Assembly: GCA_949296425.1 (NCBI GenBank)
Contig: CASFPN010000006.1
Coordinates: forward strand, 1 to 64,000
DNA length: 64,000 bases
Origin: an uncultured bacterium
GTDB taxonomy: Bacteria; Cyanobacteriota; Vampirovibrionia; Gastranaerophilales; Gastranaerophilaceae
Reading direction: 5' to 3'
The notes under the pieces were generated by a model that was given only the letters and a program-made list of their open reading frames with translations, was not told the origin of the DNA and did not search any database. The position numbers were made by a program, and so were the translations under genes. This document shows, piece by piece, positions 1 to 64,000 of this stretch; the stretch's first letter is position 1; each line of letters opens with the position of its first letter.

Positions 1-258
1 AAAGTATGCATCTGAACCGTTTGTTGACCACTGCCAAGGGGAAGATTGATCTAATTTATTGCGTGTTGTCATTACCGGTGCCATTGCTGCCATAATAATA
101 CTCAAAATCAGCATGACTACCATCATTTCCGCTAGGGTAAATGCAGGCTGAAAATTTTCTGACTTGTTTAATATATTTTTTTTGCTGTTCTGCTCTGTAT
201 TAAAGCGTGAAAAAACACATATAGTACGTAAAAATGCAATAGCTGCCGCACTTTTCAT
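1..258 (-). CDS. Prepilin-type N-terminal cleavage/methylation protein (3' end beyond window)
   Basis: The first 86 residues of a type IV pilin-like or pseudopilin protein are present; the gene runs off the left edge. A 38-residue basic leader is followed by the prepilin peptidase site and hydrophobic helix AFTLAEMMVVMLILSIIMAA, with the conserved Glu five residues after the cleavage point as in class III-signal pilins. The start ATG at 258 has an AGAGG ribosome site 9 nt upstream. The family is exported, cleaved by PilD-like peptidase and assembled into surface or secretion pseudopili. The leader is unusually long for the family, which resembles the second prepilin at 51721. The exact substrate or role cannot be told from the N-terminus alone. 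Confidence 0.85.
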   Translation of the reverse strand, partial: MKSAAAIAFLRTICVFSRFNTEQNSKKNILNKSENFQPAFTLAEMMVVMLILSIIMAAMAPVMTTRNKLDQSSPWQWSTNGSDAYF

Positions 259-337
259 CTTATTACCTCTTTAAATTTGCTCTATCAATCCTTGTTTTTA
301 ATTATAAACTATATTCAGGTAATTTTCAACAATTTAA

Positions 338-970
338 CTAAATTTCATTATAGGTCTTAAAATGTGTTTTACAAACTTCTTTTAACCTGTCTTTTCCGTA
401 TTTATCTATAAATTCTGACGCAACATCTTTTACAAGTGCAGAACAGCCTTTTTGAAACTTTATCCCGTAAGCATTTTCCATTGACTGAAGTTTTTGAACA
501 AATGCAGCGCGGGCAAGAACGGAAGCTGCAGCAACAGCAATATCGCTTTCTGCTTTGCACATTTGTACAAGTTTTATATTCCTGCCGTTTTTCATCAACG
601 CAGATTTAATCAAACTCTCGTCACCAAATTTGTCAGAAAGGGCGTATTCACATGTACTACTGTTTAAAATATTTTCTATAGCACGCGCATGCCCCCAGGC
701 TAGCAGTTTATTCAGGTTTTTAATATTCGCATAAAGTTCATTATATTTTGTATTAGAAATCATTATAACCGAATGCGGAGCAAGCTTCTTTATTTCAACG
801 GAAAGAGTAAGCATTTTTTTATCAGTAAGTTTTTTACTGTCTTTTATACCTAAATTTTTAAATAATTCAGCGTTTTTCTCATCGACAAGAACTCCTGCAA
901 TAACAAGCGGGCCGAAAAAGTCTCCCTTACCTGATTCATCTGTTCCTATATGCGGTGTAAATTCTGTCAT
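338..970 (-). CDS. rnhC: Ribonuclease HIII (short form)
   Basis: Degrades the RNA strand of RNA-DNA hybrids in the cytoplasm. The N-terminal GTDESGKGDFFGPL motif is the RNase HIII form of the type 2 RNase H signature and carries the first acidic pair of the active site; further acidic positions lie in SDKFGD (about residues 112-117) and AESD (about 140). At 210 residues the protein is only the catalytic domain: the N-terminal TBP-like substrate-binding domain found in Bacillus-type RNase HIII (about 300 residues) is absent. AGAGGG upstream supports the start. It lies 9 nt downstream of the PBP gene and is probably cotranscribed with it. Specificity (HIII-like or HII-like) is uncertain without that domain. 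Confidence 0.88.
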   Translation of the reverse strand: MTEFTPHIGTDESGKGDFFGPLVIAGVLVDEKNAELFKNLGIKDSKKLTDKKMLTLSVEIKKLAPHSVIMISNTKYNELYANIKNLNKLLAWGHARAIENILNSSTCEYALSDKFGDESLIKSALMKNGRNIKLVQMCKAESDIAVAAASVLARAAFVQKLQSMENAYGIKFQKGCSALVKDVASEFIDKYGKDRLKEVCKTHFKTYNEI

Positions 971-979
971 AATTCCCTC

Positions 980-3160
980 TTAATGAAGCCCGTCCGGAAC
1001 AGCAAGCGGTATTGGTGCAGAAGCAGGTTCAGGAGCCAAAGCCGGCTTTGGAGTGACAACAGGTTTTGACATAGCTGCAGGCTGCTGTTTTACTGAATCT
1101 TCCTTTTTTTCTGCATTAATTGTTTTAACCACATTTTGAACAGCTTCCTGAGCAGTTTGTGCTGATTGCGCATCCAAAGCTTGGTCTTGCTGTTGCTGGG
1201 GCTGCTCCTGATTTTCTTCCTCTCCGATAATTTTAACGTTTGCACCTGCCGCAAACGGCATTAATTTGACTTCCGGATAATTAAAATCAACTTTTCCGTA
1301 CGGTGCGGTTGCAACCTTCATCATATCTTTCCAGATAAGTGCCGGAACAGTACCGCCTTGAACAGACTTATTCATAACAGTATTATCATCGTTTCCGACC
1401 CATACCCCAGCCGCAATATTAGGGGTATAACCCATAAAATAAGCATCCTTGTTATCATCAGTCGTACCGGTTTTTCCCGCACATGGTTTACCGATATTTG
1501 CAGCTCTGCCTGTACCGTTGGTTATAACAGTTTTCATCATTGCAGTCATTTCAGCGGCAGTATTCAGGCTTAATTGATGTGAAATCTTTGTCTTTGGTGC
1601 CCTATACACAACCTTACCGCGGGAAGTTTCGACTCTTTCAACCGAATAAGGCTGTACAACATACCCTCCGTTTGCAAAAGCTCCGTAAGCTCTTGTAAAC
1701 TCAAAAAGTTTTACGCCATTTGAGCCAAGCGCAATTGTATAGTCATATTCCAGAGGTGTTTCAATTCCCAGAACCCGTGCAATCTGAATAACAGAACGTA
1801 TGCCAACTTCTTTAATAATTCTTGCCGCACAAACGTTTGATGATACCATTAAAGCCGTATAAACAGGAATTTTACCTCTGTATTTGTTTCCATAGTTATG
1901 AGGCGACCATTGACCGATAGTTATAGGTCTGTCTTCAATCATATCATTCGGGTTTATACCTTTTTCCATTGCCGCAGCATAAACTATAGGTTTAAAAGCA
2001 GAACCCGGAGGTCTTACAGCCTGCGTAACCCTGTCATACTGACTTTTTGTATAATCTTTTCCGCCGGAATAAACCAGTATTTGCCCGTCTATGGGACTGT
2101 AAGCAAATACGGCAGCCTGATTGTTATCCCCGCGCAGCCCCCAGTTAATAAGATTTTTTCTTATTGCTTCATCTGCAGCTTTCTGTGCTTTATAATTAAG
2201 AGTTGTAACAACCTTATAACCGCCCTGGGAAATTTCTGCTTCATCAAAACCTAAGCTTTCCAGCTCCTTTAATACATAATCACAGAAATACGGAGCTTTA
2301 TTGGTTGTATAAAACTGCGGGACTTTTGCAAGGTGAATATTTTCTTCTTTTGCTGCTTCATATTCGTCTTTTGTAATATAACGCATTTTAAACATACGAA
2401 GAAGAACCTGATTTCTCCTTTGAATTGCAAGATCCATATTATTAAAAGGATTATAAACCGAAGGAGCCTGAGGAAGTCCTGCAATCAATGCAAGTTCCGA
2501 AAGATTGCAGTCTTTAAGATGCTTGTCAAAATATATCTGTGCGGCGGCCTCAACACCGTAAGCTCCGGCTCCGAGATAAACATTATTCATATACATTTCC
2601 AAAATTTTGTCTTTGGAAATTGTTTTTTCAATCCTTGCAGCTATAAAAAGTTCTTTTAATTTTCTGTCAAAAGTCCTTTCATTATTTAAAAACAAAACTC
2701 TTGCAAGCTGCTGCGTAATCGTACTTGCACCCTGGACAACACGTCCTGCCAAAACATTTTGAACCATTGAACGGGCAAGTCCGGTCAAATCATAGCCGTG
2801 ATGACGGTAAAAATTCTTATCCTCTGTTGCAATAAGCGCCTTTTTTAAAGTATCTGGAATATCTTTCAATTCAATATTTTCATAAGTATATGCGGTAAAT
2901 GTTTTTATAATCTCATCATCTGCCGAATAAATTTTTGTAACAATGTTCGGCTTGAATTGTTCAAGATTATTGATAGGAGGAAGTGATGAAAGATATAATT
3001 CAAGCGAAGCAACGCCCGCAAGAAGACAAGCGCAGCCCATAATAAACATAAATTTGAGAGTAGATAAAAATCCGTTCCCTTTCTTTTTGGAATTTTTTGA
3101 TATATTGGCTTTTGCCATTTCTCTGGCTCTTGAATTTCTGTTTACGTAATATTTTGACAT
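980..3160 (-). CDS. mrcA: Class A penicillin-binding protein (PBP1A type)
   Basis: Bifunctional peptidoglycan synthase of the inner membrane. Order along 726 residues: basic cytoplasmic tail, one membrane segment (about 33-56), glycosyltransferase family 51 domain with catalytic Glu in EDKNF (about 114), then the transpeptidase domain with SxxK nucleophile SAFK (387-390), SSN (440-442) and KTGTT (563-567). All catalytic motifs are present. The last 80 or so residues are a Gln- and then Pro/Ala-rich low-complexity tail, probably unstructured. A GAGGGAG ribosome site precedes the ATG. rnhC follows 9 nt downstream. Divergent from the YkgJ-like gene. Confidence 0.95.
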   Translation of the reverse strand: MSKYYVNRNSRAREMAKANISKNSKKKGNGFLSTLKFMFIMGCACLLAGVASLELYLSSLPPINNLEQFKPNIVTKIYSADDEIIKTFTAYTYENIELKDIPDTLKKALIATEDKNFYRHHGYDLTGLARSMVQNVLAGRVVQGASTITQQLARVLFLNNERTFDRKLKELFIAARIEKTISKDKILEMYMNNVYLGAGAYGVEAAAQIYFDKHLKDCNLSELALIAGLPQAPSVYNPFNNMDLAIQRRNQVLLRMFKMRYITKDEYEAAKEENIHLAKVPQFYTTNKAPYFCDYVLKELESLGFDEAEISQGGYKVVTTLNYKAQKAADEAIRKNLINWGLRGDNNQAAVFAYSPIDGQILVYSGGKDYTKSQYDRVTQAVRPPGSAFKPIVYAAAMEKGINPNDMIEDRPITIGQWSPHNYGNKYRGKIPVYTALMVSSNVCAARIIKEVGIRSVIQIARVLGIETPLEYDYTIALGSNGVKLFEFTRAYGAFANGGYVVQPYSVERVETSRGKVVYRAPKTKISHQLSLNTAAEMTAMMKTVITNGTGRAANIGKPCAGKTGTTDDNKDAYFMGYTPNIAAGVWVGNDDNTVMNKSVQGGTVPALIWKDMMKVATAPYGKVDFNYPEVKLMPFAAGANVKIIGEEENQEQPQQQQDQALDAQSAQTAQEAVQNVVKTINAEKKEDSVKQQPAAMSKPVVTPKPALAPEPASAPIPLAVPDGLH

Positions 3161-3189
3161 TGATACTCCCTCATCAACTTTCTAATTCT

Positions 3190-3220
3190 ATTATAAAATA
3201 TTTTTATTGGCAAATATAAT
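3190..3220. promoter_or_regulatory. Divergent promoter region (PBP gene / YkgJ-like gene)
   Basis: A perfect TATAAT on the plus strand at 3215-3220 lies 16 nt before the ATG at 3237, and a second TATAAT reads on the minus strand at about 3190-3195 towards the PBP gene. The -35 boxes are weak. The plus-strand element predicts a 5' leader of only about 10 nt for the YkgJ-like gene. Confidence 0.45.
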
Positions 3221-3236
3221 GTGTTATTATAGAAAT

Positions 3237-3629
3237 ATGTTTGATTTCTTATTTGTAATCATAAACGAAATCCGTTCATATTTTGTGCCCGAAAAAGTTA
3301 CTTATGAAATCACCGGAGAGTGTAAAAAATGCGGCAAGTGCTGCAATTACATGTACAGCTACGATACATATACCGAAAAAGAATTTAAAATTATGCAGTT
3401 TTTATTTCCTGCCTACAGAAGGTTTTATATTAAAGGAAAAGATGAAGACGGAAATCTTATTTTTGCCTGTAAGCTTGTAACAAAAGAGGGACTGTGCTCG
3501 GATTATGAACACAGACTCGCAATGTGCAGAAAATATCCTGCAAAAAAAATTTCTTATCCAGGGAAGCTCCATGAAGGTTGCGGCTATAAAGTTATTATAA
3601 AAAGTTTCGATGATTATTTAAAAAAATAA
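3237..3629 (+). CDS. YkgJ/Fe-S oxidoreductase-type cysteine-cluster protein
   Basis: A 130-residue protein of the YkgJ (UPF0153, zinc/iron-chelating) family. It carries the family hallmark CKKCGKCC near the N-terminus, followed by CKL, LCSDYEHRLAMCRKYP and a GCGY near the C-terminus; the Cys set is thought to bind Fe-S or zinc. A role in metal handling or as a flagellin-methylase-like factor is only family knowledge. Start choice: TTG at 3207 overlaps the presumed -10 box, so ATG 3237 (or ATG 3219) is preferred. No clear ribosome site is visible. Confidence 0.75.
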   Translation: MFDFLFVIINEIRSYFVPEKVTYEITGECKKCGKCCNYMYSYDTYTEKEFKIMQFLFPAYRRFYIKGKDEDGNLIFACKLVTKEGLCSDYEHRLAMCRKYPAKKISYPGKLHEGCGYKVIIKSFDDYLKK

Positions 3630-3727
3630 ACAACTTAATTCAATAATTTTATTAACAAAAGTTACAATATTTAAAGTTTTTGAAATTTTATGCCGTCAAT
3701 ACTTTTAATATAAGTATCAGGAGTTTT

Positions 3728-4639
3728 ATGAGTTTAGTCATCGATTCAAATATTGAATATTTGCAAACGGCTTTGCATATAAGCGCTGTCAAATTTCAGG
3801 AAGAATATGCAAATATGTCCGTCGATGAAATCATTGAAGCGGAAGCAGCTTCAGGCAATCAGCTTGCAATAGAACTTGCACGTGAACTTACAAGCAATAC
3901 CAGTCTTGTAATTGAACTGTTTGATCTTGCTGATACTAACAACAAATATATGATTTTGAGAGAATTAACAGGTGCACAGCTCCAGCAGTTTTTGCCGCAC
4001 ATGGAAGAAAAAGATATGCTCCAGGGATTGTACTTTTTCACCGATGATAAACTCATGAAAATGCTAGAACAATTACCGCCGGAACAACTCGTAAATACAG
4101 TTTTTGAAATGTTTTCAAAGGAAGAAATCGTTCAATTAATGCCAAATGAACAGTTAGACAAATTCCTGACAAGTACTGATATCGACAAAAATAAAATTTT
4201 AAAACACATGCAGTCTATTCCGGAAGAATACGTTGCACAGGTTCTTGAACAGATTACCGGCGAAGAAGTTGAAAGCATGAACAGTTTTGATTTATGTAAA
4301 CAAGTAGGGCAGCTTAATCCACTTGAATACAAAGATGCACTGATGGCCTTCCAGCCCACGCAGAAACAGCAGCTTGTGCTTTCTCTTGCCAAAGAACATA
4401 ACGAATGGTTTCAATTGTTTGACCCGCATGCCTATACAACCATAATAAACCGTGAAAAACAAAAACCGGAAGTTATTAAGGCTATGTCAGTTATAGAACC
4501 CGAACATATTCAAAAAATGCTTAAAGAGCTTCCCAACGACCTGCTATCCATTGTCATAACACAAATAGACACCGATAAATTCGCGGAAATGCTTATGAAT
4601 GAATTTCCGGATGTTATGGCTGATATAATTATGCAATAG
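3728..4639 (+). CDS. MgtE N-domain-like helical repeat protein
   Basis: A soluble, acidic 303-residue protein with no membrane segment. It is built of helical repeats with phrases such as LTGAQLQQFLPHMEEKD, LMKMLEQLPPEQ and IQKMLKELPND, which resemble the MgtE N-terminal/FliG-like superhelical domain (eL..LP.e). The MgtE channel domain is missing, so a transport role is not supported; a scaffold or regulatory role is possible. A good AGGAG site (3718-3723) sets ATG 3728 as the start. No neighbour fixes its function. Confidence 0.6.
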   Translation: MSLVIDSNIEYLQTALHISAVKFQEEYANMSVDEIIEAEAASGNQLAIELARELTSNTSLVIELFDLADTNNKYMILRELTGAQLQQFLPHMEEKDMLQGLYFFTDDKLMKMLEQLPPEQLVNTVFEMFSKEEIVQLMPNEQLDKFLTSTDIDKNKILKHMQSIPEEYVAQVLEQITGEEVESMNSFDLCKQVGQLNPLEYKDALMAFQPTQKQQLVLSLAKEHNEWFQLFDPHAYTTIINREKQKPEVIKAMSVIEPEHIQKMLKELPNDLLSIVITQIDTDKFAEMLMNEFPDVMADIIMQ

Positions 4640-4646
4640 TAACATG

Positions 4647-4865
4647 TTAAAATCGCAAAAGGTTGTGGATATTTGTTTCAAGGTAGTTTGCAAGTGTCGT
4701 AATTTTTGCAAGGGACATGTTTTGCAGGCCGCGCTCAATACGGCTGATAAATTCACGGTTTACTCCCATTTTTTCTGCGAGATTTTCTTGTGAATAACCC
4801 AGACGAACTCTCTCAGCTTTTACATTTCTGCCAAATTGTTTTAAGATTTCTTTTTCGCTATACAT
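4647..4865 (-). CDS. XRE-family helix-turn-helix regulator
   Basis: A 72-residue single-domain Cro/CI-type DNA-binding protein: LGYSQENLAEKMGV forms the first helices and NREFISRIERGLQNM the recognition helix region. It has no sensor domain. It is divergent from the LuxR-type gene at 4952, and the perfect dyad at 4881-4897 lies between them, so it may regulate itself and its neighbour. Convergent with the 3728 gene, with a 7-nt gap. An AGG before the ATG is a weak ribosome site. Confidence 0.8.
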   Translation of the reverse strand: MYSEKEILKQFGRNVKAERVRLGYSQENLAEKMGVNREFISRIERGLQNMSLAKITTLANYLETNIHNLLRF

Positions 4866-4880
4866 ATATACCTATTTTAC

Positions 4881-4914
4881 AAATATTGACAATATTTTAC
4901 TTGTAACCTATAAT
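4881..4914 (+). promoter_or_regulatory. Sigma70 promoter overlapped by a 17-nt perfect dyad
   Basis: TTGACA (4886-4891), 17-nt spacer, TATAAT (4909-4914): a full-consensus promoter for the LuxR-type gene at 4952. The -35 box sits inside the perfect palindrome AAATATTGACAATATTT (4881-4897), a likely operator for the divergent XRE protein. Confidence 0.7.
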
Positions 4915-4951
4915 TATACGCGGCGGACACTTATAAATATCTATTTAGTTA

Positions 4952-5206
4952 ATGAGTACTTGTAAAATGTCAGAAAAGTTAACAAAAAGAGAACTTGAGA
5001 TTTTGTATTTAATAGCTAATGGACAATCAAACTCGGAAATTGCAGCCGTTTTATTTTTGAGTCCCCACACAATAAAGGTTATTGTAACCAGAATTTTGCG
5101 CAAACTGAACTCAAAAAACAGAGCACAGGCTGTTTTTCAAGCTACTTATACAGGGCTGTTAAAGAACAGAATTTCAAGCACTCAGGGTTTCAAACACAAA
5201 GTTTAG
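4952..5206 (+). CDS. LuxR/GerE-type DNA-binding protein, single domain
   Basis: An 84-residue protein that is only a LuxR C-terminal helix-turn-helix: LTKRELEILYLIANGQSNSE, then LSPHTIKVIVTRILRKLN and AQAVFQA. There is no receiver or autoinducer domain, so it would act as a constitutive or abundance-controlled regulator, or as a partner for another factor. Transcribed from a consensus promoter at 4886-4914 with a predicted leader of about 30 nt. Its 3' end overlaps pncC convergently by 33 nt. Confidence 0.78.
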   Translation: MSTCKMSEKLTKRELEILYLIANGQSNSEIAAVLFLSPHTIKVIVTRILRKLNSKNRAQAVFQATYTGLLKNRISSTQGFKHKV

Positions 5207-5695
5207 AGCCTTTTCACTAAACATAAACTTCATATTTTTACGATTGTAATCGGGATTAAGTCTGAATTCTTTTATGCTTATATTACCATTATACCCGCAA
5301 GCAGCAAACATTAATCCCACAGGTTTACTTTCGCTTGAAGACGGCCCGGCTACACCCGTTGTACACAGGACAATATCACTGCCTGTAAGTTTTATAAGCC
5401 CCTCTGCCATTTCACGGGCACACTCGGCACTGACAGCTCCGTAAGCATTTAATGTTTCGGGAGAAACATTTAATATTCTCATTTTAGCTTCATTTGAATA
5501 AGTGACAAAATTTGCTTTTACATAAGCCGAACTTCCAGCAACATCAGTAAGTCTGGAACTTATCAAACCGCCCGTACATGATTCCGCAGTAGAAATTTGA
5601 ATTGCATTTCTTAATAAAATTTTTCCTATTTTATCAGGGGTATCTGATTTTACACTCAATAAAAAAGCTTTTAAATTCAAAATTGTTTTTATCAT
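5174..5695 (-). CDS. pncC: CinA C-terminal domain protein, nicotinamide-nucleotide amidase
   Basis: Hydrolyses NMN to nicotinate mononucleotide in pyridine nucleotide recycling. The 173-residue protein matches the stand-alone CinA C-terminal domain: STAESCTGG (nucleophile Ser region), VTYSNEAK, GAVSAECAREMAEG and CTTGVAGPS are all recognisable. The N-terminal MoCF-like half of full CinA is absent, as is usual for PncC. A pnuC-type transporter gene lies nearby (7326), which fits NMN/nicotinamide riboside salvage. The first 20 residues are poorly conserved and the start is not supported by a ribosome site. Confidence 0.85.
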   Translation of the reverse strand: MIKTILNLKAFLLSVKSDTPDKIGKILLRNAIQISTAESCTGGLISSRLTDVAGSSAYVKANFVTYSNEAKMRILNVSPETLNAYGAVSAECAREMAEGLIKLTGSDIVLCTTGVAGPSSSESKPVGLMFAACGYNGNISIKEFRLNPDYNRKNMKFMFSEKALNFVFETLSA

Positions 5696-5735
5696 ATATA
5701 TGATTTTGTTTTATAAATTTTTTTTGTCAACAAAA

Positions 5736-5884
5736 TTTGGGAATTATATCGCAGTTTACACAAAACAATGTCTAAATTGTCACCCTGAACTCGTTTCAGG
5801 GTCTAACTGTTATGAGATGCTGAAACTAGTTCAGCATGACGTTTTCACACATAATTGGTGTAAACTGCGATATATCTCCCCAAA
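5736..5884. repeat. Nested palindromic intergenic repeat upstream of dnaB
   Basis: Outer arms at 5736-5761 and 5858-5884 are inverted repeats sharing ATATCGCAGTTTACAC and its complement. Inside are two more hairpins: CCCTGAACTCGTTTCAGGG (about 5783-5801) and GCTGAAACTAGTTCAGC (about 5819-5835). The inner part resembles the widespread TGAAC-GTTTCAGG intergenic repeat that reads as HPELVSGS when translated. It probably folds into a long cruciform or RNA stem. A related TCTGAAACAAGTTCAGA stem recurs in the 62194-62742 tandem repeat. Confidence 0.7.
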
Positions 5885-5944
5885 ATTTTTACATGCAAAT
5901 TTATTTTTTATGTAATATCATGTAAAAATAGGAGAAACAAAAGC

Positions 5945-7321
5945 ATGCCGGTAAAAGAAAAAGAAAATAATTTTGGAATGCTTCCGCAAAATATTGAAGC
6001 GGAAGAAGCAGTACTTGGAGCAATACTTGTTAACCCCAATGTAATTACAAAAGTTGTGGAAGTTTTAAAACCCGAAAGTTTTTACAAACCGGCTCACAGA
6101 TATATCTACGATGCAATGCTGCAGCTTTTCAATTCAAATGAAAGAATTGATATAGTATCTGTTTCAGATGTTTTAAGCTACAATTCCAAACTCGAAACAA
6201 TCGGAGGACGCGCCTTTGTAAACGATTTGTGCTATAAAACAATTACAACATCAAATATTGAATATTATGCAAAAATAGTTCAGGAAAAAGCCATAAAAAG
6301 GGCATTGATAAATGCCGGTTCCGAAATTGTATCTTTCGGATATGATGTAAATCCTATTGACCAATCGCTTGACAGTGCAGAAAAACTTATTTTTGATATA
6401 GCTTCAAAAAAAGCAACCTCTGATCTGGTCCATGTAAAAGACCTTGTTTTAAATACTTATGAAAAAATTGAATACAGATACGAACACAAAGATGAATTGA
6501 CAGGTGTTCCTACAGGTTTTTATGAACTTGATGCAATATTGAACGGGCTTCAAAAATCGGACTTGATTATTCTTGCGGCACGTCCCGCAATGGGTAAAAC
6601 AGCATTGGCGTTAAATATTGCACAAAATGTCGCACTGAAAGCAAAAACTCCTGTTGCGGTATTTTCTCTTGAAATGTCAAAAGAACAGCTTATGCAAAGA
6701 ATGTTATGTTCTGAAGCTGAAATAGATTCTCAGAGAGTAAAAACAGGGAATATGCAAAACAAAGACTGGGAAAAACTTGCAACGGCAATGAACGCATTTG
6801 CACAGGCTCCGATTTATATTGACGATACATCAGGCTGTACAATCACTGATATTCGCGCTAAATGCAGAAGATTAAAAATGGAAGAAAAAAATCTCGGGCT
6901 TGTTTTAATTGACTATCTTCAATTAATGGAAAGCTCAGGCAGGGAAGACCGTATGCAGCAAATATCAGCTATTTCAAGAGGCTTAAAAATTCTTGCAAAA
7001 GAGCTGGATGTACCTGTAATTGCTCTTTCACAGTTATCCCGCGCCGTTGAATCCAGAACTGACAAACGTCCTATGCTCTCTGATTTGAGAGAATCAGGTT
7101 CTATTGAGCAGGATGCCGATATTGTAATGTTTATTTACCGTGACGAATACTACAGGAAAACAGAAGATGGCGAAGAAGATATTGCAGCAAAAGCAGCCTC
7201 AAAAGGAGAATCGGAAGTAATTATTGCAAAACACAGAAACGGTTCGGTCGGAACTGTGAAACTTCTGTTTCAAGGCAATATTACCAAATTTAAAAATCCG
7301 ATTAAAACAGACGTATTTTAA
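5945..7321 (+). CDS. dnaB: Replicative DNA helicase DnaB
   Basis: Hexameric 5'-3' helicase that unwinds DNA at the replication fork. The 458-residue protein has the DnaB N-terminal domain (PQNIEAEEAVLGAIL, about 14-28), a linker, and a RecA-fold C-domain with Walker A ARPAMGKTA (K218, T219), Walker B LVLIDYLQLM and the arginine-rich segment ALSQLSRAVESR before DLRESGSIEQDAD. Length is normal and no intein is present. An AGGAGA site precedes the ATG. A DUF721/DciA-like protein, the ancestral DnaB-loader type, is encoded at 62736; the two are not adjacent. Confidence 0.97.
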   Translation: MPVKEKENNFGMLPQNIEAEEAVLGAILVNPNVITKVVEVLKPESFYKPAHRYIYDAMLQLFNSNERIDIVSVSDVLSYNSKLETIGGRAFVNDLCYKTITTSNIEYYAKIVQEKAIKRALINAGSEIVSFGYDVNPIDQSLDSAEKLIFDIASKKATSDLVHVKDLVLNTYEKIEYRYEHKDELTGVPTGFYELDAILNGLQKSDLIILAARPAMGKTALALNIAQNVALKAKTPVAVFSLEMSKEQLMQRMLCSEAEIDSQRVKTGNMQNKDWEKLATAMNAFAQAPIYIDDTSGCTITDIRAKCRRLKMEEKNLGLVLIDYLQLMESSGREDRMQQISAISRGLKILAKELDVPVIALSQLSRAVESRTDKRPMLSDLRESGSIEQDADIVMFIYRDEYYRKTEDGEEDIAAKAASKGESEVIIAKHRNGSVGTVKLLFQGNITKFKNPIKTDVF

Positions 7322-7325
7322 AACA

Positions 7326-8036
7326 TTACAGGTTTTTATCAGCCTTGTCAATTTCTTTTTTCCATTGCCTGTAAAAATAGATAGCAAGTATAAAATATAC
7401 GCCCCACATAATAACTGTTGAATATGCCTTTGTTCCGTTAATTATCAGGTTAACCCACATTATAAACGAAAGTCCGTTTACTATCATCCAGATTATCCAC
7501 TGTTCTATTGCACGTCTTACTGTCAGATACATGCCGAGTATGGATAAAAATGTAGTAATCCCGTCAATTAAGGGGCTTTTATCATTCAGATAACTCAAGA
7601 TTATAATTGAAATTATTGACCCTAAAATACCTGCCAACACCAGTTTGCAACGTTCTCCGGCGTTTAATCGGATTTTTATAATGTCACCGGATTCTTTTTT
7701 GAGATGCTTTTTCCACCTGAAAATCCCTAAAATTTGCATCGGAATATAGTATAAAAGATACAGGCACATATTTCCCCACAGAGTATTCATAAAGGCAAGA
7801 TAAACATAACTTGTTGAGCCTGTCAGCCCGAAAAAATAACAGGAAATTTTCCCTTTACCGGCAATAATTGTGTATAAAATACCGCAAACTGCATTAACAA
7901 CAGCCGCAAAACTGTCTTTAAGTATAAAAGCATTAATACCAATTATTACAAAAACTGTTACAAGGCCTGTTATTTCATAACTCTGCCAGCCTTGCAATTC
8001 TTTTTTCAGAAATTCTGTGATTTTCATTATGAGCAT
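7326..8036 (-). CDS. pnuC: PnuC-type nicotinamide riboside/mononucleotide transporter
   Basis: An inner-membrane protein of 236 residues with about seven hydrophobic segments. It has the PnuC pattern: an early GW...E segment, GLTGSTSYVYLAF, the PMQILGIFRWKKH loop and the Trp/Arg-rich RRAIEQWIIWMIVNG near the C-terminus. The family carries nicotinamide riboside (or NMN) by facilitated diffusion. It is close to pncC, suggesting NAD salvage. Only 16 nt separates its start from the divergent gene at 8053; ATG 8036 and ATG 8027 are both possible starts. Confidence 0.82.
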   Translation of the reverse strand: MLIMKITEFLKKELQGWQSYEITGLVTVFVIIGINAFILKDSFAAVVNAVCGILYTIIAGKGKISCYFFGLTGSTSYVYLAFMNTLWGNMCLYLLYYIPMQILGIFRWKKHLKKESGDIIKIRLNAGERCKLVLAGILGSIISIIILSYLNDKSPLIDGITTFLSILGMYLTVRRAIEQWIIWMIVNGLSFIMWVNLIINGTKAYSTVIMWGVYFILAIYFYRQWKKEIDKADKNL

Positions 8037-8052
8037 TGTATAATGAATTTAC

Positions 8053-9003
8053 ATGAAAGTACAGGCGATATATAATAGCAAAATTTTAAAAAAAGGATTG
8101 GAATTTGCGGCGGATAACAGTCTATTATTCGGTGCAACGGCTTCTTTTGTTCTTTCAGCGGCAGTACGCTCTCCTATGATTCTTTTGACGCCAAAAACCG
8201 ACAAAGAAAACAAAAAATATGCATGTGCAAAATCACTTGCCTCGGGAATAATTAATTACCTTACCGTGCTGGGTATATCTTTGCCTGTCACCAAAGCTTT
8301 AAAAAAAATTGATAAAAATCCATACCAATATTTAAAAAAAGAAACAATTGAAACGTTAAAATCCGGCGGAAAAAGTCTTGCAAAATCCAGACGTTACACA
8401 TTTGCCGCCCAGCTTTTCAAGCTCGGACTCGGCTTTGCGCTTGCAGCACCAAAATCTGTTTTGACCTGTGCTTTTATTCCGCCAATTATGTCAAAAATTT
8501 TCCCGCGTAAAGAAAAAAATTCCGCGATATCTTTTACAGGCAGTTACAATGACGGAATCTCAAACTTATCAAAAACAATAGGAAAACTGATTGATACCCC
8601 GTTTGTTCAAAAAATGGCGGATAAATTTCACAAAACAAATTTTGAACATCACATGATGACTTTCACAGATGTGGCCGCAACCGGAACTTTTATTTTGCAA
8701 ACAGCAAATAGCAAAAAAATTAAAGAAAACCGTAAAAAACCTCTAATGTATAATGCAGCTTTATCAACAGGTTTTTGTATTGCGGGAAGTTATCTTTTGA
8801 GTCAATTTTTAAATAAACCGACAGAAAAATTTATAAAAAATTTCCGTGAGGCAAATAAAAATTCCCCGAAACTCGAAAAATATCTGGAAGGAATAAAAGT
8901 TGCAAAACCGACAATAATACTCGGCGGAATTTATTATATTGCAATACCTTTGATATCAACTTTTCTGGCTGACAGGCTTGATAACCAGTCAAAACATAGA
9001 TAA
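8053..9003 (+). CDS. Uncharacterised protein of lineage type (hydrophobic, MKVQ N-terminus)
   Basis: I do not recognise a named family. The 316-residue basic protein has several hydrophobic stretches (about 22-45, 80-95, 120-145, 240-260, 285-305) that may be membrane helices. It starts MKVQAIYNSKIL and contains AISFTGSYN near residue 160, echoing MKIQ...KISFNGNPF in the protein at 45443-46954. A TATAAT at 8039-8044 ends 8 nt before the ATG and no ribosome site is visible, so the mRNA may be leaderless. Function unknown. Confidence 0.6.
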   Translation: MKVQAIYNSKILKKGLEFAADNSLLFGATASFVLSAAVRSPMILLTPKTDKENKKYACAKSLASGIINYLTVLGISLPVTKALKKIDKNPYQYLKKETIETLKSGGKSLAKSRRYTFAAQLFKLGLGFALAAPKSVLTCAFIPPIMSKIFPRKEKNSAISFTGSYNDGISNLSKTIGKLIDTPFVQKMADKFHKTNFEHHMMTFTDVAATGTFILQTANSKKIKENRKKPLMYNAALSTGFCIAGSYLLSQFLNKPTEKFIKNFREANKNSPKLEKYLEGIKVAKPTIILGGIYYIAIPLISTFLADRLDNQSKHR

Positions 9004-9030
9004 ATACGAATTGAGAAGGAACCAAAATTA

Positions 9031-9942
9031 TTATACTTTTATTGTTCTGCCGAGTTCCATTACCGTTTTAATATCTTCATCAGGCAACTTGCCTGCCGTT
9101 GTAAGGTAATTGCCGGTCATAATTCCCTCAACGCAGCTTTGTAAAGCCTTACGCTGATTTTCATCCGAAAGCCGCATCCTTCCCCCACAAAAACGCAGTA
9201 TTGATTTTGGGTTAGCTATCTTAAATATCGCAAGTGTCCTCAAAACATTTTCTTCATCTATTTTGTCATGATAATTTTCAAACGGAGTTTGCGCGATTGG
9301 CATTAAGATATTTATCGGAATAGAATCAGGCTCTATTTCAGCGAGTTCTAGCGCCATTTCAACACGTTGTTCAATACTTTCACCCATACCTAATATAACA
9401 CCGCAGCAAAGTTCCATACCGTATTTTTTTACAAGCCTGCAGGTGTTTAATCTGTCATCAAAACTGTGTGTTGTGCATATCTGCGGGTAATACGAACGGC
9501 ATGTGTTTATATTATGATGAAATCTTGTTAAACCGCATTCATAAAGCCTTTTTGCCTGTTCTTCATTTAAAATTCCGATAGAAGCACAGCTTTTAAGACC
9601 GTTGATTTTATTTACTTCCTGTATCATTTGGATAATTTTATCAAAATCACTTTCATCAGGTGTTTTGCCAGATGTGACTATAGCAAATCTTGATGCTTGA
9701 TGATGTTTTGCCTCAAGTGCGGCTTGTTTAACTTTATCAATGTCTATCAAAGGGTATGAATCTATCCGGGTTTTATAATACGAACTTTGTGCACAGTATT
9801 TACAATTCTGGGAACATTTACCGTTTCTGGCATTTACAAGAGAACAAAATTCAACTTCGTTTTTAATATATTTTGATGCTGTTTTTAACAGTTCGTCCAA
9901 TTCGAAATGATATAATGCTAAAAGTTCTTTTTTTGAAATCAT
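9031..9942 (-). CDS. bioB: Biotin synthase
   Basis: Radical SAM enzyme that inserts sulfur into dethiobiotin, the last step of biotin synthesis. CSQNCKYC gives C43, C47 and C50 for the 4Fe-4S/SAM cluster; the conserved CSLVNARNG precedes it and the late segment FCGGRMRLS carries the Arg that ligates the 2Fe-2S cluster in known BioB. The 303 residues are near family length. An apparent upstream TTG start (9978) is rejected because TTGACT there is the -35 box of a promoter whose -10 ends 7 nt before ATG 9942. No other bio genes are adjacent, suggesting a scattered or partial pathway. Confidence 0.93.
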   Translation of the reverse strand: MISKKELLALYHFELDELLKTASKYIKNEVEFCSLVNARNGKCSQNCKYCAQSSYYKTRIDSYPLIDIDKVKQAALEAKHHQASRFAIVTSGKTPDESDFDKIIQMIQEVNKINGLKSCASIGILNEEQAKRLYECGLTRFHHNINTCRSYYPQICTTHSFDDRLNTCRLVKKYGMELCCGVILGMGESIEQRVEMALELAEIEPDSIPINILMPIAQTPFENYHDKIDEENVLRTLAIFKIANPKSILRFCGGRMRLSDENQRKALQSCVEGIMTGNYLTTAGKLPDEDIKTVMELGRTIKV

Positions 9943-9949
9943 AAAACTT

Positions 9950-9978
9950 ATGGTATACCGCTCATTGACTAAAGTCAA
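9950..9978 (-). promoter_or_regulatory. Promoter of bioB with near-zero leader
   Basis: On the minus strand TTGACT (9978-9973), 17-nt spacer, TACCAT (9955-9950), then 7 nt to ATG 9942. No ribosome-binding site fits between. The expected transcription start is at or next to the start codon. Confidence 0.55.
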
Positions 9979-10014
9979 ATGATATGCTAAAATTGGCTCG
10001 GTGAAGGATTAAAA

Positions 10015-10659
10015 ATGTATTGTCCAAATTGCGGAAAACAAATTAAAGAAAACGACAATTTTTGCAGGTATTGCGGATTCGATCTGCGCGCAGATTTTGT
10101 AATTGATAAACAGCAGGAGAACGAAAAAATCCATACGGCAGAGGATTATCATTATGAAGAAAATACTTCATCAAGCAATGAAAAATATGAATTACCGTCT
10201 GATAATACAGAAGAACTTGTTTTGTACGATGTAAAAAAGCACTGGATGGCTTTATTCTGGCCTGTAATTTTAACGCCTGTATTTTTTATTTATTTTTGGA
10301 ATATTTTTTTAAACACACACAGTATTTTCAGCTGGCTGGTTGTATTGGCTATTCTTGCAGGCATTATTTATCCTATTCTTAGATATACCTATGATAAAAT
10401 CATTATTACAACAAAATACGTGCATATTAAAATAGGGGTTTTGAACCCTGTGGAAATAGATTTACCTCTCAGCCAGATTGACAGGCTTGATATTACCCAA
10501 ACTTCTATGGGCAAACTCATGGATTACGGAATGCTTGCATTCACCGCAAATTCCGAAAGATATGATTACAAATATATTCAATCACCCGGAGATTTACGGT
10601 ATATTATTGATAACCCCGCACGATTTGTAAAGGAATCGTTAAGCGAAGATGTTGATTAG
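10015..10659 (+). CDS. Zinc-ribbon and bacterial PH domain membrane protein
   Basis: A 214-residue protein with an N-terminal zinc ribbon (YCPNCGKQI...FCRYCGFDL), an acidic linker, two adjacent membrane helices (about 82-99 and 104-121), and a C-terminal bPH2/YdbT-like domain: ILRYTYDKIIITTKYVHIK, then PVEIDLPLSQIDRLDI and GDLRYIIDNP. Such proteins are membrane-anchored and of unknown function. GAAGGA lies upstream of the ATG. Divergent from bioB. Confidence 0.78.
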   Translation: MYCPNCGKQIKENDNFCRYCGFDLRADFVIDKQQENEKIHTAEDYHYEENTSSSNEKYELPSDNTEELVLYDVKKHWMALFWPVILTPVFFIYFWNIFLNTHSIFSWLVVLAILAGIIYPILRYTYDKIIITTKYVHIKIGVLNPVEIDLPLSQIDRLDITQTSMGKLMDYGMLAFTANSERYDYKYIQSPGDLRYIIDNPARFVKESLSEDVD

Positions 10660-10684
10660 AAAAAATTAGCAGCACATAAAATCA

Positions 10685-11344
10685 TTAAATATTTTCAAAT
10701 CGCAAATTATTTCTGTAAAGATTATCAATCAATTTAGCAATATCTTCTTTCTCACTGGAATCCATGACTTTTTTAATATTGTCATAACATCTTGTCGGTA
10801 CTGATGGCTTTAAAGGCTCTGCCGGTTTAAAGTTTGTATTAGAATTGTTAACCCAGTTTGTAACTTTTTCTGTATCTGGATCAATTTTTTTGATTATGCT
10901 GACTGTTCTGCCGTCACGTTTATAAATTGATATAGTAACAATTTTACCGGTTTCCTGATCATATTCCTGAATAGAAGAAATCTTTGTTTCGTCTTTTACA
11001 TTAAAGTTGATAGTACGGAGTTTTTTACCGGTTTCAGGATCAAATTCGTCAATTGACTTGTATAATACATAATTAATTGTTCTGAGTTTTTTGCCTGTTT
11101 TACGATCAAATTCATCAATAGAGCGAATTTTTTTGTCATTAAAATAGTCATAATGCGTGGTTTTAACTTTTGAATTTGTCTGAATATCAAATTCTATAAT
11201 TTTATCCACAGATCTGCCGTTTCTGCGATATACAACTTCTTCTCTTGTTTCGGGATGCATATTTGAATAAAGAAGTTTCAGATGTACATTATCAAAGGCT
11301 TTTTTATCAGGTATTGCCTTTTGAATAGCTGTCAATAATTTCAT
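10685..11344 (-). CDS. Tandem-repeat protein, DUF2963-like
   Basis: The middle of this 219-residue protein is a chain of 20- to 25-residue repeats of the form I.EFD..TGKK..T..Y: SIDEFDRKTGKKLRTINY, SIDEFDPETGKKLRTINF, SIQEYDQETGKIVTISIY. This resembles the DUF2963 repeat known from phytoplasma proteins and probably forms a beta-rich repeat fold. No signal peptide or membrane segment is seen. The ends are helical and differ from the repeats. GGAG lies 11 nt before the ATG, a loose spacing. Function unknown; a binding role is a guess. Confidence 0.6.
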   Translation of the reverse strand: MKLLTAIQKAIPDKKAFDNVHLKLLYSNMHPETREEVVYRRNGRSVDKIIEFDIQTNSKVKTTHYDYFNDKKIRSIDEFDRKTGKKLRTINYVLYKSIDEFDPETGKKLRTINFNVKDETKISSIQEYDQETGKIVTISIYKRDGRTVSIIKKIDPDTEKVTNWVNNSNTNFKPAEPLKPSVPTRCYDNIKKVMDSSEKEDIAKLIDNLYRNNLRFENI

Positions 11345-11474
11345 CTTACAATTTTCTCCTACATATATAATACATGATAAAATAAATTTTGCTATTTTAT
11401 GTAAAGTATTATATATAATTTAATAGTTAATAATAAATTCCCCTGTAGGGTTAATTAGTTGATTCAATAATATA

Positions 11475-11816
11475 TTAACCTTTTTTTTGCAAAAGTTTCA
11501 AGAAAACTTTGTAATCAGTTCCCCAGCTTGCCATAGCATTCAAAACAGGAGCAAGACTGTAGCCGACATCTGTCAGTGTATATTCAACCCGGGGCGGAAC
11601 CTCTTGAAAAACTTTTCTTTCTACAAGTCCGTCATCCTCCATCGCGCGAAGATTTGTTGTTAAAACTTTTTGTGAAATCCCGCTGCAGGCTTTTTTTAAT
11701 TCTCCAAAACGTTTTGTTCCGTTGAGTAAATCTCTGATTATAAGAATTTTCCATTTTTCCCCGATTAGTTTCAATGTTGTTTCAACAGGGCATTTTGGAA
11801 GCTCTTTTAAGTCCAT
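11475..11816 (-). CDS. HxlR-family winged-helix regulator
   Basis: A 113-residue transcription factor with the classic HxlR pattern: CPVETTLKLIGEKWKILIIR, then FGELKKACSGISQKVLTTNL, GLVERKVFQEVPPRVEYTLT and a C-terminal aromatic tail. Family members bind as dimers and often sense aldehydes or redox stress, with the Cys near residue 9 a candidate. AGGAG 5 nt before ATG 11816 sets the start and rejects an extension to 11876. A promoter with an imperfect dyad lies just upstream. The divergent side has no gene, so self-regulation is likely. Confidence 0.88.
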   Translation of the reverse strand: MDLKELPKCPVETTLKLIGEKWKILIIRDLLNGTKRFGELKKACSGISQKVLTTNLRAMEDDGLVERKVFQEVPPRVEYTLTDVGYSLAPVLNAMASWGTDYKVFLKLLQKKG

Positions 11817-11837
11817 CAATTCTCCTATAGTATCTTT

Positions 11838-11886
11838 TAGTAACGTACTACAAACATATAGTAAAAGCATCCTCAAGTTTTGTCAA
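11838..11886 (-). promoter_or_regulatory. Promoter and candidate operator of the HxlR gene
   Basis: Minus strand TTGACA (11886-11881), 17-nt spacer, TACTAT (11863-11858). Downstream of the -10 is the near-palindrome TAGTAACGTACTA (11838-11850), where a dimeric HxlR protein could bind to repress itself. Confidence 0.6.
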
Positions 11887-12004
11887 TGTATTATACTTGA
11901 TATTATTCATATAAGACATGTATGTCCGATACGAAAAATTATGGATTTTTTTATTATATTTTTTCACTGGGAGTTCGTTAAGGAATAAAAATTACAAATT
12001 AACT

Positions 12005-13021
12005 CTAAACTATTTTATATATCAGGTAATAGATAATTGACGAAATTATCATACAGGCAGGAATTGTTAAAACCCACGCAATAACAATATTTCCGACTAT
12101 TCTCCATTTGACGGCATGTGCATGAAAAGTTGATCCGACGCCCATAATTGCCGTTGAAATAACATGTGTTGTACTCAACGGAATTCCAAAATGCGAAGCA
12201 GTTAAAATCAAGCCTGCTGCCGATGTTTCTGCGGCAAATCCATGTATAGGCTTCAATTTTATAATTTTATGTCCCATGGTTTTAATAATTTTCCATCCGC
12301 CGTTCATTGTTCCGGCAGCCATAGTAAGCGCGCATGCAATGATTACGTAAATAGGAATTTCAAAGTCGCCCGACGGCCCTGTATGCAAAACTCCGCCTGC
12401 CAAAAGTGCAAGGGTTATTATACCCATTGTTTTTTGAGCATCGTTTGAGCCATGACTTAATGCCATCAAGCCTGATGATATTAATTGAAGTTTTCTGAAC
12501 TGTTTGTTAACAGTCTGCGGGTTTTCACGCAAAATAAGAATTACCCACGCAATCAAAAGCATTAAGGTAAAGCCCACGCAAAATCCCAGAACAGGTGATG
12601 TAAACATCGGGATTATAACTTTGTCAATCAATGTGTGAAAATGCACTACATCAACTCCGGCTTTTACAATGGCAGCACCTAAAAGACCGCCGATAAGCGC
12701 ATGAGAGGAACTTGACGGAAGTCCGAGCCACCATGTGAATAAATTCCAGATAACTGCAGCCAGAAGTGCACAAAAAATTACGGTTAAAGTAATCATATCA
12801 GCGTTTACAATGCCCGAACCTATTGTTTTTGCAACGTGTGTACCGGTTAATGCTCCTAAAAATTCCAAACTCGCTCCGAACAATACAGCTTGTTTGGGGG
12901 ACAGAACTTTTGTTGAAACTACTGTTGCAATAGCGTTTGCGCAGTCATGGAAACCGTTTATAAATTCAAATGCCAGAGCTACAAGAACTACAGCTATTAA
13001 AAGTAAAATTGTTATTGACAT
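12005..13021 (-). CDS. pit: PiT-family inorganic phosphate transporter
   Basis: Low-affinity phosphate permease of the inner membrane. The 338-residue protein has about ten hydrophobic segments and both copies of the PiT signature: GFHDCANAIATVVSTK near the N-terminus and SHGSNDAQKTMGI in the middle. GLPSSSSHALIGG and FGIPLSTTHVIS are also typical. It lies 13 nt downstream of the DUF47 gene and is read in the same direction, the usual Pit-DUF47 pair. Confidence 0.94.
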   Translation of the reverse strand: MSITILLLIAVVLVALAFEFINGFHDCANAIATVVSTKVLSPKQAVLFGASLEFLGALTGTHVAKTIGSGIVNADMITLTVIFCALLAAVIWNLFTWWLGLPSSSSHALIGGLLGAAIVKAGVDVVHFHTLIDKVIIPMFTSPVLGFCVGFTLMLLIAWVILILRENPQTVNKQFRKLQLISSGLMALSHGSNDAQKTMGIITLALLAGGVLHTGPSGDFEIPIYVIIACALTMAAGTMNGGWKIIKTMGHKIIKLKPIHGFAAETSAAGLILTASHFGIPLSTTHVISTAIMGVGSTFHAHAVKWRIVGNIVIAWVLTIPACMIISSIIYYLIYKIV

Positions 13022-13034
13022 AATTCCATAATTC

Positions 13035-13676
13035 CTAAGACTGTTTCAAAACAACATTCAAAATTGTATCTGATACAAAGAAACAAGCATCAAATGCGTT
13101 TTCAATTTCCTTATACATATCTCTCAGTTTGATAACTTCAAGAGCTTCATATTTGCCTGAAAAAAGATTCGCCATTGCACGGCGGTGAATCTCATCTCCA
13201 TGAGACTCAATTTCTTTCATTTCAATATTAAGCTTGGTTATTTCTTCCAGATCAGAAACTTTTTTAAATTTTTTAGTAATCTCACCGAGTTTTTCTGTTG
13301 CCTGAACTAAAGTTAAAGCCTGTTCTTTCATCTCTTCAGTGTAATTGTTTAATCTGTACACTTCCAAATTTAAACAGGCTTTTACAATTTTTTTAGTTAT
13401 TTTGTTCAATTGGACGGCAATTGTTTGAATATCCTCTCGTTCAATCGGGGTAATAAAACTTTTGTTAAGTTGTTTCAAGCATGCTTTATATGATAATTTA
13501 CCCTTCTTTTTATATTTCAAAGCTTTTTCTTTATACTCATCAGTCAGGTGATTGTGCATAATTTCGTCATACAATCTTGCAGTTTTCTGACAAATCACAG
13601 CGCTGTCCTGAAAATATGTAAAGAACATTTTGTCTTCAGGCGGCATGATGTATGACATCAGGTTAAATTTTGGCAT
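13035..13676 (-). CDS. DUF47 (PhoU-like) phosphate transport accessory protein
   Basis: A 213-residue all-helical protein of the DUF47/YkaA family, structurally PhoU-like. Recognisable parts are an N-terminal FMPP-like opening, a mid-region charged helix and SHGDEIHRRAMANLF followed by KLRDMYKEIENAFDAC, which carry the metal-binding Glu/Asp pattern. It is the first gene of an operon with pit, where it probably modulates transport. A ribosome site GGAG precedes the start. Confidence 0.9.
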   Translation of the reverse strand: MPKFNLMSYIMPPEDKMFFTYFQDSAVICQKTARLYDEIMHNHLTDEYKEKALKYKKKGKLSYKACLKQLNKSFITPIEREDIQTIAVQLNKITKKIVKACLNLEVYRLNNYTEEMKEQALTLVQATEKLGEITKKFKKVSDLEEITKLNIEMKEIESHGDEIHRRAMANLFSGKYEALEVIKLRDMYKEIENAFDACFFVSDTILNVVLKQS

Positions 13677-13772
13677 AATTTTTCTCCTTAATTAGGGTGC
13701 GGAATTTTATCCACACACGCCAAGCATACTCAAAAAACACTTGTTTGAAAAGGGTATCGTTACAATTTTTAA

Positions 13773-14669
13773 TTAACTTTTACAACTGCATTTTTCACAG
13801 CCCTCAGGTTCTGCATGAATAGAAATTATGCAGTTTCCGAGAGTTTTATTTATCTCTGTTTCTATTTCATCACAAATCTTGTGACAGTCTTCTATTGTCA
13901 TTTGTTTAGGAAATAAAAGCGTCATATCAAGCTGTTTTTCAGGACCGATATTTCTTCCTTTCAGAGATTTGTAACCGTGAACACCTTTATCTTTAAAGTT
14001 TTCTATAATTTTTTCAACTGCTTCAATGTCACTTTTCGGCACAGAGCCGTCAAGAAGATTATTCAAAGTTTCTTTTGAGATAGAAAATCCTGCCTTAAAA
14101 ATCAACATGGCAACAATAATTGCTATTATCGGATCTAAAATATGAATACCTGTAATTTTTATTAACACCAGACCTGCCATAACACCGAGTGACGAATATA
14201 TATCGGTTCTTAAATGTTCACCGTCCGCAAAAAGAGAAATTGAATTTGATTTTTTGGCGACTTTAAACAAAATACTGCTCACAATATAGTTTGCGACGAC
14301 TGCAAACAACATTACCGCAATACCAAGAGTTGTATCAACTTCTGTTGTGCCGCGAAAAATTAATTTTTTGACAGCTTCGTAAATAATAAAAAGCCCGGCA
14401 AAAATTATCAAACCGCCCTCAATAAAGCCTGATATATCTTCATATTTGCCGTGTCCGAAAGGGTGATCACTGTCTGCGGGTTCGGAAGATTTCATTACCG
14501 CAAAAAAGGTTAAAACAGAAGCTAAACAGTCGCTCAGGGAGTGAATTGCCTCGGAAATTATACTTATTGAGCCGGAAATAATTCCGGCAATGAATTTTAA
14601 AATAATTATTACTGCGTTTGAGGTTATTGAAAGTCCTGCCGCAAATTTTTTTTCTTTTGTTATGTCCAT
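13773..14669 (-). CDS. Cation diffusion facilitator (CDF) metal exporter
   Basis: Proton-coupled efflux of Zn2+, Fe2+ or a similar ion across the inner membrane. The 298-residue protein has six membrane helices with the two metal-site motifs HSLSDCLAS (TM2, HxxxD) and DGEHLRTDIYSS (TM5, HxxxD), then a cytoplasmic ferredoxin-like domain with EDCHKICDEIE. It ends in CEKCSCKS, an unusual Cys-rich tail that could add a metal-sensing site. The metal cannot be assigned from sequence alone. Confidence 0.92.
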   Translation of the reverse strand: MDITKEKKFAAGLSITSNAVIIILKFIAGIISGSISIISEAIHSLSDCLASVLTFFAVMKSSEPADSDHPFGHGKYEDISGFIEGGLIIFAGLFIIYEAVKKLIFRGTTEVDTTLGIAVMLFAVVANYIVSSILFKVAKKSNSISLFADGEHLRTDIYSSLGVMAGLVLIKITGIHILDPIIAIIVAMLIFKAGFSISKETLNNLLDGSVPKSDIEAVEKIIENFKDKGVHGYKSLKGRNIGPEKQLDMTLLFPKQMTIEDCHKICDEIETEINKTLGNCIISIHAEPEGCEKCSCKS

Positions 14670-14756
14670 TTTTTCCTTTTATAATGTGCGTACTATAACA
14701 TATCATGTTGTGAATGACTGTTCACGTAATTGCAACCCAGCAAGCGCATTATACTA

Positions 14757-15437
14757 CTATTTTCTTTTCAGATATTTTAACATGTTTTTCATCTGTTTAT
14801 CAACCCTTAAAGATTCGCATATTTTTTGAATACTTTTGTTAAATGTCCAGTTATCAAGTTTCGAGGACTTTAAGTATTTTAAAGTTTTTTCGGGAAATTT
14901 TATATAGCATATAGAAAGCGCCCACGCAACAGCCATTTTTGTATAATATCTTTCGTCTTTAAACTCATCAATAAGCTTTAAAACTTTGTCAATGAACTCT
15001 GTATCAATGTAATATGAAAGAAGTATCACATAGGCGAAGCGTATATCATACTCATTTTTTGATTTAAAATACGGCTGAATAAAGTCCCAAACAAGTTCCC
15101 TGCTATCTTTTATGAATTTTAAACCACCGCAGAAACAGTCACATACAGACCAGTTATTAATTTTCGGGATAAAATTTTTGACAAGTTCAAGCATTTTGTC
15201 AGGCGGCTGTTTAACAAGCCCGATGACCATTCCCTGAAGCATAACCTCTTCCATATATTCAAAATCGTTACGATTTACACAATTTTGCCATTCTCCGTTT
15301 TTGTAAATCTCTTTTGCTATTTTGCGGAGTTTTGGAAGCCTTACGCCCAAAACATTATTGATATTAGGAATTAATGAGGCGGAAAATTTTTGAAAATCTT
15401 TTTCAGATTCTGATATAAGCCATTCTTTTATGTCCAT
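14757..15437 (-). CDS. AlkD-like DNA alkylation repair protein
   Basis: A 226-residue HEAT-like helical-repeat protein of the AlkD family (DNA alkylation repair enzyme). Typical segments: GVRLPKLRKIAKEIYK near the N-terminus, FEYMEEVMLQGMVIG, then NNWSVCDCFCGGLKFI with the conserved W-x-x-C-D motif where the catalytic Asp of AlkD sits, and YYTKMAVAWALS. It would excise 3- and 7-alkylated purines. The coding strand ends close to a CDF gene read the same way; no operon is obvious. Confidence 0.85.
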   Translation of the reverse strand: MDIKEWLISESEKDFQKFSASLIPNINNVLGVRLPKLRKIAKEIYKNGEWQNCVNRNDFEYMEEVMLQGMVIGLVKQPPDKMLELVKNFIPKINNWSVCDCFCGGLKFIKDSRELVWDFIQPYFKSKNEYDIRFAYVILLSYYIDTEFIDKVLKLIDEFKDERYYTKMAVAWALSICYIKFPEKTLKYLKSSKLDNWTFNKSIQKICESLRVDKQMKNMLKYLKRK

Positions 15438-15474
15438 AACAGAATTTTAACATAAAAAACCGATAAAAAATTGG

Positions 15475-15540
15475 AGGGTGACGTACGGTTTAACACTCTC
15501 AAATTTGCCAAATTGAGACATAGCTTAGGACTTTGACCAG
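15475..15540. repeat. Dispersed repeat, copy 1 (with 30157-30215)
   Basis: The stretch starting TGACGTACGGTTTAACACTC is followed by a degenerate copy of the sequence found at 30157-30215, ending near CATAGCTTAGGA. It lies between the AlkD-like gene and tRNA-Ala; the other copy is inside element 2. It is probably the end or a control region of a related mobile element. Confidence 0.55.
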
Positions 15541-15640
15541 TAAAAAAATTGCAAAACAATTCTTTTTGCAAATTTTCTTTTTGTTCCGCTGAAAGATGAT
15601 TGTATTTTCTTCATCTTTATTGTTTGGAGCGAAAATATCT

Positions 15641-15742
15641 CTATTTTATTTCGTGTTTTGTATTATATTTCTGTTTAAGTTCATTATTTATTTCATGCCA
15701 GTAATTTTCAGGAATAGATAGTCCGCCAAGTACATTTACAAT
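15641..15742 (-). pseudogene. C-terminal stump of an unknown protein
   Basis: An open frame of about 33 codons without a start, reading IVNVLGGLSIPENYWHEINN and then LKQKYNTKHEIK before TAG (15643-15641). It begins at the tRNA-Ala terminator and has no ribosome site, so it looks like the tail of a gene truncated by rearrangement. I do not recognise the family. The rest of the 15438-15775 gap holds only the dispersed repeat and AT-rich sequence. Confidence 0.4.
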
Positions 15743-15746
15743 AAAA

Positions 15747-15770
15747 ATAAGATAGGAAATCCTATCTTAT
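15747..15770 (-). terminator. Rho-independent terminator of tRNA-Ala
   Basis: A perfect 10-bp stem (ATAAGATAGG / CCTATCTTAT) with a 4-nt loop, followed on the minus strand by TTTTTAT, lies 6 nt beyond the tRNA 3' end. Confidence 0.8.
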
Positions 15771-15775
15771 ATTTA

Positions 15776-15848
15776 TGGAGCGTAGGGGATTCGAACCCCT
15801 GACCCCGACACTGCCAGTGTCGTGCGCTACCAACTGCGCTAACGCCCC
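15776..15848 (-). tRNA. tRNA-Ala (anticodon GGC)
   Basis: A complete 73-nt cloverleaf is seen on the minus strand. The acceptor stem GGGGCGT pairs with ACGCTCC and includes the G3:U70 wobble that identifies alanine tRNA. The anticodon loop is CTGGCAG and the T-loop is GGTTCGAATCC. The discriminator is A and CCA is not encoded (TAA follows). It is flanked by integrase debris. Confidence 0.95.
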
Positions 15849-15959
15849 GGATATATAAATTATTTATAATTTCACCGCGCTATAAACCGCGTAAATTTAT
15901 TATACAACAAACATTTTACAATAACATATATGATTATATAAAATAATATTAAATTATTT

Positions 15960-16208
15960 GATAATATTTTAGACAGAGAAATGCAAAAATGCTTCAAAAC
16001 TGTTTGTAAGCTAGCAGGTGTTAAAAACTTGCGTTTTCATGATTTACGTCATACAGGAGCAACAAGAATGGTAGCAGCAGGCATTCCTTTGCCTGTAGTT
16101 AAACAAATTCTAAACCATGCAAGCATACAAACAACCATGAGATATGCTCACACAATGCGTGAACAGGAAATTTCAGCAGTTGAAGCTCTGGCAAATTTTA
16201 ATGTGTAA
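15960..16208 (+). pseudogene. 3' fragment of a tyrosine recombinase (phage-type integrase)
   Basis: The frame upstream and downstream of ATG 15981 encodes the catalytic end of a lambda-type integrase: FHDLRHTGATRMVAAGIPL holds the HxLRHT box, followed by the H of LNHASIQTTMRYAH and the nucleophilic Tyr. About two thirds of the protein, including the first catalytic Arg region, is missing, and homology can be read a few codons before the ATG (LDRE). This is a relic beside tRNA-Ala, not a functional enzyme. Confidence 0.85.
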
Positions 16209-16376
16209 ACTTTAAATCCATAAACTAATAGAACAGTCTATGATAATACTGCTCTATTTTTTTGTTTTAATTTTTACCTATCTTGCAGAGTATGACTGAG
16301 TTTTACTGAATTGCCCAAACAGCGTGGTACATAAATATTACATAAAATCATTTTTCATAAAAATTTGCATTAAAAA

Positions 16377-16398
16377 AGCAAGGTCTAAAAGCCTTGCT
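16377..16398 (+). terminator. Hairpin terminator after the integrase fragment
   Basis: Stem AGCAAGG / CCTTGCT with an 8-nt loop, followed by ATTATTG. The run of A on its left could also serve the minus strand. It lies 20 nt before the first attachment-site copy. Confidence 0.5.
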
Positions 16399-16417
16399 AT
16401 TATTGAGTTTTAATATC

Positions 16418-16511
16418 TGGGCCGCAGTAGACTGTCTTGCTCACTCGCGTTTAACGGCAATTCCGCATTTTATTTTCAGTGATTTCATCACTTCAAACAA
16501 AACTGCTCCAG
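16418..16511. repeat. Attachment site copy A and left-end sequence of element 1
   Basis: TGGGCCGCAGTAGACT (16418-16433) matches the tRNA-Ile 3' end at 40189-40204 with one mismatch. The next 78 nt, to 16511, match the left end of element 2 (29985-30062) apart from one base. To the left of the core the sequence differs from both other copies, so this is the junction with flanking chromosome. Confidence 0.85.
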
Positions 16512-16557
16512 TATAAAGACTCTTCTGTTTTAAGATTAAATGTACTTAGAAATGAGA

Positions 16558-17528
16558 CTAATTAAATAATTTAGAACATTTTTCCTGAATATCTAATGCA
16601 ATATCTTTTGCAAATTTTTCCTTGAGTCCTATATTTTTTGCCACGGCTAGGATATCATCTAAAGTCGGATTCTTACCCTCTCCATTAATTGTGGTTGCGT
16701 GTTCACCATTAAATGAAAAACTGTAAGTTAAATCATACGCAGGAGATAAGTGCCATTCTTTTTTTGTATCATCAAAAAGAAAAGAAAAATTCTTTGAATG
16801 GTCATCTCTATTGTGTGCAAACACATTAAAGCACATTAGCTTGAATAATTGTTCAATATCCTGATAATTTCTTGTTAATTCAAGTGTTAGTTTCATCAAT
16901 AGGTTGTAATCAAGGTCAGGAAGCCTGTGACTTGTCTCTAACAGCCCGCTTGCGGATACCATATGAACTTTTTTACCGTTTTTGCGGTCAAACCTTTTTA
17001 TACCAAAATACCCTGAACAGATTTTAGATGGGAAAAGTCTTGTTTCTGTCATATTTATTCCGCAATCTTTTGCACATAATGAATACTGATATTCTTTTTC
17101 CCCAATATTTTTAGGTTCAGATGAAGAAGGAAACTTAATAATCCAGTCCTCATTGACAACAGATGTCAAAATCTTTGGTCTTGCTCCACCTGATGAGCCG
17201 CCTAATTGAAAAAGTTCATCCAAATTATCCGAATTTTGTGATTCTAATATTTTTGAACACTCTTGAGCAAGAATATCATAATCACTAATGCTATTTTCTG
17301 ATTCAAATCGATGTTCCGGTTTATAAGTTAAAGCCCCCATGCCACTTTCTTGAACAACAGCAAGCTGGTTAAGGTTATCTATTTCTACAGGGTTAATTTT
17401 GTTTTTCAAAAATAATCTGTCAACAAGCAACCCCCCCCCCAACCATCAGGCAAACTGTCATTAAAGACTCCAAATAAACCTCCAAACGGATCGTATTTTG
17501 GAATAAAAACTTTTTTGATGAGTGGTAA
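16558..17528 (-). pseudogene. Truncated, frame-broken HipA-family kinase gene
   Basis: Residues of a HipA-like Ser/Thr kinase toxin are recognisable from IKKVFIPKYDPFGGLFGVF through FNDSLPDGWG to the C-terminal kinase signatures FAHNRDDHSKNFSF (catalytic Asp region) and HLSPAYDLTYS. Two faults are visible. A run of ten G (minus strand of 17431-17440) shifts the frame right after PDGWG; eight or eleven G would restore it. The 5' end stops at about 17528 where serine-recombinase sequence begins, so the first part is deleted. No HipB partner is adjacent. The downstream 294-codon frame stays open but has only a TTG start inside the G tract. Confidence 0.75.
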
Positions 17529-17722
17529 AATTGTCTCCCGAAATGATTGCTCAATTAGTTCGACAGACCTATTCATCTGTTACAGTGAAAGACAAAAAGT
17601 CAAAATGTCATTTGCCGAACCATTTGCGACACTTGAGAAGCTAATTAGACTTGCAAAACAAGGTATTGAGGAATATGGCTATGACGAATTCGCCAAAACC
17701 ATTGAAAACACTAAGGAAGAAT
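17529..17722 (+). pseudogene. 3' stump of the element's large serine recombinase
   Basis: About 194 nt nearly identical to the 3' part of the intact recombinase gene at 38605 (its region about 39920-40114), encoding MIAQLVRQTYSSVTVKD and MSFAEPFATLEKLIRLAKQG. One A is missing from a run near 17598, so the frame is broken. Identity stops sharply at both ends: with hipA sequence on the left and with unrelated cargo after AAGGAAGAAT on the right. It shows that element 1 once carried the same recombinase. Confidence 0.88.
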
Positions 17723-17765
17723 ACATTTATAAATAAACTATCATTATAAGATTTAAAAAACAAAA

Positions 17766-17880
17766 TTTACCGTTCAGTAAATTTTAATGTAAAACCTGTT
17801 GATTAGATTTTAATTTTTACCGAACGGTAAAAAAGTTGCTTTTTTGATAATAATGTTGTATAATTTTACCGATAGGTAAA
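17766..17880 (+). promoter_or_regulatory. hipBA promoter with three operators
   Basis: Three dyads share TTTACCG-N2-NGGTAAA: TTTACCGTTCAGTAAA (17766-17781), TTTACCGAACGGTAAA (17816-17831, perfect) and TTTACCGATAGGTAAA (17865-17880). They bracket a promoter TTGCTT (17836-17841), 17 nt, TATAAT (17859-17864); the third overlaps the start region. This is the expected layout for autoregulation by HipB. Confidence 0.8.
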
Positions 17881-17885
17881 AAAAA

Positions 17886-18110
17886 ATGAATATAACTGAT
17901 ACTAAAAATTTAGGAGAATATATAAAAAAATTGCGTAAGGCACAACAACTTACGCAAACTGATTTGGCAATTGCAGCTAATGTTGGAGTAAGATTTCTCG
18001 TTGATTTGGAAAACGGCAAAAAAACAGCACAAATTGGAAAAGTCATAGATGTCTGTAATGCATTAGGAATTGTAATAGATATGAAATTCCCTTTTGACAA
18101 AAATTTATGA
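17886..18110 (+). CDS. hipB: HipB-like antitoxin / repressor
   Basis: A 74-residue XRE-type protein: RKAQQLTQTDLAIAANVGVR and LVDLENGKKTAQIGKV form the helix-turn-helix, and the short tail ends in GIVIDMKFPF, as in HipB-like and YdaS-like antitoxins where it adds a dimer strand. It would bind HipA and repress the operon from the three dyads just upstream. The hipA gene follows 8 nt downstream. Confidence 0.88.
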   Translation: MNITDTKNLGEYIKKLRKAQQLTQTDLAIAANVGVRFLVDLENGKKTAQIGKVIDVCNALGIVIDMKFPFDKNL

Positions 18111-18118
18111 GGTAGATT

Positions 18119-19357
18119 TTGAGTAATTCTTTGAACGTATTTTTAAATGATAAACATATCGGAATATTAGAAAAAGACGGCTATGGCGGTGTAAATTTTC
18201 AATATTCTGATAATGCTGATAGAATCTTATCTCTAAGTTTACCAAATCAAAAACAGCCTTTTGGAAACAGACAATGCAGAGGTTTTTTTAACGGCTTATT
18301 GCCTGAAAGTGAACATACAAGAATTGCTATCGGGAAAAAATACGGGATTAATCCTAAAAATGATTTTTCTATATTGCAAGCAATAGGTTATGATTGTGCA
18401 GGTGCTGTTTCGTTCTTTGATAGTGATGATGAACAAACACCTTCAAAATACTTGCAAGAATCTTATGAAATTGATTATACACCATTATCAAATATTGAAC
18501 TTGAAAAATTTATAAATGAACTTCCACAAAAGCCTTTAGCAACAGGTATTGAAGATATGAGATTATCTTTAGCCGGTGCACAGGATAAAACATCTGTGAT
18601 TGTTTTAGATGGACAAATTGGAATTCCAAAAGATAACGTGCCAACAAGCCATATTATAAAACCTGCAATAAAAGGATTTAACGAAACAATTGAAAATGAA
18701 TTTATATGTATAAAATCAGCTGAAAAGTTAGGAATAAAAGTTCCTGATATCAAAATCGGTTATGCCAATAAAACAAAATATTTTTTAATTCAAAGATACG
18801 ATAGAGAAGTAATTGAGAGTAAAATAAAAAAAATTCATCAAGAAGATTTTTGCCAGGCTTCTAATATTCCAAGTGCGTATAAGTACCAATCAGAAGGTGG
18901 GGTTGATTTTAAAAGATGTTTTGAAATTTTAAGAGCGACCTCTCAACCTGCCGTTGCAATTAATCAGTTTATTCAATTAATGATTTTTAATTATTTAATA
19001 GGAAATAATGATGCACATGGTAAGAATTTTTCTATTTTGCATTATGACAATGGAGAAATAAAATTTGCACCCGCATACGATATTCTCTGTTCCGAAGTTT
19101 ACCCTGGATTGTCAAATAAAATGGCAATGAAAATTGGCGGACATTATAAACATAATGGGATTTTATTAAGACACTTTGAAAAATTAGCAAATGAAAATGG
19201 TATAAGCTTTACTCAACTAAAGAAAGTGATAAAAAATCAATGTGAAACTCTTCCGGATATTGTCAATGAAGTGATAAACAGTTTTGAAAATAAAATCGGA
19301 AAAGATATTTTATCTGTTATACAAAAAAATTGTACTAAATTATTAAAAGAATTTTAA
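18119..19357 (+). CDS. hipA: HipA-family serine/threonine kinase toxin
   Basis: A complete 412-residue HipA-like toxin. The N-terminal domain has LSLSLPNQKQPFG and FFNGLLPESEHTRIAIGKKY; then LSLAGAQDKTSVI (P-loop-like segment), SHIIKPAI (ATP-binding Lys region), NNDAHGKNFSIL (catalytic Asp and Asn) and FAPAYDIL (metal-binding Asp). Known HipA phosphorylates glutamyl-tRNA synthetase and gives persistence; the target here is unknown. The start is TTG at 18119: GAGG overlapping the hipB stop is 6 nt upstream and no ATG fits. A strong hairpin follows the gene. Confidence 0.88.
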   Translation: MSNSLNVFLNDKHIGILEKDGYGGVNFQYSDNADRILSLSLPNQKQPFGNRQCRGFFNGLLPESEHTRIAIGKKYGINPKNDFSILQAIGYDCAGAVSFFDSDDEQTPSKYLQESYEIDYTPLSNIELEKFINELPQKPLATGIEDMRLSLAGAQDKTSVIVLDGQIGIPKDNVPTSHIIKPAIKGFNETIENEFICIKSAEKLGIKVPDIKIGYANKTKYFLIQRYDREVIESKIKKIHQEDFCQASNIPSAYKYQSEGGVDFKRCFEILRATSQPAVAINQFIQLMIFNYLIGNNDAHGKNFSILHYDNGEIKFAPAYDILCSEVYPGLSNKMAMKIGGHYKHNGILLRHFEKLANENGISFTQLKKVIKNQCETLPDIVNEVINSFENKIGKDILSVIQKNCTKLLKEF

Positions 19358-19360
19358 TTT

Positions 19361-19397
19361 CCAAAATACAACAAAATGAAGTTGTGTTGTATTTTGG
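19361..19397 (+). terminator. Hairpin after hipA
   Basis: A perfect 13-bp stem CCAAAATACAACA (19361-19373) / TGTTGTATTTTGG (19385-19397) with an 11-nt loop, 3 nt after the hipA stop. It lacks a strong T run, but could stop transcription or protect the mRNA end. Confidence 0.6.
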
Positions 19398-19556
19398 GGT
19401 AAATGTATAGAGGTAGGATAAAATAGATTTTTGCAGGTGGTAGTTTTTGAATGCTATTTAAACGATATTTAAACGCTGTTTAAATAATGAGGATGCGGAA
19501 AAATCCAAAAATTGACAAATTTTTGAGATTTTTCAAATCCGACCTTAGGTGTGTGA

Positions 19557-19644
19557 GCATCAGGTCGTGTGCGGGATAGCACACAACCTGATGCGAAACC
19601 GTTCCCCGCAGTTTGCGAGAAAAATTGACATTTTTCTCGCAAAC
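19557..19644. other. Two strong adjacent hairpins, possible structured RNA or DNA site
   Basis: Hairpin 1: 16-nt arms 19557-19572 and 19579-19594 (GCATCAGGTCGTGTGC with one internal mismatch). Hairpin 2: a perfect 15-bp stem 19611-19625 / 19630-19644 (GTTTGCGAGAAAAAT) with a TGAC loop. They lie in the otherwise gene-free 19398-19725 stretch, which also has three TTTAAA-centred repeats at about 19450-19485. No gene explains them. Confidence 0.55.
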
Positions 19645-19725
19645 TCAAGTGTTTAATTTTTGTGTCATTCGACTTTACTTTTTATAGGGAAAACGCAATC
19701 ATTATCAGTGATTAGATGAGTTTAA

Positions 19726-20261
19726 GATGAATGTAGTACAACCTATAAAAAAGATAGAAGATATTAAAAAGATTAAAAAATATTTGACAAAAAGCCAAGA
19801 GATGCACTGCTTTTTAGTTTTGGGATAAATACAGGACTAAGAATATCTAATATATTATCGCTTGATGTAGGGGATGTAAAAGGCAGAGATTATATTGAAA
19901 TTAGAGAGAAAAAGACAAATAAATATAAGAAATTTCCGCTTAATAGGTTTTTGAAAGAGGAGATTGATTTATTTGTAGAAGGATTGCCAAGTGAACAACC
20001 GCTTTTTTTACACAAAAACATTGCAGGCTTGATAGAGCACAGGTGCATAGGGTTTTAAATAAGGCAGCACAAGCCGTTGGGGTGAAGGAAAGAATCGGAA
20101 CACATACACTGAGAAAGACATTTAGGTATCATCATTATAAAAAATATAATGATATAGTACTCCTGCAAAAAATCTTTAACCATTCCTCGCCATCAGTAAC
20201 ACTTCGCTACATAGGCATCGAACAAGACACAATTGATGAAAGTTACATGATTTTTATTTGA
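19726..20261 (+). pseudogene. Frameshifted XerC-like tyrosine recombinase
   Basis: Starting MNVVQPIKKIEDIKKIKKYL, then after a frameshift near 19793 the catalytic domain continues as INTGLRISNILSLDVGDVKG (first catalytic Arg), and after another shift near 20030 as HTLRKTFRYHHYK (HxxR) and LRYIGIEQD (Tyr nucleophile). This is the integrase type of many Firmicutes-like mobile elements, about 175 residues if repaired. At least two frameshifts make it inactive. It overlaps the end of the next pseudogene by 8 nt. Confidence 0.8.
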
Positions 20262-20910
20262 AGAATGAAAGGATGTAATCATTACAAGGCTTAATTTCGA
20301 GTTGTTTCGGCAAAGTTGAATAATACAAATCATAAAATTTGAAAGCTTTTGACCATTATTTTTGCAATGTGTTTGAATAATTTTTATAACCTTTTTATCA
20401 TCCAATGAAACTTTTCTTCCCAAAATAACAGCATCTAAATCTTCAAAATTATATTTTGCTAAACGATTGTTTTTATCTTTATAAGTCGGATGAACCATAT
20501 CCATTTTAAAAACTCTATACTCTTGTTCATATTACCAATTTTTGGATTTTGTGCATATATATTCCCTAGCTTTTTATAATACTCTGTTCTTCATTCATCC
20601 ATGTTTTTATATCCGTCTAAACAAGAACTAAATTTAGTTTTATTATCACAATAAACACCTGTTGGAGAATAAGTTTTAATATATGGTTTATTATGATAAT
20701 TCTTAATTTTTCATAAAATTTTTTAAAAGTTGTTTCCATAAATGGTAAAGCCAAATCTTTATATTGTATAAAAATAGGCAGATTATATTTGTCCAACTTT
20801 TGACCTGGTTTAACTAAATTAGCAATTATATATAATCGGCAAAGAGTATACAGATAATGTTTGAATAGGCCTTTAAAATCAATCTCATCACCTTGCCAAA
20901 TAATATTCTA
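20254..20910 (-). pseudogene. Multiply frameshifted gene of unknown family
   Basis: Downstream of hsdM three blocks in different frames line up as one decayed gene: DFKGLFKHYLYTLCRLYIIA and ALPFMETTFKKFYEKLRI; KTYSPTGVYCDNKTKFSSCL up to an internal stop; then YNFEDLDAVILGRKVSLDDK and DLYYSTLPKQLEIKPC to a stop at 20254. I do not recognise the family. Position after hsdM suggests it was once part of the restriction locus or its cargo. Confidence 0.5.
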
Positions 20911-20919
20911 TCACTTATA

Positions 20920-22680
20920 CTATTTTAATTCTGGTAGTCCTAATTCCTTTAAAAATTGATTATGTTTTGCTTTTGATATACTGATTTTGTCTTCAATTGA
21001 ATCAAGATTGATTTTAACTTCTGAAAGGTCAATGCTTTCTTCTTCAGCTAAGTTACTTACATATCTTGAAATGTTAAGGTTGAAATTATTTCCCTCAATT
21101 TCATCCATAGAAACCCTGCGAGAATATTTTTTATCATCTTCTTTTCTAAATTGGTATGTATCGACTATTTTATTTATGTGCTCATCAGCAAGATAGTTTT
21201 GACGTTTTCCTTTGTTATAATATTTTGGATCACTTGCATTAATAAATAATACGTCATCAAATTTTTTGCACTTTTTCAAAACTAAAATGCAGACAGGAAT
21301 TCCAGTTGAGAAAAATAAATTTGGAGGCAAACCTATTACTGCATCAATATTTTTGTCCTTAAGCAATTTCGTTCTTATTTTTTCCTCTGCTCCACCTCTA
21401 AATAAAACGCCATGAGGTAATATTACTGCCATAGTTCCACAATCACTTAAAAAATGAAACCCATGAAGCAAAAACGCAAAATCAGCAGCAGATTTTGGTG
21501 CAAGCCCATAATTTTTAAATCGAAAATCTTCAGCAAGAGATTCATTTGGTTCCCATCTATAACTAAATGGAGGATTTGCAACAACTGCATCAAATTCAAT
21601 CTTCTTAGCAGGGTTCATTTCATTTAAAATATCCCAGTCATTCAACAAAGAATCACCATGGAAAATTTGAAATTCGGAATCTTTTAATCCGTGCAATAAC
21701 ATATTCATTCTTGCTAAGTTATACGTTGTAATATTTTTCTCTTGTCCATAAATTTGTCCTATATTATTTGGACCCAATTGTTTCCTTACATTTATTAATA
21801 AAGAGCCAGAGCCACAAGCAAAATCTAATACGTTTCTTAAATATGATTTTTTGCCAGTACTCGGATCTTGACAATCTAGAGCAACAATATTGGACAATAT
21901 TGTCGATATTTGTTGAGGAGTATAGAATTCTCCAGCCTTTTTGCCGGAGCCTGCTGCAAATTGACCAATTAAATATTCATAAGCATCTCCCAAAATATCA
22001 CTATCATTAGGAAATCCAGATAAACCGTTTGCAATTTCTGTAATTATAGAACATAATTTTTCATTTCTGGATTCATAATTTTTTCCTAATTTTTCAGAAT
22101 CAAGGTTAACTTCAGAAAATAAACCTTTAAACTTACTATCAAAAGATTCATTTTCAATAAATTTAAAACCTTTTTGCAGGGTTGATAATAAAAATTTATT
22201 TTGTGTTCTTGCAAGTTCATAAATATTACTCCACAAATAATTGGGTCTTATAATAAAATGAACTTTGCGTTTCATCTGTTTTTCAAAAACATTAACATAC
22301 TCTATATTTTCTATATACCATAGAATGAATGGTGTAATTTTACTACTTTGAAGCATTTCACTTACTTCTTGAATTTTTTGCTCCATTTCATTTTTATTAA
22401 GGTTTTGTTTTTTATAATAAGCTTTTATTTTATCTTCTAATTTTTTTATAAATTTATCATATTCATTATCATTAAAAACCTTATTTAGTTTATTTTCACA
22501 GATAGTATAATCTTTCCCCAATTCTTTTTTTGCAGCAGTTTCATAGTTATCAGATAAATAACGTAAAAAAAGGAATGAAAGCATATAATCACGAAAATCG
22601 TCCGCATTCATTGCTCCTCTTAATTTGTCAGCAATATTCCATAATGTATTACCTAGTTCTTTTTGTTGTGTATTATTCAT
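20920..22680 (-). CDS. hsdM: Type I restriction-modification DNA methyltransferase subunit HsdM
   Basis: Adenine-N6 methyltransferase subunit of a type I system. Over 586 residues: the N-terminal helical HsdM domain (IADKLRGAMNADDFRDYMLS), then the SAM-binding motif DFACGSGSLL (about 286-295) and catalytic NPPF (369-372), preceded by the EFYTPQQIS segment. Length and motifs are intact. It is the last gene of hsdR-hsdS-prrC-hsdM and overlaps the prrC stop by 8 nt, implying coupled translation. Having hsdM last, after a nuclease gene, differs from common M-S-R orders. Confidence 0.95.
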   Translation of the reverse strand: MNNTQQKELGNTLWNIADKLRGAMNADDFRDYMLSFLFLRYLSDNYETAAKKELGKDYTICENKLNKVFNDNEYDKFIKKLEDKIKAYYKKQNLNKNEMEQKIQEVSEMLQSSKITPFILWYIENIEYVNVFEKQMKRKVHFIIRPNYLWSNIYELARTQNKFLLSTLQKGFKFIENESFDSKFKGLFSEVNLDSEKLGKNYESRNEKLCSIITEIANGLSGFPNDSDILGDAYEYLIGQFAAGSGKKAGEFYTPQQISTILSNIVALDCQDPSTGKKSYLRNVLDFACGSGSLLINVRKQLGPNNIGQIYGQEKNITTYNLARMNMLLHGLKDSEFQIFHGDSLLNDWDILNEMNPAKKIEFDAVVANPPFSYRWEPNESLAEDFRFKNYGLAPKSAADFAFLLHGFHFLSDCGTMAVILPHGVLFRGGAEEKIRTKLLKDKNIDAVIGLPPNLFFSTGIPVCILVLKKCKKFDDVLFINASDPKYYNKGKRQNYLADEHINKIVDTYQFRKEDDKKYSRRVSMDEIEGNNFNLNISRYVSNLAEEESIDLSEVKINLDSIEDKISISKAKHNQFLKELGLPELK

Positions 22681-23803
22681 CTACTTCACCTGCCTCGTCT
22701 AAATCTTTAAATAAATCCGGATTATATCTATATACTTTAAAAAAATGTTCAAGTATATCTTTAAAAATTTTTTTATTATCATCTACCATAACTTTTGGCT
22801 CGTATAGAGAATATTTACCATGACTTAAAATGTTCACGTAACGACTGTAAGTACTATCATCGATATGAGGGTTAATTTCTTTTAAGCAATCTCCAAAATT
22901 ATTATATCCATGGAAAGAAGCCGTTTTTTCTAATATATTTCGCAAAATATTAAAATGATAAGTGTATAATTGCCCAGAGGCCACAGCTTTTCTTAGTTCC
23001 TTAAGCAGTGAAACATGATAAAAAAACGGAGTATCGCCAATATCCCTTGTAATGTATTTAGAATTTTCAACGTCTTTGATTAACATATAATCTTTACCTT
23101 TTTCTTTTTTAAATTCGTTATACATTACATTAAAAAATAATGAGTGATGTGTTGATATTACTACTTTTAAATCTTCATGCTCTTTTAATAATTGTGCCAA
23201 TTGGCTTCCCACCAAAATGGCATTATTATCATCTAATGATGAAATAGGATCATCAATGTAAATATATTTAACCCAATCATATGAGGGGTGTTTATCAATT
23301 ACAAGTTGTACTACAGCAAGGAAAAAGCACCATATAAATATGTATTCTTCAGCCCTTGAAATTTTTATATTATCTAGTGTTTTCTCAGAATCATCAGCTT
23401 TTATTTTTCTAGAAAAAGCAACCACCCATTTATCATAATCAATCGTAAAGTCAAAATCGGCATATACTTCTAAAAATTTACGAATTTTCTCCTCCATTGA
23501 TAAATCTCTAAGACCTTCAAAAAATCTGGAGTCCTTATTTATGTGCAAAACTCTTTCTGTATCGTGTTCTAGGTCATTATTCCAATTAAATAAATCTTCA
23601 GTAAAAGCATTGTAATAAAGGGTGTCACCTTTAGGATTTGCTCTGGATTTTGATTTTGCTATATTTTTAAATTCACAAGATAGTCTAGTTTTCCCCGTTC
23701 CATTATAAGCAAATATCAACACATATTTTTTACTTGCTAATTCTTGTTTTAAAGCCTTTGCTATATCATGTAAAGAATCATATGTTTTAACATTGCTGCT
23801 CAT
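22673..23803 (-). CDS. prrC: PrrC-type anticodon nuclease (latent, type I RM-associated)
   Basis: Closely follows Escherichia coli PrrC in layout and motifs. The N-terminal ABC-ATPase domain has Walker A YNGTGKTRLS, the PrrC-typical LYYNAFTEDLFNWNNDL, a degenerate signature ISRAEEYIFIW and Walker B YIYIDDPISSLDD. The C-terminal nuclease domain has LRNILEKTASFHGY and NILSHGKYS, keeping the Arg-x3-Glu...His triad of PrrC (R288, E292, H328 from ATG 23803). PrrC cuts the anticodon loop of tRNA-Lys when phage inhibitors disturb the restriction enzyme. AGGAGG 6 nt upstream sets the start; the gene overlaps hsdS by 17 nt and hsdM by 8 nt. The tRNA target is inferred. Confidence 0.92.
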   Translation of the reverse strand: MSSNVKTYDSLHDIAKALKQELASKKYVLIFAYNGTGKTRLSCEFKNIAKSKSRANPKGDTLYYNAFTEDLFNWNNDLEHDTERVLHINKDSRFFEGLRDLSMEEKIRKFLEVYADFDFTIDYDKWVVAFSRKIKADDSEKTLDNIKISRAEEYIFIWCFFLAVVQLVIDKHPSYDWVKYIYIDDPISSLDDNNAILVGSQLAQLLKEHEDLKVVISTHHSLFFNVMYNEFKKEKGKDYMLIKDVENSKYITRDIGDTPFFYHVSLLKELRKAVASGQLYTYHFNILRNILEKTASFHGYNNFGDCLKEINPHIDDSTYSRYVNILSHGKYSLYEPKVMVDDNKKIFKDILEHFFKVYRYNPDLFKDLDEAGEVDE

Positions 23804-25058
23804 CTTTAACCTCCTCAAAAGATGGGAATAGACGTTGCATTAAACCTTTTTTATGAAGTTTTAAAGCTTCAATTTTTTCTGTTTGTGCAGATATCAATTC
23901 ATCAATAGAATTTAAGCATTCTGCAATTTTATTTTGTTCTTCAATTTTAGGTATCAATATGGTGAAATTATTCAAGACCTCTTTTGTGATAGTTTTGATT
24001 ATTCCGCCAGGGGCTTTTTGTTTCTCAATAGAAAACAATATTTGTAATGTATAGGCAATAAATATTTTATTTATTTTTACGTGAAATTTTTCGAATAATA
24101 GTAATGTCCTATCAATATATGCATCATAATTAGTAATTGCAACTCTTCCAATAGAGCCTTGAATTGTAATAATTAAAGTGCCCTTAGGGATAAATACACT
24201 TTGTTGAGCAGCTAATTTACTAATTTTGTTTTTTGTTGTTTTTTTTAGTTTTAGAGCATCATCAACGTCATATACTTGAATAAATGGGAAACCATTATGC
24301 TCATCATACCATTCTGGCAATCCATATGGTTGAGGAAAGCTACCTCTACGATATTCTGCCAACTTTTGTAAAGTTGTTTTTACCCAATCCTCTTTAAACT
24401 CAGGAAATCTTAGTTTGGGATTTGATGAATTATTTTTAGGAAATAATTTTTGCAAGAGTCCTTTTTTATGATTTTTTAGTTCTTTTAATTTATCTTCTTC
24501 ACCTGCAATTAATTCATCAATGGAATTTAAGCATTCTGCTATTTTTTGTTGTTCCTTGATAGAAGTATGAAAAATATTTGTTTGATAAACTATATCGCTA
24601 CTTATATTTAAGACAATTCCTCCTGCGGATAATTTCTGATATTGTTTTTGTAGTATGTCCGAATTTAATTGATACAGCAAAAATCTTTTATCAAAATATT
24701 GTTCATAATCTCTTAATACAAACCAACCATCATAAATACACCCACTAATTTCTAATAAATAAGCTTTACCATATGTCATTGAATTGGCAAGAATTAATTC
24801 ACCAGAATTTACATATCTTGATTTCTCGGCTCCTGCATAAGTGATTTTTTCTTCTGTACTTGATATTTTATAGTTAACACAATTTTTTGTATCTCCAATT
24901 TTAATCCAGTTTACGCCATCACCATCTGAAAGATATTCGTGGATTGGTCTTGGAGAAGATCCTCTATATAATTTTATATATTTTTTAAATTTTATAAATT
25001 CCCATTTGTTTTTAAACTTTGGAAATCTTAATTTTGAGTCAACAATTCTATTATTCAT
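23787..25058 (-). CDS. hsdS: Type I restriction specificity subunit HsdS
   Basis: The 423-residue DNA-recognition subunit, built as two half-repeats. Each begins with a KLRFP(K/E)FK opening and a target-recognition domain, and ends in a conserved helix: IAECLNSIDELIAGEEDKL (about 173-206) and IAECLNSIDELISAQTEKI (about 379-412), both closing with HKKGL(L/M)Q(K/R)LFP. The two target domains differ, giving a split asymmetric site that cannot be read from sequence. The near-identical helices could recombine to swap domains. The start overlaps the hsdR stop by 8 nt. Confidence 0.94.
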   Translation of the reverse strand: MNNRIVDSKLRFPKFKNKWEFIKFKKYIKLYRGSSPRPIHEYLSDGDGVNWIKIGDTKNCVNYKISSTEEKITYAGAEKSRYVNSGELILANSMTYGKAYLLEISGCIYDGWFVLRDYEQYFDKRFLLYQLNSDILQKQYQKLSAGGIVLNISSDIVYQTNIFHTSIKEQQKIAECLNSIDELIAGEEDKLKELKNHKKGLLQKLFPKNNSSNPKLRFPEFKEDWVKTTLQKLAEYRRGSFPQPYGLPEWYDEHNGFPFIQVYDVDDALKLKKTTKNKISKLAAQQSVFIPKGTLIITIQGSIGRVAITNYDAYIDRTLLLFEKFHVKINKIFIAYTLQILFSIEKQKAPGGIIKTITKEVLNNFTILIPKIEEQNKIAECLNSIDELISAQTEKIEALKLHKKGLMQRLFPSFEEVKDEQQC

Positions 25059-28053
25059 AAGCTTTTAATCCAATAATTTCTTGACCATTTGCCATTTTCT
25101 TTAGCAAAGGTACCATATCTTCCATTAAAGCAAGCTCTTTTGTTGTTTTCTCTCGCCAACTCAAATCTAATGGTTCCGTCAAATCAGTTAATTTTTCACC
25201 ATCAAATCTATTGTGCTTTAGAATTTCTTCTATAAAACTTTTTAAAGCATCAATATTTATATTGTGCTTCTGTGATATCTTTAATATTTCATTACCAGAT
25301 TTTTCGTCTTTAAACTTTTTATATCCTGCTTTTATTGCATCTTCACTCATACCCTTGCCTGTTTCAAGAGTGTTTATATATTCAATAATATCGTCTTTTT
25401 CTTCTAATAGATTCGAATTAGAAGACAAGTATGAAATTAATTCTTTTTTACTCATTGTTTCTTTTTTGCTTGTATCAGATTGTGTGCATTGTGCAATTAA
25501 AGACATTATGTAATCATAATCTATAATTGCTGAAGCAAATAAAATAAATTCAGGATCTGTTTCTTGAACTTCAGGGGGTAATTCATCGGAATTTTTATCT
25601 TGTTTATTTTTTATATCTTGTGCAATTTCAAGATAAACACCTCTAAATGCTTGCATAGTTTCTTCAGGTATAAGTTCATTAATTTTTGTATTATTTTCTT
25701 CATCAATATCTACATATTGATCCAATTGGGTTTTTAAGCGCTGAATTTCTTTAAACTTATTAATAAATTCACATCTGGCGAGATCTCCTCTTAAATTACT
25801 TACTTGTTCAGGTTTGCACTCTAAGCCTTGTGATTCCATAAATTTTTCCAATTTAACAACTGCTTCATTTAAATTTTCAATAACTTTTGGTGCCGGATCA
25901 ACAAGCCATATCTCCTTAGCTCTTTTACTATTATCTTTGCCTGAAAATAACTTAATAGCGTCATCAATTTCTGTTTTCAGCCCCCTGAAATCGAAAATTA
26001 ATCCTGCAGGTTTTGTATCATTCAAAATTCGATTAGTTCTTGAAAAAGCTTGTATTAATCCATGTTGTTTTAAATTTTTGTCAACGTATAATGTATTCAA
26101 ATACTTAGAATCAAAGCCTGTTAAAAGCATATCAACAACTATTGTAATATCTATTTTATTTTCATGCGGATAGTCTGAGTTTGAATATTGTTGATCTTTA
26201 ATTCTTTTTTGAACATCTTGATAATATAAATCAAATTCATTAATTGTATGATTTGTATTAAATTGATGATTATAATCATCAATAATTTGCTTTAATGCTG
26301 CTTTTTTCTCATCTGGGTTTTTCTTGTTGTCTTCTAGTTCTTGAGGCAAGTCTTCTTGTAATTGTTGAACATCTTTATTCCCTTCTGCAGGAGGAGAAAA
26401 AACGCAAGCTATGTTTAATTTTAAAAATTTACTATTGCGATTATATTTTGGGTCATCTTTCATTGCTTTAAATAGATGATAATAGTCTATAGCATCATTT
26501 ATGGATGATGTTGCAAATATTGCGTTAAATCTCCTGTTATTGGTAGCAGCATCATGTTTGGAAAGAATAGTTTCGACAATAGCTTTTTTTATAGATTTTT
26601 TATTAGTTTCTTTACCATCCTCATCTAACTTAAAATAATTTATTTTAAATGGTAAAACATTCTTATCATCTATAGCATTTGTTATTGTATAAGCATGTAA
26701 TTCTTTTTCAAAAACATCTTTTGTTGTAATGTATGAGCCTATAGTACCATCAATTTGTTTATATGTAGCATTTTCTTCAAAGATAGGTGTTCCTGTAAAT
26801 CCGAAAAGTTGTGCTTTAGGAAAAAACGACTTTATTGCATCATGATAATCTCCAAATTGAGAACGGTGACATTCATCAAAAATAATAGCTATACGCTTAT
26901 CTCTTAATTTTGAAAGGCGCTCTTTATAAGTTAATTCTCCGTTCTTCTTTTTTTCTTTATTACGTTTACTATCATCGTTCAATGCCAATCCCAGTTTTTG
27001 AATTGTTGCAACTATAACTTTATCTTTATAATCTTCTGATTCTAAACGCCTCACTAGGTTTTCAGTATTAGTATTTTCTTCAACACATCCTTCTTGAAAC
27101 TTATTAAATTCTAAACGAGTTTGTCTGTCTAAATCTTTTCTATCTACGATAAATAAACATTTTTCTATTTCAGGACGTTCTTTTAATAGTGTAGAAGCTT
27201 TAAAAGATGTTAGAGTTTTACCGCTACCTGTTGTGTGCCAAATATATCCATTACCTCTATTTTGAGCAATGCAACCCATAATAGATTTAACAGCATATAT
27301 TTGGTATGGTCGCATTATCATTAATTTTTGTTCACTGGCAACAAGTACCATATACTGACTGATTAATTGTCCTAGAGTACATTTTTCTAAAAATCTTCGT
27401 GAAAATTCATGCAGATGAGTAATTTTATTGTTATCTTTATCTGCTAATTCGTAAATTGGTAAAAATCTTTCATCTGCGTTGAAACTAAAATGTTCTTTAT
27501 TGTTATTTGCAAAATAATAAGTTTTAGTTTCATTAGAAGTAATAAATAATTGTATGAAGCATAATAAAGAATTTGTATAACCATTTCCAGTATCATTCTT
27601 ATAGTTTACAATCTGTTCCATGGCTTTTTTAGGATTAATATGCAGTGTTTTTAATTCAACTTGGACAATTGGTAGCCCATTCATTAAAATTATTACATCA
27701 TAACGATGATTGCTATTTTCAGTATTGATCCTTAATTGATTAATAATTTCGAATTCATTTTTACACCAATCATTAATATTCACTAATGTATATTGCAATG
27801 GAGTATCATCATCTCTGATTAGTGTATTTATACTTCTTAAAATTTTCGCAGACTCATAAACATTTGAATTAATAATACTTTCTTTTAAACGATTAAACTC
27901 TGCATCACTCAATTTCACCATGTTTAAACGCTCAAAATGTTTTCTAAAATTTGTTTCTAAAGAAAACCTATCTTTAATATCTTTACGATATATATATTTT
28001 AAGTCTTTCAACTTTTCTATAAAATCTAATTCAATTTGTTTTTCATCTTTCAT
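25051..28053 (-). CDS. hsdR: Type I restriction endonuclease subunit HsdR
   Basis: The 1000-residue motor and nuclease subunit. The N-terminal PD-(D/E)xK domain shows RYDVII (D119) and VQVELK (E133, K135). The SF2 translocase follows with Walker A TTGSGKT (K279), DECH box (393-396), GFTGTPIF and later VVDMLLTGFDSKYLNTLY and GLIQAFSRTNR. The C-terminal helical part probably docks on HsdM. No frameshift is seen. It is the first gene of the four-gene restriction operon, 32 nt after a small XRE regulator that may control establishment. Confidence 0.96.
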   Translation of the reverse strand: MKDEKQIELDFIEKLKDLKYIYRKDIKDRFSLETNFRKHFERLNMVKLSDAEFNRLKESIINSNVYESAKILRSINTLIRDDDTPLQYTLVNINDWCKNEFEIINQLRINTENSNHRYDVIILMNGLPIVQVELKTLHINPKKAMEQIVNYKNDTGNGYTNSLLCFIQLFITSNETKTYYFANNNKEHFSFNADERFLPIYELADKDNNKITHLHEFSRRFLEKCTLGQLISQYMVLVASEQKLMIMRPYQIYAVKSIMGCIAQNRGNGYIWHTTGSGKTLTSFKASTLLKERPEIEKCLFIVDRKDLDRQTRLEFNKFQEGCVEENTNTENLVRRLESEDYKDKVIVATIQKLGLALNDDSKRNKEKKKNGELTYKERLSKLRDKRIAIIFDECHRSQFGDYHDAIKSFFPKAQLFGFTGTPIFEENATYKQIDGTIGSYITTKDVFEKELHAYTITNAIDDKNVLPFKINYFKLDEDGKETNKKSIKKAIVETILSKHDAATNNRRFNAIFATSSINDAIDYYHLFKAMKDDPKYNRNSKFLKLNIACVFSPPAEGNKDVQQLQEDLPQELEDNKKNPDEKKAALKQIIDDYNHQFNTNHTINEFDLYYQDVQKRIKDQQYSNSDYPHENKIDITIVVDMLLTGFDSKYLNTLYVDKNLKQHGLIQAFSRTNRILNDTKPAGLIFDFRGLKTEIDDAIKLFSGKDNSKRAKEIWLVDPAPKVIENLNEAVVKLEKFMESQGLECKPEQVSNLRGDLARCEFINKFKEIQRLKTQLDQYVDIDEENNTKINELIPEETMQAFRGVYLEIAQDIKNKQDKNSDELPPEVQETDPEFILFASAIIDYDYIMSLIAQCTQSDTSKKETMSKKELISYLSSNSNLLEEKDDIIEYINTLETGKGMSEDAIKAGYKKFKDEKSGNEILKISQKHNINIDALKSFIEEILKHNRFDGEKLTDLTEPLDLSWREKTTKELALMEDMVPLLKKMANGQEIIGLKAYE

Positions 28054-28085
28054 TCATACACCTTTTAAATTTGAAGGAATTTATA

Positions 28086-28289
28086 TTAATCTCGTTTATA
28101 TTCTATTAAGTCTGTTATATCGCATTTTAAAACGTTACATATTTTGTTAATTAGTTCTAAATCAACACGTCTCACTTTTTCATTATACAAATCTCCAATA
28201 GTATTTGCCCTTACATTTACAAGTTCTGCAAGTGCCTTGCGAGTCATTTTGTTTTTACCAAGCAATTCTGCCAATTTAATTCTAATCAT
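28086..28289 (-). CDS. XRE-family regulator heading the restriction operon
   Basis: A 67-residue Cro/CI-type protein: KMTRKALAELVNVRANTIGD is the helix-turn-helix and KICNVLKCDITDLIEY the usual end. It resembles C-proteins that time the expression of restriction enzymes, a role proposed here from position (32 nt upstream of hsdR, same strand). The dyad at 28336-28370 upstream is a candidate operator. Confidence 0.78.
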   Translation of the reverse strand: MIRIKLAELLGKNKMTRKALAELVNVRANTIGDLYNEKVRRVDLELINKICNVLKCDITDLIEYKRD

Positions 28290-28335
28290 TTTGTAATATC
28301 AATTTTTGTTATTTTATATCAAAAATAGGATACAC

Positions 28336-28370
28336 AAAATTTTACAAAAATTCAAATATTGTAAATTTTT
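28336..28370. promoter_or_regulatory. Inverted repeat upstream of the restriction-operon regulator
   Basis: Arms AAAATTTTACAA (28336-28347) and TTGTAAATTTTT (28359-28370) are near-perfect inverted repeats, 47 nt upstream of the XRE start. A plausible operator for self-control. Confidence 0.4.
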
Positions 28371-28448
28371 GAAATATATAAGATTTAGAAAGAACTTGCT
28401 TTTATCTTGATTTTAAATGATGAATACGACACCTAAAAAGGAGGTCGT

Positions 28449-28673
28449 ATGAGTAAAAGTAAGAAATACAAGATTAAACAAAAAGATTTTAGGAAGTTAG
28501 AAAAATTAGCTGAGCGGATTTATAACACAGTCACAGTAATTGATTATTTTTGCAGGACACAACAAGAGATTGAAGAGTTGTATAATCTTACTCCAATCAT
28601 CAAAAATTTAAGGCGAGATACTGATATAGTAAATGCTTATTTTATAAATTATCCTGACAACAAAAATTTTTAA
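28449..28673 (+). CDS. Small uncharacterised charged protein
   Basis: A 74-residue protein with no family I recognise, preceded by a full AGGAGG ribosome site 6 nt before the ATG, which strongly supports expression. It is Lys-rich at the N-terminus (KSKKYKIKQKDFRKLEKLAE) and helical throughout. Divergent from the restriction operon. The next 300 nt (28674-28980) hold no clear gene, only a TCATTGCT / AGCAATGA hairpin at about 28792-28818 and a 27-codon frame starting MIKLGKRYNIEL that looks like debris. Confidence 0.55.
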   Translation: MSKSKKYKIKQKDFRKLEKLAERIYNTVTVIDYFCRTQQEIEELYNLTPIIKNLRRDTDIVNAYFINYPDNKNF

Positions 28674-28980
28674 ATGGTGTTTAATCACTGTTTTAATACC
28701 GTTAAAAAAGTGTTCAAAAAATGAATTGAACCCGAATGATACGTTTTCTTTGACATTGTTTTATATTTAACTTATTGAGAGTTATATATGTCATTGCTGA
28801 TAAGAGTTAGCAATGATTAAATTGGGCAAAAGATACAATATAGAACTTGATAATATAAGAGGTTTTGAAGATGATTTTTGCAAAGTGAACAGTTGAACAG
28901 AATGTGAAACTTGTGAGCCGGCATCTGAAATGAAGCATAGTGAAATGAAAGTGAAAATAAAATAGCTCAAGAATTACTAC

Positions 28981-29310
28981 TCAGGAAATCGTATCATTAA
29001 TAGTTTTAATTAAAATTCCCTTTTCATTACTGCCATTAGTTTTAAATCTTAACAAAGGAATGCGATATTTTTGCAGAATTTCATCTTTTAATTGATCGCG
29101 CTCAACTTGCTTTGTACCTTCTTTGTGGTATTTATAACCATCTACTTCTACCGCCAAAAATGGTAAATTGTCCAAAGTTTTATAAATAATAAAATCAATG
29201 TGAGTTAAGTCATTAAGCACATACTGTAGTTCTCTATTAGTAGTTAATAAAGACCTATCTTTTAAAATAGTTTTTAACATTATATGTGGAATTACGTTAA
29301 ATTGATTTAG
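28981..29310 (-). pseudogene. DUF2726-like nuclease-fold fragment, 5'-truncated
   Basis: The frame encodes a PD-(D/E)xK-type fold: HIDFIIYK, then FLAVEVDGYKYHKEGTKQVE and IPLLRF, matching DUF2726 domains that are usually attached to helicases or other large proteins. Homology-like sequence continues ten codons before the only ATG (29280), as NQFNVIPHI, up to an in-frame stop; no ribosome site is seen. It is therefore probably the broken-off end of a larger protein rather than a complete 99-residue gene. Confidence 0.6.
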
Positions 29311-29329
29311 CTAATACTTATTAATAATT

Positions 29330-29700
29330 TCATTGATAAAATTCTATACCTAAAATTTCACGCTCGATTTGGCGGATGAAGTCCGTGGAAAGTTCTATTT
29401 TTATTTGGGGTGTTCCTTTTTGATTATTATTTTCTTTCAATTCAGGGAGAAAGTTCAAAATATTCATAAGGGAATAGTATTCTGCTTGGCTTATCTGATT
29501 GTTAGTTTTATTGCTGTTTGCAATTTTATCCAAAAGTTTTTGGGCAAACTTTTGAAATCCTCTTTGAACTGTAATTTATCATACATAGATTCTTTTCGCT
29601 TTTTATCCCAATCATATTGCTTTTTCCAGTAAAACAAAGTTCTTTTTGCAATCCCGAGTTCTAAAGAGATTTCACTGACAGTCAAACCTTTTAAATACAT
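29330..29700 (-). pseudogene. Phage terminase small-subunit-like protein, one frameshift
   Basis: The N-terminal half (from 29700) reads MYLKGLTVSEISLELGIAKR then TLFYWKKQYDWDKKRKE, the helix-turn-helix of small terminase (gpP-like) proteins. The second half lies in another frame, with LDKIANSNKTNNQISQAEYY and IRQIEREILGIEF. One missing T in the run near 29562 explains the break; repaired, the protein would have about 123 residues. It is prophage debris near the right end of element 1. Confidence 0.7.
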
Positions 29701-29907
29701 TTACTCCGCCTGTTTAAATAATTTTAATTTACTCATTAAAATCCCTCAAAAATTAAGTTTTCTATTCCAAAATGGCTTTGTCTTGCACTTTTTTACCAGA
29801 TAAACGCAATAGCATTTTGTTTTGCTTTCTTATGTAGGGTGAATTTGATTGTCTCAACGAGGTTTTAATTACTTGAATGCAAAAAATAGACCAGTACATC
29901 TCAATAC

Positions 29908-29984
29908 TAAAAAAGAGCCCGAAGGCTCATTTGATACCATTTCTCAAAGTTCTATTTGTTCGAAATGGTGGGCCGCAGTGGACT
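29908..29984. repeat. Right-end sequence of element 1 with attachment core B
   Basis: 77 nt identical to 40128-40204. It includes a small GAGCC-CGAA-GGCTC hairpin, AAATGG just before the core and the core TGGGCCGCAGTGGACT (29969-29984). It marks the right boundary of element 1. Confidence 0.9.
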
Positions 29985-30062
29985 GTCTTGCTCACTCGCG
30001 TTTAACGGCAATTCCGCATTTTGTTTTCAGTGATTTCATCACTTCAAACAAAACTGCTCCAG
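29969..30062. repeat. Attachment core B and left-end sequence of element 2
   Basis: 94 nt matching 16418-16511 with two differences. Core B is thus the shared junction of two tandemly inserted elements. The sequence after 30062 differs from that of element 1. Confidence 0.88.
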
Positions 30063-30122
30063 CCTCAGCTCGTTCGCGCTCGAACCACAATAGTGCTTCT
30101 CGCCCTACTACAGAAATTAAAA

Positions 30123-30145
30123 AAGACAGGTACAAGACCTGTCTT
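30123..30145. terminator. Terminator-like hairpin near the left end of element 2
   Basis: A perfect 9-bp stem AAGACAGGT / ACCTGTCTT with a 5-nt loop, followed by CTTTAAT on the plus strand and TTTTTAATTT on the minus strand. It probably insulates the element from readthrough. Confidence 0.6.
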
Positions 30146-30156
30146 CTTTAATCTGG

Positions 30157-30215
30157 ACGTTGACGTACGGTTTAACACTCCAAATTCGTCAAATTGCGGC
30201 ATAGCTTAGGATTTG
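30157..30215. repeat. Dispersed repeat, copy 2 (with 15475-15540)
   Basis: TGACGTACGGTTTAACACTC followed by a variant of the sequence at 15475-15540. It lies between the left end and the first gene of element 2, so may be that element's control region. Confidence 0.55.
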
Positions 30216-30345
30216 GGCTGGTTGAAAATCTGCAATTTTGATGACCGATTTTTCTGAACTCCTGTAGGCAAAAAACTGCAAAATTGTTGAAACTTTGAAT
30301 ATGACTGCAAAGCAAGTATGTTGCAACAAAATGAAAGGAAATTTT

Positions 30346-30618
30346 ATGGCAAGGCTTAGTTCTAAAAAATTGAATGAGTTGAAAGAAGTTAATCTGCTGA
30401 CAAATGAGGAGATCTCTAAATTGACAGGCATACCCCTGTTTACTGTTGAAAATCTTTTCTCTGGGCGAAATCATCACCCTGCAATGTGGATGCTTGTTGC
30501 TCTTATGGAATTGTTTAGCTGTGATATGAAAGATTTCTTTGAGTATGAGGAAGATGAGTTTGACAGCTATGAGAGTTTTCCCAGTCTGTTTCCAGATATT
30601 TTCGCAAATTTGTTCTAG
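30346..30618 (+). CDS. Short helix-turn-helix protein of element 2
   Basis: A 90-residue protein starting MARLSSKKL, with GAAAGGA upstream of ATG 30346. LLTNEEISKLTGIPLFTVEN and LFSGRNHHPAMWMLVALMEL look like a Cro/CI-type DNA-binding fold, followed by an acidic and aromatic tail (EYEEDEFDSYESF). It is the first gene inside the left end of element 2. A regulatory role is inferred from the fold. Confidence 0.62.
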   Translation: MARLSSKKLNELKEVNLLTNEEISKLTGIPLFTVENLFSGRNHHPAMWMLVALMELFSCDMKDFFEYEEDEFDSYESFPSLFPDIFANLF

Positions 30619-30684
30619 TCCTTATTATATCTGAACTTCTCTCCTGAAAATTTGTTTATATGGCAGATTGACAGGAGAATTTTT

Positions 30685-31209
30685 ATGTACTATTTCCCAA
30701 ACTTAGAGGAACAAACAAGGCTGAATATGATTAGTGAGCTTGAATTCGATATCCGCACAGGCTTATTTTATGAGCCGTTATCTATGACAGCGTCAGGCCT
30801 GATGACTTACAAGCGGTTGTTGAAAGAGTGCTTTGAAAATGGTACTCCTGAAACTTTGCAGCAAAAGCTTACTTCTTCTTTCTTTAGAGAAAAAGACCGA
30901 AACGGTCGAAAAATTCCTTCTAACATTCGTGAAACTATTGCTTTCTCTGACTTTAACCGTTATTATGTTCGTGCTTTGCTGCTGCGGGCACTGAGTGAGG
31001 ACAAAAAGCTTTGTGTTTATCGTGCAAAGCAGGTTATGAATGAACGCAAAGAATCCAGATTAGCGGTTAACAAAGTTTATTTTGACAAAAGGCAAATCGG
31101 ACAAATGCTCAGTATTTTTAGAGATTACAGAAAATTGTTCACAATGAAACCGCAACATGAGCTATTGAAGCCAAACTCAGGACTTAGCCTTAGGCTTGTT
31201 GGTTCTTAA
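30685..31209 (+). CDS. Uncharacterised element protein, 174 residues
   Basis: I do not recognise a family. AGGAG 8 nt before ATG 30685 sets the start (MYYFPNLEEQTRLNM). The protein is mixed helical and basic in its second half (ADR-like stretches such as VMNERKESRLAVNKVYFDKR), as in DNA-associated proteins. It follows the HTH gene by 66 nt and overlaps the convergent gene at 31177 by 33 nt. Confidence 0.55.
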   Translation: MYYFPNLEEQTRLNMISELEFDIRTGLFYEPLSMTASGLMTYKRLLKECFENGTPETLQQKLTSSFFREKDRNGRKIPSNIRETIAFSDFNRYYVRALLLRALSEDKKLCVYRAKQVMNERKESRLAVNKVYFDKRQIGQMLSIFRDYRKLFTMKPQHELLKPNSGLSLRLVGS

Positions 31210-31698
31210 ATGTGATAGAGGATTTATTTTCTTGAACCAGTTTTTGAAATCTTTAATCGGCTCTGAAACAATATGATGACGGTAGATTTCGATTGACTGT
31301 TTGTTACATTCGTCTAAAGTTAACAAAATTTGCTTCATTTGCTCAGTTAATTTTTTCCTTTCTTCACCTTTAGGAAATTCTTGACTAATTTCAATAAGAG
31401 ATAACTGTGTAACCAAATCTAATATTTTCTTCACAAAATCTGAAATTTCTTTATCCAAATATATCAACGCATTTTGATATGCAATGCTTAATATATTAAT
31501 ATCATTATTGTCAGCAACTCCATTTTCGTAAATCTTTCCCAAAACTTTTCGTACTGCGAGACAGTTTTCCAAATATAGTTTCCTATCTTCACTGTTTACC
31601 TTATATTTGAACAATTTGAAACCACTGAAACCTGCAACCAAAATACCGAGTGCGACCAAAGTTTCTAGGATAGTTTTTGCATTTTCCCAAAATTCCAT
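31177..31698 (-). CDS. Membrane-anchored coiled protein, unknown
   Basis: A 173-residue protein with a single N-terminal membrane helix (TLVALGILVAGFSGFKLF, about 12-30) and a cytoplasmic helical body rich in Glu, Lys and Leu. No named domain is recognised. It lies 9 nt after the XRE gene at 31708 and is probably cotranscribed with the two regulators, an arrangement seen in some immunity or exclusion modules; that reading is speculative. Confidence 0.5.
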   Translation of the reverse strand: MEFWENAKTILETLVALGILVAGFSGFKLFKYKVNSEDRKLYLENCLAVRKVLGKIYENGVADNNDINILSIAYQNALIYLDKEISDFVKKILDLVTQLSLIEISQEFPKGEERKKLTEQMKQILLTLDECNKQSIEIYRHHIVSEPIKDFKNWFKKINPLSHLRTNKPKAKS

Positions 31699-31707
31699 GA
31701 CTATCTC

Positions 31708-32052
31708 CTATATGCTTTTATTATCTATTTTACCCAAAACAAAAGCAAGCGTATCTTTTATGTGTTCGGGGTGATTTTCTAACAATGCTTTTATGTCTGC
31801 AAGTGCTGTTTTTTCTTCTTTAGTGAGTATTCTTTTTACCTCGAAAGCGAACAAATCCTTAGGCTCACAGGAAAAAGCAGTGCATAGTTTTTGGATAGTT
31901 TTTTCACTTGCAAACTTTAGACCTCTTTCGATTTGAGAAATGCCTATGAGTTTGAAACCAACAAGGTCGGCAAGCTGTTGCTGCGACAGGTGGTGTTTCT
32001 TTCTCAGTTCTGTAACTCTAGCTCCGAACAACTCTTTCAGATTACTTTCCAT
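31708..32052 (-). CDS. XRE-family regulator (element 2, first of a pair)
   Basis: A 114-residue Cro/CI-type protein: KKHHLSQQQLADLVGFKLIG and ISQIERGLKFASEKTIQKLC. The C-terminal part (ILTKEEKTALADIKALLENH) is a helical extension, without an obvious protease or sensor domain. ATG 32052 is 2 nt after the stop of the upstream XRE gene, preferred over an extended start at 32088. Likely part of the element's maintenance switch. Confidence 0.82.
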   Translation of the reverse strand: MESNLKELFGARVTELRKKHHLSQQQLADLVGFKLIGISQIERGLKFASEKTIQKLCTAFSCEPKDLFAFEVKRILTKEEKTALADIKALLENHPEHIKDTLAFVLGKIDNKSI

Positions 32053-32054
32053 TG

Positions 32055-32384
32055 TTATCTTTCTATGAATTTGGTGAGGACATCGCACAAAAGGTCTAGT
32101 TCTTCTCTGTTACATGTTTTTAATCTTGTGAGAACTCTTTCTCTCCTCAAATCGTCTGAAATCTCTCCTGATATCTCATTTGTGAGGAAAAGCTGGAACG
32201 GTTCGACTTCCAAAACTTCACAAAGTTTTGGCATATCTTCCAGTTTTATGAAACTGCGACCTGTTTCTATAGGACTAATCACTTTATCGCTGATTTCAGC
32301 TAATTCAGCCAGTTTTTCTTGTGTATAGCCCTTTTTTAGCCTGTACTTTTTAACATTTGAACCAAAAATCTTTCTTATGTCCAT
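32055..32384 (-). CDS. XRE-family regulator (element 2, second of a pair)
   Basis: A 109-residue Cro/CI-type protein. KKGYTQEKLAELAEISDKVI and SPIETGRSFIKLEDMPKLC form the DNA-binding domain; the rest, ending LDLLCDVLTKFIER, is a short helical tail. It is upstream of and nearly touching 31708-32052. It is divergent from the XRE gene at 32542 with 157 nt between, a layout like a phage lysogeny control region. Confidence 0.82.
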   Translation of the reverse strand: MDIRKIFGSNVKKYRLKKGYTQEKLAELAEISDKVISPIETGRSFIKLEDMPKLCEVLEVEPFQLFLTNEISGEISDDLRRERVLTRLKTCNREELDLLCDVLTKFIER

Positions 32385-32541
32385 ATTCGTTTATGATATG
32401 ACATTTTTCCTACCCTCTCCACTAATGAATATTAATATATCTAAATATACATTACAGTTTTGCTGATTAACATCAGGCATGACCTATAAAATTAGACAAT
32501 ACAGGTTGGTTTTTCTAGTCCATAGTGTTTAAGCTAATATT

Positions 32542-32874
32542 ATGGATATAAGGCAAAGTTTAGGAAATAAAATAAGGGATTTGAGACGACAAAATAAAAT
32601 GTCTCAAGAAGATTTAGCAGAGGCTTTGGATATTAGAACGTCTTCTTTGAGTGCTTTAGAGACTGGAAAGTCTTTTCCTTCTTATGTAACAATAATGGGA
32701 TTGTGCAAGGTATTCAATATTTTGCCTAAAGAACTTTTTGACTTTAATATGACTGTGATTGATTCCGAACAGCAAGATATTATTCAGGAAATCAATACTG
32801 TTCTGCCTGAGTTGGATAGCGAAAAACTCTATTATTTGAACAACATAGCCAGAATGTTTGCTAGCAAAGATTAA
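32542..32874 (+). CDS. XRE-family regulator (element 2, divergent)
   Basis: A 110-residue Cro/CI-type protein: QNKMSQEDLAEALDIRTSSL and SALETGKSFPSYVTIMGLC, then a helical tail (QDIIQEINTVLPELDSEKLY). It starts with the same MDIR(K/Q)-(I/L)G opening as its divergent neighbour and is probably its paralogue. No ribosome site is visible before the ATG; TAATAT ends just upstream. Together they may form a bistable switch for element genes. Confidence 0.82.
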   Translation: MDIRQSLGNKIRDLRRQNKMSQEDLAEALDIRTSSLSALETGKSFPSYVTIMGLCKVFNILPKELFDFNMTVIDSEQQDIIQEINTVLPELDSEKLYYLNNIARMFASKD

Positions 32875-33002
32875 TTTTGTTGTGATTGTGATTTCCCTGT
32901 CTGGCTACCGCCAAGCAGGCTATTTACTTTTGGCAAAATTCTAATAGAATAAAACATGTTCTTAACGGATTAATTAGATGAAACACTATGAAAGGACATG
33001 TT

Positions 33003-33773
33003 ATGGTCAAAAATTTACCTGAGAAAGTCAGCTTTGAAAAAGTTATGCCGCAGTATGAAAAACTGCTTATGCTGAAAAAAGCCTTAATGTTAAGTGAAGA
33101 TGAAGAAGTTAACGAGAAAATTCTTCTTGAACGGTCAAGGGAGCATAATTTGAGGGAAATTTATCTTGTAGGTTACTTAGTAGATGTTGTTTTGAAAGCT
33201 CCAAAAGAAGTCCGCGAGCAAAATGATTTGCTTATTTCCTGTTATGACAAGCCTAAAGAATTTGAAAAAGCACAAAAGCAGTTAGAAGCTTTATTCAAGA
33301 CTAACCCGAAATTCAGGCGGTATTTTGGCAAGGTATTTTCTCACTTAGATTTGTTTGCTCCGATGAATTGCGTTATTGTTAATATGACAATATTCGGGCT
33401 TTGTCCTGAAATTATCTCTACAAATGTTCCGCTAGAGCCGAAAAATGTTATTTTGAACTTCCACATCTTACAAAAGTGGTTGAGCGAACAGAGGAAAGTT
33501 GATTTTTCTTTGTTGAGCGATATTGAGAAAAAAGTTGTTTTGTATCTTGCAAACGGTTATTCTGTTGAAGAAATCGTTGAGGATGATGTTATTGAGGGGG
33601 ATTATGATGATGAGCGATTGCAAACGGTTCTTTATGAACTTCTCCCTGCCCGCTGCAATGTGCAGTCTGTGTGTCAGGTTATGGCAGTTATGTTTATGAG
33701 CAATCCTGAATTGAATGACATCTACAAAGCCATGGATATGCTTGAGGATTTACTCGAAAACGGAGAGTTTTGA
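33003..33773 (+). CDS. Uncharacterised element protein with a possible sigma4-like segment
   Basis: A 256-residue acidic protein I cannot place. AAAGGA 6 nt before ATG 33003 favours this over ATG 32988. The segment LLSDIEKKVVLYLANGYSVE, about residue 175, is like the start of a LuxR or sigma region 4 helix-turn-helix, but the second helix is not clear. No membrane segments or Cys clusters are seen. Confidence 0.5.
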   Translation: MVKNLPEKVSFEKVMPQYEKLLMLKKALMLSEDEEVNEKILLERSREHNLREIYLVGYLVDVVLKAPKEVREQNDLLISCYDKPKEFEKAQKQLEALFKTNPKFRRYFGKVFSHLDLFAPMNCVIVNMTIFGLCPEIISTNVPLEPKNVILNFHILQKWLSEQRKVDFSLLSDIEKKVVLYLANGYSVEEIVEDDVIEGDYDDERLQTVLYELLPARCNVQSVCQVMAVMFMSNPELNDIYKAMDMLEDLLENGEF

Positions 33774-33867
33774 ATGATTTTTTGCTCAAAATTTCTGTCT
33801 TTGCTACTGTTTTTCTCATGCCTGCTTTGCTGAAAGATTTTCTATGTGATTTCGGGCTTTCTTAGCC

Positions 33868-33999
33868 AAAACTACACTTTTGCTTCACCTTGACGACTGG
33901 AAAACTACATTTTGGCGCATGGCTGAAATCTTTTCTCTGCTCTGTTGTTTAGATTTTGACTACACAAACTACACTTTTTTGAGACAATCTCACAAATTT
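33868..33999. repeat. Iteron-like ACTACA-TTTT repeats, possible element origin
   Basis: Three copies of the same motif: AAAACTACACTTTTGC (33868), AAAACTACATTTTGGC (33901) and ACAAACTACACTTTTTTG (33963). The third belongs to a 42-nt block (33958-33999) repeated exactly at 38343-38384. They lie in a gene-free 33774-34142 stretch, upstream of the replication-type ATPase gene, and could be an origin or an operator. Confidence 0.5.
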
Positions 34000-34142
34000 T
34001 TCTTAGAAGTTCTTTACCACAGGCTTGAAATTCGGGTTTAGTGTCATCTCGTGAAGAACTTCTCCGATTTCGTTCTTTGGAAGTATGGTTGAGGGGTTTT
34101 TGTAGAGGATTTGCAGAAGTATTTTGATTGAGGATATGCTCA

Positions 34143-34265
34143 TGCTACTACGAGGCTATGAAACTTTTTGAGGCAATAGGGGATACTGAAAACGCACAAA
34201 AAGCAGGGCAAGCCTATGATGAAGCTATTGAAATGCGTTGCGAGTTCGGCGACTATTGCTTGTAA
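34143..34265 (+). pseudogene. C-terminal TPR-like fragment
   Basis: An open frame without a supported start encodes YYEAMKLFEAIGDTENAQKA and YDEAIEMRCEFGDYCL before TAA, a typical TPR helix pair. No ribosome site precedes the internal ATG (34158). Probably the end of a lost gene. The following 34266-34578 contains no convincing gene. Confidence 0.45.
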
Positions 34266-34578
34266 TATTAAGGATTATTAACCAAAAAATTTGCTCAAAA
34301 AAGGTCTCAAAGCCACTGGAATAATATCAGCAAGTAGCAAAAATGGGTTAACTCCCTACTCTTATCTGTGTATGAACAAATTCAAAAATTCCTACTCTCA
34401 TAGTATCAGAGTATTAGAATATATATTTGTCCTGCTCAGATATTTCGATAGGGGCTTTATGCCTATAATGCAGTTATGACAAGGAATTCTTATATGTTTA
34501 CCCCTTGAAATAGTTGTTTTATATGCGTTATAATAGCAATGTAATTTAAAAGATACTGCTAGCTCTAATGTTTAGCTT

Positions 34579-34607
34579 GTTAGAGAGGTTAAGGTTATCC
34601 CTCTAAC
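34579..34607. other. Stem-loop in the leader of the replication-type genes
   Basis: Arms GTTAGAGAGG (34579-34588) and CCCTCTAAC (34599-34607) pair with one bulged A, 57 nt before the small gene at 34664. It may be a leader structure or weak attenuator; no T run follows. Confidence 0.35.
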
Positions 34608-34663
34608 AGGCGAGCGTGGCTTGCAAAAATCAGAAACTAAGAAACAGAAAGGATATATATATT

Positions 34664-34783
34664 ATGGCAAAAAACTTGACCAGACTTGCGGTATCTGACT
34701 TTACCGCTACAGAAAAAGACCTTATCCAAGGCTTAGTTAGAATAGTCATACAAGAAACAATGAAAGGATTTACACATGAGTAA
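34664..34783 (+). CDS. 39-residue protein coupled to the element ATPase
   Basis: A short gene, MAKNLTRLAVSDFTATEKDL then IQGLVRIVIQETMKGFTHE, with AAAGGA 9-12 nt before the ATG. Its stop overlaps the next start as ATGAGTAA, so translation of the ATPase is probably coupled to it. It is helical and has no recognised family. It could be a regulator, a Rep accessory protein or a leader peptide. Confidence 0.55.
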   Translation: MAKNLTRLAVSDFTATEKDLIQGLVRIVIQETMKGFTHE

Positions 34784-36584
34784 CAAAAATGAACAGCAAC
34801 AATTACCTACTGATGTTACAGAAAACAATTTACAATCAACAAATCAATATGAGGTGCCAAATGTTGAAATTAAACCTTTGTATTTAATTCGGATTATTGA
34901 TACTCTTGACAACTCAAAAATGTGTTCGGAAAAGTTTATAGTATTGGTAATTATAGGTGGGAAAAATCCTACCCGCTCACTTGTGGAATTGGAACAAGAT
35001 GATTTGATTGACCAAAGAGCTTTTAACCTTAAGCTTGGTAAGTCCTTTGTGGGTGTTAAAATTACTTTCCCAAAATTTGGATTAGAGAATTTTCAAAAAC
35101 AGCTAAGGGATCAATCTGTATGCAAAATACAGTATTCTAATGCTGGACATCAGATTGATGGATATATTTTTGGAAATGCATACTTTAATTACAAAACTTC
35201 ACAGTTAATAACAGTACCAAAGTATATCCCTGAAAAAGATTATGGCTGTATAGAAAATTCTCTTGTAGATATAAAAAATCCTTGTATACCTATGATATTT
35301 TACTCGAACAGAACTCCTGAAGATATTATTAGAATGGCCATGCCACAATTTGCTAAAACCTTTAATCGTTTTGATGTCTTAATATGTACAGGAGCAGCTC
35401 TTGCTATATCCATGAGAGACGTTTTTATGGAGATTATAGGGTGTATGTCTAGTATATTCCTATTTGGAGCTTTTGAATCTGGAAAAACGACCATTATGGA
35501 TTTTATTTCTGGTATTTATGGTTTTCCTGACAATTCAACTCATACAGCAGGCGATTCTACAATTTATGCAATTTCTAGAAGCATACATTCACGCAGGAAT
35601 ATACCTGCTTTTGTTGATGATATGACTATTGCTAATCTCAAAAAAATCGAACCGATAGTCAAAAATATTTTTAGTGGTATTTCTCGGGAACGAGGGAAAA
35701 AAGATGGTATAGATAAAATTAACGTAAAAACAAGTTTAGTTGTAACAGCAAACGATTTTTGGTCTGAATCATCCCCACAGCTTCTCTCACGTGTTTTATA
35801 TGCAAATGTTAAATGCGGAGATTTTAACTTATCGGAGTTTGAATATCATCATCCGGCACAAAGAAAAGAACTCTCCCAAATTTTACCTTTGTTATTGAAG
35901 TATCGAACATCTATCCCTAATATTTACAAAAATGTATATGAACGAATATGTACATTGACAAAAAAGCAAGGAAAAAGGCATTTATTCAGTATTGCGATAT
36001 CTTGTACAATGTGGGAAATAATTAATCATATTGTAGGCCAGATTGTTGTTGACTGGCAAAAAATAGCTATAGAATATGATGAATTTTATCAAAAGGAACT
36101 AGTTCCAGACTTTTCAGGAGCCGATGCATTATTGAATTCTATTGCTCAAATGATAGAAAACGACAAATTAGATTTTAACAGTGATTACACACTCACAGGT
36201 GAAAGTAATTTAAGACTTAACCTTCCTAAATTTGTAGAAAAATATAATATTTACTGCTCTGATCGCAAGGGTATACTAACCCCAAAAATTTTTAGACGAA
36301 CAGTGCAGACGGATTCTCGTTTTATTTGCAACAACACTGTACCTATAGCTGGTATTGGACGTGTTATTAGTATAGATATATCTAAACAGGAATACCTTTT
36401 GGAAAAGGTTACTCAAATTAAAAATAGACATGTTCGCTTTGAACCAAAACAAAAACCATCTTTAGCTAATCTTAATGAGAATTTACCACCTATCTTAAAG
36501 GATTTACCGGAGATAACTATACCAAAACCTTTGGAGGCCAAAGATATCCAAAATAACGCCTCTGGTGGTTCTATTGATGGTTAA
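34776..36584 (+). CDS. DUF927-like P-loop ATPase/helicase of element 2
   Basis: A 602-residue protein resembling DUF927 and related replication ATPases of phages and islands. Walker A is GAFESGKTTIMDF (K237, T238), followed by AGDSTIYAISRSIHSRRNIP, Walker B-like AFVDDM, and FSGISRERGKKDG then SLVVTANDFW as sensor 1. The N-terminal 190 residues are unrelated to known primases as far as I can see, and the C-terminus is Pro-rich. It probably supports replication or maintenance of the excised element. Start overlaps the 39-residue gene. The iteron-like repeats lie upstream. Confidence 0.68.
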   Translation: MSNKNEQQQLPTDVTENNLQSTNQYEVPNVEIKPLYLIRIIDTLDNSKMCSEKFIVLVIIGGKNPTRSLVELEQDDLIDQRAFNLKLGKSFVGVKITFPKFGLENFQKQLRDQSVCKIQYSNAGHQIDGYIFGNAYFNYKTSQLITVPKYIPEKDYGCIENSLVDIKNPCIPMIFYSNRTPEDIIRMAMPQFAKTFNRFDVLICTGAALAISMRDVFMEIIGCMSSIFLFGAFESGKTTIMDFISGIYGFPDNSTHTAGDSTIYAISRSIHSRRNIPAFVDDMTIANLKKIEPIVKNIFSGISRERGKKDGIDKINVKTSLVVTANDFWSESSPQLLSRVLYANVKCGDFNLSEFEYHHPAQRKELSQILPLLLKYRTSIPNIYKNVYERICTLTKKQGKRHLFSIAISCTMWEIINHIVGQIVVDWQKIAIEYDEFYQKELVPDFSGADALLNSIAQMIENDKLDFNSDYTLTGESNLRLNLPKFVEKYNIYCSDRKGILTPKIFRRTVQTDSRFICNNTVPIAGIGRVISIDISKQEYLLEKVTQIKNRHVRFEPKQKPSLANLNENLPPILKDLPEITIPKPLEAKDIQNNASGGSIDG

Positions 36585-36681
36585 AAATATTCATAATCAA
36601 AATATGAAATACCTATCCTGCTTGATTATTTGCAGGGTGAGTTTTCTTGTACACATAGAAACAAAAGGAGAAAAAATTATT

Positions 36682-38163
36682 ATGATATTTGATTACAAAA
36701 GCATACTTAACAAATGGAAAAATCTTACATCACTTGATTGTGTCTACTATTGCAGGGTTTCGAGCAAAGATCAAGAAAAAGGTACATCTATAGAGGATCA
36801 AAAGAAATTGTGCGAAACTTTTTGCAACGGCTACAAGATGAATATTGTTGAGGGATTTATTGAAAATGTCAGTGCCATGAAAGGCGGGAAAAGACGGGAG
36901 TTCAACAAAATGGTTCAAATGTTAAAAGAGGGTAAGGCAAAGGTACTTGTGTGTGCCTATGCTGACAGACTTACAAGAAATGGAGCTGACGGCGACATCA
37001 TCAAAGAGTTGATAGAAGACTATGGAATTATCGTTGTGCTTGTCGTTCCTAATCGTATTATGCAAGATCCTGTTGACCCAGCTGATTTTATGCTGTTCGA
37101 TATGGAAATAGCTTTTTCTAACTATCGTGTGCGTTTGGATAGGCAGAGGTGCAATGCTGGTATTATTGCCAAAAATTTGAGCGGTTACAGATCTACAAAA
37201 TCGCCTTATGGCTATATGAATGACAATGAACTTGGTAGAGCTGTTATTATAGACAGTCGTGCCAATTTTGTTCGCAAAGCTTTTGAGTTGTATGCAACAG
37301 GAAATTATTCTGTTCCTGAGGTTGCAAATGAATTGTTTGAACAGGGTTTTATGTATGAACGTAAATCTGATATGAAAATACCACTAAGTACATTAGATTC
37401 AATGTTAAGAAATCTTTTCTATACTGGCAAATACTATGTGAAGAAGGCTGATGAATATGTGAACGGTACGCATGATGCTATTATATCCGATGAACTGTTT
37501 GAGAAAGTCCAAAAACTCCTCAAATCAGCCCCAAAAGCCTCACGCAGATACAAAGAATTTTATTCTAACCTGCTTACCTGTGCAAATTGCGAACATTATC
37601 TAACTCAAGACATCAAAATGAAACCTAATGGCAAAAAGTATGTGTATTACCGTTGCATGAACCCAAAATGCGATGAAAAAGTTTCTGTTAGGGAAGTGTC
37701 GATTGATGATGATGTTAATACTTATCTCAAAGAGATACGTTTGGGGCTTATTCCTGATGAAATTATAGCCGAAGGCTTGAAAAATGAGATTTCTGGTATG
37801 TCGCAGAATTTATCCACCCTGAAACGCAATATTAGCCGCAAATATCACAGTGAACAGGGTGTTATGGAAAAGGTAGTCAAAAATGGTATTACTGATGAGA
37901 AATATATTAACGACAAAATGAGTGCTATTCAGGAAAAATATGGTGATTTGGACACACAAATACTTGCGACAGAAAAACAGATTGAAACGGTGAAATCTAA
38001 GGTAACTGAAACGTTCACAAAACGACTTTATGACGTCTATATGGGTTTTGATATCCCCACAAAAAGAAAAGTCCTTGAATTGATGGCAAATATCTTCAAA
38101 TGTGATGAAAACGGTCTAAAAATGACCTTCAAATCCGCATTTCGTAAGATTAGAAGGAGATAA
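36682..38163 (+). CDS. Large serine recombinase 1 (element 2)
   Basis: Resolvase-type recombinase, 493 residues from ATG 36682. The catalytic domain has YYCRVSSKDQEKGTS (nucleophile S27), and VCAYADRLTRNG; then a recombinase domain with KSPYGYM, and RNLFYTGKYYV, a zinc ribbon CANCEHYLTQ...YYRCMNPKC and a coiled-coil end. Intact motifs suggest activity in site-specific excision, integration or inversion. AAGGAG lies 11 nt before the ATG; an upstream extension to 36565 is not supported. It is diverged from recombinase 2, and may act on another site or as a directionality partner. Confidence 0.86.
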   Translation: MIFDYKSILNKWKNLTSLDCVYYCRVSSKDQEKGTSIEDQKKLCETFCNGYKMNIVEGFIENVSAMKGGKRREFNKMVQMLKEGKAKVLVCAYADRLTRNGADGDIIKELIEDYGIIVVLVVPNRIMQDPVDPADFMLFDMEIAFSNYRVRLDRQRCNAGIIAKNLSGYRSTKSPYGYMNDNELGRAVIIDSRANFVRKAFELYATGNYSVPEVANELFEQGFMYERKSDMKIPLSTLDSMLRNLFYTGKYYVKKADEYVNGTHDAIISDELFEKVQKLLKSAPKASRRYKEFYSNLLTCANCEHYLTQDIKMKPNGKKYVYYRCMNPKCDEKVSVREVSIDDDVNTYLKEIRLGLIPDEIIAEGLKNEISGMSQNLSTLKRNISRKYHSEQGVMEKVVKNGITDEKYINDKMSAIQEKYGDLDTQILATEKQIETVKSKVTETFTKRLYDVYMGFDIPTKRKVLELMANIFKCDENGLKMTFKSAFRKIRRR

Positions 38164-38220
38164 TTTCCCTTTCTTGTTATTACTCCGAATGAAATTTAGA
38201 TTTTTTATCTGAATTTCTTA

Positions 38221-38241
38221 CCGCACAAACCGCTTGTGCGG
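38221..38241 (+). terminator. Rho-independent terminator after recombinase 1
   Basis: A perfect 8-bp stem CCGCACAA / TTGTGCGG with a 5-nt loop, followed by TTTTTCTTT, 58 nt after the stop codon. Confidence 0.85.
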
Positions 38242-38342
38242 TTTTTCTTTGCCAAAACGACACCCAAACAACGTTTTGACAACACAAAAGCTACATTCTA
38301 CAAACTCACAACAGGCTCAATTTGAGTAATTTTTAGCCAATA

Positions 38343-38384
38343 GACTACACAAACTACACTTTTTTGAGACAATCTCACAAATTT
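38343..38384. repeat. 42-nt direct repeat, second copy (first 33958-33999)
   Basis: Exact repeat starting GACTACACAAACTACACTTT, 4.4 kb from the first copy. Another related motif, AAAGCTACATTCTAC, lies 60 nt upstream. The two copies bracket the small gene, the ATPase and recombinase 1. The rest of 38242-38604 has no gene. Confidence 0.75.
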
Positions 38385-38604
38385 CTTTTTCGACATGATT
38401 TTTTTGCCTTAGATGTTCTCTATTATTGGATTTCGTAAATGTTTATGAACCGTTTTGCATATTTGAGTAGGTTTCTATTGCTTTCAGCCCAGTTATTTTC
38501 GGATTTCCTTAGCGGGAAATCGTCCGGAATCCTCACTTTACTTTTTTGGAAAATGAGTAAAAATGAAAAAAAAGAAGTTCAGAAAATTCTAAGGAGTTCA
38601 GATT

Positions 38605-40262
<1,658 letters not shown>

Positions 40263-40374
40263 GCAATGTCAGCAAAATTAAATGTAACATGAACATTTTT
40301 TAAAATCAAGCATTTATTAACAAAAAGAGGACAGAATAAAAAATCTGCCCTCTTTTATCCTTCTGACAAAATAA

Positions 40375-40830
40375 TTATTTGATTGTCAATTTCTTTTTAG
40401 CGTCTTTTTCTGCATACTTTTTAGGTGCATGAATTTTTAATACACCATGTTCAAGTTTTGCTTCTGTTTTATCTACATCTATTTCCTCAGGGAAGTAAAC
40501 TGTTCGCGAAAATTCTCCGTATCTGAATTCGGATTTTTTATAAGATTTTTCATCTTCGTTTTTTTCTTCCTCTTTTTTAGCGTTAATTACAATGTAATTT
40601 TTGTCGATATCTATGTCCATATCTTCTTTTTTTACTCCTGGTAATTCTGCTTTTACATCATAATCATGGCCTTTATCAGTTATTTCCACAGGCATTGAAT
40701 ATTTATCCATTTCTTCCCAATAAGCTGCTTCAGGAAAATAACTGTCAAAATGTCTGTTTAATAATGAACTGATTTCATCATTTACTGTCCTTATAAAGTT
40801 TTCTGGAGCTTTTCTGACTAAAAATTTCAT
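40375..40830 (-). CDS. Small heat shock protein, Hsp20/alpha-crystallin family
   Basis: ATP-independent holdase chaperone, 151 residues. The N-terminal aromatic arm is followed by the alpha-crystallin domain: PVEITDKGHDYDVKAELPGV, then FRYGEFSRTVYFPEEID and LEHGVLKIHAPK (the conserved GVL). AGGAAG 8 nt before ATG 40830 sets the start; an upstream GTG (40839) overlaps the ribosome site. First chromosomal gene beyond tRNA-Ile. Confidence 0.93.
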   Translation of the reverse strand: MKFLVRKAPENFIRTVNDEISSLLNRHFDSYFPEAAYWEEMDKYSMPVEITDKGHDYDVKAELPGVKKEDMDIDIDKNYIVINAKKEEEKNEDEKSYKKSEFRYGEFSRTVYFPEEIDVDKTEAKLEHGVLKIHAPKKYAEKDAKKKLTIK

Positions 40831-40985
40831 ATCTAACACTTCCTTTCAATTACTTACTGTCAATTACATTTATATTATTTACCCTATTTGAGAAAAATCC
40901 TGTTTTTTTAACCAAAACTTAACAATCTCAAAATATTATCTTGTTCGTGAAAGCGATAAATAATACATAAAGGTAAAATATAGAA

Positions 40986-41249
40986 ATGCAAATTGATTAT
41001 AAGAAACAAATTATTTTAAATTCACTTGCAAAAATTGTCAAAAAACTAAGAGGCAGACAAAGTCAATTTATGCTGGCAAGCGAAAATGATATTTCGACTT
41101 CCATTATAAGTACTATTGAAAGATCTTTAAAAGATCCGCAGCTTACGACTTTTTACAAACTTGCAGAAGCTTTTAATTTAAAACCTCACAGATTAATGAA
41201 AATGATTGAAGATGATCTGCCTAAAGATTTTTCTTTAATTGACAGATAA
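40986..41249 (+). CDS. XRE-family regulator
   Basis: An 87-residue Cro/CI-type protein. GRQSQFMLASENDISTSIIS and IERSLKDPQLTTFYKLAEAF form the DNA-binding domain, ending in a short acidic tail. It precedes the thioesterase gene by 23 nt, yet the thioesterase has its own promoter overlapping the 3' end of this gene. A role in controlling lipid genes is only suggested by position. Confidence 0.78.
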   Translation: MQIDYKKQIILNSLAKIVKKLRGRQSQFMLASENDISTSIISTIERSLKDPQLTTFYKLAEAFNLKPHRLMKMIEDDLPKDFSLIDR

Positions 41250-41266
41250 CTGCAATATGGTACAAT
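41239..41266 (+). promoter_or_regulatory. Promoter of the thioesterase gene with no leader
   Basis: TTGACA (41239-41244), 16-nt spacer, TACAAT (41261-41266), then 6 nt to ATG 41273. The -35 box lies within the last codons of the XRE gene. No ribosome site fits. Confidence 0.7.
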
Positions 41267-41272
41267 TATTTT

Positions 41273-42004
41273 ATGATTTTTGAAGAACAAATTAAGGTAA
41301 AATATTCCGAAATGGATTACAAACTTGCCTTAAAACCATCGTCTCTTTTAAATTTTTTGCAAGATTTAGCAAGTGCTAATGCTGAAAAGCTTGGATTCGG
41401 TTATTCATACATAAACCCGAAAAATATCGGATGGTTTTTACTTAAATACAGAATGGAATTTAATGACTACCCGGTATCTGTCTATGATTTGACATTAAAA
41501 ACAGAACCCAGAGGATGTAAAAAATTATTTGCATACAGGGATTTTTATATTTATGAAGGCGAAAGGCTTCTCGGAAAAATTGCAAGTATCTGGGCACTTG
41601 TCAATATGAAGACAAAAGCTCTTGTACCGGTTCAGCAGACGCTTAACAATGATTATATGCCGCTTTATCAGGAAAGGGAAAGCGATTTGGTATTTAAAAA
41701 ACTGAAACCGCCTGAAAATATTAATGTTCAAAAATTTTTTGAAGTACGCTACGAAGATATTGACGTAAATTCACATGCAAATAACGAAAATTACATAATA
41801 TGGGCGCTTGAGCCTTTAAGTTTTGATTTCAGAAGTTCTCATCAAATAAAAACTCTTGATATTCAGTTCAAGAAAGAGATAAAGTACGGGACAAAAGTTA
41901 TCTCACAAATTGAATTTTTAAATGATTTTACAACCCTGCATTCAATAAAAAATGCTGAAACACTTGAGGATCTATGTATTGCTGAAGTTTTGTGGAAAGC
42001 ATAA
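41273..42004 (+). CDS. Acyl-ACP thioesterase (FatA/FatB-like)
   Basis: Releases fatty acids from acyl carrier protein. The 243-residue protein is a tandem hot-dog thioesterase: the first domain has PSSLLNFLQDLASANAEKLG and WFLLKYRMEF; the second has the catalytic-type YEDIDVNSHANNENYIIWAL (Asn and His in the D-x-N-x-H-x-N pattern). Length and layout fit bacterial acyl-ACP thioesterases. Predicted to be translated from a leaderless mRNA. Confidence 0.88.
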   Translation: MIFEEQIKVKYSEMDYKLALKPSSLLNFLQDLASANAEKLGFGYSYINPKNIGWFLLKYRMEFNDYPVSVYDLTLKTEPRGCKKLFAYRDFYIYEGERLLGKIASIWALVNMKTKALVPVQQTLNNDYMPLYQERESDLVFKKLKPPENINVQKFFEVRYEDIDVNSHANNENYIIWALEPLSFDFRSSHQIKTLDIQFKKEIKYGTKVISQIEFLNDFTTLHSIKNAETLEDLCIAEVLWKA

Positions 42005-42113
42005 TGACAAAAAAAATTTTGTTTATGTTTTAGTAATATTACTTAAAAAATCATTGAGGTTAATACCTTAAAATATTATAATAAAAAAGCACTTAAACTT
42101 GAAAGGAATTATG

Positions 42114-43127
42114 ATGGTTGCAGAAATGACTTTCCCTCAGTTGGAACGAACAATTAACCCGACACATGACATAAAACTTTTTGCGGGACGTTCTAATATA
42201 AAACTTGCACAGGAAATAGCTGATTATCTGGGTACAACAATCGGCCCTATGATCGTTAAAAACTTTGCCGATGGCGAGATTTATGTGCAGGTTCAGGAAA
42301 GTGTAAGAGGTGATGATGTTTTTATTATTCAACCTTTATGCAATCCAGTTAACGAAAACTTAATGGAACTTTTAATAATAATTGATGCATTTAAAAGAGC
42401 CAGTGCAAAAACAATTACAGCGGTAATTCCTTACTACGGTTATGCAAGACAGGACAGAAAAACTTCCGGACGTGAAGCAATTACCGCGAAGCTTGTAGCG
42501 GATTTATTGACAACCGCAGGTGCTGACAGAATTCTTGCTATGGATTTGCATACCGGTCAAATTCAGGGATTTTTTAATATTCTTGTTGACCATATTTTTG
42601 CAACATCAATTTTGACAAATTATATAAAGGATTTAAATATAAACCCTGAAGATATGGTAGCCGTAAGTCCTGATACCGGCGGGGTTCAAAGAACAAGACA
42701 CTTTGCCAATGCAATCGGCTGTCCTCTTGCGATTATTGATAAACGCCGTGATAAACACAATGAAGCTATTGCATCACATGTTATCGGTGATGTAAAAGAT
42801 AAAATCTGCGTTATGTTTGATGACATGATTGATACTGCAGGGACAATCTGTGAAGCTTCAAAACTTTTACAAAAAGAGGGAGCAAAAGATATTTATGTTT
42901 GCGCCGTTCATCCGGTATTTTCAGGTCCGGCTATCGAAAGGCTTGCAAATGCGCCGATTAAAGAATGCATTGTAACAAATACAATTCCTCTTGACATGGA
43001 TAAAATGCCGGCAAAAATTAAACAGCTGTCTGTTGCACCACTTTTAGGCGCAGCAATTGCAAGAATCCATGATGATGAATCAGTAAGTTCCCTGTTCGGC
43101 TTTGAAAAAGAAATGCAGGTTCAATAA
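42114..43127 (+). CDS. prs: Ribose-phosphate pyrophosphokinase
   Basis: Makes PRPP from ribose 5-phosphate and ATP for nucleotide, His, Trp and NAD synthesis. The 337-residue protein shows IKLFAGRSNIKLAQEIADYL, the ATP-binding YYGYARQDRKTSGREAIT flexible region, MDLHTGQIQGFF, SPDTGGVQRTR and the PRPP-binding loop VMFDDMIDTAGTI. AAAGGA upstream favours ATG 42114 or the adjoining 42111; a TTG start at 42099 overlaps this site and is rejected. Confidence 0.97.
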   Translation: MVAEMTFPQLERTINPTHDIKLFAGRSNIKLAQEIADYLGTTIGPMIVKNFADGEIYVQVQESVRGDDVFIIQPLCNPVNENLMELLIIIDAFKRASAKTITAVIPYYGYARQDRKTSGREAITAKLVADLLTTAGADRILAMDLHTGQIQGFFNILVDHIFATSILTNYIKDLNINPEDMVAVSPDTGGVQRTRHFANAIGCPLAIIDKRRDKHNEAIASHVIGDVKDKICVMFDDMIDTAGTICEASKLLQKEGAKDIYVCAVHPVFSGPAIERLANAPIKECIVTNTIPLDMDKMPAKIKQLSVAPLLGAAIARIHDDESVSSLFGFEKEMQVQ

Positions 43128-43211
43128 AAACCAACTTGACAACTATACAGGCTAAGGAGATTCCGAATTAAATCAGGAATGGCAATTAACAATATTTGAA
43201 TCAGTTCGCAC

Positions 43212-43245
43212 AAAAAAAAGCCATTCTTTTTTATGAAGAACGGCT
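43212..43245 (-). terminator. Hairpin with T run on the minus strand
   Basis: AGCCATTCTT (43219-43228) pairs with AAGAACGGCT (43236-43245) with one mismatch; the minus strand continues into eight T. It is in the prs-ispF gap (43128-43420), where no minus-strand gene is visible, so it may end a small RNA or act on readthrough. Confidence 0.45.
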
Positions 43246-43420
43246 ACCAGACTTGGGGAGGAGGTATGAAAAACGATATGTTTTCCATATCTAATAATTT
43301 TTTATACGAATAAAGAAAAATAAAACTTTTCTTTTTTATAAAAATCTCATACATACGATGTAGAAAAACATTCATTATTTTTTTGTGAGATAATAAAAAA
43401 AGATAGGAGGCAGGCATAAA

Positions 43421-43897
43421 ATGTACAGGATAGGACTTGGTTATGATATTCACAAATTGACTGAAGGCAGAAATCTTGTAATAGGCGGGGTAAAAATTAC
43501 TCATGAAAAAGGGCTAATGGGGCATTCAGATGCTGACGTTTTAATACATGCCATTATTGACGCTATGTTAGGTGCCCTTGCACTGTCAGATATAGGAACA
43601 ATTTTCCCTGATACAGACGATCTTTATAAAGATGCTGACAGCACAATTCTTTTAAAAGATGTTTATAATCTTATAAAAGAAAAAAAGTATGTTATAGAGA
43701 ATTTAGACAGCAACATAATTGCCCAGCAGCCGAAAATGATGCCTTATATTCCTAAAATGAAAGAAATTCTCTGCCAAATTTTGCAGATCGAACCTGAAAG
43801 AATTTCAATTAAAGCAAAAACAAATGAAAAAATGGATGCTGTAGGGCAGGAACTTGCAATAGAAGCACATGCTGTTGTTTTGCTGAAAAAAGTTTAG
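43421..43897 (+). CDS. ispF: 2-C-methyl-D-erythritol 2,4-cyclodiphosphate synthase
   Basis: Fifth enzyme of the MEP isoprenoid pathway. The 158-residue protein is typical: GLGYDIHKL (metal-binding Asp and His), HSDADVLIHAIIDAMLGALA, IGTIFPDTD, and the end SIKAKTNEKMDAVGQ. A strong AGGAGG lies upstream. No other MEP genes are adjacent. Confidence 0.97.
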   Translation: MYRIGLGYDIHKLTEGRNLVIGGVKITHEKGLMGHSDADVLIHAIIDAMLGALALSDIGTIFPDTDDLYKDADSTILLKDVYNLIKEKKYVIENLDSNIIAQQPKMMPYIPKMKEILCQILQIEPERISIKAKTNEKMDAVGQELAIEAHAVVLLKKV

Positions 43898-44006
43898 TTA
43901 AAATAATTAACCTGCAGTAAAAAAAAGTTTACAATTATTCGAAATTAAGCAAATTTACAGATTCAGAACTTTTAGTTTAGCAGTTAAATAATTAAATAAA
44001 TAGAGT

Positions 44007-45446
44007 ATGAAAATCTTACCCCTTGTTCAAAACTTTAATATTACAAAATCTGATAAATTATATCCTGTATTCGGAGCAAATAACGATCGAAGAACAGATT
44101 ATCCGGAATATGAAGAAATCATCAGGGCATTGTCAAATGCTGTTGAGAAAGACGAACTTGCACAAACTATAAAAAAACAACTGACAAATCCTACACAAAA
44201 AAATGTATTTTTTAGTACAGTAGCATCATTAATTACCTCTACTGCCGCACAAATAACCGAACTTCTGACAGGTGCAGCGTCTGATAAGGACAATAATGAT
44301 ATAATTGAACCCACTAAATCACCCCCAAAGGTTCAAAATAACTCCGGAAATACATTTGAAGCAGATGTAGCCGATTCTGACATAAATAATATTAACTATG
44401 TCAAAAATAAAAACTCGCAGACTGATTACGAGGTTTTAGAGATCATACAAAATAATAAAAATCTTACCGATGCTTATATTAATATTAAGCAAGAAAATCC
44501 TGCAAAACTGACTCTTGTAAAAAAATTTATTCAGGATTTGAATTCTCTTAGCCAGTCTACAGGCACTCAAGTCGTTTTCTTCTCCCGTCTTGATAACCTG
44601 TACAGTGAATATTTATGTGAACTTGCGGAAATGCACAACAGATTAAAGGATGACAATGCAGATTCCGTTAAAAATTTGTATAATAGAATTATTTCAGGCA
44701 ATGCAATAAAAGAATGGAATGATGATTCCGGCAAGTATGCATTAACATATCTTGAATATGATTCAATGGCGAGTAACGGATTTGATGATGAAGCTATAAA
44801 AGAAATTGCAAAACTAAAAAAAGATATAAAGTTTAAGTTTATTGATGTTACAAGTCCTGAAAAATATACCATAGCCTTTCGGTATGGTGCGTATACACCA
44901 ATTAAAACGACATTTTCACGTATTAATGAAATTTTTGGGATATTACATAAAGACAGCAATCGTTTAAACGGCCGTGAAAAAGACAAATATACAAGTGCAG
45001 ACATAGAATACGAAATAAAAAAACACATCAACAGCTATCCGAATTTGTTTAAGCATTTGAATCAAAATGCCGATGAGCAAATATACTTAAACCGCGGAAA
45101 GATGAATAATTTGGTTGATTTATATGAAGGGAATGCTATTAACAGAGATTTATTTACGCTGCACGGGTATCTCAGGTTTGTCGAAAGAATAGTTATGCCG
45201 GCAATGAATAAAGACGGCAATGCTGATGAAATTCTTTTATGCAGAGATATTAATAATATGTATATCAGTAAATTGGATGAATTAAAAAAATGTTTAAAAG
45301 ACGTTTTTGCAGCTCCGTTTGAAGTCAGAACACGCACGGTTGGGAACATGAAAGCCGCACAGTTTTATCTCCCGATTAAAAATTCAAAAGGGAATGATTT
45401 TTTAATTACAATTAATAATAAGGGGAAAATACATACAATATTCTAA
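44007..45446 (+). CDS. Uncharacterised protein of lineage type (MKILPLVQNFNI)
   Basis: A 479-residue protein of no family I know. The N-terminus MKILPLVQNFNITKSDKLYP then VFGAN resembles the openings of the proteins at 8053 and 45443-46954. Residues about 70-90 are hydrophobic and Ala/Thr-rich (TVASLITSTAAQITELLTGA), followed by a disordered stretch and a helical C-terminal body. It ends 4 nt inside the convergent radical SAM gene. Secreted, surface or regulatory roles cannot be told apart. Confidence 0.55.
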   Translation: MKILPLVQNFNITKSDKLYPVFGANNDRRTDYPEYEEIIRALSNAVEKDELAQTIKKQLTNPTQKNVFFSTVASLITSTAAQITELLTGAASDKDNNDIIEPTKSPPKVQNNSGNTFEADVADSDINNINYVKNKNSQTDYEVLEIIQNNKNLTDAYINIKQENPAKLTLVKKFIQDLNSLSQSTGTQVVFFSRLDNLYSEYLCELAEMHNRLKDDNADSVKNLYNRIISGNAIKEWNDDSGKYALTYLEYDSMASNGFDDEAIKEIAKLKKDIKFKFIDVTSPEKYTIAFRYGAYTPIKTTFSRINEIFGILHKDSNRLNGREKDKYTSADIEYEIKKHINSYPNLFKHLNQNADEQIYLNRGKMNNLVDLYEGNAINRDLFTLHGYLRFVERIVMPAMNKDGNADEILLCRDINNMYISKLDELKKCLKDVFAAPFEVRTRTVGNMKAAQFYLPIKNSKGNDFLITINNKGKIHTIF

Positions 45447-46954
45447 TCTTTATTGATACTTTGTCTTGCACTTTTTATGATAAAAACCTCCGGTCTGTTC
45501 AGCAATTCTTTTGTGATTCGAAAATCCCCGGTTAAATTTGCCAGTTTTGGTACAGGTGTATCTTTTCCGGCAATATTTAGCTGTGTTTCAGTCGGTATAA
45601 ATCGTGCATAATTCATGTGATATACTTTTCCATCGGTATCAATAAGCCTGAGCATTAAAAATTTGTGATACCTGCCCTTTTCTTTCAAATCAGATATGAC
45701 TTTTTCCATTAGCTTATCGTATTCAAGCAACGGAGCTTTTATATTAAATTCCCTCATAAAACTTTTCATTCTGCCTGAAGAATTCAAACCCGTATCAATC
45801 CTGCCAAGTTTCAAAAAAAGATTTGCAAGCTTGTAATCAAGCATATCCTGACTTTTTATATATTTTTGTTCTCCTGCCAAATCATCCTTACACAATTTTT
45901 CAACTTTGCTAAACACCTCTTTAATCAGAGATTCCATTGCCTTTCTATCAAAGTGTTTTGCATTTTTTGCATTAGAATCAAAACATCTTACAAGGATACC
46001 AAATTTTGAATTGTCAACAAGAGGTATAAAAGTAAAAAGGGTGTTTGCCATATTATCTGTAAAACGTTCTCTAAGTCTGTTTGCTCTTTGCGTATCTCCG
46101 TTTTTTAAAGCCTTGACTGATGCAATATAAGAAGCATTGAAAACATTGAAAGAAATGTTAAAAGCGTTTAATTTTTCCATATTTTCTGATTTTGAGAAAT
46201 AATCCGCATATTTTTCCGCTCTTTCCTGCATTACAGGATTATTTCTGTTCCATCCAGAAGTATCAAAGGCAGTCCGTCTGCCGGTTGAATTATACAACTC
46301 TGTTGCAAGTTCGGTAAAATCGTATAATCTCCCTTTTTTATCTTTTATTGCAAGACTCATACAGTCAGAATCATAAAATAACTCTGTTGTTCTGTATAAA
46401 ATATCGTCTTTTGAAATCTGAAAATTTTCTCCGAAAATATCAAGACCTTTAAACCTTTTTTTTAATGTTTTCATTCCTCTTGTTATAATCGTAAAATCCT
46501 CCCAGGACATTGCGCTTTCGGAAGGTTTTGCATCTGCATAACAATAACCGCACATATTGTTACAGCCCCTTTTTACTGCAATAACGTGCAAATTTTCACA
46601 CAGATATTGAATCTCCTTCATTGTCAAACCTTTAAAAGCATCTATTCCGTATTGCAGACCTTCAAATGGTTCCATTGCTAATTCCCGCAGTACAAAGTTG
46701 TTTGACCCGTTTGTTATTTCCATATATTTTTTCAAATCGGAAACTTTTCTTTTTGCCCGAAAAAATTTTATAATATTATTAATTTCAGAAAAGGGATTTC
46801 CGTTGAAGCTTATTTTTTGGTAATTTTTTGATGGAGTGTATATAGTAGCTGTGCCGGCTGCCGCAGAATATTTTGTACTGCAATTTTTCGCCGAAGCATT
46901 GTTTGCATTAAAATTTTTGTATGTTGTGTAATTTGTATATAGCTGTATTTTCAT
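45443..46954 (-). CDS. Radical SAM protein of unknown reaction
   Basis: 503 residues. The cluster motif CNNMCGYC (C131, C135, C138, CxxxCxxC) is followed by an aromatic-rich YADAKPS and, later, DIFGENF and FNISFNVFN strands of a TIM-barrel-like core. Upstream of the core is a disordered, Asn/Ser/Thr/Ala-rich N-terminus (MKIQLYTNYTTYKNFNANN) and KISFNGNPF. This combination of an exotic leader and a radical SAM domain is unusual. No peptide precursor is evident nearby, so the substrate is unknown. Overlaps the neighbouring gene's end by 4 nt. Confidence 0.78.
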   Translation of the reverse strand: MKIQLYTNYTTYKNFNANNASAKNCSTKYSAAAGTATIYTPSKNYQKISFNGNPFSEINNIIKFFRAKRKVSDLKKYMEITNGSNNFVLRELAMEPFEGLQYGIDAFKGLTMKEIQYLCENLHVIAVKRGCNNMCGYCYADAKPSESAMSWEDFTIITRGMKTLKKRFKGLDIFGENFQISKDDILYRTTELFYDSDCMSLAIKDKKGRLYDFTELATELYNSTGRRTAFDTSGWNRNNPVMQERAEKYADYFSKSENMEKLNAFNISFNVFNASYIASVKALKNGDTQRANRLRERFTDNMANTLFTFIPLVDNSKFGILVRCFDSNAKNAKHFDRKAMESLIKEVFSKVEKLCKDDLAGEQKYIKSQDMLDYKLANLFLKLGRIDTGLNSSGRMKSFMREFNIKAPLLEYDKLMEKVISDLKEKGRYHKFLMLRLIDTDGKVYHMNYARFIPTETQLNIAGKDTPVPKLANLTGDFRITKELLNRPEVFIIKSARQSINKD

Positions 46955-47095
46955 TGTTTATATCATATATTTTATGATTGGATAAAAAACAAAAATAAAA
47001 TTTTTTGCGTTTTAATAAACATAATTAAAGCAAAAAATAATTCCGTAATCTAAAATAAGGCTAGACTTTGCAGCCTGTTACAAGTAAACTTCAAG

Positions 47096-48193
47096 CTATA
47101 TACTGAGATTTATACAATCCGGTAAATTTACATTAAAATTTTTCAGATATTCAAATAACTCTTTTTGTTGTTTTGTTACTGATTCGGGATGAAGTTGTAT
47201 TTTAGCAAAGAGTTCTGCCCACAATTCAGCATTTGATCCCATGTCTGCATATTTTGATATTGTTTTTGGAACAGATTTAAATCTTTGGGGAATTTTAATT
47301 AATCTTATTATTTCAGGCTGTAAATTGTGTCCGAATTCATGAATAATTGTTTGAATATCATCTTCTGCAGATAAAACATTTGCTGTTTTTTTCGTTTTTG
47401 GATTAAGTATTTTATCTAAATCTGTACACAAGTGTAATACAGTTGATTCTGTTTGTAAGCATTGACCTGTGCCGGACAACATATTTGATATAATATAATT
47501 TTTAGGCAGCGGATGTCTGTTTTCCTTCATTAATTTACAGGCTTTCAGCAGTTTTTGAGCATGTTCATAATCATCCTTTAGAGAAACAAATTCCATTCCA
47601 TACTGTTTTTTTAAAATTTCTTCAATTTCTATCACTTTTGGATCAACAGACGGACATGAAAGAGCTTTTTCCAAATTAAGCATTTTTGTGTTATATTGGT
47701 TTTCTGCAGCTTTTATAAGTCTTAATTTTTCATGCTCAGGCATTGCGGAATCCAGAAGAGTTAAATTCAATACGTCACTCAGCTTCATTGTTTCTTTATA
47801 TTTTATTGATTTAATTATATTTGCAATTTCTTGTGAAGATGCACTGTTTTCAATCTTTTTTAAAGTTTCTTTATCCAGGTCTAATTTTAACAGTTGTTTT
47901 TTTATATTATCAAAATTTTTTGAAATATAATTTTTTAAATAAGGTGTACATGCATTTCCCGTGAAATTACAAATACTTTGCAAAAAAAGTCGTTGAACAT
48001 TATATTTTGCGTGATTAAATAAGTTTTTTAAGTTTTTTGCTATAGATATTTTTGGTGACTCAGTAATTTTTGGCGGCAATGAACTTGTTCTTCCGTGGTT
48101 AATTGGAGAGGAATGGTTTGTTGTTTTTTGAAGTCTTTTGCAGCCTTTTACAAAGAAAGCAGAAATATTATTGATTTTGCTAATAATCCCCAT
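47096..48193 (-). CDS. Putative zinc metallopeptidase (HEFGH)
   Basis: 365 residues, mostly helical and basic at the N-terminus. The C-terminal part has IIHEFGHNL (H285, E286, H289), a gluzincin-type HExxH motif, and 35-40 residues later NAELWAELFA, with Glu in place to be the third zinc ligand. The rest matches no peptidase family I can name. It lacks a clear signal peptide, but several lineage proteins here have odd N-termini. Follows the radical SAM gene in the same direction after 141 nt. Confidence 0.6.
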   Translation of the reverse strand: MGIISKINNISAFFVKGCKRLQKTTNHSSPINHGRTSSLPPKITESPKISIAKNLKNLFNHAKYNVQRLFLQSICNFTGNACTPYLKNYISKNFDNIKKQLLKLDLDKETLKKIENSASSQEIANIIKSIKYKETMKLSDVLNLTLLDSAMPEHEKLRLIKAAENQYNTKMLNLEKALSCPSVDPKVIEIEEILKKQYGMEFVSLKDDYEHAQKLLKACKLMKENRHPLPKNYIISNMLSGTGQCLQTESTVLHLCTDLDKILNPKTKKTANVLSAEDDIQTIIHEFGHNLQPEIIRLIKIPQRFKSVPKTISKYADMGSNAELWAELFAKIQLHPESVTKQQKELFEYLKNFNVNLPDCINLSI

Positions 48194-48412
48194 ATTCTGA
48201 AAAATCCTTTTTCCCCGTATTTATTTAAACAATTTTTCTTAGAAATTATTGCCAGTTTATTACAATATATTAAAACATAAGATTTATTTGATTTAGCAAG
48301 ATTATGCTTATCAAGTATTTGTAAATATTTAATATAAGTATTTGCTATTTTTGAAAAATCGTAAATAATGAAAAATAAAAAGAAAATTTTTTAATCTGGA
48401 AACGAGGTGAAA

Positions 48413-49441
48413 ATGGTAAAAAAGCTTTTAATTTGTTTATCAGCACTAATTTTAATCATAGGAGGTTCACTTATGAGTGAAGCAAAAACTAACGATTGGG
48501 ATAAAACTTTCCCCAAAAGCGACAAAGTTGATATTGAAAAAGTCCACTTTAAAAACAGATTCGGTATAGAATTAACAGGAGATTTATACATACCAAAAGA
48601 TAAAAAAGGTGATAAACTCCCTGCTATTGCAGTAAGCGGGCCTTTCGGCGCCGTAAAAGAACAGGTTTCGGGCAGATATGCTCAAACACTTGCTGAGCGT
48701 GGATTTCTTACACTTGCTTTTGATCCGTCATTTACCGGTGAAAGCGGCGGAGAGGTAAGAGATGTTGCTTCCCCTGATATCAATACAGAGGATTTTTCTG
48801 CGGCAGTAGATTATTTGAGCAGCAGAAAAGATGTTAATCCTGATGAAATAGGTATTATAGGAATTTGCGGATTTGGCGGTTTCGGCTTAAATGCAGCAGC
48901 AATTGATACAAGAATTAAAGGAACAGTCACCGTTACAATGTATGATATGACAAGAGTAACCGCTAAAGGATACAATGATACAATAGATGCAGATGCCCGC
49001 TACAAAATGAAAGAACAACTGAATAAACAAAGAACTGAAGATTTTAAAAACGGTACTTATGCAAAAACTCAAGGGCTGCCTGATAAATTAACAGGGGACG
49101 AACCTCAGTTTGTTAAAGATTATGTTGACTTCTATAAAACAAAAAGAGGATTTCACAAGCGTTCAATCGGTTCAAATGGCGGCTGGAATACAACATCATC
49201 TCTATCATTAATCAATATGCCGATCTTGGCTTACAGTGACGAAATCAGAAATGCAGTATTAATGATACACGGTGAAAATGCTCACAGCCGCTATTTCTCA
49301 GAAGACGCTTACAAAAAACTCAAAGGTGACAACAAAGAATTGTATATAGTTCCGGGTGCAAACCATGTGGATTTATATGATAACCTTGAAAAAATTCCTT
49401 TTGATAAAATTGAAACTTTCTTTAATACCTATTTGAAATAA
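48413..49441 (+). CDS. Exported alpha/beta hydrolase, dienelactone hydrolase-like
   Basis: A 342-residue protein with an N-terminal signal sequence (MVKKLLICLSALILIIGG, cleavage near SEA-KT). The hydrolase fold has LPAIAVSGPFGAVKEQVSG, LAFDPSFTGESGGEVRD, the nucleophile elbow IGICGFGGFG with Cys in place of Ser, and VPGANHVDLYD with the catalytic His. This pattern suits YcjY- and dienelactone hydrolase-like enzymes; the substrate is unknown. GAGG 5 nt before ATG 48413 favours this start over GTG 48407. A terminator follows. Confidence 0.8.
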   Translation: MVKKLLICLSALILIIGGSLMSEAKTNDWDKTFPKSDKVDIEKVHFKNRFGIELTGDLYIPKDKKGDKLPAIAVSGPFGAVKEQVSGRYAQTLAERGFLTLAFDPSFTGESGGEVRDVASPDINTEDFSAAVDYLSSRKDVNPDEIGIIGICGFGGFGLNAAAIDTRIKGTVTVTMYDMTRVTAKGYNDTIDADARYKMKEQLNKQRTEDFKNGTYAKTQGLPDKLTGDEPQFVKDYVDFYKTKRGFHKRSIGSNGGWNTTSSLSLINMPILAYSDEIRNAVLMIHGENAHSRYFSEDAYKKLKGDNKELYIVPGANHVDLYDNLEKIPFDKIETFFNTYLK

Positions 49442-49461
49442 AATCATACTAATCAAATAGA

Positions 49462-49493
49462 AAAAAGCGGAGATAAATTTATTTCCGCTTTTT
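49462..49493. terminator. Rho-independent terminator, usable on both strands
   Basis: A perfect 10-bp stem AAAAAGCGGA (49462-49471) / TCCGCTTTTT (49484-49493), then AATTTTATTT. It lies 21 nt after the hydrolase stop codon. Confidence 0.88.
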
Positions 49494-49501
49494 AATTTTA
49501 T

Positions 49502-49530
49502 TTGACAATTAGCCCTCAAATTTATATAAT
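49502..49530 (+). promoter_or_regulatory. Full-consensus promoter of hisS, leaderless
   Basis: TTGACA (49502-49507), 17-nt spacer, TATAAT (49525-49530), then 6 nt to ATG 49537. Transcription should start at or within a base of the A of the start codon; no ribosome site is possible. Confidence 0.85.
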
Positions 49531-49536
49531 AACTTT

Positions 49537-50775
49537 ATGACAAAAATTATTAAAGTACTCAAAGGAACAAAAGACATTTTACCTCAGGAAGCCGGACAGT
49601 GGCAAAAGTTAGAGCAAAATGCGCTTGAAATTTTTACTAAATACGGTTACAGAGAAATAAGAACCCCGATTTTGGAAGCTACGGAACTTTTTGCACGCGG
49701 TGTCGGCGATACAACCGATATCGTAAACAAAGAAATGTACACATTTGAAAAAAGCGACCGCTCAATTACTCTGCGTCCCGAAAACACGGCAGGTGTTGTC
49801 CGTTCGTTTATAGAAAACGGCATGGCAAGACTGTCAGCTCCTGTCAAACTCTGGTACAAAGGTCCGATGTTCAGATACGAACGTCCGCAGGCAGGCAGAC
49901 AAAGACAATTTCATCAGGTGGGCGTTGAAATGTTCGGGATTAAAGAGCCAACCGCTGATGCCGAAGTTATTCTTCTCGCTGTAGATTATTTGAAATCGCT
50001 GGGGCTGAACAATCTGGAAGTTGAGATAAATTCCCTCGGATGTCCGAAATGCCGGGAGGAATATAAAAAAAGAATTAAAGAAGTTTTAAAACCGGAATTC
50101 GACAATCTTTGCGAGGATTGCCGGAATCGTTATGAAAAAAATCCGCTAAGACTTCTTGACTGCAAAGTTGATTCTTGCAAAGAAATTTTTGCAAAACCGG
50201 AAATCCAAAAAGTTATACAATCCGATTTTATATGCGAAGAATGCGCAACACATTATAGTGATTTAAAATCTTATCTTGACAGACTTAATGTTCCGTACGT
50301 TGAAAATAAACTTCTTGTAAGAGGTTTGGATTATTATAACAGAACAGTATTTGAAATTAAGTCAAATAATTTAGGCTCTCAAAACGCTGTCTGCGGCGGC
50401 GGCAGATATGACAGCTTGGTCAAAAATCTCGGCGGAGAAGACACACCTGCCGTCGGCTGGGCAATGGGTATGGAAAGGTTAAATTCGCTTTTGCCTGATG
50501 TTGAACCGGAAAAACTTGATGCATACATTGTCTGCAATTCGCCTTCTGATGCATTTGAATTTGCACAGGAACTCAGAAAAGAAGGAATTAAAGTTGAATT
50601 TGATCTTGCGAATAAAAAATTTACCAAACAGCTTGAAAAAGCGTCAAAAGTTGCAAAATATGCACTTATTTTAGGTGAAGACGAAATCAAATCAAACAAA
50701 GTTTCAATCAAGAATCTTGAAACCTCCGAACAGATTAGTGTTGACAGAAATGATGTTGTAAATAATATAGGATAA
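49537..50775 (+). CDS. hisS: Histidyl-tRNA synthetase
   Basis: Class II aminoacyl-tRNA synthetase, 412 residues. GTKDILPQEAGQW is the typical start; motif 2 is MFRYERPQAGRQRQFHQVGV, the histidine-binding LVRGLDYYNRTVFE follows, then motif 3 near GWAMGMERL and a C-terminal anticodon-binding domain. A Cys-rich insert (CPKC, CEDC, CEEC) between is like the zinc-type insertion of some bacterial HisRS. Downstream are two small genes read the same way, only 5 nt from hisS. Confidence 0.97.
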   Translation: MTKIIKVLKGTKDILPQEAGQWQKLEQNALEIFTKYGYREIRTPILEATELFARGVGDTTDIVNKEMYTFEKSDRSITLRPENTAGVVRSFIENGMARLSAPVKLWYKGPMFRYERPQAGRQRQFHQVGVEMFGIKEPTADAEVILLAVDYLKSLGLNNLEVEINSLGCPKCREEYKKRIKEVLKPEFDNLCEDCRNRYEKNPLRLLDCKVDSCKEIFAKPEIQKVIQSDFICEECATHYSDLKSYLDRLNVPYVENKLLVRGLDYYNRTVFEIKSNNLGSQNAVCGGGRYDSLVKNLGGEDTPAVGWAMGMERLNSLLPDVEPEKLDAYIVCNSPSDAFEFAQELRKEGIKVEFDLANKKFTKQLEKASKVAKYALILGEDEIKSNKVSIKNLETSEQISVDRNDVVNNIG

Positions 50776-50780
50776 TTATT

Positions 50781-51119
50781 ATGGCAAATTCGGTTGATGA
50801 AGTAATTGTAAGACTATCTGCAGCTTTTAATCGTGTATTCAACGATTTTAAAGGTATGTATCTTTTCGGAATCCACACAGACGGACAGATGCATGAAGGT
50901 GAAGATATCGAACTTGCAGGGATTTTTGATATTGAGGACAAGTCAAAACGCGAACAGATTTGGCCGATTATCGGGAAAACAGAAACGGATATGGAGGTCT
51001 GTATAGATTTTTATCCTTATACCGAAACAAGTTTTAAACAGGATGAAGAAATATACGAAGAAGTAGAAAAAAACGGTATATTTTTCGATAAAAACGGGAA
51101 AAGAATAAGTACGAAATAA
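50781..51119 (+). CDS. Small acidic protein, possibly degenerate nucleotidyltransferase fold
   Basis: 112 residues, 5 nt after hisS and probably cotranscribed. The phrase GMYLFGIHTDGQMHEGEDIE resembles the G-S-x-A-x-G-x-x-S-D-x-D core of MNT-type nucleotidyltransferases, but the two Asp are not properly spaced, so activity is doubtful. The rest is acidic and soluble. The family is not certain. Confidence 0.5.
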   Translation: MANSVDEVIVRLSAAFNRVFNDFKGMYLFGIHTDGQMHEGEDIELAGIFDIEDKSKREQIWPIIGKTETDMEVCIDFYPYTETSFKQDEEIYEEVEKNGIFFDKNGKRISTK

Positions 51120-51135
51120 AAAGGAGAAACTGAAA

Positions 51136-51342
51136 ATGGACAAAGTAACAATCCGTTCAGACAGAAAAGACGATTATAAATTTTATTACAAAGGCGACGA
51201 AGTAGTTTTAGGCGCCGGTAAAATTATCAGCATTGCAACAGGTTTAAATGATGTTGTTCTGCCGACCTGCGCTATGAAAATTATCAATAATCTGATAGTA
51301 ATTAAAGAAGACGTAAAACACCACAAAGACAGTGAAGAATAG
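51136..51342 (+). CDS. Small uncharacterised protein
   Basis: 68 residues with AAAGGAG 7-10 nt before the ATG. It is probably a small beta-rich domain (KFYYKGDEVVLGAGKIISIA) with a charged tail (KEDVKHHKDSEE). Third gene of the hisS group. No family recognised. Confidence 0.55.
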   Translation: MDKVTIRSDRKDDYKFYYKGDEVVLGAGKIISIATGLNDVVLPTCAMKIINNLIVIKEDVKHHKDSEE

Positions 51343-51377
51343 GTGAATTCAACTCCATATCCGCATTGTATCAGACA

Positions 51378-51605
51378 TTAATTTTTTCGTTTTTCAACAA
51401 TTAAATCATAACCTAAAATATCGCAAATAGCTTTCAAATCCTTGAAAGTTAAATATTCGCGTTTCAATTTTGCTGAAAAATTCGCAGGTTTCGTATTTTT
51501 CCCTGAATATTCGTTTAATTTTTCGGACAAATCCTTTTGCAGCATATATTCTTTGTTAAGAAGGAATTTAACAAGCTGAAAATCTGTCATATCGTTAATA
51601 ATCAT
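51378..51605 (-). CDS. Small phage-type helix-turn-helix protein
   Basis: 75 residues: MLQKDLSEKLNEYSGK and FSAKLKREYLTFKDLKAICD then ILGYDLIVEKRKN. The pattern is of short single-domain repressors that end in a beta strand. Divergent from the prepilin gene, with a nested palindrome between them that it might bind. Confidence 0.65.
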   Translation of the reverse strand: MIINDMTDFQLVKFLLNKEYMLQKDLSEKLNEYSGKNTKPANFSAKLKREYLTFKDLKAICDILGYDLIVEKRKN

Positions 51606-51650
51606 CCTATAATTATAAGTTACCTTGACTTTTAATGTAAAATAAGTTAT

Positions 51651-51696
51651 ATTAATCTATATATAAGTAGTTTAAACTATTTATCTATAGATTAAT
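51651..51696. promoter_or_regulatory. Nested palindrome upstream of the prepilin gene
   Basis: Outer arms ATTAATCTATA (51651-51661) and TATAGATTAAT (51686-51696) enclose the perfect palindrome TAGTTTAAACTA (51668-51679). It sits 25 nt before the start codon, where it could be an operator or form a leader stem. Confidence 0.6.
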
Positions 51697-51720
51697 TTAT
51701 ATTTCTGTGGAGGCAATTTA

Positions 51721-52581
51721 ATGGAAGCGTTGTTGAGATTTAAGATAGCAAGATACTATGGCACCAGGGCACTAAGAAGTATCCTAACTCTTTTCCATCT
51801 CTCGGGGGAGGGATTAAGGGAGAGGGTTAATTTAGAAGCTAAGATGATAGAAAAACATGATGGTAGGCTATTTACAAAGAAAGCTGCTTTTACCTTAGCA
51901 GAAGTTCTCATCACCCTAGGCATAATCGGTGTGGTTGCTGCAATGACTATTCCGTCGATAATTCAAAAAACTAATCAAAAAGGTCTGGAAGCTTCTTTTA
52001 AAAAATCTTATTCAAACCTGCATAATGCTTTTAATCTTGTTGTCGCAGAAGGTATACCGGTTTTTCAAGGATATGGTGTTGATTATAATTCTGAGTTTGC
52101 ACAGGCTGTATACGCTAAATACAAACAGCTTAAATTAATTTCAAGTGAAGAAAAATCCGATTATAAAGCAAAAAACTTTAATAAAAATAAGCCAATGAGG
52201 GCTCCACAGTGCTCACAATATATGGGATCTTCAGGAGCTTTTATAACACCTGACGGGAGCATACTCTCTATTATTCAAAACTGCGGAGCTCTGTGGTTCA
52301 CTATAGATACAAACGGTTTGTACAAAGGACCAAATGCCCTCGGGCATGATATATTTATTTTCCAGAGTCGTAAAGATACAACAAAGCTTATTCCGGCAGA
52401 TTCCGAATCGGAAATTGTATGTGATGAATCTGGATGTCACTATAATGATACTGAGGAAAATAAAGATAAATGCTCTAATACAAGTACGAGTGATATAAAC
52501 GGGGCGACCTGTGCAACTTATGCGCTTCAAAACAGATGTCCGTGGGATAGTTCAAAAACTTACTGGGAATGTCTGCCGTAA
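51721..52581 (+). CDS. Prepilin-type N-terminal cleavage/methylation protein
   Basis: A type IV pilin-like protein with the processing site AFTLAEVLITLGIIGVVAAM, TIPSII and a C-terminal globular domain with paired Cys (CDESGCHYN, ATCATYALQNRCPWD), typical of lineage pseudopilins. GGAGG 7 nt before ATG 51721 supports this start, giving a leader of about 55 residues. Part of that leader (LFHLSGEGLRERVN) is encoded by purine-rich DNA that resembles an intergenic repeat. ATG 51844 would give a shorter, more normal leader but has a poor ribosome site. Confidence 0.85.
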   Translation: MEALLRFKIARYYGTRALRSILTLFHLSGEGLRERVNLEAKMIEKHDGRLFTKKAAFTLAEVLITLGIIGVVAAMTIPSIIQKTNQKGLEASFKKSYSNLHNAFNLVVAEGIPVFQGYGVDYNSEFAQAVYAKYKQLKLISSEEKSDYKAKNFNKNKPMRAPQCSQYMGSSGAFITPDGSILSIIQNCGALWFTIDTNGLYKGPNALGHDIFIFQSRKDTTKLIPADSESEIVCDESGCHYNDTEENKDKCSNTSTSDINGATCATYALQNRCPWDSSKTYWECLP

Positions 52582-52592
52582 CAGCTTAAACA

Positions 52593-52814
52593 TCAATCTT
52601 CAACATCAAATATTTTTGATGCTTCTATGTTCAGTGCGTTTAAAAATCTGTAAAACATTTTAAGGCTGATATTTTTACGGCCGTTTTCAACCAAACTCAA
52701 ATAATTTACGGAACAGTCGATTTTTTCAGCCAGCATTTCCTGTGTCAACCCCTGGGAACGTCTGTAAGACTGGATTTTTAAACCTATGCTTTTTTTAAAG
52801 TTCTCAAAACTCAT
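52593..52814 (-). CDS. XRE-family regulator, paralogue 1
   Basis: 73 residues, a near copy of its upstream neighbour at 52853-53074: MSFENFKKSIGLKIQSYRRS, then LTQEMLAEKIDCSVNYLSLV and ENGRKNISLKMFYRFLNALN, ending KIFDVED. The start at 52814 is chosen because it lines up with the paralogue; a frame from ATG 52853 overlapping the upstream stop (TGATG) would add 13 residues and allow translational coupling. Both proteins probably bind the same or similar DNA. Confidence 0.82.
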   Translation of the reverse strand: MSFENFKKSIGLKIQSYRRSQGLTQEMLAEKIDCSVNYLSLVENGRKNISLKMFYRFLNALNIEASKIFDVED

Positions 52815-52852
52815 ATTTTTAATTATGCACAGATTTAACCAGTAGTCAAACA

Positions 52853-53074
52853 TCAATCTTCAACATCAAATATTTTTGATGCGCTTATATTTAATGCTGC
52901 TGAAATTCTGTATATCATTTTAAGACTGATATTTTTACGGCCGTTTTCGATTAAACTTAAATAGTTTACAGAACAACCTATTTTTTCAGCTAACACCTCT
53001 TGTGTTAAATCTCTTAGATTTCTGTAAAATTTTATTTTTAAACCTATATGTTTTTTAAACTTGTCGAAATTCAT
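52853..53074 (-). CDS. XRE-family regulator, paralogue 2
   Basis: 73 residues: MNFDKFKKHIGLKIKFYRNL, LTQEVLAEKIGCSVNYLSLI and ENGRKNISLKMIYRISAALN, ending KIFDVED, the same as the downstream copy. The DNA ends are near-identical as well (AATCTTCAACATCAAATATT), so this is a recent tandem duplication. It is divergent from a 53-residue gene and a consensus promoter. Confidence 0.85.
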   Translation of the reverse strand: MNFDKFKKHIGLKIKFYRNLRDLTQEVLAEKIGCSVNYLSLIENGRKNISLKMIYRISAALNISASKIFDVED

Positions 53075-53093
53075 TATTTAAAATTTAATATAT

Positions 53094-53147
53094 TTGACAG
53101 TTTATTTTAACTCTGCTATAGTATGTATAAATTTGACTAATAATCAA
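53094..53147 (+). promoter_or_regulatory. Consensus promoter and palindrome upstream of the 53-residue gene
   Basis: TTGACA (53094-53099), 17-nt spacer, TATAGT (53117-53122). Directly downstream is TTTGACTAATAATCAAA (53131-53147) with TTTGA / TCAAA arms, a candidate operator for the adjacent XRE pair. A similar TTTGACTACTGGTTAAA occurs between the XRE paralogues. Confidence 0.65.
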
Positions 53148-53182
53148 ATAAACAATACCCTTGGACAATCATAGGAGTTTAT

Positions 53183-53344
53183 ATGCCGCAAACAACAAAT
53201 AAGTTTAAAGAAATTGAAAAAAGTCTTGTAATGATTCAGGAATCTTTAAATAATATGATTGAGATTAACACTCAGGCAGTTATAGATGCACGCTCCAAAT
53301 TAGATTATATAAAATATTTGCTGAAATGTGACGGACAGGAATAG
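53183..53344 (+). CDS. 53-residue coiled-coil protein
   Basis: A short gene missed by length cut-offs: MPQTTNKFKEIEKSLVMIQE then SLNNMIEINTQAVIDARSKL and DYIKYLLKCDGQE. AGGAG 5 nt before the ATG and the consensus promoter upstream support it. It is a single amphipathic helix. Divergent from the XRE pair, which could control it. No family recognised. Confidence 0.7.
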   Translation: MPQTTNKFKEIEKSLVMIQESLNNMIEINTQAVIDARSKLDYIKYLLKCDGQE

Positions 53345-53371
53345 GTTAAGATTTTCATACAAAAAAATAAT

Positions 53372-54670
53372 TTATAAAAGTATCTGCGTACCTAAAATAA
53401 TTCTATGGCTGTCCTCGCTGTTTTCGTTATCACAAAAAACGTAATTTAAAATAAGTCTTAAAGCCTGTCCTTTAATAAAATAATTCAAACCAACAGAATA
53501 TTCTCTGCTTTTGTTATCGGCAATATCCCGGTTAGGATCAAATTGGTCATATCGCGCAAGAATATGCAGTTTCTGCGTAATTCTATAAGCAATTGTTGTA
53601 TAAAAACCTTCTGCCTTATCAGTGCTCCTGTAGGTTCCGTTGTAGCCGTCAGCTATTGCATACTCAAAGTTTGCCATAAATTTTTTATATCTGTAACTTG
53701 CATAAGCACCGCCGACAGTATAATCAGTGTCATTATGCCCTGCATTTAATCCACCGCCGAGAACAAGTATTCCGTATTTCCCGTCAGTTTTGCCGAGAGG
53801 CTTAAAATTCACCCAGCCCGTAAATTCAGCTCCGGGGAAAAATGATTTGAAAAATCTGTCAGAACTGTTCAATGCCAAGCTGTAGTCCACTAAGTCATAA
53901 TCCCCGACAACCCTTAAACCGAGTGCCCTTGTATTTCCGAAGGTTCTTGAAATTTGTGAACGCATGGCAAACGGCAGCACATAAGAACCCATACCACCTT
54001 CAAAACCGACCTGATTTCTGGAATTGCCGACAATAATTTTATGGTGCGGAATTCTTGTATTCATTATGTAAGCGTCTGTCACAAGCCCTTGAAGATATGT
54101 TCTGTTTTCACCGGGTTTGAAATTAAACTGCAGTTTAAAATCAGTGTTTTTATCTTTAAAATCTCCGACAACGCCAGCTTCCATAAAGCCGAAACCATAA
54201 TCCGTATCGTAATCTGCACCTTCAAAGTCGAACCCGAAATTTCCCTGATATGCCCCGTAAAATTGAACCCTGTCTACGGGGCCTTTTTTATATTTAAATG
54301 TTAGTTCATCCTGCAAAAGAAATGAGGGAATTGAAGTTCTTTCCAGTTTTTTTTTGTAAATTCGTCCAAAAAGCGATTCTTCCTCAAACTTAAACGGATG
54401 ATCAAAATCTTTATCAGTATCAAAAAGATGGTCAAACATTGAAAATTCAGTATCAACGTTATCCCTCACCGTATCTTTTTGAATCCAGTCATCTGATTTT
54501 TTAATTTTTTCGGCGGATGTATTTTCTCCTTCTGTTTTGGTAACATCAAGATGAATGACTTCCTGTTGAGTCTGCGGTTTGACTTTTTCATGTTTGGATT
54601 TGCCGAAGGCAAAAACAGGCGGGGCAAAAAATATAAGCAAATATATTAAAGCTATTCTGAAAAAACGGTT
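53372..54670 (-). CDS. Outer-membrane porin, OprP/OprO-like (Porin_O_P)
   Basis: A 432-residue beta-barrel protein starting at GTG 54670 with a signal peptide (NRFFRIALIYLLIFFAPPVF, then AFG). A charged periplasmic stretch is followed by barrel strands with alternating aromatic and polar residues: VQFYGAYQGNFGFDFEGADY, FKLQFNFKPGE, YTVGGAYASYRYKKFMANFE, LHILARYDQFDPNRD, and ends with Leu-Leu. It fits phosphate-selective or anion porins. A start at TTG 54703 would put extra residues in front of the signal peptide. Its presence points to an outer membrane. Confidence 0.85.
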   Translation of the reverse strand, partial: NRFFRIALIYLLIFFAPPVFAFGKSKHEKVKPQTQQEVIHLDVTKTEGENTSAEKIKKSDDWIQKDTVRDNVDTEFSMFDHLFDTDKDFDHPFKFEEESLFGRIYKKKLERTSIPSFLLQDELTFKYKKGPVDRVQFYGAYQGNFGFDFEGADYDTDYGFGFMEAGVVGDFKDKNTDFKLQFNFKPGENRTYLQGLVTDAYIMNTRIPHHKIIVGNSRNQVGFEGGMGSYVLPFAMRSQISRTFGNTRALGLRVVGDYDLVDYSLALNSSDRFFKSFFPGAEFTGWVNFKPLGKTDGKYGILVLGGGLNAGHNDTDYTVGGAYASYRYKKFMANFEYAIADGYNGTYRSTDKAEGFYTTIAYRITQKLHILARYDQFDPNRDIADNKSREYSVGLNYFIKGQALRLILNYVFCDNENSEDSHRIILGTQILL

Positions 54671-54734
54671 CACAAATATTAATGTAACACAAAATATATG
54701 CAAAAAAAAATTTTTTTAGTGTATATTAATAATT

Positions 54735-56183
54735 ATGACAGGTGTAACAAAAAACATGAATAAAATAATTGAAAATAAATATACTAAAATAAAAGTTAAA
54801 GCCCCGATTGTAGAAGCCCTGAAAAAAGCTTATGAAACCCCGTCTTATCAGTTTCATATCCCCGGCCACACAAGAGGAAACGGCTCTTTGCCCGAATTTA
54901 AAAAACTTATCGGCGCAAAGGCACTTTCAATTGATACCACAGATGAATTTGACGGTCTGGGAACGCTTCATCCCGCAACAGGCCCCATTAAAGAAGCACA
55001 GGAACTTGCTGCTTTAGCTTTCGGAGCTAAAAAAACTTTCTTTTTGCTCAACGGTTCTACAGCCGGAAATCTGGCACTTGCAATGGCTTTAACAGGTAAA
55101 GGTAAAAAAATTATCACTAACCGCAACTGTCACCGCTCAATTTTAACAGGTATGATAATTTCAGGCGCTGAACCTTTATGGCTTATCCCGAAAAAATTTG
55201 ATGAATGGGGAATCTGGGGCAACGTTACACCTGAAAGTGTTGAAAATATGCTTGACAAAAACCCGGATGCCTCAATGGTATGGATTACAAACCCGACTTA
55301 TGAAGGTGTTGTATCGGATGTCAAATCAATTTCCGATATTTGCAAAAAACATAACGTACCTTTAATTGTTGATGAAGCGCATGCGTGTCTTTGGAATTTT
55401 AATAATCATCTTCCTACTTCCGCTCTGAAACTGGGGGCCGATGCTGTTGTTCATTCACTTCACAAAACAGGCGGAAGTATGAGCCAGAGTTCAATGCTGC
55501 ATATAGCTGAAAACTCCATAATTGATTGTGATGCCGTTGAAAAAGCTCTAAAATTACTGCATACAACAAGTCCATCCTTGATGCTTCTTGCAAGTTTAGA
55601 TGCCGCACGTGCTAATTTAGACAGCCAGAGAGGACGTAAACAGCTTGAACGTGCTGTTCAAAATGCAAAATATTTACGCCGCGAAATTGACAAACTTGAA
55701 CATATACGTCATCTCCAACCGGATTTTGGCTATAAAACAGATATTACAAAGGTATTTATACGTGATGAGAGGTTGTCAGGCAAACGCCTTGAATCAATTC
55801 TGGAAATTGATTTTAATATAGAAGTTGAAAGTGCTTCTGATGCTGGACTTTTGATACTTTCAAATATAGGCAACACACGATCTGATATGCAGTATCTTGT
55901 AAAATGTTTAGCACAAATTGACAAAACAAATTACACTGACATCTGTTATCTCGAAAAGAAAAAGCACATGCCGATGCTCGAACCGATTATTAAAATGACA
56001 CTTAGAGAGGCTTTTTATTCACATAAAGAAATTATCCCTAAAACACATGCTGTAGGAAGAATTGCGGCAGAAGTTATCGCTGAATGTCCTCCGGGGATTG
56101 CGGTTTTACTCCCAGGCGAATTGATAACAGAAGAACATCTGCCATACCTTGTGGATTACGATACTATTGAAGTGATAAAGTAA
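54735..56183 (+). CDS. Orn/Lys/Arg decarboxylase family, PLP-dependent
   Basis: A 482-residue fold-type I PLP enzyme. QFHIPGHTRGNGSLPEFKKL is the family opening; TTDEFDGLGTLHPATGPIKE, LLNGSTAGNLAL, IVDEAHACLWNF (the PLP-binding Asp) and SLHKTGGSMSQSS with the Schiff-base Lys follow. The C-terminal domain ends in ECPPGIAVLLPGELIT. The family decarboxylates arginine, lysine or ornithine for polyamine synthesis or acid resistance; substrate not assignable. ATG 54735 and ATG 54756 are both possible, and no ribosome site is clear. Confidence 0.92.
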   Translation: MTGVTKNMNKIIENKYTKIKVKAPIVEALKKAYETPSYQFHIPGHTRGNGSLPEFKKLIGAKALSIDTTDEFDGLGTLHPATGPIKEAQELAALAFGAKKTFFLLNGSTAGNLALAMALTGKGKKIITNRNCHRSILTGMIISGAEPLWLIPKKFDEWGIWGNVTPESVENMLDKNPDASMVWITNPTYEGVVSDVKSISDICKKHNVPLIVDEAHACLWNFNNHLPTSALKLGADAVVHSLHKTGGSMSQSSMLHIAENSIIDCDAVEKALKLLHTTSPSLMLLASLDAARANLDSQRGRKQLERAVQNAKYLRREIDKLEHIRHLQPDFGYKTDITKVFIRDERLSGKRLESILEIDFNIEVESASDAGLLILSNIGNTRSDMQYLVKCLAQIDKTNYTDICYLEKKKHMPMLEPIIKMTLREAFYSHKEIIPKTHAVGRIAAEVIAECPPGIAVLLPGELITEEHLPYLVDYDTIEVIK

Positions 56184-56324
56184 TTTGACTGTTTTTAATA
56201 ATAAGCAAAAATTAATCTATGTTTCATCATCTTTGAATGATTTATTAAATTTTTACTAATATTACATTAAATATATGATTACAAAATATTATCAGTAACC
56301 TATAATTCTACCGGAGGTTACAGG

Positions 56325-56648
56325 ATGATTTTAACAAACATAGAATCTGTTCCAGGAATGATAATTACCGCACAATACGGTCTTGTAACAGGGAGTACGG
56401 TTAGAGCAAAAAATGCTATCAAAGATTTCGGAGCCGGGTTAAAAAACATGGTCGGCGGTGAACTTAAAAGTTATACCGAGCTGCTGTCCGAAGCCCGTAA
56501 AGAAGCAATTGACCGTATGCAGCAGCAGGCTTACAGATTAGGAGCAAACGCAGTAATTAATGTACGTCTTGCAACTTCATCAATCACAGTCGGTGCGGCA
56601 GAAGTTTATGCATACGGAACTGCAGTAAAAGTTCAGCCGAAAGGATAA
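56325..56648 (+). CDS. YbjQ-family (UPF0145) protein
   Basis: 107 residues, a whole YbjQ domain: SVPGMIITAQYGLVTGSTVR, then GELKSYTELLSEARKEAIDR and GANAVINVRLATSSITVGAA. The fold forms pentamers, with unknown function despite old heavy-metal labels. GGAGG lies upstream. First gene of an operon of five. Confidence 0.9.
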   Translation: MILTNIESVPGMIITAQYGLVTGSTVRAKNAIKDFGAGLKNMVGGELKSYTELLSEARKEAIDRMQQQAYRLGANAVINVRLATSSITVGAAEVYAYGTAVKVQPKG

Positions 56649-56654
56649 GATTAG

Positions 56655-57104
56655 ATGGGTGATATTCTATTTATTTTATTAATTCTTGGGATTACTTTCT
56701 TTACAGGGTCTATTATTGAAAAGAGACATTTTGACAACATCAAAAAACGCGAAATTGCACTTTTCAGACAGCCTATAATTAATTTCGGTGCAAAAACCTG
56801 GAATACAAACAGGAAGATAAAAAAGATTGAACTTGTTACCGGTGAAGCTGTAATAAGCGGTGATTACTTTAAAAATTTTGTTGCAGGCCTGAAAAACTTT
56901 TTCGGCGGCAGACTGACAACTTTTGAGTCTGTTCTTGACAGAGGCAGACGTGAGGCAATACTCAGAATGCGGGAAAAAGCACGCGGTGCAAACTTTATAG
57001 TAAATACGCGTATTGAATCAATTATGCTGAATGATACCTATATGCAGGAAACTGTTCCGCAATGCGCGATAATAGCCTACGGTACTGCAATTACTTATGA
57101 ATAA
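56655..57104 (+). CDS. Membrane-anchored YbjQ-like protein
   Basis: 149 residues: an N-terminal membrane helix (FILLILGITFFTGSII) and then a YbjQ-like domain paralogous to the preceding gene (IELVTGEAVISGDYFKNFVA, GGRLTTFESVLDRGRREAIL, GANFIVNTRIESIMLNDTYM). It starts 6 nt after its partner and overlaps the M48 gene by 8 nt. The pair may form a complex at the membrane. Confidence 0.85.
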   Translation: MGDILFILLILGITFFTGSIIEKRHFDNIKKREIALFRQPIINFGAKTWNTNRKIKKIELVTGEAVISGDYFKNFVAGLKNFFGGRLTTFESVLDRGRREAILRMREKARGANFIVNTRIESIMLNDTYMQETVPQCAIIAYGTAITYE

Positions 57105-57882
57105 AAACCTTGAAGAAAAATATTTAAAAAATATTGAGGATAATGTTAATGTCGGGCAATCTAATGCCGGCATTGAATTTATAATTCTTATTGCAGGCAT
57201 TAGCGCTATATTTGGACTTTTATATATTTTTGCTGACGCTATAGGCGTTTTTTTTATAGACAGAATGTCAAACGAAACCCAGATGAAAATCGAGAATGCG
57301 TTTTCATTAGGGATTAAGCCAAAGACATATGCTAAAAACAACAATATAATCAAACTTGAAAATATAAGAAATAAAATTGTTTCACTGGATAAAAATTTAC
57401 AGGGGAAATCGAAATTTCCTATTTACATAGTTTCTGATAAAAACATAAATGCCTTTATTACCCCTAACGGTCAAATATTTTTTACAAAAGGTATAATGGC
57501 TGAGGTAAAAGACGAAGAAGTTTTAACCTTTGTTATGGCACATGAGCTCGGTCACTACGCACACAGGGATCATTTGAAAAGTATGAGCAGACAAATTATT
57601 GTTTCTGTTATTTCCACAATTTTTACCTCCGGAAATAACGATATAAGCCTGACACTTGACAGCATTTCCGATTTAAACGGGCTGACTTATTCAAGAAAAC
57701 AGGAGCGTGAAGCCGACAGATATGCAAACAGAGTTGTCTACAAACTTTACGGCCGTAATACTGGAGCAGTTGAATTTTTTAAACTTCTGCAGAAAAAAGA
57801 AAAAGCACCGGAGTTTCTTCAATATTTTTCAACACACCCGTCAACAAGCCAAAGACTTGAATTAATACAACAAGAAAGGTAA
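57097..57882 (+). CDS. M48-family membrane metallopeptidase
   Basis: 261 residues. One or two N-terminal membrane helices (FIILIAGISAIFGLLYIFAD), then the gluzincin site FVMAHELGHYAHRDH (H149, E150, H153) and the downstream EADRYAN Glu ligand, followed by STHPSTSQRLE, the typical M48 end. The family degrades membrane or misfolded proteins (HtpX/Oma1/BepA-like). Overlaps the YbjQ-like gene by 8 nt, so production is coupled. Confidence 0.9.
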   Translation: MNKNLEEKYLKNIEDNVNVGQSNAGIEFIILIAGISAIFGLLYIFADAIGVFFIDRMSNETQMKIENAFSLGIKPKTYAKNNNIIKLENIRNKIVSLDKNLQGKSKFPIYIVSDKNINAFITPNGQIFFTKGIMAEVKDEEVLTFVMAHELGHYAHRDHLKSMSRQIIVSVISTIFTSGNNDISLTLDSISDLNGLTYSRKQEREADRYANRVVYKLYGRNTGAVEFFKLLQKKEKAPEFLQYFSTHPSTSQRLELIQQER

Positions 57883-57887
57883 TTTTT

Positions 57888-58796
57888 ATGCATATAAACA
57901 ATGTTTCTGCAAAAACTTCAATAAAATTTATATTATTTTTTGCATTATTTGCAGGTTTATACACAGCCGGAATAATTCTGGCTTATATATATCTTTCTGC
58001 GGATGTACAAAAATCAATTTCCGGATTTTTTTCGTGGGCAACAATGTCGTTTGATGCATTATTAATAGCAAATCCTGAAGACCCATGGTTTTCTTGGATA
58101 CTTTTCATTGTTTTACCCGTAATATTTTACACCGGCCTGATAATTGCAATAGTACAAAGATGTGCAGAACTTAAAAAACTCGCTTCATCATTAAATCTAA
58201 AATCCGTTGATTTTCTGCCAGACATGGTTAAATTTAATTTTAATCGTCCTCAATATAATTTTGTATGCGGATATGGAGAAATAAAGGATTTAAAAATGGT
58301 GCTGCATACTGTCGTCGGCCAAAACAAGTATGGTAGTTATATTGCATTAAATGAAATTGAATTGAAATTTACTGTTCTAAAAGATAAAAAACTTTCCATG
58401 AAAAATACCCCTGTAAGACCAATGAATTTTATTTATAAAATCATTGATTACGGCAGAAAAGTAAACAATTTTTCTTATAAATTTGGCGGTGCAGGAATAC
58501 AGCCGGATATCAAAGAAAAAATAGAAGATTACCTGCAAACAGGTGTAGTATCTATCTTAACAAGTGCTGCAGAAGGTCCTGTTAAGTGGTTTTCCGTAGT
58601 ATTTTTTATTATCGGACTGGTATTTCTTATAGCATTTAAAGATGATATAAATTATTTTTTAGCCAAAGACTTTACGGGGCTTTTACTTCCCGGGCTGCCT
58701 GTAGTAGCATTTATAGGCGTTTCGTTTGTTTTTGACATAATTTTGATTGTTGACAAAATTCAAGAAAAAATTTGCAGAGGTTACAATGAAAGATAA
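57888..58796 (+). CDS. Multi-pass membrane protein of the YbjQ/M48 operon
   Basis: 302 residues of no recognised family. Two N-terminal membrane helices (about 13-35 and 65-90), a soluble middle domain with KFNFNRPQYNFVCGYGEIKD and two C-terminal helices (about 230-250 and 260-285). Starts 5 nt after the M48 gene with an AAAGG upstream. Could be a substrate, adaptor or partner of the peptidase. Confidence 0.62.
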   Translation: MHINNVSAKTSIKFILFFALFAGLYTAGIILAYIYLSADVQKSISGFFSWATMSFDALLIANPEDPWFSWILFIVLPVIFYTGLIIAIVQRCAELKKLASSLNLKSVDFLPDMVKFNFNRPQYNFVCGYGEIKDLKMVLHTVVGQNKYGSYIALNEIELKFTVLKDKKLSMKNTPVRPMNFIYKIIDYGRKVNNFSYKFGGAGIQPDIKEKIEDYLQTGVVSILTSAAEGPVKWFSVVFFIIGLVFLIAFKDDINYFLAKDFTGLLLPGLPVVAFIGVSFVFDIILIVDKIQEKICRGYNER

Positions 58797-60048
58797 AAAA
58801 TTAGACGAAATTTTAGTATATCTTGAAAATATAGTACCGGATGTCACAAAAGAGTCAAGCGAAGATGAAAAACAGAAGATTCTGGAATACATTAACAATG
58901 CCCTTAAATTATATCCGAAAAATATTTATATATTGCGTTGGAAAGCTAGCTATTATCTAGATATAGAAGATTATGACAATGCACTATTACTGTATAGCGA
59001 AATTTTAGAAATTGACCCGAATGACAAAGTTTCAAAAGAATCACTGATACATTGCGCAAAGATGAGATATCCCAAAATAGTAGTCCCCCCAAAAAATTAT
59101 AACCATAATAAAAATATGCACCACTCTCCTGGTTTGCTTGAAAAAATTCCGGCAGGTATTATTTTAACAGCTAAAATCATTACACTTGCAATTGCGATTT
59201 ACTTTTGCTGTCCCTCATTATTTTTTGCACTCAATGATAACAAAATTCTAAACATTAAATATACATCAGGATTTCAAACTATAAAAGTCAATCCTCTAAG
59301 CGAATATGATTACCTTTCAAAACAACAAATTTATAAAATAAGAAAAAAACATGTAAATAATTCGCTCTTTGCAAGCGCAAATTATGAGCCGGATGAACAA
59401 ATTTTCGGTTCAATTGCGGATAACAAACCCTGGTGGGGGACAATTTGCTGTAATCAATTAAACTATAAAGGGGATTATCATGAAAACATTGAAGGGCCTT
59501 CAAAAGTCAGTGCACAAATAAACAACCCAAATGCACTTGTTGGTTTAAGTCTTCCATTCCTGCCGTGGGAGGAGAGTTACAATCAAGAATTCTGTACAGG
59601 AGAGTACGGTCGATTTCTGCCACTGTCAATTCAATACGATAAAAAAGATAACTTAATTGTTGCTAAATACAAACTTACAGAACAATTTCTCAAATATCGA
59701 GCAAGCGTAAACGGTAAAATGACACGATATCCTATACAATTGTCAGGGCTGAATGCAAAAGATTTCGGTTATCACTACGTTTATATATACGATTTAAAAA
59801 ATGTAAGCATGTTTTCCAAAAACAATAATATTACCGAGGACGTAAAAAGATTTAAGGATTATATACATCTTGGCGGAAGCTGCGGTTATAAAGACGGATG
59901 CAACAATATTTCCCCGTTGCAATATGATAAAATAATTACGGTTACCAATCTTCCTGCTGAAATAAACCTTAAACTGTGGAGAAATAAACCAGCAAACAAA
60001 TTTATAAAAGCTGATATATATTACAGAATTATATTTGATATAAAATAA
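58786..60048 (+). CDS. TPR-like membrane protein ending the YbjQ/M48 operon
   Basis: 420 residues. The first 90 contain TPR-like helices (NIYILRWKASYYLDIEDYDN, ALLLYSEILEIDPNDK), then one membrane segment (ILTAKIITLAIAIYFC, about 125-150) and an extracytoplasmic beta-rich domain with scattered Cys (WGTICCNQLNY, GGSCGYKDGC). GAGG before ATG 58786 sets the start, which overlaps the preceding gene by 11 nt. No family recognised for the C-terminal domain. Confidence 0.65.
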   Translation: MKDKKLDEILVYLENIVPDVTKESSEDEKQKILEYINNALKLYPKNIYILRWKASYYLDIEDYDNALLLYSEILEIDPNDKVSKESLIHCAKMRYPKIVVPPKNYNHNKNMHHSPGLLEKIPAGIILTAKIITLAIAIYFCCPSLFFALNDNKILNIKYTSGFQTIKVNPLSEYDYLSKQQIYKIRKKHVNNSLFASANYEPDEQIFGSIADNKPWWGTICCNQLNYKGDYHENIEGPSKVSAQINNPNALVGLSLPFLPWEESYNQEFCTGEYGRFLPLSIQYDKKDNLIVAKYKLTEQFLKYRASVNGKMTRYPIQLSGLNAKDFGYHYVYIYDLKNVSMFSKNNNITEDVKRFKDYIHLGGSCGYKDGCNNISPLQYDKIITVTNLPAEINLKLWRNKPANKFIKADIYYRIIFDIK

Positions 60049-60073
60049 CCCGCCTTAAAAAGACGGGTTATTT
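60043..60073. terminator. Bidirectional terminator between the TPR gene and rpsR
   Basis: AAATAACCCG (60043-60052) pairs with CGGGTTATTT (60064-60073), followed by TTT; the minus strand has matching T. It serves the two convergent operons. Confidence 0.85.
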
Positions 60074-60092
60074 TTTCCTTTAACAGACGCTG

Positions 60093-60326
60093 TTAGTCAA
60101 AAACGTAGTCGATAATAGCAGCTTCTCTTGCGCGTTTAATAGCTTTAGCTATCATTCTCTGATGCTTTGCGCAGTTGCCTGTAATTCTGCGGGGAATAAT
60201 TTTCCCAGCTTCAGTCAGGTATCTTCTCAACTTTGCTGCATCTTTGTAATCAATAGCTTCAACTTTGTCTGCACAAAGCCCGCAGTTTTTACGTTTTTTC
60301 TTTTCATCATTGTTTTGTCTTGCCAT
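60093..60326 (-). CDS. rpsR: 30S ribosomal protein S18
   Basis: 77 residues, complete: the [15 protein letters not shown] opening with the Cys pair, then [20 protein letters not shown] and [20 protein letters not shown]. Binds 16S rRNA next to S6. Last gene of rpsF-ssb-rpsR, 189 nt after ssb. AAAGG upstream of the ATG. Confidence 0.96.
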
Positions 60327-60515
60327 TTTCTTAGTTAGCCTTTCTAGCCTATTTATTATTTGTACTGTATTAAAATTGGATGGTCAGAGGTTCTCAAAAT
60401 GCAAGAAGCCAAATTGGTATCTGTTTACAGCTTGTACTTACCTGCATAAAACCGCTTATTTTAGATTGTACAAGTTTTATACAAAACCTGCGTGTTGGAT
60501 GGAACGGCACGTTCC

Positions 60516-60911
60516 CTAAAAGGGAATTTCGTCCTCGTTAATCAGTTCGTTTGCAACATCATCCGATTCAAATTTAACGATTTCCTCGGTGCCGAAATCG
60601 GAATTTGAAACAGCACCTTCACCCATTTTTTCGATTGAGTTGGCATCAATTTCATAAATCCTTTTTTCGGAACCGTCATCGGTTTTAACCGTAGCTGTTT
60701 GCAATCTGCCTTCAACAAGAACTCTTTCACCTTTATTTAAAGATGAAACAATTTCATCAAGAGCAGTTCTTTTTGAAAGGACTCTAATAAGAGTTTCTTC
60801 TCTTTCACCGATATTCATAACAAATGCAGACACCGCAACGTTGTTTTGTGTAAAACGTTTTTCCGGTGTTCTATATACTGTACCTGTTACTACTGCTTTT
60901 GCAAGGCTCAT
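60516..60911 (-). CDS. ssb: Single-stranded DNA-binding protein
   Basis: 131 residues: an OB-fold with SLAKAVVTGTVYRTPEKRFT and KGERVLVEGRLQTATVK, a short acidic linker and the C-terminal tip NEDEIPF that recruits partner proteins. It lies between rpsF and rpsR, the usual place, and starts 2 nt after rpsF. Shorter than E. coli SSB because the linker is short. Confidence 0.95.
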   Translation of the reverse strand: MSLAKAVVTGTVYRTPEKRFTQNNVAVSAFVMNIGEREETLIRVLSKRTALDEIVSSLNKGERVLVEGRLQTATVKTDDGSEKRIYEIDANSIEKMGEGAVSNSDFGTEEIVKFESDDVANELINEDEIPF

Positions 60912-60913
60912 TG

Positions 60914-61210
60914 TTATGCTCCTACTTTTGCTGCTTCAAGAAACATTGTTCTTAAAATATTATCGCTTAATCTCAACTGACGTTTAAATTCAGCAACTTT
61001 GCTTTCAGGAAGGCTAATAACAGTCGTTACAAAAAAACCGTCTCTGAAATTTTGGATATCATAAGCCAATTTTTTTCTGCCTGATTTGTCTGTAGATTCA
61101 ACTTTTCCGCCTGCTTCTGTTACGAATGCATTTAGTCTTTCCAAAGCGTTATCTACTTCTTCTGCATCTAAATTAGGTTTAAATACAGTTAATAATTCAT
61201 AAGTTTTCAT
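60914..61210 (-). CDS. rpsF: 30S ribosomal protein S6
   Basis: 98 residues with the S6 fold: YELLTVFKPNLDAEEVDNAL, KVESTDKSGRKKLAYDIQNF, and LRLSDNILRTMFLEA at the end. Pairs with S18 on the 30S platform. First gene of the rpsF-ssb-rpsR operon, with GGAG upstream of ATG 61210. Confidence 0.96.
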   Translation of the reverse strand: MKTYELLTVFKPNLDAEEVDNALERLNAFVTEAGGKVESTDKSGRKKLAYDIQNFRDGFFVTTVISLPESKVAEFKRQLRLSDNILRTMFLEAAKVGA

Positions 61211-61267
61211 TACTATTCTCCTTCGTTTTTAGTGTATGAAATAATAATATCATGGAAATACTATATT

Positions 61268-62107
61268 TTACAATACATATTCGGCAAAAAAACTGTAATT
61301 TGCAGAACCTATCAAAAATATATCCTGATTAGCATCTTCCTTAGACCCTTGCCATTCAACAAATACAGGGCCACCAAGAAGATTAACTTTTGCTTTTTTT
61401 TCTGTTAAGTTATTTAAAACACAGGCAACAACGCTTGCGCAGGCACCTGTTCCGCAGGCTAAAGTAATTCCGCAACCGCGTTCATAAACACGCATATCAA
61501 TTTCCATATTTGATTTTACTTTAACAAATTCAACATTTGTTTTGTCAGGGAAATATTCATGTTTTTCAATTTCAGGTCCGTATTTCAAAGCAAGTTCCAT
61601 TGGATCATCATCTGTAATAATTACGCAATGAGGGTTGCCCATGGAAACAGGGAAAATTTCAAACTCTCTGCCTAAAACTTTTATTTCTCGTTCGCCCCAG
61701 AAGGGGATTTTTTTGTCTTCCAGAATAGGTTTTCCCATATTTACTTTTATCAATCCGTTTTCCAGCAGCTCTGGCTTGATAATACCGGCAAGAGTTTTAA
61801 CACTGAAAGATTTTTTATTAATAAGTTTGTTGTCATAAGCATATTTTGCAAAACATCTCATTCCGTTTCCGCACATCTGGGCAGTTGAGCCGTCAGAGTT
61901 ATAAAAATACCAACTAATATCTGCTGTTTCATCGTGCTTTTGGCAATTTGGAATTATCATACCGTCAGCTCCGACACCAAAGTGTCTGTCGCAGAGCTTT
62001 TTAGCAAGTTCATCCATTTTCATTCCGGTTTTTTCGTATTCAGGGTAGTCAATAATTACAAAGTCATTGCCGCAGCCATGCATTTTTGTTAATTTTATTG
62101 TTTTCAT
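61268..62107 (-). CDS. dapF: Diaminopimelate epimerase
   Basis: Interconverts LL- and meso-diaminopimelate for lysine and peptidoglycan synthesis. 279 residues from ATG 62107: MHGCGNDFVIID, FGVGADGMI, MCGNGMRCFAKYAYDN (catalytic Cys of the first half), MGNPHCVII and GCGITLACGTGACASVVAC (second catalytic Cys). AGAGG 8 nt before this ATG sets the start. The frame stays open upstream through the tandem repeat to 62761, which is not part of the gene. Confidence 0.97.
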   Translation of the reverse strand: MKTIKLTKMHGCGNDFVIIDYPEYEKTGMKMDELAKKLCDRHFGVGADGMIIPNCQKHDETADISWYFYNSDGSTAQMCGNGMRCFAKYAYDNKLINKKSFSVKTLAGIIKPELLENGLIKVNMGKPILEDKKIPFWGEREIKVLGREFEIFPVSMGNPHCVIITDDDPMELALKYGPEIEKHEYFPDKTNVEFVKVKSNMEIDMRVYERGCGITLACGTGACASVVACVLNNLTEKKAKVNLLGGPVFVEWQGSKEDANQDIFLIGSANYSFFAEYVL

Positions 62108-62193
62108 ATTTTTTCCTCTTTGGAGAATATTATAACTTAAACATAAATCTGTAGCTGCACATAGGCAAAGCTGATTTAGAAGATAGAATATTG

Positions 62194-62742
62194 AGAAGTT
62201 CTGAGGTTCTGAAACAAGTTCAGAAAGGCATACCCGAGTGCTTGGACAAAACAAAGCGATAATAAGTAGATATTTAAGGATTTTTGAACACTGAAAAAAG
62301 CGGCTTATGCAATACCGTAAGCTGTCACGGATGGAGCGGCTACGCTTTTTCTCATATTGCCAATCCATGTTAAGCAAAACAGGTGCGAGGGAAAAGTTCT
62401 GAGGTTCTGAAACAAGTTCAGAAAGGCATACCCGAGTGCTTGGACAAAACAAAGCGATAATAAGTAGATATTTAAGGATTTTTGAATACTGAAAAAAGCG
62501 GCCTATGCAATACCGTAAGCCGTCATGGATGGAGCGGCTACGCTTTTTCTCATATTGCCAATCCATGTTAAGCAAAACAGGTGCGAGGGAAAAGTTGTAA
62601 GGGTCTGAAACAAGTTCAGAAAGACATACCCGAGTGCTTGGACAAAACAAAGCGATAACAAGTAGATATTTAAGGATTTTTGAATACTGTAAAAAGCGGC
62701 CTATGCAATACCGTAAGCCGTCATGGGTGGAGCGGCTACGCT
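62194..62742. repeat. 198-bp tandem repeat, about 2.8 copies
   Basis: Copies at 62194-62391, 62392-62589 and 62590-62742 (partial) are nearly identical, each with the TCTGAAACAAGTTCAGA stem, CGAGTGCTTGGACAAAACAA and GGAGCGGCTACGCT. A 198-nt unit is a multiple of three, so an antisense frame stays open across it, but there is no ribosome site or plausible protein. It fills the gap between dapF and the DUF721 gene, overlapping the latter's last codons. Confidence 0.92.
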
Positions 62743-63062
62743 CCCCATTTTTTGGGATCAAAACGTAAATCTTTTACGGTTATTTTTAATGGTTTTAAAT
62801 ACGGTTCAAATTTAACTAAAATATGTGTTTTTCTCAGGGTTAATTCCTGTGCGACAATCGCGTTTTCACAGGCTATAACCATAACTCCGCCAGGAAGCAA
62901 TGAATACGGTTTTGATTTTTGAGCGAATTTTGTACCTGCTGCTTTTTCCCAAAATTTATAAAGATTGCTTCGGGTAATTGCTTTTTTTATTTCAGTCTTC
63001 TCAAGCAATTCCTCAACCAAGGATTCAGTTGTTACAAAATCTGTGTAGAGAACTTTCTTCAT
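62736..63062 (-). CDS. DUF721/DciA-like protein, candidate helicase loader
   Basis: 108 residues with the DUF721 KH-like pattern: SNLYKFWEKAAGTKFAQKSK, GGVMVIACENAIVAQELTL and a C-terminal LKITVKDLRFDPKKW. DciA proteins of this family load DnaB in bacteria that lack DnaC or DnaI; the match is by pattern only. Its last residues lie in the beginning of the 198-bp repeat, so the C-terminus may be altered. Same direction as dapF. Confidence 0.75.
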   Translation of the reverse strand: MKKVLYTDFVTTESLVEELLEKTEIKKAITRSNLYKFWEKAAGTKFAQKSKPYSLLPGGVMVIACENAIVAQELTLRKTHILVKFEPYLKPLKITVKDLRFDPKKWGA

Positions 63063-63191
63063 TTTTACACCATTTACAAAGGATTAACCATATATAATAA
63101 CCCTCATCCGTTACTTTAAAGGAAGCTTTCCGGAAGGTAGAAGGATTAGTATGGATTTTGTTTCAGTTTATTTTTGTGTTACCATTAAGAA

Positions 63192-64000
63192 ATGGATTAT
63201 TCTAAATTAAATGATATCATAAAATCCTCCAAAAATATACTGATATTCTCTCACATTAACCCTGACGGTGATACTTTAGGTTCAATGTGCGGGCTTTATT
63301 CAGTTATTCTTGATAACTATAAGAAAAAATGCGATATGGCGACGATATCCAAAATTCCTGATATCTATTCTTTTCTGCCTCATATTCATGATGTTAAACA
63401 TATTGATGATATTGATAAATCCAGAGAATACGATTTGGTAATCAATGTCGATGTTGCATCAATTGAACGAATTTGCGACGGACAAATTCTTTTTAATAAA
63501 GCTAAATTTAGGGTGAATATCGATCACCACAAAACTAACAGTGCATATGGTGATTTAAATATTATAAACCCTGACGCAAGTTCAACAGGCGAAGTTCTGT
63601 ACGGTTGTTTTGAAAATATGGGGTTAAATATCAACATGGATGCTGCAATTTGTTTGTACACAGCAATTTTAACAGATACCGGTTCATTCAGGTTTGACAA
63701 TACAAAACCTGCAACCTTTGAATGTACATCAAAGCTCGTTGAAAAAGGGGCTAATCCATCAGACATTTATAAAAAGGTTTATGAATCAGATTCTAAAACC
63801 CTTGTGATGTTTCAGGCATATTGTATCAGCAAGGCAAAATTTCTTGACAATGATAAAATAGCTTATACAATTGTTTATAAAAAAGACATGGAAAAATTCT
63901 CGGCAAATGACGAATGCATGGAAGGTTTAACCGAAAAACTCCGTGCAATTGTAACAACCAGAATTGCATTTGTTGCAAAAGAGATGAAATCAGGCGCAAC
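63192..64000 (+). CDS. nrnA: NrnA-like DHH-family phosphoesterase (3' end beyond window)
   Basis: 269 residues are visible. FSHINPDGDTLGSMCGLYSV (motif I), VINVDVASIERI, FRVNIDHHKTN (DHH motif) and AILTDTGSFRFDNTK match bifunctional oligoribonuclease/PAP phosphatase or related DHH-DHHA1 proteins. It would degrade short RNA and pAp in the cytoplasm. The DHHA1 half is cut by the right edge. The start ATG 63192 is without a clear ribosome site. The gap 63063-63191 holds nothing except a GGAAGCTTTCC palindrome. Confidence 0.88.
   Translation, partial: MDYSKLNDIIKSSKNILIFSHINPDGDTLGSMCGLYSVILDNYKKKCDMATISKIPDIYSFLPHIHDVKHIDDIDKSREYDLVINVDVASIERICDGQILFNKAKFRVNIDHHKTNSAYGDLNIINPDASSTGEVLYGCFENMGLNINMDAAICLYTAILTDTGSFRFDNTKPATFECTSKLVEKGANPSDIYKKVYESDSKTLVMFQAYCISKAKFLDNDKIAYTIVYKKDMEKFSANDECMEGLTEKLRAIVTTRIAFVAKEMKSGA

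Follow-up and report, generated by a model that had tools for sequence, protein, structure and literature searches.

Five open reading frames follow one another on one strand between positions 56325 and 60048 of the window, the stretch of 64,000 nucleotides of DNA analysed here. Their coordinates were checked, and the intergenic gaps are, in order, of about +6, -8, +5 and -11 nt, which bears out the five tightly packed genes, spaced or overlapping by a few bases, claimed in a preliminary description of this DNA. The genes and the hairpin that follows them are:

56325..56648, plus strand: Y1, soluble YbjQ-family protein of 107 aa (PF01906), first gene of the triad
56655..57104, plus strand: Y2, membrane-anchored YbjQ-family protein of 149 aa (transmembrane helix and PF01906), second gene of the triad
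57097..57882, plus strand: M48 zinc metalloprotease of 261 aa (PF01435), with an 8-nt overlap with Y2
57888..58796, plus strand: MEM, accessory four-helix membrane protein of 302 aa with a putative PH-like insert, outside the conserved core
58786..60048, plus strand: TPR, accessory protein of 420 aa with N-terminal TPR-like helices, a membrane segment and a Cys-bearing outer domain, partner of MEM
60043..60073, plus strand: rho-independent terminator hairpin (MFE -12.5 kcal/mol, z -4.0), with a T run next to it

As the start of the TPR gene, ATG at 58786 is preferred over TTG at 58747. The terminator hairpin lies 3' of this gene, and co-transcription of all five genes is therefore plausible. 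The five genes make up two modules, a core triad formed by Y1, Y2 and the M48 protease, and a separate MEM–TPR add-on. Y1 and Y2 are the only YbjQ matches in the whole genome, which harbors two other, weak M48 matches elsewhere. Further along the window (62196-62742), a tandem array with a 198-base unit (2.8 copies, 96% matches) is located upstream of a dapF-like gene on the minus strand.

Y1 and Y2 are indeed the two YbjQ paralogues, one of them membrane-anchored, that had been proposed: against the PF01906 gathering cut-off of 23, Y1 scores 128.3 bits (2e-37) and Y2 65.9 bits over residues 53-147 (6e-18), the latter being preceded by an N-terminal transmembrane helix at about residues 3-21. 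In an alignment of 12 sequences, residues G18, E22, H25 and E33 of Y2, near the exit from the membrane, are invariant. Relatives of Y1 with a solved structure are 2gtc, 1vr4 and 1y2i, and both Y1 and Y2 belong to YbjQ/UPF0145, the family of E. coli YbjQ and of these three structures. The solved members are lone soluble proteins of unknown function; the window instead combines two paralogues, one soluble and one membrane-anchored, with a protease. One paper ascribes thiamin phosphate synthase activity to YbjQ (PMC7084401). The protein meant there is presumably YjbQ, a member of a different family. YbjQ structures are described as pentameric and with an RcsF/DUF1471-like fold (PMC4092069). By analogy, and judging from gene adjacency and fold family only, Y1 and Y2 most likely form a (hetero)pentameric YbjQ assembly in the cytosol.

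The product of the third gene matches PF01435 at 8e-30 (104.6 bits, cut-off 20.3) with an intact zinc site, HExxH plus E..AD, in agreement with its earlier reading as an M48 protease. Residues H149, E150, H153, E203, D207, H247 and R253 are invariant in two alignments. Motifs were counted by means of regular expressions, and the six M48 proteins missed by the pattern all keep HExxH and E..xD when inspected by eye. The protein consists of a conserved N-terminal tail, one transmembrane helix and the catalytic domain, and the chain ends after the latter. The tail has the consensus M-K-Y-x-P-[KR] ... [VI]-N-[VI]-S ... P-L-[KR]-[ED]-F and is kept from cyanobacteria to Campylobacterota, a loosely defined core pattern around its Asn being found in 81 of 89 cases.

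The nearest catalytic-domain sequences are those of the periplasmic M48 proteases LoiP (53.6 bits) and BepA (49.6 bits), and the nearest structures are 3c37 and that of BepA. Nonetheless, the protein belongs to neither group, as these scores lie far below the cut-offs of 365 for LoiP (NF052399) and 570 for BepA (NF052400); it has no C-terminal TPR of the BepA type, and its translation contains no Cys, so that the lipobox Cys of LoiP is absent too. It differs from both in being anchored in the membrane and in carrying a conserved tail predicted to be cytosolic. The structure 3c37, the nearest one in the PDB, was also considered as the triad protease itself and discarded, since the match covers the catalytic part only. 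HtpX shares the M48 zinc site and is membrane-bound, but it has several transmembrane helices and a cytosolic active site, whereas the window protein scores 41.7 bits against the HtpX cut-off of 369, shows one strong transmembrane peak before the catalytic domain and has a predicted periplasmic site.

The triad is conserved far beyond the source genome. Y1, Y2 and M48 occur on the same strand and in the same order in 88 of 88 intact triads from about 12 phyla, a collection made up of two differently drawn sets, the larger of which was chosen by similarity. The spacing between Y2 and M48 has a median of -3 nt, and the two genes overlap in 56 of the 88. Scanning of species genomes with an alignment of Y2 retrieved 518 relatives. 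Of the 80 loci most similar to the Y2 of the window, 73 have all three genes; several of the M48-less loci stop at a contig edge. According to record titles and tree taxonomy, the lineages bearing the triad are Cyanobacteriota, Melainabacteria, Omnitrophota, Nitrospirota, Nitrospinota, Thermodesulfobacteriota, Myxococcota, Campylobacterota, Pseudomonadota, Kiritimatiellota, Cloacimonadota, Spirochaetota and Bdellovibrionota, of which several are represented by one metagenome bin each. Named isolates among the carriers are Desulfosarcina widdelii, Xenococcus PCC 7305 and Desulfoluna limicola. In a tree of the concatenated triad several phyla group together, while Pseudomonadota and Thermodesulfobacteriota are split, and inheritance with some transfer is therefore likely. 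Conservation of the neighbourhood beyond this genome, on which the preliminary description had staked its proposal, is thus found for the first three genes. No conserved fourth gene was found beside the triad across phyla, and hence no neighbour points to its substrate. In the open-access literature, no account of a YbjQ or heavy-metal-binding protein paired with an M48 or other metalloprotease was found.

In order to offset the ranking by similarity, Y2 alone was used for sampling in three other phyla, where it is present in 8 of 148, 10 of 398 and 4 of 150 genomes. For the phylum of 148 genomes, which is of the Desulfobacterota type, a more permissive threshold (1e-6) applied, and 7 further genomes there have weaker YbjQ matches only. 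Besides the centres, M48 adjoins Y2 at 17 of the 19 loci of these samples, the two exceptions being a decayed triad (L193) and a Y1–Y2 pair near a contig end (L192). The decayed triad, at L193:2791-3512, comprises a single YbjQ open reading frame resembling a hybrid of Y1 and Y2, with fragments of M48 behind it. Among the 148 genomes, the eight M48 proteins of at least 258 bits are those of the eight Y2 genomes, each encoded directly after Y2, and the ninth-best M48 reaches 136 bits and is devoid of the N-terminal tail. The chance of this eight-for-eight coincidence is 2e-13 by simple counting, a figure that is too small, because the genomes are related and the profile includes the sequence of the centre itself, both of which raise the true one. 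Y2 and the tailed M48 thus co-occur one-to-one in the phylum tested, and the first three genes cluster far beyond chance.

The orientation of these proteins in the membrane can be predicted from the charges around the Y2 helix. Lys and Arg residues average about 4.9 after the helix versus 0.4 before it, with an excess on the C-terminal side in 77 of 80 homologues (77 to 1 in a sign test that ignores relatedness); because of the positive-inside rule, the YbjQ domain of Y2 is predicted to be cytosolic. One Y2 homologue (L170) harbors an additional N-terminal helix and a linker, which is consistent with the same orientation. The charges flanking the helix of M48 give no verdict on its own topology (23 versus 23). 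This is provided instead by one family of Pseudomonadota, in which Y2 lies inside an open frame of 441-459 aa in all 17 Y2-bearing genomes, as counted by open-frame length, indicating a Y2–M48 fusion. In the ten of these 17 whose features were read, a transmembrane peak near residue 4 is followed by the YbjQ domain, the tail motif LPDDG[VI]NIS, a second transmembrane peak near residue 167 and HExxH at residue 295. This order places the YbjQ domain and the tail on the same side of the membrane and the catalytic domain on the opposite one. In some fusions, further peaks of hydrophobicity occur near residues 265 and 313, but they are weaker (1.5). These are probably helices of the soluble M48 fold, since the matching part of 3c37 is from a solved M48 structure; if the membrane were crossed once more at this point, the sidedness would be different. 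Taken together, the Y2 charges and the fusion, on which the sidedness of M48 depends, give good support to a layout in which we infer that both YbjQ domains and the M48 N-terminal tail are cytosolic and the catalytic domain is periplasmic.

The reading that we favour, with somewhat better than even confidence, is that the triad is a conserved envelope-protease module in which a YbjQ assembly holds or gates a periplasmic M48 protease through its N-terminal tail. A single N-terminal helix would hold Y2 in the inner membrane; its YbjQ domain would face the cytosol and combine there with soluble Y1 into a (hetero)pentameric assembly. This assembly would dock on the cytosolic tail of M48 and scaffold or gate the protease; cleavage of membrane or periplasmic proteins would thereby come under the control of a signal from the cytosol or the membrane. 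Docking is proposed because the tail is conserved and its cytosolic partner is nearly always encoded next door and is sometimes fused to it, and holding or gating because YbjQ relatives are pentameric and the tail is conserved. The sequences themselves establish the families, the intact active site, the conserved gene order, the one-to-one co-occurrence in the phylum tested and the fusion; the oligomer, the gating, the substrates and any stress role of the triad are what we infer, and a quality-control role is a reasonable guess.

The same layout has been described for OMA1, an M48 protease of the mitochondrial inner membrane, whose N-terminal tail is on the matrix side, equivalent to the cytosol, and whose M48 domain is on the outer side; the tail is needed for the stress response (PMC8027119). 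The likeness lies in this layout, a tail inside and an M48 domain outside, which for the triad is deduced from the Y2 charges and the Y2–M48 fusion. The tail of the window type is also a specific conserved sequence rather than merely a positively charged stretch, and in the proposed scheme the triad has a dedicated YbjQ regulator. We know of no YbjQ partner for OMA1. More tentatively, and with rather less than even confidence, the triad might constitute a widespread bacterial signalling protease, in which a hetero-pentameric YbjQ ring anchored by Y2 grips the M48 N-terminal tail and passes a cytosolic or membrane-state signal to the periplasmic protease. If so, bacteria would have a counterpart of OMA1, and YbjQ/UPF0145 would gain its first defined function. 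YbjQ/UPF0145 is found in bacteria and archaea, and no established function for it was met in the open-access literature searched; the conserved, sometimes fused, partnership with M48 gives the family a testable role. The triad also offers a bacterial model for the control of an M48 protease across the membrane by a cytosolic tail, an open question for OMA1 (PMC8027119).

It could be argued that the function of the module lies in the YbjQ pair, for instance as a membrane-tethered ring organising or sensing the membrane, and that M48 is not gated by the YbjQ assembly but acts on it or on its clients, for their maturation, turnover or quality control. Y1–Y2 pairs without M48 do exist, as read from the sequence at each locus, in Acinetobacter, Haliovirga and loci L144, L166 and L170, and the YbjQ pair therefore has some role apart from the protease, whereas in the phylum tested every tailed M48 is accompanied by Y2. 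However, the YbjQ and catalytic domains are predicted to lie across the membrane from each other, so that only the few external residues of Y2 could be cleaved, and the conserved cytosolic tail suggests docking and not catalysis; we thus regard this explanation as unlikely. Much less probable still is a metal homeostasis module in which YbjQ would bind a heavy metal and metal stress would call the zinc protease into action. Its starting point is the Pfam name of PF01906, 'putative heavy-metal-binding', but over 88 triads the consensus of Y1 and Y2 contains no conserved Cys and a single near-invariant His, H25 of Y2, which is invariant in the 12-sequence alignment. Judged from Cys and His conservation a metal-binding role is thus unsupported, although other ligands are possible, and the conserved neighbours include no metal gene.

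The remaining explanation, that all five genes encode one machine, had been put forward in the preliminary description, and it depends on the two accessory proteins. MEM matches no family in Pfam or NCBIfam; its AlphaFold2 model (mean pLDDT 81) supports the four long helices claimed earlier for this membrane protein. The insert of the model gives weak structural matches to PH domains, with Z about 7 and 7.7 at best, a level that may reflect a common arrangement only, and MEM may thus carry a PH-like domain. In the TPR protein, the single TPR is weak and below Pfam cut-offs, and the model (mean pLDDT 64) is of low confidence outside the helices and too poor in the outer domain for a fold comparison. 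Cys 222, 270, 366 and 372 of the Cys-bearing outer domain described earlier are invariant in a first alignment of ten sequences, Cys 222 being only nearly so in a second set.

In favour of one machine are the tight spacing, the terminator shared in the source genome and the retention of all five genes by most relatives in the genus, in which Y1, Y2 and M48 lie between an Orn/Lys/Arg-type decarboxylase gene and rpsR-ssb-rpsF, with MEM and TPR after the triad. Yet the triad occurs without MEM–TPR in L033, L040, L085 and L092, rpsR following it directly in L040 and L092, and in all other genera and phyla, the other genera of the family and the other families of the phylum keeping it in different surroundings. 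Conversely, MEM, with matches in 24 of 244 genomes of the phylum, nearly all from the same family, occurs with TPR but without the triad at the apparently equivalent locus L212, in a genome (G088) with no YbjQ match, and the two are fused to each other away from the triad in L215, L217 and L218. MEM–TPR is therefore a separate Gastranaerophilales pair, found with or without the triad and merely sharing an operon with it here, and the five-gene machine is rejected on gene distribution: it is largely refuted, and the least probable of the explanations weighed. What stands of the earlier proposal of YbjQ oligomers next to a protease is the association of the first three genes, which extends across phyla and is sometimes covalent. 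In several relatives (L034, L039, L043, L044), prepilin-like genes (AFTLAEVLITLGIIGVV) are found at varying places beside the operon.

YbjQ genes also occur in other settings. The Y1–Y2 pair without M48 of Acinetobacter baumannii (L224:2571-3363) lies directly 3' of the efflux genes adeJ and adeK, and that of Haliovirga (L223) is carried on a large plasmid. Sister genomes encode a second YbjQ type with a zinc-ribbon-like C-terminal tail, CxxC...CxxC (L050:4270-5468, L051:5862-7060 and L101:3635-4318), often as a tandem pair and adjoining a gene for a HAD-like hydrolase. In other members of the phylum (L096-L100), two or three YbjQ domains are found per chain, the set of L100 being located beside a CRISPR-like repeat array.
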